Positions 1 through 39,624 of a stretch of 39,624 bases of DNA are shown here, piece by piece. Within the stretch, counting starts at the first letter, position 1; each line of letters starts with the position of its first letter. The stretch spans positions 1 to 39,624 of the forward strand of contig DUVQ01000086.1 of NCBI GenBank assembly GCA_012840965.1, read 5' to 3'. The DNA comes from Oligoflexales bacterium. GTDB taxonomy: Bacteria > Myxococcota_A > UBA9042 > DTJE01. The position numbers and the translations under genes are program-made. A model generated the notes under the pieces. The model saw nothing but the letters and a program-made list of their open reading frames with translations. It did no database searches and was not told the DNA's origin.

Positions 1-225
1 AGGACGCGAAGCGGCCCGTCCGGGCCAAAAGGATGAACGTACACGTTAGCAATCGTATATTTCGCCCGGACGATGTCACTAAGAGACAGTCGGGGTGGCT
101 ACGGGAGATTTTGGGTCCGGAAGGATGTCCCCGGACATGTTTTAAAACTGTAACGAAGAGATAAAACGCAAAAAAGAACAAACATCAGGAACCAGAACGG
201 GCTAATTGGCAGGGACAGGGACAGG
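1..225 (+). repeat. Dispersed repeat, copy 1 (left end cut by window)
   Basis: This stretch is repeated with roughly 85-90% identity (by eye) at 22939-23161, and its last ~85 bases recur inverted at 38903-38990. One frame is open from the window edge to a TAA after ACGAAGAGA and reads ...HVSNRIFRPDDVTKRQ..., which resembles the N-terminal HVTSR...IF.DD region of REP-associated Y1 tyrosine transposases. It is therefore probably a decayed transposase fragment or a derived non-autonomous element (inference). It contains the hairpin GGCCC-GTCC-GGGCC near its left end and runs at its right end into a GGGACAGGGACAGG tract at 212-225. Confidence 0.75.
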
Positions 226-236
226 CGCTTTTAAGG

Positions 237-959
237 TTAGCGGGTACGTTCGACGCCGACTCTTTTGCAGGTGGCGCTCAGAGGGCAGATTGAGCACCAG
301 GGCGATTGGGGGCGGCACACTTGCTGGCCAAATGCTACAAGACGCGTGTTTAAAGGCTTCCAGTGCCTTTGCGGCAGCACTGCCCGCAAGGCCATCTCTG
401 TATCATCCGGCTTTTTAGTTTTGACCATCCCCATACGGTTCAAAATCCGGTGCACATGCACATCCACGCATATACCCGGCAGATCAAAACCCTCAGTCAG
501 AACCAGATTTGCTGTCTTGCGCCCAACACCCTTGAACGACAGCAACGTGTCCATATCAGACGGCACCTTGCCACCAAACTCTTTTTCAATCCTAATGGCA
601 ATATCTCGAATTCGCTCGGCTTTCGAGATGTAAAAGTTTGCAGGGTGGATGGCCTCGGCTATTGCTTCAACAGGCAAGGCCGCCATTTCCTTGGGGGTTG
701 AGGCTAAGGCAAAAAGCCGCTCAGACACAGGCCCAGTAACCTCGTCGGTGGTGCGCAGACTTATGATTGTGGCAACCAGAACTTTGAATGGGTCCCTGGA
801 AATCTCTGCTTGCCGAGAAACTACAGGCTCTTGCTTGCCTTCTGCCCAAGCATCCAACGTTGCCATCAAGGCATCCCACTTGGCAGGCTCATGCACTAAG
901 GCCTGGGCCAAAGCTCGGGCCTTTGCGACATCTGCCCCTTTGGAAGCCTTACTCACCAT
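237..959 (-). CDS. nth: Endonuclease III (DNA glycosylase/AP lyase)
   Basis: Bifunctional base-excision repair glycosylase that removes oxidised pyrimidines and cleaves the abasic site. The 240-residue protein has the HhH-GPD fold: the helix-hairpin-helix [10 protein letters not shown] carries the catalytic Lys (K148), and the GPD Asp lies in VDVHVHR (D166). The 4Fe-4S loop is C215-X6-C-X2-C-X5-C231. The length is slightly above the ~211 residues of E. coli Nth because of an N-terminal extension. Its ATG overlaps the 3' end of trxB by 11 bases, so the two are co-transcribed. All catalytic residues are present. The stop codon lies just beyond the copy-1 repeat, and no clear terminator is visible. 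Confidence 0.95.
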
Positions 960-1875
960 GCTCCTCCAGGAATCTTTCAGCGTCTATTGCAGCAGCACAC
1001 CCAGTACCAGCCGCGGTAATCGCCTGGCGATAGCGAGTGTCAACAACGTCACCACAGGCAAACACACCAGGCACGCTGGTTTCAGTGTTTTTCTTTGTCA
1101 AAATAAAGCCTTTTTCATCAAGCTCTACCTGCTTTGCCAGAAACTCGGTGTTTGGAATATGACCGATGCCAAGGAACATCCCTTGCACTGGCAAAACCGA
1201 CAGCTCGCCAGTTTTAACGTTCTTTAAGCGCAATCCAGTCACAGAACCAGTACCCTCATCCAACACTTCGTCGACAACTGAATCCCAAGCAAACTCGATC
1301 TTTGGGTTTGCCATGGCTCGATCCTGCATTGGCTTTGAAGCTCGCAGCTTGTCACGACGATGCACAACGGTGACCTTGGTAGCAAAGTGGGTCAAAAACG
1401 ACGCCTCTTCCAACGCAGTATCACCACCACCAATGACTGCTAGGTCCTTGCCCCTGAAAAAGAAACCATCACAAGTCGCACAAGCGGAAACGCCGTGACC
1501 TTTCAGGCGTGTTTCGCTTTCAAGGCCCAGATACTGAGCAGACGCCCCAGTAGCCAAAATGACCGTCTGGGCCAAAACTTCCTCTTCACCATCGATTTCG
1601 ACCTTAAATGGACGCTTGGAAAAATCGACCTTGGATGCCGAACGAAACTCACATTGGGCGCCAAATCGCTGTGCCTGCTGGCGCATTCTCTCCATCAATT
1701 CAGGACCTTCAATCCCTTCTGGAAAGCCCGGGAAGTTTTCAACCTCGGTGGTAGTAGTCAACTGGCCGCCTGGCTGAATTCCCTCTAATACTAGTGGCTC
1801 AAGACCAGCTCTGGCCGTGTAAATAGCTGCTGTAAGACCCGCGGGACCTGACCCAATAATCACTACTTTTCTCAT
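949..1875 (-). CDS. trxB: Thioredoxin reductase
   Basis: FAD/NADPH-dependent cytoplasmic enzyme that reduces thioredoxin. The 308-residue length is typical of the low-molecular-weight class. Visible motifs are the N-terminal FAD site [12 protein letters not shown], the redox-active CATC pair (C132/C135 in ACATCDG), the NADPH-binding [10 protein letters not shown] (149-158) and a C-terminal FAD-binding GVFACGD. The start is fixed by the strong SD GGAGGG a few bases before ATG at 1875. nth follows with an 11-base overlap, pairing redox and repair functions in one transcript. A good minus-strand promoter lies at 1938-1965. Confidence 0.96.
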
Positions 1876-1937
1876 CTAACCCTCCGATTTGAAAAATCAT
1901 CCTTGATGTCTGAAGCGCCGTTGGGCGCGTTTGGGGT

Positions 1938-1965
1938 AAGATAGCCACCCGACGATTATCCGCAA
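1938..1965 (-). promoter_or_regulatory. Candidate sigma-70 promoter for trxB-nth
   Basis: Reading the minus strand, TTGCGG is separated by 16 bases from TATCTT, giving a leader of about 55 bases before the trxB ATG. The leader includes a small hairpin, GCGCC-GTTG-GGCGC (forward 1915-1928). Promoter assignment is by consensus only. Confidence 0.5.
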
Positions 1966-2034
1966 GGGGTTGCCCGGATTTTCGGGATTGACAACAGTGT
2001 GCAAGGGGTAGAGACTGCAAAACCGGAGGCGCCA

Positions 2035-2235
2035 ATGACGCTGATAGTAAATGGGAAAGAGCTTGTTTTAAAAGACAAAGCCACTGTTTTAGACCTTTTG
2101 GAACAACTTAGCCTGACGTCTGGTCCGGTGGCGGTTGAGGTCAACCAAGTGGTTATCCCACGAGCGGAACATGGAAAAACTGAGCTTCACAATGGCGACC
2201 GTGTAGAAATCGTCACATTGGTCGGAGGGGGTTAA
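2035..2235 (+). CDS. thiS: Thiamin biosynthesis sulfur carrier ThiS
   Basis: Ubiquitin-like sulfur carrier whose C-terminal thiocarboxylate donates sulfur to ThiG for thiazole formation. The 66-residue product begins [10 protein letters not shown] and ends in the diagnostic VGGG tail. ATG 2035 is preferred over the upstream GTG at 1999 because GGAGG (2025-2029) sits five bases before it and the family normally starts at this point. Its TAA overlaps the thiG ATG by one base, implying translational coupling. A TTGACA at 1988 may be part of the promoter, but no good -10 is visible. No TPP riboswitch consensus was found upstream. Confidence 0.92.
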
Positions 2236-3011
2236 TGATGAATGACAAGCCATTCGTGCTTGGAGGCAAAGAGTTCAAGTCCAGGTTAATGGTTGGCACT
2301 GGTAAGTACCCAGATTTTCCAACCATGAAAGCAGCCCTTGTTGAAAGTGGGGCAGAGATTGTGACAGTGGCCCTGCGGCGGGTTGATTTGGCTGATAGGG
2401 GGGAAAACTCGTTTTTCGCCCATCTGCCCAAGAACATGTTGATTCTGCCCAATACAGCCGGCTGTACCACGATGGATGAAGCATTAAGGACATGCTATCT
2501 GGCCAGGGAGCTTGGACTTGGGCCCATGGTCAAGATCGAAGTGTTTGGAGATATGAAAACGCTGTATCCAGACACCGCCGGCTTAATTGAAGCCTCTAAG
2601 ATCTTGATTAAAGACGGCTTTGTGGTGTTGCCATACACTAATGACGACCCCATAGTTGCAAGACGTCTTGAGGAAATTGGTTGTGCAGCAATCATGCCCT
2701 TGGCTGCCCCGATTGGCTCTGGCCTTGGCATAAGAAATCCCTTTAATATCAAAATGATAATTGAACAAGCCTCCGTTCCGGTAATAGTTGACGCCGGGGT
2801 TGGAACCGCCAGCGATGCCGCAGTGGCAATGGAATTGGGGGCAGACGCCGTTTTGATGAACACCGCCATAGCAGAGGCAAAAAATCCGGTTATGATGGCC
2901 AAGGCCATGCGCTTGGGAATTGAAGCTGGAAGGGCGGCATTTTTGGCAGGCAGGATGCCCAAACGAGCTTATGCCAGTGCCTCAAGCCCGTTAAGCCAGT
3001 TGATTGAGTAA
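2235..3011 (+). CDS. thiG: Thiazole synthase ThiG
   Basis: Condenses 1-deoxy-D-xylulose 5-phosphate, ThiS thiocarboxylate and a glycine imine into thiazole phosphate. The 258-residue length is standard. The TIM barrel shows [13 protein letters not shown] at the start, the Schiff-base lysine in MVKIEVFGD, the phosphate-binding GVGTASDAA and the family-typical ending [13 protein letters not shown]. It is the middle gene of thiS-thiG-thiE. The partner enzymes ThiC, ThiD, ThiF and ThiO/ThiH are not in this window. Confidence 0.96.
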
Positions 3012-3018
3012 CGACCCG

Positions 3019-3678
3019 ATGCGGCCCTCCGACTGCAAAAAACAGCCACTGCCCTTCAAACTGTATGTGATAACTGATCGCAAGCTATTTCCAGACCGTG
3101 AATCCATGCTTTTACACTTTAAAAAGCTGGCCTTGGGTTTAAAGCCTGGCACACTGGCAGTTCAGGTGCGCGAAAAAGATTTAAATCTCGAAGAGTTACT
3201 AGATTTAACTGTCAGAATTCACGAGGCCATTTTTCCAAGCAAAATATTCGTCAATTCTCGCTGGGATGTGGCCCTTGCCGCAAATGCTGATGGGGTCCAT
3301 TTGGCTGAATCTGCAGACGATCCCGCCTACGTTGCAAACAACTACCCTAAAATGATTGGGGTGTCCTGTCACAGCTTGGAAAGGCTGCACAGCTTGGCCG
3401 GTATTGCCCATGATAACCGCGTATTCGCCACCTTTAGTCCAATCTTTGAGACGCCTTCCAAATTGGCCTACGGTGCCCCACAAGGAATTTCCAAATTGCG
3501 TCAGGCTGTTCGCGAATCACCTGTACCAATAGTGGCCTTGGGTGGGATTGACTTTGACACAGCCCCCTTGCTTAAGGGTTGCAAAATCGCGGGCATCGCG
3601 GTTATTAGAGCAATTCTTGAGGCCGAAGATCCTGTTTACGCAGCAAATAAACTGTTGGAATTAGCGGGACTTACCTAG
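3019..3678 (+). CDS. thiE: Thiamin-phosphate synthase ThiE
   Basis: Couples the pyrimidine pyrophosphate and thiazole phosphate to give thiamin phosphate. The 219-residue protein shows LYVITDRK at strand 1, the pyrophosphate-site AVQVREKD, the NSRWDVA...GVHL segment, GVSCHS, SPIFETPSK and the C-terminal PIVALGGI. ATG 3019 is taken as the start. A TTG at 3004 overlapping the thiG end is possible and would add five residues; neither has a strong SD. It ends the thi operon, 26 bases before the convergent GGDEF gene. Confidence 0.92.
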   Translation: MRPSDCKKQPLPFKLYVITDRKLFPDRESMLLHFKKLALGLKPGTLAVQVREKDLNLEELLDLTVRIHEAIFPSKIFVNSRWDVALAANADGVHLAESADDPAYVANNYPKMIGVSCHSLERLHSLAGIAHDNRVFATFSPIFETPSKLAYGAPQGISKLRQAVRESPVPIVALGGIDFDTAPLLKGCKIAGIAVIRAILEAEDPVYAANKLLELAGLT

Positions 3679-3704
3679 CAGCGTATCGCCTGAAACGCCA
3701 GCAC

Positions 3705-4181
3705 CTAATCGACATATTCGACGCGATTGCCGCCAGCAGAAATGGCCCTCGCAACAGCGTACTTGGCTGTTGCAACAAGTTGAGAAATCTGAGTGTCATT
3801 TTGGGGCATCCCTCGGGCAACTCCAATGCTACAAGTCACTTTGCAGGGCCTACCCTCCCACTCGAATTTGTGACGGGCTATAACCCGTTTCAGCTTTTCA
3901 GCCATTGCAATGGAGCCAAAAACGTTATGATCAACCGAAACCAGAATAAAATCCTTGCCTTCCCAGGATCCAAAGCAATCAATCTTTCGAGTGTTGGAAC
4001 GAAGTACATTTGCTACTTCACCAAGCACATAATCCCCAGCGTCTTTTCCGAGCCTTTCGTTAATTAACCCTAACCCATCGATATCAACCATCAAAATCGA
4101 TAGATGAGCTTCATAACGCCGCGCCCTATCTGCTTCAAAGGCTAGGTCATCGTAACTTAATTTTTGGAGTTCAATATCCAT
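3705..4181 (-). CDS. Lone degenerate GGDEF-domain protein (probable c-di-GMP receptor)
   Basis: A GGDEF domain with almost nothing else (158 residues). The fold is recognisable from RARRYEAHLSILMVDID, the N in GLGLINERLG, DAGDYVLGEVA and the ending AKYAVARAISAGGNRVEYVD. The active-site motif is EGKDF instead of GG(D/E)EF, and the usual F-K after DID are L and G, so cyclase activity is unlikely. The inhibitory-site motif RxxD (RKID, residues 65-68) is intact exactly five residues upstream, which suggests c-di-GMP binding (inference). ATG 4181 is chosen; an ATG at 4199 (seven residues upstream in total length) is equally possible. A TTG at 4253 would add a short hydrophobic stretch. Confidence 0.8.
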   Translation of the reverse strand: MDIELQKLSYDDLAFEADRARRYEAHLSILMVDIDGLGLINERLGKDAGDYVLGEVANVLRSNTRKIDCFGSWEGKDFILVSVDHNVFGSIAMAEKLKRVIARHKFEWEGRPCKVTCSIGVARGMPQNDTQISQLVATAKYAVARAISAGGNRVEYVD

Positions 4182-4320
4182 GGCTCCACCCACTACCATC
4201 ACCCTGCTAATGCTACCCCAAAGCACACCAAGTGCAAACAATAGCCGCCCCAAAAACAGGTTGAGCGATACATATTTTCAGGGAATCTGTCTAAGCAGGC
4301 AGTAAGCAGCCTTCGATTCA

Positions 4321-5328
4321 CTAGTAACCGGCTAGCATCTCACAAAAAGCGCCGACCTCAACCTCGCGGTTTGCATAGGTAACTAGGCCAAGGGATGTTT
4401 TTTCGTAAGTTTCAATAACGATGATTTCACCCCTGGTTTCCATCGGGAAATCTTTACGTTTTTTGGGCTTGGGATTGTATTCGTCTACCCCGTCACCCTG
4501 CTCCCGAACTAAAAAGCGATTGCCAGCCATTACACCGTCGTCAGACCCCTTGTCTATGATGGCGTAATGGTACTCGCCTAGATAGTGGATGTCGTCAAAG
4601 GTTGTGACGACCGTCGCCTCAAGGTCCGAAGCATTTCTAACTGGCGGGACCGAGCGCTGGACAGGGGCAAACGGAGCCACCCGATCACCGCGGAAGATTT
4701 CCTCAAAGCTTATTAATAACACTGCCTTGTTTAGCTCAGTCTCGGTAGACGTCACCTTTGTCACGCCCAGATACCGAATTTTGTATCCCAATTTCTTCTT
4801 TGTGACTGGATGCTTGATTTTCTTGCCTTCAACCCGAAAGACCAAAAACAGGTCTCCCTCTCGAATACGACGGACCGTGTCAAAGCGGATGTAGGCCTCA
4901 TCAGTTTCAGAAAGCATTTTCTTTTCTTCACGGGAGTGTTGAATGCGACCAGCTCCCTTCAACGATTCCTCACTGATGAACCCAACTCTCCTGCCAAGCG
5001 CACGCTCCATCTGGGGACCGGCCGAGTAACGAGACTCAGTCACGGCATACCCATCCCTAACTGGAGTCTGAGGTTTGGGAGGAATCAGGAAAATATGGTC
5101 GCCAGGGAAAATCCAGTTTGGGTTTGTGATGTGGGGATTAAAGGACCACAAAACAGGCCAATACCATGGATCTTGGAAAAACCTGTCCGCAATGTCCCAT
5201 AAGGTGTCACCACCATCGGCCACGTAAACGTTGACCTCGTCTAGGCCACCGCTTACCTGAATCTCCTGCGCACTGGCTTGAAAAGCTACGAATAGTGATA
5301 AAACCAGCGCCAAAATCCAACGGTTCAT
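4321..5328 (-). CDS. Exported LysM-domain protein
   Basis: Probably a periplasmic peptidoglycan-binding protein. The product is 335 residues with a clear Sec signal peptide (MNRWILALVLSLFVAFQASA). It is followed by one LysM module, GDTLWDIADRFFQDPWYWPV ... NPNWIFPGDHIFLIPP. The remaining ~240 residues are a beta-rich region without a motif I recognise. ATG 5328 is supported by AGGGAGG six bases upstream and by the signal peptide; a longer frame to 5388 overlaps the upstream lipoprotein gene. LysM proteins of this type are common in Myxococcota-like genomes near Tol-Pal genes. No catalytic domain was seen, so a structural or anchoring role is likely. Confidence 0.85.
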   Translation of the reverse strand: MNRWILALVLSLFVAFQASAQEIQVSGGLDEVNVYVADGGDTLWDIADRFFQDPWYWPVLWSFNPHITNPNWIFPGDHIFLIPPKPQTPVRDGYAVTESRYSAGPQMERALGRRVGFISEESLKGAGRIQHSREEKKMLSETDEAYIRFDTVRRIREGDLFLVFRVEGKKIKHPVTKKKLGYKIRYLGVTKVTSTETELNKAVLLISFEEIFRGDRVAPFAPVQRSVPPVRNASDLEATVVTTFDDIHYLGEYHYAIIDKGSDDGVMAGNRFLVREQGDGVDEYNPKPKKRKDFPMETRGEIIVIETYEKTSLGLVTYANREVEVGAFCEMLAGY

Positions 5329-5374
5329 ATAAACCTCCCTGCCTGCACTCAAGGCAAGTGAACAAACTATGATA

Positions 5375-6277
5375 TCACGGCATTTCACCTAAAAGCTTCA
5401 TAGCAACTGCCGCCGCGTTTGTTTCAGGATAAGTCAGCATCGTAGCGTCGTACATCCGTTTGGCTTCAGCAGTCCTGCCAAGTCTCTGCTCACAAAGGCC
5501 TACTTTAACCATGGCATCTGGAACTTTGTTTCCGTTTGGATGTTCATTTATCACCCGCAAAAACTCGACGCGAGCGCGCTCGTATTCGCGGCGGTCGTAA
5601 AAGCATTCGCCTATCCAGTATTGGGCATTATCGGCGTAAGGGTGACGCGGATAAGCAAGAACAAAGGCTTCAAAAGCAGCCTGAGCCTGGTATGTGCTGC
5701 CCTGTTTGTACAGGTCATAAGCAGCTCGATATTTATTTAAGATGGTTGATTCATCATCCGAATCCTCCAGCTTCTTGGATGCAGTTGGCATCACCCGCTG
5801 TACAGGTAAATCCTTTTTGCGCTCGGACTTGCGGGCTGGCCCAACTACCCGACCCTGGTCATCAATTGATTGGTAAACATCCTCTGTTATGGCTTCACTG
5901 GAGTAATGTTGGACCATGGCTCGCGCAGGCGCTGCTGGGGGTGGAGTCGGGGGTTGCGTTGGTATCGTCACCGTATAAGGGACCGCTGGAGCAGCCGCCG
6001 CTTGCGTTGGACTTACCTTCACCACAGGCAGAGCGTCCGGGGCGTTAAACCTGGCGGCATCCCTCATACCAACCAAACGCAACGTGTCTAACTCGTCTTG
6101 TAAAAGTAACGCCCTGTTTTCTAGGTCATCCATCCTAGTTCGCATTGCCGAGGAGCCGCGCACAGATTCATCAAGACGGGTCTTTAGTTGTGCTACTTCC
6201 TTTTCCAGATTCGCCAAACCGGACGAACAACCAGTGGCTAAAAGCAGAATCGCCAATGCAACGATGGTATTTTGCAT
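5375..6277 (-). CDS. CpoB/YbgF-like TPR lipoprotein (first of two)
   Basis: Lipoprotein of 300 residues resembling CpoB/YbgF, which coordinates peptidoglycan synthesis with Tol-Pal in cell division. It has a lipobox at LLLATGCSSG, a coiled coil (~residues 22-70, LEKEVAQLKTRLDESV), a long Pro/Ala-rich linker, and C-terminal TPR units (YDLYKQGSTYQAQAAFEAFV, NAQYWIGECFYDRREYERAR). The start at 6277 (MQNTIVAL) follows GAGG and places the signal peptide correctly; a GTG frame seven codons longer is less likely. It is divergent from the pal-like gene and upstream of the LysM gene. The family is well supported; the exact partner is inferred. Confidence 0.85.
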   Translation of the reverse strand: MQNTIVALAILLLATGCSSGLANLEKEVAQLKTRLDESVRGSSAMRTRMDDLENRALLLQDELDTLRLVGMRDAARFNAPDALPVVKVSPTQAAAAPAVPYTVTIPTQPPTPPPAAPARAMVQHYSSEAITEDVYQSIDDQGRVVGPARKSERKKDLPVQRVMPTASKKLEDSDDESTILNKYRAAYDLYKQGSTYQAQAAFEAFVLAYPRHPYADNAQYWIGECFYDRREYERARVEFLRVINEHPNGNKVPDAMVKVGLCEQRLGRTAEAKRMYDATMLTYPETNAAAVAMKLLGEMP

Positions 6278-6438
6278 CCCTTCCTCAACGCAAACCACCT
6301 GATTCTACGACCGTTAAGCAAGAAGAGACAAGAAGAGGCACAAGGTTATTATTTCGACGCACTTATTTCCGAGGGATTACATATCTTATCGGTCATTAAT
6401 TCTGTCTTTAAAACAGTGCGAACGCTTAGCGAAAGAAC

Positions 6439-6468
6439 TTGACAAGAACTAGCATTCGACAATAGAAT
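6439..6468 (+). promoter_or_regulatory. Strong sigma-70-like promoter of the Pal gene
   Basis: TTGACA (6439-6444), an 18-base spacer, then TAGAAT (6463-6468), about 45 bases before the Pal ATG. The start of the promoter and spacer (TTGACAAGAACTAGCATTC) matches 17 of 19 positions in the IHF/HU promoter at 31991-32018, so it may include a shared operator. Confidence 0.7.
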
Positions 6469-6513
6469 CTCCCGGAGTTTTTTGACTTGAACAGAACTTT
6501 TGGAGGTGTTTTC

Positions 6514-7296
6514 ATGTCTCGAGTGAGGTTATTCAGCGTAATCGCTGTTGCCGCTGGGGCAATGATGTTTTCCGCTTGTGGAAAGAAGTATCCTAACTGT
6601 GACACAGACAAGGAGTGTGCGAGCCACGGCGAATACTGTGTTGAAGGCAAGTGCGTTCAATGCAGGACAAACGCCCACTGCTCCGGCGACGGCCCTTGTG
6701 CATTCTGTGGCGCTGGCAACGCTTGCCAAACCCCGGTGGGCAATCCCGGCGACTGCTGCACCAGCAATGAAAATTGCATGAATGGCAAGTGCTTCAAGAC
6801 TAGCGGTGCAACCGGCGTTTGCGCCCAGTGCGCCACTACGGAAGATTGCGGCGCTGGCATGAAGTGTGTTGGCGGCAACTGCGTTCCACAAGGTGAGTGT
6901 GGACCTGGCCTGCCAGACTGCCCCGAAGGCAAGATCTGCCAAAACGGCGTGTGCATCGTTGATGAATGCCGCTTGGCTCCGATCTATTTCGACTTTGACG
7001 ATGATGCCATCAGCGTTGACGCCCGCACCACGTTGAACAAAAACTACGAGTGCATGAAGGAAAAGGGCCTGCCAGTGCTCATCGTTGGACACTGTGATGA
7101 AAGAGGCGATGACCAGTACAACATGGCGCTCGGTACCAAGAGAGCCCGTGCTGGCCAGAAATTCCTGATTAAGCTTGGCGCCAAGCGAAAGGATGTGAAA
7201 ATTTCATCGAAGGGCGAAGAAGAGCCAGTCTGCACCGAATCATACGAGGGTTGCTGGTCCAGAAATCGCCGTGATGAATTCCACTTCAACCATTAG
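6514..7296 (+). CDS. pal: Pal-like lipoprotein with cysteine-rich N-terminal domain
   Basis: Outer-membrane lipoprotein with a C-terminal OmpA-like peptidoglycan-binding domain (260 residues). The lipobox is FSAC (Cys22). The OmpA/Pal domain begins at IYFDFDDDAI (~157) and includes VLIVGHCDERGDDQYNMALG and KRAR...KKD-type motifs, ending RNRRDEFHF, as in Pal. Between the two, residues ~29-152 hold about 22 cysteines in short EGF/Dickkopf-like units (DKECASHGEYCVEGKCVQC, ATTEDCGAGMKCVGGNC). Normal Pal has only a short linker there. ATG 6514 follows GGAGG by seven bases. Next downstream is a CpoB-like gene, the usual Tol-Pal arrangement, although tolQRAB are not in the window. Confidence 0.88.
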   Translation: MSRVRLFSVIAVAAGAMMFSACGKKYPNCDTDKECASHGEYCVEGKCVQCRTNAHCSGDGPCAFCGAGNACQTPVGNPGDCCTSNENCMNGKCFKTSGATGVCAQCATTEDCGAGMKCVGGNCVPQGECGPGLPDCPEGKICQNGVCIVDECRLAPIYFDFDDDAISVDARTTLNKNYECMKEKGLPVLIVGHCDERGDDQYNMALGTKRARAGQKFLIKLGAKRKDVKISSKGEEEPVCTESYEGCWSRNRRDEFHFNH

Positions 7297-7333
7297 TAGC
7301 TGCTGACGACCCACAGCTCATCCGGCCTTGCTT

Positions 7334-8110
7334 ATGAAACACCCCATAGCCTTGTTTATAACCCTTTTACTGTTTGCCCCTGGATGTGTTTCCATCTGGC
7401 ATCACAACGAGCTGGAACAACGAGTGCAGACGCTTGAGATTCAAAAGGCTGAACTTGAGGCGCAGCAGGAAAAGGAACGAACTGAACGAGAGCAAATCCG
7501 CACGGAGATGGGAGAGGCAACAGACGCTTTGAGGCGTGGCGGGGCAAATCTTGGTGCAGACCTTGATATCTTGAAAAATGACATCGCTAAGCTAAAGGGA
7601 AAGGAAGAGGAGTTCGCTTTTCAGCTTTCAAGGGTCAACGAGGCTGTTGCGGCTTTGAAGCAAACTGTTGAAGAACGTGCGAATTCTCCTGTACCTCAGC
7701 TTCCTCTTACTGTGACCGAGAACAAGGATTCCCTGTTTGCCGCCGGAAAAGAGGCTTTTGAGGCCGGGGACAATTCCAAGACCCGAGGAGCCTTGCGCAC
7801 ATTCGTGGATAGTTTTCCTGATGACCAAAGAGTGCCTGAGGCCTATTATTTGATAGCTGAAACCTATTTCAGGACCGAGCAGTATGGACAGGCAATCAAG
7901 GAGTACCATATTATCCACGACAAGTATAGGGGTAAGGGAGGGGCCTTAGTTGGAAAGTCTTTACTGAGGATAGCCGAGGCTCTTATCAAGCAGGGCGAGT
8001 GTAAGAAAGCGATGGCCGTTTATCAGTTAGCTGTTGACCACGATAAAAAAGGGCCAGACGGTCGAAAGGCCAAACAGGCACTAACATCGCTAAAGAAGAC
8101 CTGTAAGTAG
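7334..8110 (+). CDS. cpoB: CpoB/YbgF-like TPR lipoprotein (second)
   Basis: Lipoprotein of 258 residues following Pal, the position CpoB/YbgF has in tol-pal operons. The signal peptide ends in LLFAPGC. A long charged coiled coil covers residues ~25-120 (LEQRVQTLEIQKAELEAQQE). The C-terminal half has TPR units typical of YbgF (DSLFAAGKEAFEAGDNSKTR, PEAYYLIAETYFRTEQYGQA). ATG 7334 is chosen over TTG 7328; no strong SD is visible. It differs substantially from the other CpoB-like gene at 5375-6277 (shorter linker), so the window carries two divergently arranged paralogues. Confidence 0.87.
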   Translation: MKHPIALFITLLLFAPGCVSIWHHNELEQRVQTLEIQKAELEAQQEKERTEREQIRTEMGEATDALRRGGANLGADLDILKNDIAKLKGKEEEFAFQLSRVNEAVAALKQTVEERANSPVPQLPLTVTENKDSLFAAGKEAFEAGDNSKTRGALRTFVDSFPDDQRVPEAYYLIAETYFRTEQYGQAIKEYHIIHDKYRGKGGALVGKSLLRIAEALIKQGECKKAMAVYQLAVDHDKKGPDGRKAKQALTSLKKTCK

Positions 8111-8120
8111 TTTGGTTCAT

Positions 8121-8279
8121 ATGGGATGTGGCCGCGTAGCACTTTGTGTTTTGTTTCCGCCCCTTGCAGTTTTAGATAAAGGGTGCGGTTCCATTGTGTT
8201 AGTTACACTGTTGACCCTTGCTGGGTGGGTACCCGGTGTGATTGGGGCACTTGTAATTAACAACAATAAATCGTTTTGA
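8121..8279 (+). CDS. Pmp3/YqaE (UPF0057) small membrane protein
   Basis: A 52-residue product that fits the Pmp3/YqaE/UPF0057 family: hydrophobic N-terminal segment with the family LPPLGV-like motif (FPPLAVLDKGCG), followed by the second helix VTLLTLAGWVPGVIGALVI. Members are two-helix proteolipids of the cytoplasmic membrane linked to stress and membrane potential in yeast and plants; the bacterial role is unclear. The frame runs ATG 8121 to TGA 8277-8279, 10 bases after the CpoB-like stop and 6 bases before the TonB-like start, so it probably belongs to that operon. No strong SD is visible. The two internal cysteines are ordinary for the family. Confidence 0.8.
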   Translation: MGCGRVALCVLFPPLAVLDKGCGSIVLVTLLTLAGWVPGVIGALVINNNKSF

Positions 8280-8285
8280 CGGTTT

Positions 8286-9152
8286 TTGGCCTCCTGGTTT
8301 GCTGTGACATCTCACAATCTTGTCAAAGGCATCTTAGTCAGCGTCCTCATTCATGGAATGTTGTTGGTGGGGCTGTTTTTTTTCAAGGCGGATTCAGTTG
8401 ACAAGCCAGAAAAAGACAGTCTGGTTAGATTGCGGGTGCAAGAACGGCCGCAAAAAGGTGTTGGAGGCGGGACAGAGGCGCAAGGCGCTGGTATAGCGGG
8501 AGAATCGAGCGCTCCAGCACAAAAAAGCATTGCTGCACAGGAAGAGCCTGATAAAAAGGCGGCTTTGACTCGGCGTGGCAAGCCAAGGCTGGCGCCACAA
8601 ACAAGCGACGCTATAAAAGACGAGACATCAAGACAGGAAACCCCAAAACATCAGTTGGATAGAGCTGTTGCAGCCAATGACAGCTCTGGGGTTGAAGCTC
8701 TGGGGCCAGCTGGTAGTTCAGGGTCTGATGATTTGGGAAGTGGCTTGGGTGGCACTGGCTCAGGTGCAGCATTGGGTGCGGGAACTGGGGGTGGCGGCCC
8801 TGGAGCTGGTGGGTCAGGGACCGGAGGTGGTGGCTTTGGTGGGGCTGATGCTAACTCTGGGGCAAACCTTGCTAAAGAACGAGAAATCTACGCACTAGGG
8901 GTCAGAAAGTCGCTGGCAGCCACTGGTCGTTACCCGATGGTTGCCAAGCGTCTTGGACTTTCTGGTCAAGTAGTTTTGATGCTGAAGATCAATGAAAGGG
9001 GCCAATTAACTGAGAGTTTAATAAGCCAACCTTCACAACACCCTGAGCTTAATTCAGCAGCTGTTGCCTCAGCCAAGCGCTTGGGAAGCTTTAAACCTCC
9101 GCCTGGTGGGGCAATTGATTTGCTTATCCCCATAGAGTTTAAGCTGCGTTAA
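8286..9152 (+). CDS. TonB/TolA-like energy transducer with glycine-rich linker
   Basis: 288-residue inner-membrane protein with one N-terminal helix (~13-32, VKGILVSVLIHGMLLVGLFF). It has a polar linker, then a Gly/Ser-rich stretch at ~137-190 (GTGGGGPGAGGSGTGGGGFGG), and a C-terminal TonB domain (~205-288: YPMVAKRLGLSGQVVLMLKI ... FKPPPGGAIDLLIPIEFKLR). In the classical families the periplasm-spanning linker is Pro/Lys-rich (TonB) or a long Ala-rich helix (TolA); here it is mostly glycine. The start is a TTG at 8286. No ATG lies before the membrane helix, and a GTG six codons on is an alternative. It follows Pal, CpoB and Pmp3, which suggests a TolA-like role (inference). Its stop overlaps the stop of the convergent regulator gene. 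Confidence 0.8.
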   Translation: MASWFAVTSHNLVKGILVSVLIHGMLLVGLFFFKADSVDKPEKDSLVRLRVQERPQKGVGGGTEAQGAGIAGESSAPAQKSIAAQEEPDKKAALTRRGKPRLAPQTSDAIKDETSRQETPKHQLDRAVAANDSSGVEALGPAGSSGSDDLGSGLGGTGSGAALGAGTGGGGPGAGGSGTGGGGFGGADANSGANLAKEREIYALGVRKSLAATGRYPMVAKRLGLSGQVVLMLKINERGQLTESLISQPSQHPELNSAAVASAKRLGSFKPPPGGAIDLLIPIEFKLR

Positions 9153-10276
9153 AGCCCGCTTAATGATTCCGAAGTAATCAGGCCCTTTTGAAGTCGATAA
9201 TAAAAAGTCGACCTTGGGAGGCCGCTTGCCTCGATCTGACGACGCCTGGCACCTTTGAATGGTGGAACTGTTTGGGAATGCCAACCAAGTTTGATTGCCT
9301 GTTCAAGGTGAGCTTTTGTTGGCTGAGCGCCTGCACAAAGCCAGCGTACCCGACCAATAACATTACGTAATTCCCTGACGTTGCCTGGCCACTTGTAAGT
9401 TTTTAGCAAGTCCAAGGCCTCTTTATCCATCAATGAAGAAGGTGCACCCCAGAACTGCTCAAAAAGATAGGGAATATCCTGGGTCCGCTCGCGCAATGGT
9501 GGCATTCTGATGACCAGACAGCCTAGGCGTTCCAAGAGGTCCAACCTGAGACGCCCTGTTTTTAAGGCGATTGCCGGATCAATGTTAGTAGCCGAGATTA
9601 TTCGGGCTTTTACCTGGGATTCTGGGCCTCCTCCAAGGCGGCGAATGTGACCTGATTCAAGAATTCGAAGCAATTTTGCTTGAAGGGGCATGGGGGCTTC
9701 CGCCAATTCATCCAAAAAGATCGAGCCATTAGCAGCCATTTCAAAGGCTCCGGGCCGGTTTTCTATCGCACCTGTAAAGGCGCCTTTTCGATGTCCAAAC
9801 AATTCGGATTCGACCAAGTCCTTGGGAATGGCGGCCATATTGACTGCGACAAATGGACGAGTTTTGCGGTGGCTGAGGCTGTGAAGCGCTTGTGCTACCA
9901 GTTCCTTACCAGTTCCAGACTCGCCCAAAATAATCACAGGCTCATCGAGATTCACGGCCATCACAACCTGAGTCATAACGGTCAACATCTTGCCTGAGAT
10001 GCCAATGAGGTCTGGACCAAGGCCAGCCGCGAAATTTCCAGCAGGCCCAGACACTGCATTAAGGCAAGTAATGGTACGGCCATCGATGTGAACCGATGAA
10101 TACATGGGAATATCCAGATACTTACCAGTACCATCAACGAACCTGACCCCATTTTCAGTGCAAAGAGCCATGACCCAAGGTAAAAAAGCATCAGGAAGCC
10201 CAGTTTGCCCTTTAATCAGCAATGAATAGATCTGAAAATCGTGATCCTGAACAACCAAAATTCTATTTATGCCCAT
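9149..10276 (-). CDS. Sigma-54-dependent transcriptional activator (no receiver domain)
   Basis: Bacterial enhancer-binding protein of 375 residues. An N-terminal region (~1-85) has no receiver, GAF or FHA signature I recognise. It is followed by the AAA+ domain: Walker A GESGTGKE (118-125), GAFTGA (165-170, needed for sigma-54 contact), Walker B SIFLDE (185-190), arginine-containing PPLRERTQDIP, and WPGNVRELRN. The C-terminus is a Fis-type helix-turn-helix (ARRRQIEASGLPRSTFYYRL). All motifs for ATP-driven sigma-54 activation are intact. ATG 10276 has GGAGG six bases upstream. The gene is convergent with the TonB-like gene and divergent from tat. The input signal is unknown. Confidence 0.9.
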   Translation of the reverse strand: MGINRILVVQDHDFQIYSLLIKGQTGLPDAFLPWVMALCTENGVRFVDGTGKYLDIPMYSSVHIDGRTITCLNAVSGPAGNFAAGLGPDLIGISGKMLTVMTQVVMAVNLDEPVIILGESGTGKELVAQALHSLSHRKTRPFVAVNMAAIPKDLVESELFGHRKGAFTGAIENRPGAFEMAANGSIFLDELAEAPMPLQAKLLRILESGHIRRLGGGPESQVKARIISATNIDPAIALKTGRLRLDLLERLGCLVIRMPPLRERTQDIPYLFEQFWGAPSSLMDKEALDLLKTYKWPGNVRELRNVIGRVRWLCAGAQPTKAHLEQAIKLGWHSQTVPPFKGARRRQIEASGLPRSTFYYRLQKGLITSESLSGL

Positions 10277-10324
10277 ATCAAACCTCCAACCAACCTATCG
10301 ATCCCCAACCCAATTCGTTCCAAC

Positions 10325-10367
10325 CCCCTGGCCCCGCCCCTGCCCCTGTCCCTGGCCCCGCCCCTTT
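10325..10367. repeat. Intergenic C-rich hexamer tract (CCCTGT/CCCCTG type)
   Basis: Imperfect CCCCTG/CCCTGT/CCCCGC units between the divergent sigma-54 activator and tat genes. This is the most degenerate of the GGGACA-type arrays in this window; others are at 20263-20327, 21054-21201 and 24618-24682. Confidence 0.6.
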
Positions 10368-10427
10368 GACAGCTAGGGGCAGCTTTGGTACTTTCTTCGT
10401 GATTTCGCTGATCATAGCGGAGGGCTC

Positions 10428-10730
10428 ATGTTCGGCATCGGTTGGACGGAAATCCTGGTCATCTTGGTGGTTGCGCTGTTGTTCTTGGGACCTAAGCGCC
10501 TTCCCGAGATTGCTAAAGGGCTGGGACGTGGACTGCGAGATTTTAGAAGGGCTTTGAGTGGGCTTGACTTGGATGAACCACTGGATGCCGGTCCTAAAAA
10601 GAATCCGCCTCCTGAAATGGCGCTGCGACAGCCTTTGCCAGATGAGCCACCTGTACATTACCCAATAAAATCGCCAGAAACCCCTGAATCACCTGTCCAA
10701 CAGGAGGCGTCCGAAAAGTCGGAGCAGTAG
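10428..10730 (+). CDS. Twin-arginine translocase subunit TatA/TatB
   Basis: 100-residue Tat component. The N-terminal helix FGIGWTEILVILVVALLFLG is followed by the hinge PKRLPE and the amphipathic helix IAKGLGRGLRDFRRAL, then an acidic, proline-rich tail. Glu at position 8 and the MFGIG start are TatB-like, while the short length and single copy fit TatA; the assignment between the two is open. ATG follows GGAGG by four bases. TatC begins six bases after the stop, which confirms the Tat assignment. The tail is rich in Pro and Glu and probably disordered. Confidence 0.9.
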   Translation: MFGIGWTEILVILVVALLFLGPKRLPEIAKGLGRGLRDFRRALSGLDLDEPLDAGPKKNPPPEMALRQPLPDEPPVHYPIKSPETPESPVQQEASEKSEQ

Positions 10731-10736
10731 ACCAAG

Positions 10737-12266
10737 ATGGCGAAAGACCAGGACCAGCCAATGACGTTTACTGAGCATCTGGGGGAGCTCAGAAATCGCC
10801 TTATTAAATCTGTAGTTGCTGTAATAATTGGATTTGCTGTTGCCTACTCGGCCCACGAACATGTTTTTCAGGCAGTGGCACGCCCTATCCTTACAGCGCT
10901 TAGAAATCATGGAATCCCCGCGCTGCAGGCGCTTCAGGTCACTGAAACCATCACTGTATACCTGCAACTATCGCTTATTGTTGGGATTTTCCTTGCCTCG
11001 CCATACATCATTTGGCAGATTTGGGCGTTTGTGGCACCAGGATTGCTTGAAAGAGAGCGGCGTGTTGTGGTCCCGATAGTTGGGGGGATAGCGGCGTTTT
11101 TCGTCCTCGGGGTGGTGTTTTGTTATTTCGTGTTCCTGCCAATGGTTGCCGATTTTCTGGTTGGATTCACCTTAAAAACCGGGGACATATCACTTATTCC
11201 GACTGTGCAGAAAACCTTTGGCCTCACTGTAATTTTTTTGGGAGTATTTGGGCTTGCTTTTCAACTGCCCCTGCTGATTTTTTTCCTGACCCTGATGGGG
11301 TTGGTAACCCACAAAAAGCTATTGGCTTTTGGCAGATATTTCGTTGTTTTGGCGTTTATAATTGGGGCAATTTTGACCCCACCAGATCCCTTGTCACAAA
11401 CGCTGATGGCCGTGCCGCTGACAATCCTATACCTTGTGGGCATTGTCTTTTCCTGGGTGGCAGGCCTGATGAAGACAGACCAAGATGCCACCAAGGTAAA
11501 GGTAATACTTGCCTTGGTATTCTTAGCCTTTGCAGCTGCCATTGGAACCTCGGCTTGGCTTTGGCAGAAGGGAATGGCGAGGCCTTCGACCGCTTCATTG
11601 TTTGGTCCCAAAACGATCTTGGCGGCAAGACTTGATTCCAGAACGCCAGTAGGTAATGAGGCATTGCGCCATGTAAAAAGGGGCTTTTCGAACGCTGAAC
11701 TGTTGCTAGGCGAAACCGTTGTGTCACAAGAAAGGCTGGCGAGTTCAATTTACCAAAAAGGACACAAAGATTGTGTGGACCTTGTGGATGAAGACTGGTG
11801 TCTTTTAGCCGGCAGTAAACCTTTAAAGGTAAAGGGGCAGGAAAATATTGAAAGACACGGGCTTAAGCTGGTTATTGACAGTGATTCGCCAGCAAGCCTG
11901 TTTTTGGCCAAAGAGTGCCTTTCCAGATTTGTTCAAGGACAGGTACCTGGCTGGATGGTTGCAACTGTGGCGCCATCACAAGATGGTTCACTAGTCCTAC
12001 AGTTCCAATTTGAACCAGGTGATGCAACCCAAGAGCTGGTCCAAAGAATTTTGGCAAAATCGGATGAGCTTGGGCCAAAATCAACCAGTGAGGCACATAA
12101 AGGTGCAAACACTGTGCTAGATGATGGCCTAGAACGAATAGCAGCATGGGCTCGCGGTGAATTAATCGAAAGCAAAGATGGATTTTCAGTTATGGGTGGG
12201 CCTGGATTGATCGGCAGAATGCTTGGAGAATTTGCCTTGGCTGCAATTTCCAGGTGCAGAGATTAA
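10737..12266 (+). CDS. tatC: TatC with extra helix and C-terminal extracytoplasmic domain
   Basis: 509 residues, about twice the usual TatC length. Residues 1-245 are a normal six-helix TatC: MTFTEHLGELRNRL at the start, the P-site loop FVAPGLLERERR (98-109), and LTPPDPLSQ before the last helices. A seventh helix follows (~254-277, VKVILALVFLAFAAAIGTSA). Because TatC has a cytoplasmic C-terminus, this helix should place residues ~280-509 on the outer face. That domain contains two cysteines near CVDLVDEDWC but matches no family I recognise. The frame is uninterrupted, so this is a real fusion, not a read-through. The SD is weak; translation is probably coupled to tatA. Confidence 0.9.
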   Translation: MAKDQDQPMTFTEHLGELRNRLIKSVVAVIIGFAVAYSAHEHVFQAVARPILTALRNHGIPALQALQVTETITVYLQLSLIVGIFLASPYIIWQIWAFVAPGLLERERRVVVPIVGGIAAFFVLGVVFCYFVFLPMVADFLVGFTLKTGDISLIPTVQKTFGLTVIFLGVFGLAFQLPLLIFFLTLMGLVTHKKLLAFGRYFVVLAFIIGAILTPPDPLSQTLMAVPLTILYLVGIVFSWVAGLMKTDQDATKVKVILALVFLAFAAAIGTSAWLWQKGMARPSTASLFGPKTILAARLDSRTPVGNEALRHVKRGFSNAELLLGETVVSQERLASSIYQKGHKDCVDLVDEDWCLLAGSKPLKVKGQENIERHGLKLVIDSDSPASLFLAKECLSRFVQGQVPGWMVATVAPSQDGSLVLQFQFEPGDATQELVQRILAKSDELGPKSTSEAHKGANTVLDDGLERIAAWARGELIESKDGFSVMGGPGLIGRMLGEFALAAISRCRD

Positions 12267-12293
12267 AAGGCCCTTGGCAGGCCAGCAAAAAGT

Positions 12294-12959
12294 ATGAACG
12301 AGTTTTTACAACTTTATAAACGACTGCTTTCAGCTCAGGGCCAGCTTAATTGGTGGCCTGCGACAGAGCCCTTTGAAGTGGCTGTAGGGGCGATTTTAAC
12401 CCAAAACACATCGTGGACAGGTGTAGAGGCGGCCATCGCCAATCTTAAGGCTGCCGATTTGATGACTCCTGCGAAGATTGCTGATTTACCAATTGAAGAA
12501 TTAGCACGTTACATACGACCAAGCGGTTATTTTAATATCAAGGCGAAGCGACTGAAATCACTGATTAAATTTATAATTGGCGACCTAGATGGAGACGTAA
12601 CAAACCTTGCAAATATGCCTTTACATCACGGGCGCAAGGCATTGCTTGCAGTCAATGGTGTAGGCCCAGAAACTGCGGATTCTATTTTGCTTTATTGCGC
12701 AAACCTACCCATCTTTGTGATTGATGCGTACACCCGACGTCTTGTGGGGCGCCTTGAGATTGCTGACCCGACATTACCTTATGATGAGCTGCGGATTTTG
12801 TTTGAAAGCAACCTTCCTTATATGCCTGAAATATTTAATGAATTCCATGCGCAGATCGTGATTCACTGCAAGAATAGTTGTAAAAAACAGCCTTTATGTG
12901 CCAATTGTCCTATCCTGGATATGTGTGCTTACGGCACCAGACAAGGTGTTAAACAATGA
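12294..12959 (+). CDS. HhH-GPD DNA glycosylase, endonuclease III-related
   Basis: 221-residue base-excision glycosylase of the endonuclease III superfamily. The helix-hairpin-helix NGVGPETADS (121-130) has Glu126 where Nth has its catalytic lysine, while the GPD aspartate is kept (VIDAYTRR, D144). This pattern fits a monofunctional glycosylase without beta-lyase activity, like MagIII-type enzymes. The C-terminal cysteines C196-X5-C202-X2-C205-X5-C211 (plus C192) could hold a 4Fe-4S cluster with slightly altered spacing. It is distinct from nth at 237-959. It lies 27 bases after tatC, and its TGA overlaps the ATG of the next gene. The substrate is unknown. Confidence 0.85.
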   Translation: MNEFLQLYKRLLSAQGQLNWWPATEPFEVAVGAILTQNTSWTGVEAAIANLKAADLMTPAKIADLPIEELARYIRPSGYFNIKAKRLKSLIKFIIGDLDGDVTNLANMPLHHGRKALLAVNGVGPETADSILLYCANLPIFVIDAYTRRLVGRLEIADPTLPYDELRILFESNLPYMPEIFNEFHAQIVIHCKNSCKKQPLCANCPILDMCAYGTRQGVKQ

Positions 12960-13855
12960 CGTCGTCTTCGCAAACCTTTCAAAGGTCGGCTGCCCGTTTA
13001 CTGGACTTGATACTGCCTGGGCTTGGCCTGCTGATACTTGGGAAAACCTTTTGGGGCTCCACCATACTGATGGTTTGGACTGGTTTCATCGCAACACTGG
13101 TAACTAAGGTTTTGCAATTAGAGCTGCACCTGCTGCAAAGTGTTTACCTGCTGATACTTATTTGGATCACATCTAACATATCAATTTCATTACAACATGA
13201 AGGCTCCCAGAAAGGTGAGTTGCGATGGCGACTTGGCGGCATTACTGCGGCAGCTTGGCTTGCCGGGATGGCCATACTCACAATCATTTTGGGCCAGTTT
13301 TTCAGCATTGCAACAGTTCCTAGCACCGGTATGTTTCCTTCGCTGACACCTGGGGAAGTGGTGGTTGTCCGAAAGGTCAAACCATTGCATGGAGAGCTTA
13401 ATAGACTGTGGGTGGCAAAACATAAAGAAGAGCTCATATTTGGAAGGGTTGTAGCCCTACCCAACGAGACCATATTGATTGATGGTCCACAGTACTCGGT
13501 CAACCACTACACATGGGACGCCAGGTATTGGGGAAGAGTTGTAATGACAGCTAATACAGGTGTTCCAGCAATCGAATATCAAGATTTGGACGCTTATTTT
13601 CAAAGGAGCGGTGAGGAACACATTAGGGTTTTCTGGAAAGAGGGCGTAGAACAGGCACCTATTGAGCAAACAATCCCGTTGGGGCACGTATTTTTGCTGG
13701 CGGACAATAGAAGCACCGCAAACCCCGGTGATTCCAGACAATTTGGACCAGTGCCGATTGCATCCCTGCAGGGCAGGGCACAGTTGCTGATTTGGTCTCC
13801 AGACCCAGGTAGGTTTTTGCCAAAAATGGAGCGCATGGGACTGCCTATTTGGTGA
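12956..13855 (+). CDS. Signal peptidase I homologue lacking the Ser/Lys catalytic dyad
   Basis: 299-residue membrane protein of the S26 (LepB) family. Three hydrophobic segments (~13-45, ~58-78, ~93-118) precede the peptidase-like domain. Family boxes are recognisable: box B VPSTGMFPSL (121-130), box D FGRVVALPNE (162-171) and box E DNRSTANPGDSRQFGPV (240-256). The nucleophile Ser directly before Met is Gly125 (normal PSGSM, here PSTGM). The general-base Lys before RVxxLP is Gly163 (normal KRV, here GRV). The oxyanion-type Ser123 remains. Peptidase activity is therefore unlikely. Its ATG overlaps the glycosylase TGA (ATGA), so it belongs to the tat operon. Confidence 0.85.
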   Translation: MTSSSQTFQRSAARLLDLILPGLGLLILGKTFWGSTILMVWTGFIATLVTKVLQLELHLLQSVYLLILIWITSNISISLQHEGSQKGELRWRLGGITAAAWLAGMAILTIILGQFFSIATVPSTGMFPSLTPGEVVVVRKVKPLHGELNRLWVAKHKEELIFGRVVALPNETILIDGPQYSVNHYTWDARYWGRVVMTANTGVPAIEYQDLDAYFQRSGEEHIRVFWKEGVEQAPIEQTIPLGHVFLLADNRSTANPGDSRQFGPVPIASLQGRAQLLIWSPDPGRFLPKMERMGLPIW

Positions 13856-13975
13856 GCGGGGGCAGGGACTGGACCGGGAGCAGCGGGAAAAATTGGAGGC
13901 TGCTGGTCTTTGCTTCTTTCGTGTATCATACTGCTGGTTTGTCCGATGCTAGGCTTTTTGCATTGAGGGGATGAA

Positions 13976-14722
13976 ATGAAAAGGCTGTTGACTTGTGTTG
14001 CTATTTTGGCGATTGGATGCTCTGGTGGCTCAGAAAATGAAGACCCCAAGGATACCCACGATACTCCTGGAGCTTTGGACCGGATCGCCTACTCAGATTC
14101 AGAGCCTGGCGAAGACGGCATTGACGATACTGGTGACTCGACAGAGCCTGAAACAAACGGTGGGGATTGCGTTCCAACAACAAGCGGCAGATTTCGTGAC
14201 AATTGCGATGGTTCTGTGACTGACACCCTGACAGGCAACGTCTGGATGCGCCATCTGATTAGCACAAACGCTTCTAAGGAAGGGCAGATTACCTGTAATA
14301 GTCTTGTTGCTGGGGGTTTTATGGGCTGGAGGATGCCCACTATTGACCAATTGAGGACCTTGATTAGTGGGTGCGACACTACTCAAACTGGCGGTACCTG
14401 CCGAGTTTCCGATGAATGCTTCTTGGGAAAAGATCAATCCGGAACATGCTTTGATGCCAGCCAGTGCGCCCCCTGCGCCAACGGCGATGGCCCTGGTGTT
14501 GATGGTTGCTACTGGGACAAGGTGTTTGGTGATGACAACTGCCACCTACTGCTTTCAAAGACACCTGTTGTTAAGGGTAAGGAGGACCCACGCTCCTGGT
14601 ATATTACTTTTTACAACGCCCAGCTCGATCATATACCCAACGCTTTTGGCCAGCTCACAGCTGGATTTGCCCGCTGCATCCTAGATCCAGAAGCTGCCGT
14701 ACCAGTAGAGCCCGAAGAGTAG
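13976..14722 (+). CDS. DUF1566-domain lipoprotein
   Basis: 248-residue predicted lipoprotein: the signal peptide MKRLLTCVAILAIGC gives a lipidated Cys15. An acidic, probably disordered linker (~18-65) follows, then a DUF1566/Lcl-C-type domain: GRFRDNCDGSVTDTLTGNVW, then GFMGWRMPTIDQLRTL. A cysteine-rich insert (residues ~130-165, about ten Cys) interrupts the domain. DUF1566 is related to C-type-lectin-like folds and is frequent in surface lipoproteins of deltaproteobacteria; its ligand is unknown. GAGGGG lies five bases before ATG 13976. It converges on the BatA-like gene. Confidence 0.85.
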   Translation: MKRLLTCVAILAIGCSGGSENEDPKDTHDTPGALDRIAYSDSEPGEDGIDDTGDSTEPETNGGDCVPTTSGRFRDNCDGSVTDTLTGNVWMRHLISTNASKEGQITCNSLVAGGFMGWRMPTIDQLRTLISGCDTTQTGGTCRVSDECFLGKDQSGTCFDASQCAPCANGDGPGVDGCYWDKVFGDDNCHLLLSKTPVVKGKEDPRSWYITFYNAQLDHIPNAFGQLTAGFARCILDPEAAVPVEPEE

Positions 14723-14733
14723 GGGCAGGGCCA

Positions 14734-16743
14734 TTACACTCTACCTCTGAGCCACGCCTCAGCTATAAAGAGTAACAGCGCCACCCCCAAAAGCCATGGA
14801 TGCCATGGAACCTTCTTTTCAGGGAGGGGGTCAACAGGGGCCACTTCTTCAGTGTCGGCAAAAGGTATTTCGTTAGGTCTGGCCAAAAAACTCTCAGATG
14901 AGTCTGTGTTAACCAAAAACACATCGCTTCCTGTGGGCTCTGCTCCAGACCCCTCGTAATAATTGATTAAATACACGCCTGGAACTGATGTTTGGGTAAA
15001 CTCACCTGACGACTTAAATGTGATTATTTCACCGCCTGGAGTAACCACATCCGCCCGGGTCGTAGTCAAGGACACTCGTCGTGCATCGTTAACCGTGATG
15101 GAAGAACGCCCAAGAGCTGCCATAAAGCTTTGTAAATGACTGACTGCCCAACGTACAAATGGTGCGTAAGCTGGCCTTAAGGGAAAATCTGTCCAGTCCC
15201 TGTCCAAAGTTGATAGCCACAACAAAACTGCACCTGAACCTATCCTACGTTCGACCAGCAAAGGCAGGCTTGCGTCAGTCTGAATAAGCACGCTGGAGCC
15301 TTGGGGCCATCCAACCCCAAGAAAGGACAACCATGAAATGTCAACGTCATCTAAAAGGCGGCCTATTTCCTGGAGCATATTCAAAGAGCTACTTTGCTCT
15401 AGGTCTTGTCCTGAAATAATGTATCTTGGGCTACTTACAAACAGTCGCTCAACCGGAAGGGATGGTAAAAGGGCGTTCCAGGATTCGTCTGTAATCTTGT
15501 CAAAATTGTCACCTGCGGAAATCAAAACGCCACCGCCCCTGGCGACAAAGTCTGCAAGAGCCTGGATTTGAGCTGGTCTGAAGCCGCCAACATTGGCCAA
15601 AATCACAATATCTGCGGCAGCTAAATGAACAGGCGACATATCGTCTGGGTACACGCGAGACAAGGTGTAAACAGGGCTATCAGCAATCTTTAACTGCAAG
15701 GCCTTGCGTAAAAAGAACTCTTCATCCTCTTCTGCCTGCCTGCGTGGCGCCCCATTGACGATTAAAACTGAATTGCGACTCCTGGCTGAAAACCAGCGCA
15801 CATCGTCTTCAGGTAGTTCATCTGAGGGGATGCGCACCTCGCCAAAGCGTTCATTAGCCTCCATCACAAACTCGTAGGCACAGACTTGGCCAGGTGGGCA
15901 TTCCACTCTTCTAGCAATAGAGGCAAGCCCTATCCTGACAGTTAAGACATCATCAAATGGTTCCAAAGACCCGTTCAAAAGCTCAACCGCAACCTTGACC
16001 CTGTTGGTAGAGACAGTCCTGTCGGGAACGGCTACAGCGGAGATTATCGCCCTATTTTCCGGGACGATATGAAACAGGGCGTCAAAACTGTTAACTGTAA
16101 CACCGTGGAATTCCTCTGGATCTGGCATCCCTACCAAGTCACTGGACCTAAAATCTGAGGCAATAAACATTCGTCGTTGTCTTGGCCCCAACAAACGCAC
16201 GCGTTCTAGGCCAATCTTGGTGGCTTGTCCCAAATCTCCCCTGGCCATAGTCGCAGTCATCTTCAAAATGTGCCTTCTGGCCTTTTGGGGAGTCCAGACT
16301 TCTCCAACCGGTGGCCATGAACGAACAGGATAGCCAGACGCAACTACCACGACCTCTGATTCTGGATTTAATTCGGACAGCATGTCCATCGCCTTCGCGG
16401 TTGCATGATCCCAGGGCGTGAAACCTGCGCTTCCAAGGCGCATGGACAGGGAGTCATCAAGCACAACCACTAGGGAAACTGGGCCTTGGGCACCCACAAC
16501 AGCCGGCCGCACGACATAAGGCCTAGCAAAAATGATGATGATTACTGCGATTAACAGGGTACGAACGGCAAGCATTATGGCCTGAGTCCAGCGGATGGTC
16601 GCGGTACTGCCGCCCTCAAGAACTAAAAACATCATTGCGTCAAACTGCACAGACGGAGCCTTGCTGCGCATGTAAAAATGCATGATTAAAGGGACAAGCG
16701 CTATTGGTAGAGCCCACAAAAAGGCTGATGATTCAAACGCCAT
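14734..16743 (-). CDS. BatA-N-type membrane protein of the MoxR cluster
   Basis: 669-residue membrane protein with the aerotolerance-regulator N-terminal domain: helix at ~5-25 (FLWALPIALVPLIMHFYM), a second at ~58-75 (LAVRTLLIAVIIIIFARPY). A VWA-like domain (VVVLDDSLSM, ~88-97) follows. The middle has a glutamine-amidotransferase-like or DUF4159-like region (VILANVGGF ... ARGGGVLISAG), and a C-terminal helix sits at ~648-665. It is the last gene of the metallopeptidase-MoxR-DUF58 operon. ATG 16743 overlaps the DUF58 TGA by one base. The role is inferred from the cluster: assembly or stress response at the envelope. Confidence 0.85.
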   Translation of the reverse strand: MAFESSAFLWALPIALVPLIMHFYMRSKAPSVQFDAMMFLVLEGGSTATIRWTQAIMLAVRTLLIAVIIIIFARPYVVRPAVVGAQGPVSLVVVLDDSLSMRLGSAGFTPWDHATAKAMDMLSELNPESEVVVVASGYPVRSWPPVGEVWTPQKARRHILKMTATMARGDLGQATKIGLERVRLLGPRQRRMFIASDFRSSDLVGMPDPEEFHGVTVNSFDALFHIVPENRAIISAVAVPDRTVSTNRVKVAVELLNGSLEPFDDVLTVRIGLASIARRVECPPGQVCAYEFVMEANERFGEVRIPSDELPEDDVRWFSARSRNSVLIVNGAPRRQAEEDEEFFLRKALQLKIADSPVYTLSRVYPDDMSPVHLAAADIVILANVGGFRPAQIQALADFVARGGGVLISAGDNFDKITDESWNALLPSLPVERLFVSSPRYIISGQDLEQSSSLNMLQEIGRLLDDVDISWLSFLGVGWPQGSSVLIQTDASLPLLVERRIGSGAVLLWLSTLDRDWTDFPLRPAYAPFVRWAVSHLQSFMAALGRSSITVNDARRVSLTTTRADVVTPGGEIITFKSSGEFTQTSVPGVYLINYYEGSGAEPTGSDVFLVNTDSSESFLARPNEIPFADTEEVAPVDPLPEKKVPWHPWLLGVALLLFIAEAWLRGRV

Positions 16744-17654
16744 CACGCTTCCTTAAAATGCCTGAAATCGACCGCGTGAATAATGCCAGCTGCTTGGTTG
16801 TGTGCAGCTTGTGTTGTGTCGATTGCCTTGTAGATTACCCCCACTTTTAAGCACGCTTGGGCGACTGCTGCCTTGAAGTCAGAGATGGCCTTTAAATACT
16901 GCCGCCTAAGCCCTCTAGCATCTAGCAGGGCGGACTCCCCAGTCTCGGCAGACCTGAAGACCAGATTACCCGAAAATGGGAAGGTCAGCTCTTCAACCGA
17001 CAAGACATGAGCCAAAACGGACACCCCTCCACGCGCAACAATGGCACCAAGGGCCCCAACTGTCGCCTCCCATTCCGCAGTCAGCATGTCGGAGGCCACC
17101 ACCACAAGGCCCCTCTTTGCCATACCTGCTGCTGCCGTCTCTAGGGCGGACCGCAAAACAGTGGGGCCAGATGGACGGGCGTCAACCAACATCTGGCAAA
17201 GCTCACCAAGATGCGAAGGAGAGCTGCGCACAGGACAGATTTCTGGATGCCGTGAGTGAGCAAGCACCAAGCCCACCTCGTCTCGCTGGCGAAGCAGGAC
17301 GTAGGACAATGCCGCCAAAACAGACGCCCCATAACGAAATTTTGTGTCCGGCATGGGCTGGTTCATTGAGGCAGAGGCGTCCAGGATCAACCACGCTGCC
17401 ATGTTGGTTTCATCGTGAAAGCGACGCACATAAACCTTGTCAGTTCTGGCAAGTACTTTCCAGTCAATGCCGCGTGGGTCATCACCAAAGGCGTAGCCCT
17501 TTAGCTCAGCAAATTCAAGGCTTTGCCCCATGTGCGATGAGATGTGAACGCCAGAGACTCTGCCATCGGCCATCAGCATTGGCCGAAGCCGTAGACGTTC
17601 TAAAGCCTCTCTGGCATCACTAGGTAAAACTTCCCACTGACGATCGGAGGTCAT
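16743..17654 (-). CDS. DUF58 (VWA-like) protein
   Basis: 303-residue DUF58 protein, the standard partner of MoxR ATPases. The signature GDDPRGIDWKVLARTDKVYV lies at ~57-76, followed by VRRFHDET, and the VWA-like MIDAS motif is DASASM (~92-97). No membrane segment is evident, so it is likely cytoplasmic. Its ATG overlaps the MoxR stop by four bases and its TGA overlaps the next start, so the operon is translationally coupled. The family function is not established biochemically in most species. Confidence 0.9.
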   Translation of the reverse strand: MTSDRQWEVLPSDAREALERLRLRPMLMADGRVSGVHISSHMGQSLEFAELKGYAFGDDPRGIDWKVLARTDKVYVRRFHDETNMAAWLILDASASMNQPMPDTKFRYGASVLAALSYVLLRQRDEVGLVLAHSRHPEICPVRSSPSHLGELCQMLVDARPSGPTVLRSALETAAAGMAKRGLVVVASDMLTAEWEATVGALGAIVARGGVSVLAHVLSVEELTFPFSGNLVFRSAETGESALLDARGLRRQYLKAISDFKAAVAQACLKVGVIYKAIDTTQAAHNQAAGIIHAVDFRHFKEA

Positions 17655-18658
17655 CTTCGGCCTTCAATTAAGTTGGTGATAAGGTCACGTTCTGAAATTC
17701 GTTCAGATTCGGCATGGAAATTCAGCACTATTCGATGGGCCAACACCAAAGTGGCCATTTCCTTTACCGCATCGGAAGTGGCCGTGTACTCGCCCCTTAA
17801 CAGGGTCAAGGCCTTTGCGGCCAAAACCAGGTGTTGAGCGGCTCTTGGACCAGCGCCCCATCGCACATACTTTTGAATTTCAGGCCACTTAGAACTGCTG
17901 GTGGGTCTGGTGGCCCTGACGATTTCGACCGCTTCTCTAAACACAAAATCAGGACATGGAACTCGTCTAACCAATTCCTGGATCTCAATGATTTTTTTGG
18001 GATCCAAAACTTTGTTGATTTTTGTTGAGATGGGACCAGTTGTCGCCCTTACCACATCCAGTTCCTGGTCCAAATCTGGATAGTCCATTCGAATGGCCAG
18101 CATGAATCTGTCCAATTGAGCCTCTGGAAGTCGGTAGGTCCCCTCCTGTTCAATCGGGTTTTGGGTGGCAAAAACCACGAAGGGATCCGGCAATTTTCTT
18201 GTTTCTCCAGCAATGGTTACATGCCTTTCCTGCATCGCCTCAAGCAGGGCAGACTGGGTTTTTGGCGGTGCCCGGTTAACTTCGTCGGCCAGCAAAAGAT
18301 TTGTAAATACGGGGCCTTGCACAAACCTAAAAGCCCTACTTCCAGTTGACTTGTCCTCTTGCAAAATCTCGGTACCAGTAACGTCTGATGGCATCAGGTC
18401 TGGCGTGAATTGGATTCGCGCAAATGACAGATCCAGACACTGAGCCAACGCCCCAATCAGCGTGGTCTTCGCAAGACCTGGAACACCAACCAGCAGGGCA
18501 TGCCCACCTGCAAACAGCGCGACTAGCAGCTGTTCAACAGCCTTTTCCTGGCCTATCACCTGTTTGGCAATTTCTAGCCCCACCTGTTGCCTGATTTGGA
18601 ACACTTCATCGGCAAGCTTCTGATCTTGCTCCATTTTATCCCGGCCAGTAACCACCAT
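17651..18658 (-). CDS. MoxR-family AAA+ ATPase
   Basis: 335-residue AAA+ ATPase of the MoxR family, usually a chaperone for VWA-domain partners. It has Walker A GVPGLAKTT (~57-65), Walker B LLLADEVNRAP, sensor region VFATQNPIEQEGTYRLPEAQ and the C-terminal helical lid. The start is placed at 18658: its ATG overlaps the upstream TAA (TAATG) and GGAGG overlaps the upstream coding end. An ATG at 18634 (MEQDQKL) would also fit the family. The partners DUF58 and BatA-like follow directly. Confidence 0.93.
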   Translation of the reverse strand: MVVTGRDKMEQDQKLADEVFQIRQQVGLEIAKQVIGQEKAVEQLLVALFAGGHALLVGVPGLAKTTLIGALAQCLDLSFARIQFTPDLMPSDVTGTEILQEDKSTGSRAFRFVQGPVFTNLLLADEVNRAPPKTQSALLEAMQERHVTIAGETRKLPDPFVVFATQNPIEQEGTYRLPEAQLDRFMLAIRMDYPDLDQELDVVRATTGPISTKINKVLDPKKIIEIQELVRRVPCPDFVFREAVEIVRATRPTSSSKWPEIQKYVRWGAGPRAAQHLVLAAKALTLLRGEYTATSDAVKEMATLVLAHRIVLNFHAESERISERDLITNLIEGRR

Positions 18659-20166
18659 TACCTCCACATAACAGACAGACGCTGCTCGCGTTCGGCCTCA
18701 AAGGGACGCTCCAGCGCGGTCATAACACGCGCCAAGGCCTTGTGAGTACCAGGGTCATAAGGGTCGAAACGAACCGCCGTCATCAGGGGCATTTCAGCCT
18801 CTGAATGACGCTCAAGGGAAACAAGCGCCCTACCCCTTTCCCTGGCCAAAATGGGCCATTCAAACTCATCAAGGGCATATTTATCAAGTGTATCCAACAC
18901 TTCCAAATGTTCACCAGCCTCATTCAAGGCAGCTGTCAAACGGGCAACAAGCAGCGGATGAGCGTCAGATGACACCACCTGCTTGTAAAGCCTAGCCGCC
19001 GCGGCATAACGTCCACTTTCCCTAAACAGGTCACCAAGTCGCAAATCAGCCTGAGCTTGTGCCGACAACCCCTGTTCAATGGGATTAGATTCACGCAGCA
19101 GGATAACACGGCTACGGTCATCTTCAGCAACCGAATCATCAAATGTTGCCCCAAAGCTTGCAAGCCATGCGCTTTCAAGTTCATCAAGGGTTTTTCCGGT
19201 GGCCCTTAATACAGAAACGGCCTCGTCGCCAACCTTCATTTCATTTGCCAGTCGCACCAAAACGTCGTCACCTTCTGTGCGCACCAAAAAGTCTGCAAAT
19301 GACGATAGTTGAGCAAATGCAAGGGCAGTCTTTTCGGATGAAGGCATCAACGAAAACGATGACCGCAGCTCGTCCAGCCTCATCAGATTACCTGACACAA
19401 AGGCGTCTTCCAGCAAATCACGCTGGGTGCGTGGCAAAAAGCCGGCATCACCACCGCGCCAAATTGGTTCAAGATATTTTGCGGTGGCCTCTTGAAACCA
19501 TACCGGCAGCCTAGAACCTGCGTGAGTCGTTAACAGGTGATGCACCAGTTCATGGGCAACCGTGTCTGCATATGGATAGCCGAACGGCAATTGTGATGGT
19601 GAAAGAAGCATGATTTTGTTGAAGTCCGACACGGCCACCGCCCCAGACCTGGCAAGAGCGTTCCTGTCAGTCCCAGAGATAAGTCCCAACTGGTCGACAG
19701 ATGCGGCTATTTCAATGCGAATTGGGGTGGCAGCATCAATTTTTAAGGCGGCAGTTAGTGCATTAAAGGCAGCTTCAGCCGCCTCAAAGACGTACGGTAG
19801 CATTGCCTCATCTGGCCCAGGCACATAACGCACCACAAATCGCCTTGATGGAGACCAAGCGGTTGCCATCTCCGCAGTAGCAATCCTGTTTGCCATCGCC
19901 AGTTGCTTGGTTGCGGCAGCTCCAGGTACTTTCAGCCCATCTAACTGGCGTTCCGCGGCCTCGTAATCACCTTCTAAAAACAAAATTGCAGCCCTAGCAA
20001 GCGAATATTGCTTTGATTTCCCCGAGGGATCAATCTCGTCCACGATTCGTTTTGCGGTGGGCAAATCAAAACGATCCAAGGCATCTTCCAAGGTCAAAGC
20101 CGCAGCCGTTTGGCACAGCACCAAGATAACCAGGACCCCAGTTGTAAGTTTTTTCAACAGCTCCAT
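18658..20166 (-). CDS. Exported gluzincin-like metallopeptidase with TPR region
   Basis: 502-residue exported protein (signal peptide MELLKKLTTGVLVILVLCQT...). Residues ~205-210 form the zinc site HELVHH, with a likely third ligand in WFQEATAKYLE some 20 residues later, as in peptidase-MA-type gluzincins. The C-terminal third has TPR-like units (QADLRLGDLFRESGRYAAAA, SEAEMPLMTAVRFDPYDPGT). The start at 20166 rests on the signal peptide; a frame to 20226 exists but would put 20 extra residues ahead of it, and no good SD discriminates. It is the first gene of the MoxR operon, so the cluster may control or assemble an envelope protease (inference). Confidence 0.82.
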   Translation of the reverse strand: MELLKKLTTGVLVILVLCQTAAALTLEDALDRFDLPTAKRIVDEIDPSGKSKQYSLARAAILFLEGDYEAAERQLDGLKVPGAAATKQLAMANRIATAEMATAWSPSRRFVVRYVPGPDEAMLPYVFEAAEAAFNALTAALKIDAATPIRIEIAASVDQLGLISGTDRNALARSGAVAVSDFNKIMLLSPSQLPFGYPYADTVAHELVHHLLTTHAGSRLPVWFQEATAKYLEPIWRGGDAGFLPRTQRDLLEDAFVSGNLMRLDELRSSFSLMPSSEKTALAFAQLSSFADFLVRTEGDDVLVRLANEMKVGDEAVSVLRATGKTLDELESAWLASFGATFDDSVAEDDRSRVILLRESNPIEQGLSAQAQADLRLGDLFRESGRYAAAARLYKQVVSSDAHPLLVARLTAALNEAGEHLEVLDTLDKYALDEFEWPILARERGRALVSLERHSEAEMPLMTAVRFDPYDPGTHKALARVMTALERPFEAEREQRLSVMWR

Positions 20167-20262
20167 CCTGAAGAATCTGCAACCTTTTGGAAGTAAAATC
20201 AATAGCACACCAAACTCCAACATCAAAACAGGACCTTTATGGTCAAATGAATCATCAATCTT

Positions 20263-20327
<65 letters not shown>

Positions 20328-20380
20328 TGAAAACCTACAGATGAATTTACTACAATCACGGCGCCAAGTTTGGAGGATTT

Positions 20381-21028
20381 ATGATGCTTAAAAGGACAGG
20401 CGTACGATTAGTAACAGTATTCATCGCCGCAGTTTTCGTGGTTACAGCCGTTGGATGTGGCGATGATGGTGCTCCTGAGCAAGACGCAACACCAGACTCT
20501 TCTGGAATCTTGGCTTGTGAAAGCGACGACTTAAGCGATTGCATGCCTGGGAGGCTGGCTGGTAACGCGCTTTACAACATGTTCGAGCACTCCGATTATG
20601 TGGTGCTTGCAAACCTTGAGATGGACTTCGATTCTCCAGGCCCGATTGCTTCTGATAAAGGAGAAGCCGAAACAGCGGACTTCACCACGCTTGTAATCAC
20701 AAATGTGAATAGGATTTATCGAAACCGGGTCGACGAGCCTTCGTCGGTGTTCTTTCCTGGAGTCTGTTCGCAGACTGGTGAGTGTACTCAGCAACCGGGA
20801 TCGTTTCCGGTGAAGCTAAAACGCGGTCTCAACCTGCTGCTTGCCTCCAGATATTGTGGTAATGCGGGCCTGACAAAGACAATTCTTGTTGCAAACGCGG
20901 CATTTCCAGTAGAAGGGGATGTCATCTATGACGTCTTCGGAAACCAAGCCAAGTGGAGCGACCTAGAAAGCCAAATCGAGCCACTCTCGGGGAAGGACGA
21001 GTCACTAGTAACCTGTCCGGCTGACTAG
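20381..21028 (+). CDS. Lipoprotein of unknown function
   Basis: 215-residue predicted lipoprotein with signal peptide ending VVTAVGC (lipobox) followed by GDDGAPEQDATPDSSG, an acidic linker. The rest is a single compact region (~60-215) containing FEHSDYVVLANLEMDF and five cysteines after the linker, two in FFPGVCSQTGEC. I recognise no domain. The SD GGAGG lies four bases before ATG 20381 (seven before the alternative ATG 20384). Long hexamer arrays flank it on both sides. Its surface location is inferred from the lipobox only. Confidence 0.75.
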   Translation: MMLKRTGVRLVTVFIAAVFVVTAVGCGDDGAPEQDATPDSSGILACESDDLSDCMPGRLAGNALYNMFEHSDYVVLANLEMDFDSPGPIASDKGEAETADFTTLVITNVNRIYRNRVDEPSSVFFPGVCSQTGECTQQPGSFPVKLKRGLNLLLASRYCGNAGLTKTILVANAAFPVEGDVIYDVFGNQAKWSDLESQIEPLSGKDESLVTCPAD

Positions 21029-21053
21029 CCCCAACCAACACAACCTGCGTTAT

Positions 21054-21201
21054 CCCCGTTCCTGCCTCCTGTTCCTGTCCCTGCCCCTGTCCCTCTCCCT
21101 GCCTCCTGTCCCTGCCCCTGTCCCTGCCCCTGTCCCTGCCTCCTGTCCCCGTCCCTGTCCCTGCCTCCTGTCCCTGTCCCTACCAGTCCCCGGCCCCTGC
21201 C
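21054..21201. repeat. Longest GGGACA-type hexamer array (~148 bp)
   Basis: CCCTGT and CCCCTG units interspersed with a recurring GCCTCCTGTCCCTG block, between the lipoprotein stop and the next gene's GTG. The higher-order GCCTCCTGT-containing block occurs several times, suggesting expansion by duplication of larger units. Confidence 0.85.
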
Positions 21202-21244
21202 AAAAGCTTGCAGTTTTGCCGTTTAACAGGTATTACTGCTTGCC

Positions 21245-22774
21245 GTGAATGAGCGATTTAAAATAGCCATTAAAAGCCTTCTTCAGCCTGACCTGCTCGC
21301 TCTTTATCTGGTTTTTATTGTGCTGTTGAACGTGTTTCCATACTTTCCCAAACAACAATCTGCTAACGAGCTTTCAAGGTTGTATCTTGCGATGTCGATG
21401 GTTGACCATCTTGATGTCTCAATTTCAAAAGCCGTGGATCAGTATGGTTTTATTGGGGACTTGTCTTATACAAATGGTCAATATTACTCAGACAAGCCAC
21501 CAGGCACGGCCTTCGTTGTAGCGCCAGTCCTTCACCTGAAGAGACTTGTAGATAGTGATGCGGATTTGAAGGGTGACCTGCGCTTGGCTAGGCTTTTAAC
21601 CGCCGTTATTCCGACTTTATTTCTCTTGGTGCTGATTAGAAGAGAGATGATAAAGTTTGGGGTGTCCACCACTTCAAGGACCATAGTCATAGCTACGTTT
21701 GGGCTTGGCTCACATATATTTACCTATGGCGTTCTGTTCTACGGTCACCAGCTGATCGCGGTTTTGCTGTACCTGGTGTGGTTTACAATCACGGACAAAG
21801 ACCTCTCCCCTAGGCGAGCATTTGTCGCCGGTTTTTTGGGTGGTCTTTGCTTTTCAGTCGAATTCCAGACAGCTATCTATCTGCTTCCACTTGTCGTGGT
21901 CGCCATAAAGCGTGCAAACCCCAAGGCACGCACCATCTTGGCGGCCTTCTTAGGAGCCCTTCCGTTGCTGCTAGCAATCGGCGTCTATCATGATATCGCC
22001 TTTGGAAGCCCGTTTAAGACTGGCTATAACTATGTGGATAATCCCTATTTTGCGGAGATTCACTCTATGGGTTTCATGGGTGTAAGTTACCCGAAATACT
22101 ATAACTTTATGGGCAGCCTGTTTTGGCCCTCCAAGGGAATTTTCTTTTGGAGTCCTTTCTTGATATTTGGAGTTTTAGGCCTGAGGTACTATGGCTTAAC
22201 CAAGCAAGAAAGACGGCTACGGATTGCAATGGTTGCTCTACCAATATTGTTTGTTTCTTCAATGGTTTACTACTATGGTGGAGCCACAGTTTCACAGCGC
22301 CATTTGACCCCAATAATCCCATTTTTGATGACCCCAGCTGGGATGTTTTTGGATCGCTCTTCCAAGGGGCGCCTTTTTGCACCTGCCTTGGCTGCAATAT
22401 CAGTTGGTTACACTGGCTTAGCCACGATGACATTCCCACACCTGCCTGACACTATTGTCAATCCCTATCATGAGGTTGTGGTTCCATTGGCAAAGCAGGG
22501 GTATCTAGTTGAAACAAATCTGGAAGCGGTGTTTTCTTCTTCCGCCTTTTTAATCGCTGTGGCGGTGATTTTTTTGCTTCTTTTGGTACATACCATAAAC
22601 AGTTGGACAGTAAGACCCCGCAGGGCAGCGCTGGCTGCGGTTATCCTTGTAGTTTTGCCTTTGCTTTTCTTTGATGTGACCTCAAGGGTGTTTAGAAGAC
22701 CCGCAGAAGACCAAGCGAAGTCCATGGAGTATTTCGAGGATCAGTTTTGGAACGCAAAATCACCGCCTGAATGA
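21245..22774 (+). CDS. Polytopic membrane protein, GT39/ArnT-like glycosyltransferase
   Basis: 509 residues with about ten hydrophobic helices. The first is at ~13-32 (LLALYLVFIVLLNVFPYF); an early extracytoplasmic loop carries YYSDKPPGTAFVVAP, resembling the PPG-containing loop of polyprenyl-phosphate-sugar-dependent transferases (GT39/ArnT). A catalytic Asp or Glu-Asp pair is not obvious by eye; VDHLDVSISKAVD is the candidate region. The C-terminus ends soon after the last helix. The start is a GTG at 21245 with no strong SD. It could glycosylate envelope lipids or proteins, but the substrate is unknown. An operon with the upstream lipoprotein is doubtful because of the 216-bp spacer. Confidence 0.7.
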   Translation: MNERFKIAIKSLLQPDLLALYLVFIVLLNVFPYFPKQQSANELSRLYLAMSMVDHLDVSISKAVDQYGFIGDLSYTNGQYYSDKPPGTAFVVAPVLHLKRLVDSDADLKGDLRLARLLTAVIPTLFLLVLIRREMIKFGVSTTSRTIVIATFGLGSHIFTYGVLFYGHQLIAVLLYLVWFTITDKDLSPRRAFVAGFLGGLCFSVEFQTAIYLLPLVVVAIKRANPKARTILAAFLGALPLLLAIGVYHDIAFGSPFKTGYNYVDNPYFAEIHSMGFMGVSYPKYYNFMGSLFWPSKGIFFWSPFLIFGVLGLRYYGLTKQERRLRIAMVALPILFVSSMVYYYGGATVSQRHLTPIIPFLMTPAGMFLDRSSKGRLFAPALAAISVGYTGLATMTFPHLPDTIVNPYHEVVVPLAKQGYLVETNLEAVFSSSAFLIAVAVIFLLLLVHTINSWTVRPRRAALAAVILVVLPLLFFDVTSRVFRRPAEDQAKSMEYFEDQFWNAKSPPE

Positions 22775-22775
22775 C

Positions 22776-22804
22776 GGGCGGACAGGGTCAGGGGCAGGGA
22801 CAGG
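22776..22804. repeat. Short GGGACA-type tract
   Basis: GGGCGGACAGGG...GGGGCAGGGACAGG, directly after the GT-like gene. It opens the 388-base gene-free stretch 22775-23162, which otherwise holds the second dispersed-repeat copy. Confidence 0.6.
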
Positions 22805-22938
22805 AAGACGTTTGTGCTGATCTGCAGGATCTGGAGCTAAAAAGAAGGTCGAGAGGGCACCCTGCAACATGGTCCGGGGGCAATCCTGGAGGGCGCTATC
22901 GGGAGTTGCCGGGACCCGACGTCTTTTGGTTGACATGA

Positions 22939-23161
22939 AGGCCGCAAAGCGGCCCGTCCGGGCCAAAAGGATAAACTTTCACGTTAGCAATCGTATATTT
23001 TGCCCGGACGATGTCACTAAGAGACAGTCGGGGTGGCTACGGGAGATTTTGGGCCCGGAAGGATGCCCCCGGACATGTTTTACAACTGTAACGAAGAGAT
23101 CAAACGCCAAAAAGAACGAACGATCGGGAGCTAAAACAGACAAATTAGCAGGGACAGGGTC
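22939..23161 (+). repeat. Dispersed repeat, copy 2
   Basis: Collinear with 1-225; differences are mostly substitutions. The reading frame ...INFHVSNRIFCPDDVTKRQ... stays open, and the stop of copy 1 (TAA) is TCA here. The frame extends upstream to an ATG at 22869 but has no SD and runs on into the neighbouring gene's 3' end, so I treat it as a decayed coding fragment. It ends in GCAGGGACAGGG next to the radical SAM gene's stop. Sequence 22805-22938 before it is unexplained and may belong to the same element, because copy 1 is cut off there. Confidence 0.8.
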
Positions 23162-23162
23162 G

Positions 23163-24566
23163 TCAGGCCTGGCGGATCACTCTGATTGCCATTTTAATCG
23201 TGTGGTTAAGTGGCACCTTCACTTTGTATAGCCTGGCCATTTTCAGCGAATCCAGCACCTGGAATCCTGCCCATAGAACAGAGGTCGGGATAGAAAACGC
23301 GACCTTTTGCAGCTTGACGTTTTTGTATAGAAACGGATGCTCGACAAATACCGGAAATAAAAACGAAAACTTCCGTATCCAGACCCGCTCTTTTTTGTCC
23401 ATTTTAAGGGCGGATGGCTTGTGGCTATTAACTGGTAAATCGCCAACATCCCCTGATGATAAGTACCCGGACTCTATGGCCGCATTAGTCAGATCCAACC
23501 CTGGAAACGGAATAAAAATGTATGCACAAGAGTAATCAGGGGCAACCTTTTGAGAAAGCTCCAACGTTTCAAGCATCTCTGATCGACTCTCCCCAGGGAT
23601 ACCAATCAAATGCCCCACCCGTTGCTTTATACCGGCAGCTGACAGCAGTTGCCCTGCCTCAATGATTTGCTCTTTAGACATCTTTCGTCTAAGCACTTCA
23701 TTGCGAATGCGATCATTACCAGACTCTATGCTCCAATGGACTCCAATACAGCCACTAGAGGCCAGCATCTCTACCGTCTCGCGATCCACCATGTCAGGCC
23801 TGATGTTACAGGTATATGGAATCTTTGCCTCTCGTGGAAATCGCTGCGCGAATTCTGCAAACCACTTTTTATTGATCGTGAACACATCGTCTTGGAACAC
23901 CGCCAAATTAAAAGGATAAAGCCTCTTTGTCGAATTCACTTCATCCAGAAGCCTATCTACGCTTTTTTTACGAATCGTAGGACCGCATGACTTAGTCATT
24001 TGGTTGTATGCGTGGTTAAAGCAGTAAGTACACGAAAACGGGCATCCCAACCCTGACATGAACTGCTTTGAAGGAGCGTTTCTTAAAACCTTATCCCGCT
24101 TATAAACCACTGAACGATCAGGCGGCGGCGTCAGTTCCAAATCTATGAACGGCTCAAGCCTTAGAGGCCGTGCATGTCCCCTCAAAACCATGTTACCGGC
24201 ATTTTCAGGTCCATTTCTGACATAGTTTCGCAAGGCGCTTTCACCCTCACCAATCACATACGCATCAATCGAACCATCAGTAATCGGCGAAAAGGTAGGC
24301 CCAGCCCCACCAATTATTGAAAACGTAGGGATCGCCAGCTTAAGCTGTGCATCAAACGCCTGATACCCCCCGATCTGCGACGACAGCGCCGAGTACATCA
24401 CAAAATCCGGCCGCATCTCAACAACACGCCTAACCGCCCTGGCATGGCTGCTAGTAGATACATAGTCCAGTTCAACGTTTTCAGCGCCAAGCACCCCAGA
24501 CAAAGCGTAAATGCCATGTTTATCGAAGATACCAGGAAATAGATCTATGAAAACGCCCTTTAACAC
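23163..24566 (-). CDS. B12-binding-domain radical SAM protein
   Basis: 467-residue protein with an N-terminal cobalamin-binding-like Rossmann region (GVFIDLFPGIFDKHGIYALS, later YSALSSQIGGYQAF and IIGGAGPTFSP). The radical SAM cluster motif is CPFSCTYC (C-X3-C-X2-C), followed by typical elements (FQDDVFTINKKW, GVHWSIESGNDRIRNEVLRR, HLIGIPGES). A DxHxxG motif for base-off B12 is not clear. The start is GTG 24566, five bases after GGGGAGG. An ATG frame to 24734 would translate the hexamer array as a PVPVPA run and is rejected. The substrate is unknown; many members act on lipids or secondary metabolites. Confidence 0.85.
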   Translation of the reverse strand: MLKGVFIDLFPGIFDKHGIYALSGVLGAENVELDYVSTSSHARAVRRVVEMRPDFVMYSALSSQIGGYQAFDAQLKLAIPTFSIIGGAGPTFSPITDGSIDAYVIGEGESALRNYVRNGPENAGNMVLRGHARPLRLEPFIDLELTPPPDRSVVYKRDKVLRNAPSKQFMSGLGCPFSCTYCFNHAYNQMTKSCGPTIRKKSVDRLLDEVNSTKRLYPFNLAVFQDDVFTINKKWFAEFAQRFPREAKIPYTCNIRPDMVDRETVEMLASSGCIGVHWSIESGNDRIRNEVLRRKMSKEQIIEAGQLLSAAGIKQRVGHLIGIPGESRSEMLETLELSQKVAPDYSCAYIFIPFPGLDLTNAAIESGYLSSGDVGDLPVNSHKPSALKMDKKERVWIRKFSFLFPVFVEHPFLYKNVKLQKVAFSIPTSVLWAGFQVLDSLKMARLYKVKVPLNHTIKMAIRVIRQA

Positions 24567-24617
24567 ACAAGCCTCCCCAGGCCAAGTCAGTATCGAAAAC
24601 CCACAAGCACGTGTCAA

Positions 24618-24682
24618 GGGACAGGAGACAGGGACGGGGACAGGGGCAGGGACAGGGACGGGGGCAGGAGACAGGGGCAGGA
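24618..24682. repeat. GGGACA-type hexamer array (GGGACA on plus strand)
   Basis: GGGACA/GGGGCA/GGGACG units with GGAGACA interruptions, between the radical SAM gene and the ffh promoter. Its strand orientation is opposite to that of the arrays at 20263 and 21054. Confidence 0.85.
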
Positions 24683-24762
24683 ACGAAAGTGAAAGCAGGC
24701 TAAGGCAACCCAAATTAACCGCCAAATTGCGCACCAGAAACGTCGTTTCAATCCAACCCGCC

Positions 24763-24791
24763 TTGACTTACGACGCCCGCTCTCGTATAAG
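24763..24791 (+). promoter_or_regulatory. Sigma-70 promoter of ffh
   Basis: TTGACT (24763-24768), exactly 17 bases, then TATAAG (24786-24791), giving a leader of about 27 bases with GAGG before the ffh ATG. It is the best consensus promoter in the window, fitting a housekeeping gene. Confidence 0.75.
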
Positions 24792-24824
24792 CGAACGCTT
24801 GGGTTTTCTTACGAGGACAACAGG

Positions 24825-26357
24825 ATGTTCGAAGTTTTAACAAAGGGATTTCGCAGCGCCCGCGCCCGCTTGTCTGGCAAATCAGTACTAACCGAATCAG
24901 TCATTGATGAGGCTTTACGCGACATTAGAGTCTCGTTATTAGAGGCTGACGTAGCCCTCAATGTTGTAAATGCCTTCATGACCCGGGTCAAAGAAAAGGC
25001 CATCGGCGAAGTCATCCAGGTCAAAGCAAAAAAGGGTGACCGCAAGATAGAAATCACCCCCGCCGAGCACTTCGTCAAGCTTTGTAACGACGAACTTATC
25101 GAACTAATGGGCGCAGGAGAACGCGGCCTTGAATTTGAACCTGGCGGCCGCCCTACCGCCGTTATGATGGTCGGTCTCCACGGAACCGGAAAAACCACCA
25201 CGTCAGCCAAGCTCGCAAACCTGCTTAAGTCACAAAAGCACAAGGTCATGCTTGTCGCAGCCGACGTCTATCGACCAGCCGCTATCGACCAGCTGAAAAT
25301 CCTTGGACAAAGAATCGGAGTCCCAGTTTTTAGCCAGCCAGGCGTCATGCCCCCTGAGCTGTGTGCAAACGCCATGGCCCAGGCAGTCGCGGAAAAGCGC
25401 GACGTCGTCATCTTCGACACCGCTGGTCGTCTGGCTATCGACGAAACCCTGATGGGCGAGCTGTCCGAGATTAAGGAACGCACAAATCCTAAAAACATCT
25501 TCTTGGTCGTTGACGCCATGATCGGTCAGGATGCCGTTCGAATGGCGTCAGAATTCGACCGCCTGTTGAACCTAACCGGCGTAGTCATGACCAAGATGGA
25601 CGGTGACGCCAGAGGCGGTGCCGCCCTATCAGTCAAAGCTGTCACCGGCAAACCCATTACCTATGTTGGTACTGGCGAAGAACTCGATAAAATCGAGGCC
25701 TTCAGACCAGAAGGAATAGCCACCAGGATCTTGGGATTTGGTGACGTAGTCGGCTTGGTCAAGGACTTTGAAAAGGTAATTGATGAGGAACAGGCCGAGG
25801 CTGACGCCATCAAAATGCTAAAAGGCGAATTCAACCTCTACCAGTTCCTGGACCAGATTCGCGCTATCCAAAAAATGGGGTCTCTGCGTGACACCATGGA
25901 AAAACTGCCCTTCTTCCATGACATGGTTCCAGAAGGAGCAGCCGTAGATGAAAAAGTGCTAGGACGCATTGAGGCAATGATTAACTCGATGACTCCTGAT
26001 GAACGAAAAACACCAAACATCATCGATGATCGCAGAGCTCGCCGTATTGCCAAGGGCTCAGGCCGCAAGCCAAATGAAGTAAAAGACCTCGTCCAGCGCT
26101 TTGAAGCAATGCGTGAGGTAATGAAACGGGTGGGCAAACAGCCTTCTTTGCTTGGACGACTGCCTGGGTTTAAGGAAGCCTTGGATTTGGCTAAGGCCCG
26201 GGGCGAAGACGTCTCTGACCTGATGCCATCAGAACGTGAACAGCGCGGTTCTTGGGGCGGATATGGTGTAAGGAAACTTAACCCAGCCGAGAAAGAACGG
26301 CGACGTAAAAAAGAAAAAGCCGCCAGAAAACAGCGACAAAAGGCCAGGCGAAGATGA
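24825..26357 (+). CDS. ffh: Signal recognition particle protein Ffh (SRP54)
   Basis: SRP GTPase that binds signal peptides and 4.5S RNA and hands ribosomes to FtsY. The 510-residue protein has the N domain (~1-90), the G domain with P-loop GLHGTGKTTTSAKLA, DVYRPAAIDQL, DTAGRLAIDE and TKMDGDARGG. The M domain includes RRARRIAKGSGRKPNEV, the RNA-binding region. It ends in a strongly basic tail (RRKKEKAARKQRQKARRR). The length is slightly above the usual ~450-480, mainly from the C-terminal tail. No ffs RNA was recognised nearby. The next gene overlaps by four bases (ATGA). Confidence 0.97.
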   Translation: MFEVLTKGFRSARARLSGKSVLTESVIDEALRDIRVSLLEADVALNVVNAFMTRVKEKAIGEVIQVKAKKGDRKIEITPAEHFVKLCNDELIELMGAGERGLEFEPGGRPTAVMMVGLHGTGKTTTSAKLANLLKSQKHKVMLVAADVYRPAAIDQLKILGQRIGVPVFSQPGVMPPELCANAMAQAVAEKRDVVIFDTAGRLAIDETLMGELSEIKERTNPKNIFLVVDAMIGQDAVRMASEFDRLLNLTGVVMTKMDGDARGGAALSVKAVTGKPITYVGTGEELDKIEAFRPEGIATRILGFGDVVGLVKDFEKVIDEEQAEADAIKMLKGEFNLYQFLDQIRAIQKMGSLRDTMEKLPFFHDMVPEGAAVDEKVLGRIEAMINSMTPDERKTPNIIDDRRARRIAKGSGRKPNEVKDLVQRFEAMREVMKRVGKQPSLLGRLPGFKEALDLAKARGEDVSDLMPSEREQRGSWGGYGVRKLNPAEKERRRKKEKAARKQRQKARRR

Positions 26358-26902
26358 AAACTTTAAGGGCCATACTGACCATTTTGATAATTGCTTGTCT
26401 TACAGGCCCCAGTGCATACGCCAAAAGGGCCTCTGATGTTAAGTATGCAGACGTTGAGCGAATCTTAAAACACAAGCCCTATGCAACACCTGCGGATCTT
26501 GCCAAAGCAGGTTCAGACATAGACAGCGTGTTGGTGGACATGGCCACTGCGATAAAGCTGAATCCAGAATTGCGCCTTCGAGCGGTGAGGGCATTGGCCG
26601 GTTATCCAGGGGCAAGGGCGAAAAGCGTGCTGACCGTTTTTGCCACAACACTGGAAGATTCCATCGAGCTAAGGGCCGAGGCAATGTTATCGCTTGCAAC
26701 GGCGTTTGGGTCTGTTGTGGTGTCAGATTTGGAACCCTTTTTATCAGATAAGGACCCGAAACTCCGCATTGCAACCGCCAATGCTCTCAGTAAGGCAGGG
26801 GGGCCAAAGGCAAAGCAACTGCTTGAGCATGCTTTGCCCCATGAAGAGGTCCTGGAAGTGCGGATGGCAATAGATAAGGCTTTGTCTGGCATCCAAGAGT
26901 AG
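26354..26902 (+). CDS. Exported HEAT-repeat protein
   Basis: 182-residue protein with a signal peptide (MKTLRAILTILIIACLTGPSAYA) followed by three or so HEAT/PBS-lyase-like helical repeats: ELRLRAVRALAGYPGARAKS, ELRAEAMLSLATAF, KLRIATANALSKAGGPKA, EVRMAIDKAL. It is probably a periplasmic protein-interaction scaffold. The ATG overlaps the ffh stop (ATGA), and dapA starts 15 bases after the stop, so it sits inside an ffh-dapA operon. No specific function can be assigned. Confidence 0.8.
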   Translation: MKTLRAILTILIIACLTGPSAYAKRASDVKYADVERILKHKPYATPADLAKAGSDIDSVLVDMATAIKLNPELRLRAVRALAGYPGARAKSVLTVFATTLEDSIELRAEAMLSLATAFGSVVVSDLEPFLSDKDPKLRIATANALSKAGGPKAKQLLEHALPHEEVLEVRMAIDKALSGIQE

Positions 26903-26917
26903 GCTGGAGGAATCGAA

Positions 26918-27793
26918 GTGAGTTTTCAAGGAATCTACACTGCACTGATTACACCGTTTAGAGATAATCAAGTTGATGTCGATGCATTGGAGATACTTGT
27001 CATAAACCAAGTAAATGCTGGAATTCACGGGCTTGTCGCATGTGGAACCACAGCTGAAACTCCAACTTTGACTGACGATGAATTTGAATTGGTGGCCTCC
27101 ACCGTCATCAAGACAGCTGACAAAAAGGTCCCAGTGCTTGTTGGGACTGGACAAAACGATACTGACAAGACGATTGCCAGGACCAAGTTAGCCTCGCAAT
27201 TAGGGGCAGACGGCGCGTTAGTGGTCACCCCTTACTATAACAAGCCCCAGCAAGAAGGGTTATTCTTACATTTCAAAGAGATAGCCGAGGCATGTCAGCT
27301 ACCAATGATGCTGTACAACGTCCCTGGTCGAACAGGGGTCTGTATGACGGCACAAACAACATGCAGACTGGCAAGGGTGCCTAGGATAGTGGCTGTAAAA
27401 GAGGCGTCAGGGTCATTATCTGCTATAAGGGACATCGTTTCAGGCACTTTTAACGAGTTTGATGTGTTATCAGGTGACGACGGCATGGCGCTGGGGTCTT
27501 GGGCTTTGGGCTCATGCGGCGTGGTCTCGGTAGCCAGTAACGTCGCCTGTGGACCCATGGTTCAAATGTGGGAGGCTTGGAAGGCTGGCAAGGTTAAAGA
27601 AGCCGCGGAAATTGACCGACGGTTGGGGCCACTTTATACGGCCCTTTTTGTGGAAACTAGCCCTGCGCCAGTGAAGTTTGCAGCTGAATTGCTGGGAATT
27701 TGTTCAAGGGAGGTCCGAAAGCCCTTAGTTAGTGCATCATCTCAGACCCAGGAGTTGATTCGGGCGGCTTTGGTCCATGCTAAGCTACTTTGA
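26918..27793 (+). CDS. dapA: 4-hydroxy-tetrahydrodipicolinate synthase
   Basis: Condenses pyruvate with aspartate semialdehyde in lysine and diaminopimelate biosynthesis. The 291-residue TIM-barrel protein shows GTTAETPTLTDDE (family GTTGE-like loop), the catalytic Tyr region YYNKPQQEG, YNVPGRTG and the Schiff-base lysine in VAVKEASG. The start is GTG 26918 with GGAGG seven bases upstream; no better ATG exists. It is the last gene of the ffh operon. It converges on gatD, and the gap shows no clear hairpin terminator. Confidence 0.95.
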   Translation: MSFQGIYTALITPFRDNQVDVDALEILVINQVNAGIHGLVACGTTAETPTLTDDEFELVASTVIKTADKKVPVLVGTGQNDTDKTIARTKLASQLGADGALVVTPYYNKPQQEGLFLHFKEIAEACQLPMMLYNVPGRTGVCMTAQTTCRLARVPRIVAVKEASGSLSAIRDIVSGTFNEFDVLSGDDGMALGSWALGSCGVVSVASNVACGPMVQMWEAWKAGKVKEAAEIDRRLGPLYTALFVETSPAPVKFAAELLGICSREVRKPLVSASSQTQELIRAALVHAKLL

Positions 27794-27808
27794 TTGCGCC
27801 TCTGTCAA

Positions 27809-29197
27809 CTACTTTTTGTGCCCCTTAACAAAGCGGTCAACTTCAGGCAGTCCACCTTGTAAAACCAAGTAGCCATCTGGAGGTTCACGCTTGGTAATTT
27901 CCCCGGCGATGGGTGTCAGCATGATGTTGCGAACCACGTCTTGGTCATGGCTGTGGGCCAATGCCCATCCAAGCTTTATGAACGCGACCTCAGGCAGCAT
28001 GTTTCCTGCGGGTACCACCCCTATTTCCATCAGATCGCGCCCAGTATCATAAACAAACATCTGGGTATATCCCCACAAGGTCTGGACCGTCATGTAAATG
28101 TGGACACCAGCAGCCACAGCGCGACGCAAGGCTGGAAACACCTGTCTGTTTGTGTGTCCAAGCCCTGTTCCAGCAATAACTATCCCCTTGTAACCATTGT
28201 CGACCAGGCTATCAATCACATCAGGCTTCATCCCTGGGTATTGGTAAATGATGGACACCCGATCATCAAACACCGCGTCAAGCTTAACTTTTTTGTCAGC
28301 ACGCCTGACCTTGTAGTCCTTTCTTAGGGGCTTTATTCCCCTTTCATCAACCAAGGCCAGCGGAATGTCCCCAATAGTTCTAAAAGTCGAGCGATATGAC
28401 GAGTGCATCTTTCTGACCCTGGTGCCACGGTGCAAAAGCCCATACTGGTCAGATGTGGGACCAAACATGCAGACCATGACCTCAGCAATATCAGAAGTAG
28501 CCGCCGCCATAGTGCCATGAATCAGATTTAGCGCCGCATCAGAAGAAGGCCTGTCACTTGAACGCTGACTTCCAACCATCACGATGGGAATTGGCGAGTC
28601 TTGCACCATAAACGACAGGGCAGTCGCAGTATGTGACATCGTGTCTGTCCCATGCCCAATTATGATGCCGTCCACACCGTTTTCGATCTCTTTTGCCACC
28701 GCCTTTGCCAGCCCAATGTGTTCCTGCGGTCCCATGTTTTCAGAAAACACTGCGTAAAGTTCATGAGCCTCAAGATTACAGATCTCGGCCAATTCTGGAA
28801 CCGAGGCATAAAGCTCACCGGGTGAAAACGCTGGAATTACAGCTCCAGTCCGATAGTCAAGGCGAGAAGCAATCGTGCCACCTGTTCCAAGCAGCTTTAC
28901 CGTCGGTTTTTTGGCGTCAAAGGGAAATTCCACGGGGGGGATGTGATAACTGATTTCGTGGTAGCCCAAAAACTCGATGTTTTTAATGCCACGCACATCC
29001 AGGCCAATGTTGTAACCAGTTTCAAGCTTTAGCACCAAGTGCCTGTCATCAGCAGTCTGGCTTCTTGGCAAGACTAGGCCACAAAACTCGCCTTTATCAG
29101 TAGTTACCCTTACTTCGGACCAAACCTTGATCCCCATGCGCTGCAAAAGATCGAGGCTTTGACCACGATAACCCTTGTACAGATCATCACTACTCAT
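27809..29197 (-). CDS. gatD: Glu-tRNA(Gln) amidotransferase subunit D (archaeal type)
   Basis: 462-residue glutaminase subunit of the GatDE amidotransferase, which releases ammonia for the conversion of Glu-tRNA(Gln) to Gln-tRNA(Gln). The N-terminal beta domain (~1-85) precedes an asparaginase-type domain. This carries GTGGTIASRLDYRTGAV (~104-120) with the first catalytic Thr, GHGTDTMSHTATALSFM (second Thr and Asp), MVGSQRSSDRPSSDAALN and a lysine after them. The added N-terminal domain and the SRLDYRTGAV signature separate GatD from ordinary L-asparaginases. ATG 29197 overlaps the gatE stop by eight bases and has AAGGGAGG upstream. In established knowledge GatDE is characteristic of Archaea. 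Confidence 0.92.
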   Translation of the reverse strand: MSSDDLYKGYRGQSLDLLQRMGIKVWSEVRVTTDKGEFCGLVLPRSQTADDRHLVLKLETGYNIGLDVRGIKNIEFLGYHEISYHIPPVEFPFDAKKPTVKLLGTGGTIASRLDYRTGAVIPAFSPGELYASVPELAEICNLEAHELYAVFSENMGPQEHIGLAKAVAKEIENGVDGIIIGHGTDTMSHTATALSFMVQDSPIPIVMVGSQRSSDRPSSDAALNLIHGTMAAATSDIAEVMVCMFGPTSDQYGLLHRGTRVRKMHSSYRSTFRTIGDIPLALVDERGIKPLRKDYKVRRADKKVKLDAVFDDRVSIIYQYPGMKPDVIDSLVDNGYKGIVIAGTGLGHTNRQVFPALRRAVAAGVHIYMTVQTLWGYTQMFVYDTGRDLMEIGVVPAGNMLPEVAFIKLGWALAHSHDQDVVRNIMLTPIAGEITKREPPDGYLVLQGGLPEVDRFVKGHKK

Positions 29198-30890
29198 TGC
29201 CCCTCCCTTTTCGCTTCCAGTGCACTTCATGACCAACAGCGAACGCCAGTGCGGCGGCGGCCTCCTTCTGGGCCCAATCCTTTTCTTTGGCAAAAAGCTC
29301 AATAAAAATGTCAGCTTCAGGTACTAGCACTTGTTGTCGTTTTAAATAAGGCATCCAATCAAGCAACAGGTACGCCAAAATAGTTGGTTTTAACGCCACT
29401 TTTTCGACCAGGTGATCAAAAAGCTCCCAAACCCCCTGGGTAAACAGCCTTTCCAGCTGGCTTTTGGATAATCCAAGCTCCCTGTATTCAGCTTCCTTGT
29501 CCCAAAGCGAAGCAGGCGCCCTCGCTTTTGCCAAATCAAAGGCCTCACCAGTCAAAACAATTGGCGGTAGGTCAGTATCAGGATACATGCGGTCGCGTCC
29601 TGGTAAAACGCGCTCAAATCGCGTCGCACCACCAGGAATTGGCCGTCTAGTCTCCTTGGGCACCCCCTTAAGCATCTCAACCATTCTGGCCTTTATTTCC
29701 AAATCAGCACTGACAACATCTGCTTCAGGTCCCAAAACGATTACTACTGCATCGCCCGCCTTGCCACCAGCCATGGTCCTGATTTCATCAAACATCGGAC
29801 CAAGGTCAAAATACTCGGGATTATCAGAGCAAACCAAGTTGGGTAGAGTGTCCAGACATGCCACCACCCGTATCCGATCTGAAAGCTCGTGCGCAAAGAC
29901 ACGACCAGGACCTGTTGGGGTGGCAAGAATTCCTTGGCAGTTTTTTAGCAATATCGCTTGGGCAACGCTCTTTGGCCCCCACACAAAGCCAAAGCACGCC
30001 TGTTGCTTTACCAACTCTGTAACGTCGCCAGACCAACCAAAACTGCTGTCATCAATGCCTCTGGAAATGGCAGTATCTTTCAGCTCAATCAGGGCTTTTT
30101 GGCGCAAAGCCTCGTAATGAACAAGCTTTGGGACGTCTCTTAAACTGCCAACCCCCTTGATTTCAATCCTGGTCCCGCCATCAATCGAGACGTTTACATC
30201 CTGTCTTGCACGACCAAGACCAGTCCTACACATCTTTGAAAGATGGCAAAGTCGCCTAATGGCTTGCCCAACCTCAGCTGCCTCCTGGGGGGTTTCCATC
30301 AAAGGGGCTGTCACTATTTCAACCTGTGGAATTGACAGGCGATCAGTCATGTAAGTGCGCCTGTGGCCCCTATCCGAAACTTCCCTGGCGGAATCTTCTT
30401 CAAGGCCAAGGTGCAAAATGTCGATTTTGCGCCCGTTGACCATGATGTGGCCACAGATCCCAAGCAGCGTTGTCCGCTGAAACCCAGTGGGAATTGAGCC
30501 ATCCAAAAGCTGCTTTCTGGCAATATGCAGTTCATCAACCAGATTCAGATTAAGCATCGTCCCAATGACCAAGGCCTTTTCTAAAGCCTCGCGGTTCATC
30601 TCAAACGGGGGGGCATCGTCCATCTCGTAAGTGCAAACCGTGTCACGATTTAGGCAATAGACAATCTCTTTCTTGGTTTTAAACTCCATCAATGCCGCTG
30701 GGTCATACAGACCAAGCTCTGAAAGCGTGGGACGCATGTGGCGCAAAATCTTCGAGTGAAACTTTTTCGAGTACGGCAAGACGGGACATTTGCAAAAAAG
30801 CTTATGGCTGGTGTCCAACTGGCGATGAACCTCAAGCCCAACCTTGAGCCCAAGCCCAGCATAGAACTCTTTATCCCAAAACCGCTGCAT
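29190..30890 (-). CDS. gatE: Glu-tRNA(Gln) amidotransferase subunit E (archaeal type)
   Basis: 566-residue tRNA-binding kinase/amidase subunit, GatB-related. It opens with KVGLEVHRQLDTSHKLFCKC (GatE signature). It shows the catalytic-cradle segments QVEIVTAPL and RTGLGRARQDVNVSIDGGTR, then VKIKGVG-type IEIKGVGSLRDV. The AspRS-like (GAD) insert of GatE is represented by VIVLGPEADVV...VPKETRRPIPGG, followed by RMYPDTDLPPI and the helical domain. The C-terminal tail after the helical domain seems shorter than in archaeal GatE. The start at 30890 has GGGAG seven bases upstream; the longer frame to 31103 overlaps coaE and is rejected. gatD is translationally coupled. Confidence 0.92.
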   Translation of the reverse strand: MQRFWDKEFYAGLGLKVGLEVHRQLDTSHKLFCKCPVLPYSKKFHSKILRHMRPTLSELGLYDPAALMEFKTKKEIVYCLNRDTVCTYEMDDAPPFEMNREALEKALVIGTMLNLNLVDELHIARKQLLDGSIPTGFQRTTLLGICGHIMVNGRKIDILHLGLEEDSAREVSDRGHRRTYMTDRLSIPQVEIVTAPLMETPQEAAEVGQAIRRLCHLSKMCRTGLGRARQDVNVSIDGGTRIEIKGVGSLRDVPKLVHYEALRQKALIELKDTAISRGIDDSSFGWSGDVTELVKQQACFGFVWGPKSVAQAILLKNCQGILATPTGPGRVFAHELSDRIRVVACLDTLPNLVCSDNPEYFDLGPMFDEIRTMAGGKAGDAVVIVLGPEADVVSADLEIKARMVEMLKGVPKETRRPIPGGATRFERVLPGRDRMYPDTDLPPIVLTGEAFDLAKARAPASLWDKEAEYRELGLSKSQLERLFTQGVWELFDHLVEKVALKPTILAYLLLDWMPYLKRQQVLVPEADIFIELFAKEKDWAQKEAAAALAFAVGHEVHWKRKGRGNE

Positions 30891-31037
30891 GGCACTACTC
30901 CCAAAATCGCTGTTCGAGCGTAGACACAGGCCCCCCGCACGCCTACCATAACGCACCGCGATGGTACCAAGTAAACTGTTTTTATGGGTAGGATTTAGGT
31001 TAGTATTTGGCGACTTTGCGCTTGAGGTTTTGTCCAA

Positions 31038-31655
31038 ATGACATGGGGCCTGACAGGTGGAATTGGAGCTGGCAAGTCCGAAGTAGCTAAAATCTTGCGT
31101 CAACTTGGAGTCCCAGTCCTAGACGCAGATCAGATCTCTCGAATGCAGATGCAGTCCGGCCACGCCGTTTATGACTCTGTAGTGGCCACCTTTGGTCGGC
31201 AGATACTTAATGACGACAAAACTATCAACCGTGCGACGTTGGCCTCCTTGGTTTTTAATAATCCGGCGCTTAGGGCCAAATTGAACCAACTTACACACGG
31301 TGCGGTCATAAACGAGATCAACGGACGAATCGCGCTTCTAAAACAGGCTAAACATCCATTGATAATCGTAGAAGCTGCCCTGATTTTTGAAATTGGGCTT
31401 ACCACTATCCTGCACGAAGCTTTAGCAGGGGTGCTGGTAGTTATAGCGCCAAAAGAGCTTAGAGTTCAACGGGTTTTAGCCAGAGACCAAGCAGACCCAT
31501 CCGGCATCAAAGCAAGAATGAACGCACAAATCAGCGATGAAGAGCGTCTAGCCAAGGCAACAATTGTCATTGAAAACGCAGGAACGCTGGAAGAGCTGCG
31601 CAACACAACCGTTGGGTTGCTTACAACACAACTCGCCCAATCTACGAATAAATGA
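31038..31655 (+). CDS. coaE: Dephospho-CoA kinase
   Basis: Phosphorylates dephospho-CoA in the last step of CoA synthesis. The 205-residue length is normal. Motifs: P-loop GLTGGIGAGKSEVA, DADQISR, the lid region, LIIVEAALIFEIG (family VPLLFE-like site) and RVLARDQ. The ATG has GAGG about ten bases upstream. It is divergent from gatE with a 147-base spacer in which I see no convincing promoter for either gene. Confidence 0.95.
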   Translation: MTWGLTGGIGAGKSEVAKILRQLGVPVLDADQISRMQMQSGHAVYDSVVATFGRQILNDDKTINRATLASLVFNNPALRAKLNQLTHGAVINEINGRIALLKQAKHPLIIVEAALIFEIGLTTILHEALAGVLVVIAPKELRVQRVLARDQADPSGIKARMNAQISDEERLAKATIVIENAGTLEELRNTTVGLLTTQLAQSTNK

Positions 31656-31677
31656 AATTGTGTTGGAATGCAGCTAC

Positions 31678-31953
31678 TTACTTGTTAATTAGTTCGCGCA
31701 ACCCCAGACCAGCCTTGAAGAAAGGCAGACGCTTCTTTGCGACAGTAACTTTCTCGCCACTTTTTGGATTGCGGCCGATGTACCCGCCGTACTCCTTGAC
31801 GACAAAGTTGCCGAAATTACGAATTTCAATACGTTCATCACGTTTCATAGCGTCAACCACCAGGTTGAAAAATGCGTTTACTACTGTGGTGGCTCGATCC
31901 AAAGTAATATCACTTCTCTTTGCCACGGCCTCAATCAGTTCAGATTTTGTCAT
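31678..31953 (-). CDS. IHF/HU-family DNA-bending protein
   Basis: 91-residue histone-like protein of the IHF/HU family. It has MTKSELIEAVAKRS at the N-terminus, the beta-arm strand RIEIRNFGNFVVKEYGGYIG and the DNA-intercalating GRNPKSGE motif. The C-terminal KKRLPFFKAGLGLRELIN is IHF-like. RIEIRNFG and the length favour IHF-beta, but HU cannot be excluded. The start at 31953 (MTKSEL) follows GGAGG by nine bases; an in-frame upstream start (31977) adds eight residues without an SD. A strong promoter precedes it at 31991-32018. A partner subunit is not in the window. Confidence 0.92.
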   Translation of the reverse strand: MTKSELIEAVAKRSDITLDRATTVVNAFFNLVVDAMKRDERIEIRNFGNFVVKEYGGYIGRNPKSGEKVTVAKKRLPFFKAGLGLRELINK

Positions 31954-31990
31954 TTTGGGAATCCTCCAAAGTTCCACTCAAACAGGCGCA

Positions 31991-32018
31991 ATGATAGCTG
32001 AATCCTAGTTCTGGTCAA
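31991..32018 (-). promoter_or_regulatory. Sigma-70-like promoter of the IHF/HU gene
   Basis: On the minus strand TTGACC, a 16-base spacer, then TATCAT, about 38 bases before the IHF/HU start. The promoter's first 19 bases, TTGACCAGAACTAGGATTC, match the Pal promoter (6439-6457) at 17 positions. Confidence 0.7.
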
Positions 32019-32113
32019 GTTGAATTTTTCTTTAGGCTCTGGTACTTCAGAGATTGTGCTTGTTTTTAATGAAAGTGGCATCATTTTAATCCTTGAATCT
32101 TTTTGGAGGACAC

Positions 32114-33424
32114 ATGACAAAAATCCCTTTTCGCTTCGATTCACAACTGGCTGGCAAGAATCTTATCGACCAACAGCTTGCGGATACAACCAAGGCCGCT
32201 TTACAAAAGCTACTTGCAGATAGCTGCAAAGACGCCGCTTTTCTTGAAGTTCCATTTGATAGTGGGGCATTGAACACCACACTTGCTGCAATAAAAGCGG
32301 TGCCTGCTCGGTTTACCAAGGTGCTGGTGCTTGGGATTGGAGGGTCGGCACTTGGCACGCAGGCGGCGCTTGAGGCGCTGAAATATGCCCCTGCACGAAA
32401 GGACAAGAAAGAGGTCCGGGTACTATCCAATTTGGACCCAGCCTCGATATCAGACATGATTTCGTGGTTTGATCCAAAGGACACCTTGCTGGTTCCTATC
32501 ACAAAATCTGGCACAACCGTCGAGACGTTGACGCAATTTTCCATCTTCACAAATATTATCAGGGAATCTTTGGGTGACGCTGGCTTGCGCGATGGGATGG
32601 TTGCGATTACTGACCCAGAACGTGGTGCCTTAAGGCAGATCGCGATTAAAACTGGCTGCCAAGTGCTTGATGTACCGCCGCGAGTTGGTGGCAGATTTTC
32701 GGTTTTGACACCTGTGGGGCTGTTTCCAATCGGGCTTGCTGGCTACGATATCGAGGCCATGCTTGGTGGCGCAGCTGCGGTTTTGAAAAATGTCGATATG
32801 GCGCACCCATCCGTACAAGCGGCTGCAGGTCAGATAGCAATGATGAAAAAGGGCGCGTCAATCAGGGTTTTTTGGGCCTACAGTGATCGACTGGCCTTTA
32901 TGGGTGATTGGCTGTCTCAGCTTTGGGGCGAGTCGTTGGGCAAACCTGGTAAGGATGGACCGGTAGGGCAAACTCCTCTAAGAGCGATTGGGTCGACCGA
33001 TCAGCACTCGCTGCTGCAGTTGTTCATGGAAGGGCCAAAGGACAAAATAATTACCTTCGTGACCACAAAGGACGTGCCTGTTGTAAAGGTGCCTGACATG
33101 TCGTTTTTGCATGCAGATTTGGCTGAATTTGCTAACAAAAATGTTGACGAAGTCTTTGATGCGTTAAGAATGGGAACGACTGTTGGCTTGTTTGATGCTG
33201 ATCGTCCAGTGTTTGAGCTGCAGATTGACAAGCTTGATGAGGCCACGGTTGGGGCTTTGTTTACGCACTTCATGATTGAAACTGCGTTGGCTGGTTATAT
33301 TTTGCAGATTAACCCATTTGACCAACCTGGGGTTGAGGCTGGCAAAAAGTTTGCCCACGGGATTTTGGGTAGGCCTGGCATGGAAAGCTTTAAGGCCCGA
33401 GTAGACCAGGTTTTAGGCGGCTGA
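32114..33424 (+). CDS. pgi: Glucose-6-phosphate isomerase
   Basis: Interconverts glucose 6-phosphate and fructose 6-phosphate in glycolysis/gluconeogenesis. The 436-residue protein is of the shorter bacterial type. It shows the SIS folds with LGIGGSALGTQAALEAL, TKSGTTVET (phosphate binding), PPRVGGRFSVLTPVGL, GSTDQHSLLQLFMEGP (catalytic Glu in the MEG turn) and KKFAHGILGR near the end. ATG 32114 has GGAGG four bases upstream; an in-frame start at 32093 is less likely. It is divergent from the IHF/HU gene and followed 19 bases later by hpt. Confidence 0.95.
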   Translation: MTKIPFRFDSQLAGKNLIDQQLADTTKAALQKLLADSCKDAAFLEVPFDSGALNTTLAAIKAVPARFTKVLVLGIGGSALGTQAALEALKYAPARKDKKEVRVLSNLDPASISDMISWFDPKDTLLVPITKSGTTVETLTQFSIFTNIIRESLGDAGLRDGMVAITDPERGALRQIAIKTGCQVLDVPPRVGGRFSVLTPVGLFPIGLAGYDIEAMLGGAAAVLKNVDMAHPSVQAAAGQIAMMKKGASIRVFWAYSDRLAFMGDWLSQLWGESLGKPGKDGPVGQTPLRAIGSTDQHSLLQLFMEGPKDKIITFVTTKDVPVVKVPDMSFLHADLAEFANKNVDEVFDALRMGTTVGLFDADRPVFELQIDKLDEATVGALFTHFMIETALAGYILQINPFDQPGVEAGKKFAHGILGRPGMESFKARVDQVLGG

Positions 33425-33443
33425 GTTTTGGAGGATTGTTGGC

Positions 33444-33977
33444 ATGGTTGGATCTGATCGTTTTGAAGAGCTGATTTCACCTGACAAGGTCGCTAGGCGC
33501 ATCAAGGAAATGGGTGCGCAAATCACGCGAGACTATGCCGACAAGGAACTCGTTTTGGTTGGCATCCTTAAGGGCTCGGTGTTTTTTATGGCAGACCTTG
33601 CCAGGAATATTGATTTGCCAATAACCATGGATTTTTTGGGCCTTTCCTCGTATGGAGACGCGACTCGATCCAGTGGAGTGGTCAGAATCACGCAAGACCT
33701 TACAAACCCAATTGGCGGCAAGCATGTTTTGGTCGTTGAAGACATCGTTGACTCTGGGTTAACACTGCGTTTTCTTAAGGAAAACTTTGACTCCAGGCAA
33801 CCAGCGTCATTCAAGATTGCCACCTTGTTGCACAAACCAACCAATTCGCTTGAAACCATGAAACTGGACTACGTTGGATTCGAAGTAGAGGACCGTTTCA
33901 TTGTTGGCTATGGGCTGGATTTCGAACAAAAATATCGAAATCTGCCTTATGTCGCAGTGTTAAAAGACCAGCCTTGA
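33444..33977 (+). CDS. hpt: Hypoxanthine phosphoribosyltransferase
   Basis: Purine salvage enzyme converting hypoxanthine/guanine and PRPP to IMP/GMP. The 177 residues include the flexible-loop segment MDFLGLSSYGDATRSSGVVR, the PRPP loop VLVVEDIVDSGLTL and the purine-contacting YVGFEVEDRFIVGYGLDF. GGAGG lies nine bases before ATG. It probably shares an operon with pgi. It converges on the MBL hydrolase gene, with a 21-base gap. Confidence 0.95.
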   Translation: MVGSDRFEELISPDKVARRIKEMGAQITRDYADKELVLVGILKGSVFFMADLARNIDLPITMDFLGLSSYGDATRSSGVVRITQDLTNPIGGKHVLVVEDIVDSGLTLRFLKENFDSRQPASFKIATLLHKPTNSLETMKLDYVGFEVEDRFIVGYGLDFEQKYRNLPYVAVLKDQP

Positions 33978-33998
33978 AAAAAATCGTCTTGGCCACTA

Positions 33999-34643
33999 TT
34001 AATGCTGAGGATAAAGCACGTAAATCTGCGGTGTTGTGGGGATTTCTTTTACTTCAAACGGCTGGTTTTCAATAATTTCATACTTGGGGACTTCGTTTAA
34101 AAAATCATCTAGCGGCAACAGCGGAAGAGCCACTGAGGGCCAGGCATAGTGCATTGGAATCGCAATTGGTGGTTTCATGTTAGAAACCATGAAAGCAGCC
34201 TCTTTGGGCCCCATTGTGAATGTGCCACCACAAGGCACCAAAACGACGTCTAGGTGGCCTAAAAAGGCCCTTTCCTCGCCATTTAAGGGGCGTCCAAGGT
34301 CACCAGGGTGAAAGATAGTCACCCCATCGACCGTAAACCAAAACCCAGTCACAAATCCCCTTTCAGCCCCTTCGCTTTGGTCATGGGGAAGCTTGATGCC
34401 CCTGAATTCTATTCCCATCGCAGTGGCGGGGGTTGTGACTACAACTGGATTTCCAAAGGCCTCATCAACGTGAAAGTGGTCGTGATGCTGGTGAGTAGAA
34501 ACAACTATGTCAACCTTTTCATAAAAGGGCTTAAGCCCCATTCTGCCCCCAAACGCATAAGGCTGATAAGGGTCCAAAAGAATTCGTAATCCAGCTTGGC
34601 TTTGCACCAAAAAACAGGCATGTCCTATGTAAGTAAGCTTCAA
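33999..34643 (-). CDS. UlaG-like metallo-beta-lactamase-fold hydrolase
   Basis: 214-residue MBL-fold protein (RomA/UlaG-like family), probably cytoplasmic. It opens with MKLTYIGHACFLVQS; the metal site is THQHHDHFH (HxHxDH), with later ligands in FHPGDLGRP and PMHYAW. The family includes lactonases, phosphodiesterases and DNA/RNA-processing enzymes, so the substrate cannot be predicted. The start is a TTG (34643), supported by GGAG eight bases upstream and by the conserved N-terminus; no ATG lies nearby. It lies 21 bases downstream of the large lipoprotein gene's stop. Confidence 0.85.
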   Translation of the reverse strand: MKLTYIGHACFLVQSQAGLRILLDPYQPYAFGGRMGLKPFYEKVDIVVSTHQHHDHFHVDEAFGNPVVVTTPATAMGIEFRGIKLPHDQSEGAERGFVTGFWFTVDGVTIFHPGDLGRPLNGEERAFLGHLDVVLVPCGGTFTMGPKEAAFMVSNMKPPIAIPMHYAWPSVALPLLPLDDFLNEVPKYEIIENQPFEVKEIPTTPQIYVLYPQH

Positions 34644-34664
34644 ATCTGCAACTCCGCGGCGCTG

Positions 34665-37600
34665 TCATCTGCACCAGTCAGGCGCTTGTGGTACCGTAAA
34701 ATATCCCAAAATTCCAGTGCACACTCTGGGATATGCAGCGTTAGAACAGTCTAAATTGCCGAACGAACAGGAATCTGATGTTATCCCCCTCAATAGCTCG
34801 TATTGACCTGGGCCTTTGCTTGCAAAGAACTCATAGAAATAAAACCATGAACCATGAGCAGTCATGGCTGCTGGACCTAGATTTTCCACGTTCCATAAAG
34901 GAAATCCAGTGTCCACACTTCCTGATTGGTCTACAAAGGACAACCTCAAGTCACTGCCAAGGGCTGAATCAGGCTGTTTATAAAAGATAAATGGACCTGA
35001 TTTACCCAAGTTCAGGGATAGTAGCTGTATGTCGGCCAATGAATCTGAAAAAACGATCCTGTGGCGCTCGGTCAGGTCCCCACGATGCAGTATCAATCCT
35101 TGGGGGCCCTCCCCTTCAAGCTGCCATATCAGGTACACATATGAATCATCGCATTTCATTTGCAAATTTCGATAGTTGCCAGGTTCGTTCCAATGGGCAG
35201 AATCCCATGTAACCCCACCTTTGAAAAGCACGTCGTTGGTAATCGCCAAAACTGACTTGCCATCGTCACGGATCCAAGCTGTCACCCATCCAATGTGGTC
35301 GTTACAAAAGGCGGTTTTGGTGATTTTAGTTGGAGGCGTAGCACTGGAGATTACTTGTGTGGAAGTTTCAGGCTCTAAGCCATCAAGCTGACAAGACACG
35401 TTTATTGCTGCACTGGTTTCACCCAAAACCTCAGCATTAAAAGACGCTCCAAGCTTTACATCTGGTGCCATGCTTAAAACTGGACCCTCGTAAGCAGCGG
35501 TTTTTGGGCTAAAAACATTAGGCACAAATACATTTGAGCCTGGGGAGCAATCGTCATCAAAAAAGTGTATCACCGGCTTTGGCTTATCAACTGCTAATGA
35601 AAACTGGCCAAGTTCAGTGGATATTGCACTTGCTTGAGTAGTCGATAAGACTTCGAGATTCGAAAAGGGAACAACACAACTGTCGCCACCAAACGGGTCA
35701 CCGACGGTGCCTGAAATAGTCGCCCCAGATTCACCAAAGGCTTCTAACGTAGTGGAAGCAAGGCGTTCACCATCTGAAGCAAGATACAAGGCTTTTGGGG
35801 TATGTTGAGAATAATTTGACACTTTAACTGGTGTAAGCGGCTTACATTCTGGATGAGCCCAGGCCAAGAGCTGAAGTCGGTTAATCCTAATACCGCCAGA
35901 CATCAGGATTTTGACAGCCATGAGCCCCTCTTCAGTATGAAAAGCCCACGCAGCCACCCTACCATCAGGGGTGACCTGGCAATCCCTTTCAAAGGATATC
36001 TTTCCATTGATTTCCAGGTCCACCTGCGAACAGTCGCCGTTTGATAGGTGTACCAAAAGCAGTTTCACCCCGGCTTGAAACCATTGGCGGGGCAACCAAA
36101 ATCCAGCGTCATCATCGTCTGTTGGACCAGTCCCAAACTCATCAAATGTGCCCTTTCCAAAGGCCCAGACGAACCCTTTTGGCTTTTCAAAAAAGGCCCA
36201 ATCCAGCATTTTTTTTGGCATTGACGCGTTCCAATTCACGCAGTTTCCAGTATGCATGTCACACCAAGACCTTTGACAGCCTTGATTATCTTCAACGCAG
36301 GCCTTTCCAGAACTTTCATTGACTTTGCATGTTCCATCAGTGCAGGTATCAACAGTACAAGGGTTGCCATCATCACAGTCTTCATTGATTTGACAGCACC
36401 CATGAACTACATCACTGGCAACGCATTCTGAATCAACGCATCTGTCACCAGTCGTGCATGGATTGTTGTCATCACAGTCGTTAGAGTTGGAAACATGAAC
36501 ACATTGTCCAGTTTCGTGGTCACAGTAATCATCAGTGCAGACGTTTTGGTCATCACAGTCTTTTTCTTTGGCCGTACATTCTCCTTGTAAGCAGTAAGGT
36601 TGGTCGTAGCAAAGCCCAGGTGAGGCAAGGTCACAAGATGAAAAATCTGGCACACGACTAAGTGCGCAACTGTCGGTCTTCGCATCTAAAACACCGTAAT
36701 GACAAGGGCTATTAGCGCACGCAGGTTCAAAATCAGTTAGCAGACATTCGTCCTCTAAAGAGCATTCCTGAAATGGTGCCTGCCCGGTTTTTGGAAGCCA
36801 CCAAGCAAGCAAACGCCCGTCCTTAGTCCACCCATACAAGCGGTCATCTTCGGTAAACAACCGTTTAGAAATTTGGTTAGGGATGGTAAATCTAAGCCCC
36901 TGTTCGTAGCCATCTTGACCCCAAACTGCGGTCAGGACCTGGTTTTCTTGTGCTGTCACAACGACTAGACGACCAAAATCACACCAAACAACAGGCCAAT
37001 CAGTAAGCTGTTGGCCAAAATTAAATTCGTGTTGTTTGGCACCAGTTAAAACGTCATAAATTTCCACTAGGCCATCTGGATTTGTTAACGCAAATTGATT
37101 TCCAGGTAATTGCGCCAACTGCCCTGATTTGGGCTCTTCATGGGCCCATAACCCCGTGAATTGCCCTTGAAAGTCAGTCAAAGCTAACAGGCGCCCTAGG
37201 CCATCAAAACCAACAACCACGCCATTTTTCAAGATGGGCTTTGAAAGAACCGGCCCAGTCGCGACTACCGATAGATCTTTGATATCCAGAAGTTCCATTT
37301 TCCCAGGTGATGCCAAAAAAAGCAGCCTTTGTGAGACCTGATCAAAAGAGTCGGGAAGCAACGTGGCTCCAACGTTACACCTGGAAGCCAAAGTGTTAGT
37401 AACGCCCTCACGTGTGCTACCTAAGCAACCATCAACATCAGTCCACAGCAGGCTATCTGACTCTTTACCAGGAATTACAATCAACTGGTCTATCCCGGCT
37501 GGAACGTCTGTGAAATGTTTAATTGACAGGTCGTGAGTATCTATCGCGGCTATGCCTTCCTTCGTCGTTAGATAGACGACTGAACTTGAGCGACCAGAAA

Positions 37601-38030
37601 CCAAGACTTGATGATTTGCTGGACCATAAGGCAGCAAAACTTCCCTTTCAATCTGGCCATCAGGCGCTAACCGCCTAGCTATAAGGGTTGATTCGCCTTC
37701 AGGGTTTAAGATGGTTCCAGCGATAATTATGTGACCAGTTTTAGGCAAAACGTAAGCTGATGGGGCAAACCAATTGGTTGGGTAATCTATCAAAGTGCAG
37801 TCTGAATCAGCTGTTCTATCGTCTTCTTTAGGGGGGCAACGATTATCACCAGCCAAAAACGCGAATTCATCTTCACCGTTAAGGATAAAACATGTACCAG
37901 ACTCACAGGCGGAGTACCCCTGCCCAACTGGACAGGAGGCTATTTTTTCACATTGGGGTGCCTGAATTTCGTGGTAACAAGATAGAAAAAGAATCAAGAT
38001 GAATTGGACTGCAGGCCCAGCTCTTCGCAC
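34665..38030 (-). CDS. Giant cysteine-rich surface lipoprotein (1121 aa)
   Basis: Predicted lipoprotein: signal peptide MRRAGPAVQFILILFLSC gives lipidated Cys18. Residues ~50-430 look like a WD40/beta-propeller-type region (repeated hydrophobic-strand units such as DSLLWTDVDGCLGS, GQLAQLPGNQFALTNPDG). A cysteine-rich block at ~455-575 contains repeated CT-type modules (CDDQNVCTDDYCDHETGQC, DCDDGNPCTVDTCTDGTC), known from myxobacterial and Dictyostelium surface proteins. The C-terminal ~550 residues are beta-rich with scattered cysteines. The start is a GTG preceded by GGGGGG. No catalytic motif was seen; adhesion or surface binding is likely (inference). Confidence 0.8.
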   Translation of the reverse strand: MRRAGPAVQFILILFLSCYHEIQAPQCEKIASCPVGQGYSACESGTCFILNGEDEFAFLAGDNRCPPKEDDRTADSDCTLIDYPTNWFAPSAYVLPKTGHIIIAGTILNPEGESTLIARRLAPDGQIEREVLLPYGPANHQVLVSGRSSSVVYLTTKEGIAAIDTHDLSIKHFTDVPAGIDQLIVIPGKESDSLLWTDVDGCLGSTREGVTNTLASRCNVGATLLPDSFDQVSQRLLFLASPGKMELLDIKDLSVVATGPVLSKPILKNGVVVGFDGLGRLLALTDFQGQFTGLWAHEEPKSGQLAQLPGNQFALTNPDGLVEIYDVLTGAKQHEFNFGQQLTDWPVVWCDFGRLVVVTAQENQVLTAVWGQDGYEQGLRFTIPNQISKRLFTEDDRLYGWTKDGRLLAWWLPKTGQAPFQECSLEDECLLTDFEPACANSPCHYGVLDAKTDSCALSRVPDFSSCDLASPGLCYDQPYCLQGECTAKEKDCDDQNVCTDDYCDHETGQCVHVSNSNDCDDNNPCTTGDRCVDSECVASDVVHGCCQINEDCDDGNPCTVDTCTDGTCKVNESSGKACVEDNQGCQRSWCDMHTGNCVNWNASMPKKMLDWAFFEKPKGFVWAFGKGTFDEFGTGPTDDDDAGFWLPRQWFQAGVKLLLVHLSNGDCSQVDLEINGKISFERDCQVTPDGRVAAWAFHTEEGLMAVKILMSGGIRINRLQLLAWAHPECKPLTPVKVSNYSQHTPKALYLASDGERLASTTLEAFGESGATISGTVGDPFGGDSCVVPFSNLEVLSTTQASAISTELGQFSLAVDKPKPVIHFFDDDCSPGSNVFVPNVFSPKTAAYEGPVLSMAPDVKLGASFNAEVLGETSAAINVSCQLDGLEPETSTQVISSATPPTKITKTAFCNDHIGWVTAWIRDDGKSVLAITNDVLFKGGVTWDSAHWNEPGNYRNLQMKCDDSYVYLIWQLEGEGPQGLILHRGDLTERHRIVFSDSLADIQLLSLNLGKSGPFIFYKQPDSALGSDLRLSFVDQSGSVDTGFPLWNVENLGPAAMTAHGSWFYFYEFFASKGPGQYELLRGITSDSCSFGNLDCSNAAYPRVCTGILGYFTVPQAPDWCR

Positions 38031-38044
38031 ACTCCCCCCGAATA

Positions 38045-38827
38045 CTAGAGACCCTTGTTTGATTCTACAGCCTGATTACACAAAGCTCCAACAAAAGCTC
38101 TAAGAGGGTCCTTTTGCTGTCCGTACAAATAACCGGGGCCAAGAATGATACGCCCGGAGTCATCTATGATCTTTGAGCCAATCATGACGTTTCCGCCTAA
38201 CAAGCCAATATCACGAGAAGAGTCGTCACGATTACGCCACATGGCCCTTTTGGCCCTTTGCTCACCCCACCAGTGATGCTGCAGGGCAAGTAGCTCTTCG
38301 AGGTTTTCAGGAAGCTCTGGGGCCATTGCCATCAAGATGCGAACGGTTGCCTCGGCGTCGGCATTGGCCCTGTGTGCGGTCTCCATTGGGACACCGAAAT
38401 GAACCGCCATGTCTGACAAGGTGTGGCGGCCGCCTTTTACTACGCCTCTGGCCAAGATGAGAGCATCGACTGCCCAACATTCTGGCATAGTTAAGCCGAC
38501 CCTTGCTAACTCGGCTTGGATCAGGGGTAAGTCAAATTCAAGGAGGTTGTAGCCAACTAAGACTTGACCTTTCACTCTGGTAACCAGTTCATTGGCATAG
38601 TGAGCAAATATGGGCTTGCCAGAGACTTGGGAGTTATCCACACCCGTTTTTTGCACTATCACATCGCTTAACGTCTGCATGGGGTCGATAAATTCACAAA
38701 AAGAATCGGTAATAACCCCATTTTCAAAGGTCACCATCCCAAGTTCAAAGATCCTGTCTTCCTGAACTAAAAGCCCAGTTGTTTCAGTATCAATCCCAAT
38801 TAAGGGCATCTCCATCCACTTCTTCAC
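38045..38827 (-). CDS. DEDDh 3'-5' exonuclease (DnaQ-like)
   Basis: 260-residue exonuclease with the DEDDh motifs: GIDTETTG (Asp, Glu), VGYNLLEFDLPLI (second Asp) and AHRANADAEA (His, Asp). This order matches DnaQ/ExoX-type nucleases that act on DNA ends. The C-terminal ~85 residues (after WWGEQRAK) are not part of the exonuclease fold and match nothing I recognise. The start is a GTG at 38827 with GAGG five bases upstream; ATGs at 38815 and 38809 are alternatives. It lies just upstream of the giant lipoprotein gene, but a functional link is not evident. Confidence 0.9.
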   Translation of the reverse strand: MKKWMEMPLIGIDTETTGLLVQEDRIFELGMVTFENGVITDSFCEFIDPMQTLSDVIVQKTGVDNSQVSGKPIFAHYANELVTRVKGQVLVGYNLLEFDLPLIQAELARVGLTMPECWAVDALILARGVVKGGRHTLSDMAVHFGVPMETAHRANADAEATVRILMAMAPELPENLEELLALQHHWWGEQRAKRAMWRNRDDSSRDIGLLGGNVMIGSKIIDDSGRIILGPGYLYGQQKDPLRAFVGALCNQAVESNKGL

Positions 38828-38902
38828 TACAACCTCAACATCATTCGCCTAGGAGCAGACAGACACCCACAAGTGTACCCCGCAGTTGTGACATGACAAG
38901 CC

Positions 38903-38990
38903 CCCTGACCTTGCTAATTAAGCATGTTCTGGCTCCGGATCGTTTGTTCTTTGTGGCGTTTTATCTCTTCGTTACAGTTTTAAAACATGT
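38903..38990 (-). repeat. Dispersed repeat, copy 3 (partial, inverted)
   Basis: Its reverse complement matches the last ~85 bases of copies 1 and 2, from ACATGTTTTAAAACTG through AACGAAGAGATAAAACGCC and AAAGAACAAACGATCCGGAG to TTAATTAGCA. The 5' part of the element is missing. Where copies 1 and 2 have the transposase-like sequence, this copy has GGGGACAGGGACATG, fusing the conserved tail to a GGGACA tract (38985-39003). It lies immediately before the 3' end of the tryptophanase gene. Confidence 0.8.
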
Positions 38991-39004
38991 CCCTGTCCCC
39001 GTAC

Positions 39005-39624
39005 CTAAGCCGGCAAGAATGTGGAAGTAAAGTGCCTCAAAATCGGGGTCTCTTTGTCAAAGCGGATGCCACCAATGGTCTCTCTCTTTTTATAGACCTC
39101 GATGATGACCTCGACTAGATATTCCATGTGGCTTTGAGTATAGACGCGGCGCGGAATGGCGAGGCGAACCAACTCATTTGGAGCGCCAACAAACTTTCCG
39201 TCAGCCCCCCATTTTCCAAACATGACTGACCCAATTTCCACAGATCTGACCCCACCTTCCAAGTACAACGCCACCGACAAGGCCTGCCCTGGCAGTTGCT
39301 CTGGCGGAATGTGAGGCAAGAACCGCTTTGCATCCAAGTAGATTGCATGGCCACCAGCTGGCTCAAATATTGGAACCCCGGCTTCGACTAGGCGCTCTGC
39401 AATAAACTCCACAGAGCGAATTCTGTAACGCATGTACTCTTCGTCGAGCACCTCTGTTAGCCCTTGAGCAATCGCCTCCAAGTCTCGACCTGCAAGCCCT
39501 CCATACGTAGGAAAGCCTTCACCTAACACCAAAATCGCCTGGCATTTAGCGGCCAAGTCATCATCGTTGAGCGCAAGGAAGCCGCCAATATTTACTAGGG
39601 CGTCCTTTTTTGCAGACATCCAGC
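39005..39624 (-). CDS. tnaA: Tryptophanase, C-terminal part (gene runs off the right edge)
   Basis: The window holds the last ~205 residues of a PLP-dependent beta-eliminating lyase that splits tryptophan to indole, pyruvate and ammonia. The catalytic lysine region MSAKKDALVNIGGFL is just inside the edge. TYGGLAGRDLEAIA, AGGHAIYLDAKRFLPHIPPE and the substrate-loop GVRSVEIGSVMFG follow. The SVEIG form favours tryptophanase over tyrosine phenol-lyase. The full-length protein should be about 460 residues; the ATG at 39619 is internal. The frame is open and ends at TAG beside the copy-3 repeat. Confidence 0.88.
   Translation of the reverse strand, partial: WMSAKKDALVNIGGFLALNDDDLAAKCQAILVLGEGFPTYGGLAGRDLEAIAQGLTEVLDEEYMRYRIRSVEFIAERLVEAGVPIFEPAGGHAIYLDAKRFLPHIPPEQLPGQALSVALYLEGGVRSVEIGSVMFGKWGADGKFVGAPNELVRLAIPRRVYTQSHMEYLVEVIIEVYKKRETIGGIRFDKETPILRHFTSTFLPA

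Follow-up and report, generated by a model that had tools for sequence, protein, structure and literature searches.

The window, a 39,624-nucleotide stretch of a bacterial genome, carries adjacent genes for the two subunits of the GatDE amidotransferase, and the question it raises is what this enzyme does in a bacterium. A 2022 open-access review places GatDE only in archaea, within a discussion of LUCA and tRNA(Gln) co-evolution (PMC9499178). The first-pass annotation likewise treated the enzyme as specific to Archaea, implied transfer from an archaeon or an unusual lineage, and asked whether GatDE replaces or accompanies GatCAB. The host genome is a draft MAG (218 contigs, 3.09 Mb, 95.7% complete), and its closest titled relatives are 'Myxococcota', 'Myxococcales' or 'Deltaproteobacteria' MAGs. 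Its Myxococcota family, labelled f1 here, comprises 13 genomes, 12 of them with GatE. The features of the window are as follows.

949-1875: pyridine-nucleotide-disulphide oxidoreductase (trxB-like)
24825..26357 (+): ffh (SRP54), a syntenic neighbour 74-89% identical in sister genomes (context only)
26918..27793 (+): dapA, a convergent neighbour of gatED (context only)
27809..29197 (-): gatD, 462 aa, ATG start, TAG stop; glutaminase/asparaginase-like subunit with a GatD_N domain
29190..29197 (-): overlap of the gatE stop and gatD start, 8 bases, ATGAGTAG
29190..30890 (-): gatE, 566 aa, ATG start, TAG stop; ATP/Mg amidotransferase subunit with an intact active site, C-terminal YqeY-type tail body missing
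30810..30839 (-): GLEVHRQLDT motif of GatE, its E and H corresponding to E34 and H36 of the yeast GatB ATP/Mg site
31038..31655 (+): coaE, a divergent neighbour upstream of gatE, which adjoins gatE in genome G001 (locus L186) too (context only)

The first-pass assignment of gatE and gatD to positions 27809-30890 was confirmed by the GatD and GatE profiles and by archaeal GatDE as the closest solved structures. In profile searches, GatD scored 504.7 bits with NF003217 (cut-off 310), 502.3 bits with TIGR02153 gatD_arch (cut-off 324) and 54.8 bits with Pfam GatD_N (PF18195, cut-off 25.7). Its best PDB matches were the GatD of P. abyssi (1zq1, E 5.6e-120) and M. thermautotrophicus (2d6f, E 2.6e-116), and its best L-asparaginase match had an E-value of 5.6e-40. 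GatE scored 373.2 bits with TIGR00134 gatE_arch (cut-off 319.6) and 441.5 bits with NF003107, slightly under the cut-off of 456, a shortfall explained by a profile match that ends at position 517 of 630. GatB models gave at most 134 bits on it, far under their cut-offs, and its best PDB matches were 2d6f_C and 1zq1_C. Matching by chance is not an issue at such scores, and the genes are almost certainly true GatD and GatE. The signature motifs quoted for both proteins are present, as is the reported eight-base overlap, through which the translation of the two genes is probably coupled. The GAD-type insert is present too: the GatE profile and the fold alignment span an inserted AspRS-like (GAD) domain, with weak AspRS fold matches, but Pfam GAD gave no match above threshold in this GatE.

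The ATP/Mg ligands listed for yeast GatB are E34, H36, E156, E186, T189, N230 and S232 (PMC4027206). Their GatE equivalents are kept in the window, in 12/12 f1 members and in 91/91 other bacterial GatE. The equivalents of Mth GatD T101, T177, D178 and K254 are all kept in the window GatD and, one unreadable residue excepted, throughout the GatD compared. In addition, of the 149 columns near-invariant in tailed bacterial GatE, f1 GatE keeps 135. What all 12 f1 members with GatE have lost is the C-terminal YqeY-type tail, a loss overlooked in the first-pass annotation. Past a fixed reference alignment column, 16-57 residues follow in f1 (26 in the window), whereas complete bacterial GatE has 73-118 and archaeal GatE 84-85; a full-length relative (L050) has a GatB_Yqey match in the tail region. 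In the AlphaFold model of the window GatE (39-row alignment, mean pLDDT 89), the last helix occupies residues 541-551 of 566, and the best structure matches are 2d6f and 1zq1. In both GatDE and GatCAB, it is the tail domain that recognises the small D-loop of tRNA(Gln) (PMC4810234), and removal of YqeY from the yeast GatB left no measurable transamidation activity (PMC4027206). The tail-less f1 GatDE departs from known GatDE in a domain that carries tRNA(Gln) recognition.

A scan with the window GatE yielded 260 stretches of genome contigs coding for a relative, of which the best 80 bear KSB1, Krumholzibacteria, Aegiribacteria/Fermentibacteria, Calditrichota, Latescibacterota, Neomarinimicrobiota, Elusimicrobia, Aminicenantes/Acidobacteria, Bacteroidota, Ignavibacteria, Chlorobi, Kapabacteria, Zixibacteria, Planctomycetota and other titles. 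Since gatE-gatD operons stand under at least a dozen bacterial phylum names, the presumed restriction of GatDE to Archaea does not hold. In nearly every locus of sufficient length gatD comes after gatE, and three loci (L051, L064 and L113) lie on single-contig chromosomes of other lineages. Within Myxococcota the operon is distributed patchily: 30 out of 379 sampled genomes have it, including one that falls under the family cut-off.

In a careful GatE tree (46 rows, GatB outgroup), GatE separated from GatB at 100/100, as it did with a support of 100 in a larger quick tree. The three euryarchaeal GatE formed one clade (100/99), a sample with one partial sequence that is too small to place the origin of the family; a Natrinema plasmid gene, read in two frames, was taken in part as archaeal GatE. 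The branch between bacterial and archaeal GatE was modestly supported in the careful tree (74/74), and the bacterial clade had a support of 97 in the quick one. The f1 sequences formed a clade (100/100) on a long stem of 0.67-0.89 (0.89 in the careful tree), within which the window pairs with its genus mate.

The first-pass annotation described ffh, dapA, coaE and pgi as ordinary bacterial neighbours, which Pfam confirmed; its trxB corresponds to the oxidoreductase at 949-1875, graded as trxB-like only. Several f1 sister genomes likewise have the ffh-HEAT-dapA block beside gatED, and one has coaE there. The contig is therefore no chimera, and neither of the refutations foreseen in the first-pass annotation (a grouping with ordinary bacterial L-asparaginase/GatB, or a chimeric contig) applies. 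The archaeal names of the GatD and GatE families and the review statement that GatDE occurs only in archaea (PMC9499178) might suggest that the pair came recently from an archaeon, or that the assembly is chimeric. However, sister genomes share the operon and its flanks, GatDE occurs on the three single-contig chromosomes, the GC and GC3 of gatED are like those of the neighbouring genes, and archaeal GatE is a separate clade. Moreover, the window GatD shares 67-70% identity with other bacterial GatD and 46-47% with archaeal GatD. We therefore rejected this explanation as extremely improbable, and the transfer implied in the first-pass annotation is not borne out. The f1 clade and the conserved synteny indicate that gatED is a bacterial gene pair, vertically inherited in its Myxococcota family.

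Bacterial GatD is unusually conserved, far more than GatE. Between tailed bacterial genomes, pairs of GatD are on average 78% identical and pairs of GatE 57%, and two archaeal sequences are 56% (GatD) and 52% (GatE) identical to each other.

The window genome encodes GlnRS, AsnRS, GluRS and two full-length AsnB-like (Asn_synthase) proteins. In targeted searches of the genome for GatA, GatB and GlnRS, along the lines proposed in the first-pass annotation, GlnRS was found, and no GatA or GatB scored above cut-off; the genome is a 95.7% complete draft, so that absence is not fully proven, but the pattern repeats in relatives. Given this gene set, GatDE in the window neither accompanies GatCAB nor replaces GlnRS, and both roles put forward in the first-pass annotation were rejected. 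A route to Gln-tRNA(Gln) in a GlnRS-less cell is likewise not what the host presents, as it has GlnRS; this concerns the physiological role and not homology. The tRNA(Gln) genes (CTG and TTG) of the window genome have U1-A72, as does tRNA(Asn). The same set, with GatDE, GlnRS and AsnRS present and GatA and GatB not found, occurs on a single-contig 4.1-Mb chromosome (G097), which shows that this combination is no MAG artefact.

Across the 64 GatDE bacteria, counted by hand from tables, GlnRS was found in 49, of which 14 had GatB and 35 did not; among the 15 without GlnRS, 13 had GatB and 2 did not. Genome G006, with the gene split over two contig ends, was scored as GlnRS-positive, and G013, which carries a pseudo-GatE, was left out. 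The association between GlnRS and GatB is significant by Fisher's test when relatedness and MAG gaps are ignored (p 1.5e-4, n=64). Because 13/15 GlnRS-less genomes have GatB, GatDE alone is apparently not sufficient for bacterial Gln-tRNA and does not appear to carry its synthesis.

The genome left out of this count, G013, belongs to the same taxonomic order as the window genome and has an overlapping gatE-gatD pair (locus L176). The GatE of this pair is tail-less, with E34K, H36R, E186V, N230G and S232G at the equivalent ATP/Mg positions. It keeps 71/149 near-invariant columns, and its predicted structure is still GatE-like. The T101/T177/D178/K254 equivalents of the adjacent GatD are kept, and GatA and GatB are present. 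The retention of GatD beside a GatE with a dead ATP/Mg site suggests, in this single genome, that GatD with a GatE-shaped partner can be useful without amidation by GatE.

Based on the intact active sites and the solved homologues, we suggest the following mechanism. GatD and GatE would form a heterodimer, in which GatD would free ammonia from Gln or Asn and ammonia would be channelled to GatE. GatE would activate a carboxylate with ATP/Mg and then amidate it. In f1, where the D-loop-docking tail is lost and the catalytic pocket retained, misacylated tRNA (Glu-tRNA(Gln), possibly Asp-tRNA(Asn)) may enter the active site via its acceptor end, without D-loop selection. Since GlnRS is present, GatDE is not needed as the Gln-tRNA maker of the host, and its status in f1 is very likely accessory. 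That this accessory, derived amidotransferase repairs misacylated tRNA with relaxed tRNA selection is the reading we tentatively prefer, at somewhat less than an even chance. Several points weigh against it. The yeast result on the removal of YqeY (PMC4027206) raises the possibility that GatE without its tail has no activity on tRNA, the pair with the dead-site GatE points to an amidation-free role, and none of the genes adjoining gatED accounts for a substrate. In addition, a gene missing from a draft MAG is not fully proven absent, even though relatives repeat the pattern.

The same observations could mean that the tail-less GatDE has left tRNA altogether and been repurposed as an amidotransferase or amidase that depends on Gln/Asn and takes a different carboxylate substrate, GatD being the part under selection. 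The loss of the tRNA-reading tail in all f1 members with GatE, the inactive yeast GatB (PMC4027206), the intact GatD beside a tail-less, dead-site GatE in a genome that keeps GatA and GatB, and the higher mean identity of GatD than of GatE among bacteria are consistent with it. Yet f1 GatE keeps all tested catalytic residues and most near-invariant positions, as if the kind of substrate were the same, and no substrate gene is linked to gatED; we regard this role as possible but rather unlikely. Equally doubtful is the wider proposal of a widespread, unrecognised bacterial GatDE branch with a role other than Gln-tRNA, which in one Myxococcota order would have shed tRNA recognition (the tail being lost and, in one genome, the ATP/Mg site of GatE destroyed as well) and turned into an amidotransferase or amidase with a new substrate. 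The amidation of Asp-tRNA(Asn) made by a non-discriminating AspRS, in place of the GatCAB kept by related Myxococcota, would agree with the U1-A72 pair of tRNA(Asn), the missing GatA and GatB, and the AspRS RDHGG motif found in 13/13 f1 genomes and most related GatCAB users. The His of this motif is a non-discriminating signature in P. aeruginosa AspRS. However, relatives of genus g23 without a GatE or GatB match show HHGG, so the His is not tied to an amidotransferase, and many GatDE bacteria of other phyla have Leu or Met at this position. The motif was accordingly rejected as evidence that Asp-tRNA(Asn) is formed. The archaeal GatDE enzymes that have been characterised act specifically on Glu-tRNA(Gln), and the host has both AsnRS and AsnB, which makes this role quite improbable. 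Least probable among the tRNA-based roles is an archaeal-style arrangement, in which Gln-tRNA(Gln) is made mainly through GatDE and GlnRS is secondary. The tested catalytic residues are all intact and the genes belong to the archaeal GatD and GatE families, but a full-length GlnRS is present in f1, the D-loop-reading tail is gone, tRNA(Gln) has U1-A72 whereas archaeal GatDE reads A1-U72 and the D-loop, and GlnRS-less bacteria nearly always have GatB too. We consider such a route very unlikely.

The AspRS and GluRS signatures did not discriminate between these readings. The R358-type Arg of GluRS (T. thermophilus numbering) was rejected as proof of discrimination, because G033, in which GlnRS was not found, carries it as well.

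The window GatDE shares with archaeal GatDE (1zq1, P. abyssi; 2d6f, M. thermautotrophicus) both subunits, the domain order, GatD_N, the catalytic T/T/D/K of GatD, and, in GatE, a cradle that holds the ATP/Mg residues, an inserted AspRS-like domain and a helical region. It differs in the missing YqeY tail body, in a bacterial host with GlnRS, AsnRS, AsnB and U1-A72 tRNA(Gln), and in sequence, GatE being 32-35% identical to archaeal GatE. Full-length bacterial GatDE (KSB1, Aminicenantes, Latescibacterota, Calditrichota, Ignavibacteria, other Myxococcota etc.) has the same operon, all catalytic residues, closely similar GatD and usually GlnRS with AsnRS, but keeps its own tail, whereas f1 is tail-less with a long stem. 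GatCAB has the amidotransferase chemistry and the GatB_N fold in common with the window pair; in the window, GatB models stay far under their cut-offs, GatA was not found in the genome, and ammonia comes from an asparaginase-type GatD. Type I L-asparaginase shares the catalytic domain of GatD (TIGR00519, 372.6 bits, cut-off 260.5), but the window GatD has GatD_N, much higher scores with the GatD models and an overlap with gatE.

No papers describing bacterial GatDE were found in the open-access literature; public annotation pipelines may already name such genes, and priority is not claimed. The occurrence of GatDE operons across many bacterial phyla, for the most part in genomes that also have GlnRS and AsnRS, undercuts the archaea-only premise (PMC9499178). 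It raises a testable question, namely what task GatDE has where it is not needed for Gln-tRNA. As natural experiments, the tail-less f1 proteins and the dead-site GatE set tRNA recognition, amidation and GatD activity apart from one another.

Two candidates for making good the lost tail were rejected. A stand-alone YqeY protein occurs in 11/13 f1 genomes, but none was found in the window genome or in G004, so it is not a general answer. The C-terminal tRNA_bind domain of GlnRS is missing in G007 and G004, where GatE is tail-less too, and there is consequently no strict link between this domain and tail loss. With its extra C-terminal RNA-binding domain, the host GlnRS resembles the GlnRS-YqeY fusion of the Deinococcus type (PRK14703), which its synthetase part matches, but the domain added is tRNA_bind (PF01588, Trbp111/MetRS-beta type) and not YqeY.

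Across bacterial phyla, the mean identity of GatD was 78%, compared with 57% for the adjoining GatE (GatD of the bacterial loci L050-L123). Such conservation is striking for an asparaginase-type protein. An overlapping gatE-gatD pair was also found in G013, an order-mate of the window's genome:

L176:5275-8329 (G013, contig C248), gatE-gatD pair, overlapping

Most of the ATP/Mg ligands of this GatE are gone, as is its C-terminal YqeY-type tail, while the catalytic residues of the GatD beside it are retained. Both GatA and GatB are encoded in G013 as well.

Most of the GatDE bacteria lacking GlnRS (G056, G062, G064, G065, G078, G090 and others) have GatB, and they often carry at least two GluRS-type genes. 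No GatB or GatE matches were found in the Myxococcota relatives of genus g23 (G029, G039, G042, G044).

In the window's Myxococcota family, GlnRS has tRNA_bind (PF01588, Trbp111/MetRS-beta type) as its C-terminal domain, whereas in the relative G018 YqeY is fused to GlnRS. The tRNA_bind domain is missing from GlnRS of G007 and G004. The window's genome (G000) also contains two full-length asnB-like Asn_synthase genes and two more matches, and a radical SAM gene lies a few genes away from gatED:

L170:1941-4289 (G000, contig C111), GlnRS with tRNA_bind; likewise L171-L173 and L202-L206
C2:15474-16613, C56:4628-5770 and C87 (G000), Asn_synthase (asnB-like) matches
window 23163-24734, minus strand, radical SAM protein with B12-binding domain

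The search for further archaeal GatE returned a 987-kb haloarchaeal plasmid record with an unannotated gatE:

L218 (plasmid of Natrinema thermotolerans, CP031304.1), gatE at about 3980-5853

This gene spans two reading frames, which suggests a broken copy or a sequencing error.
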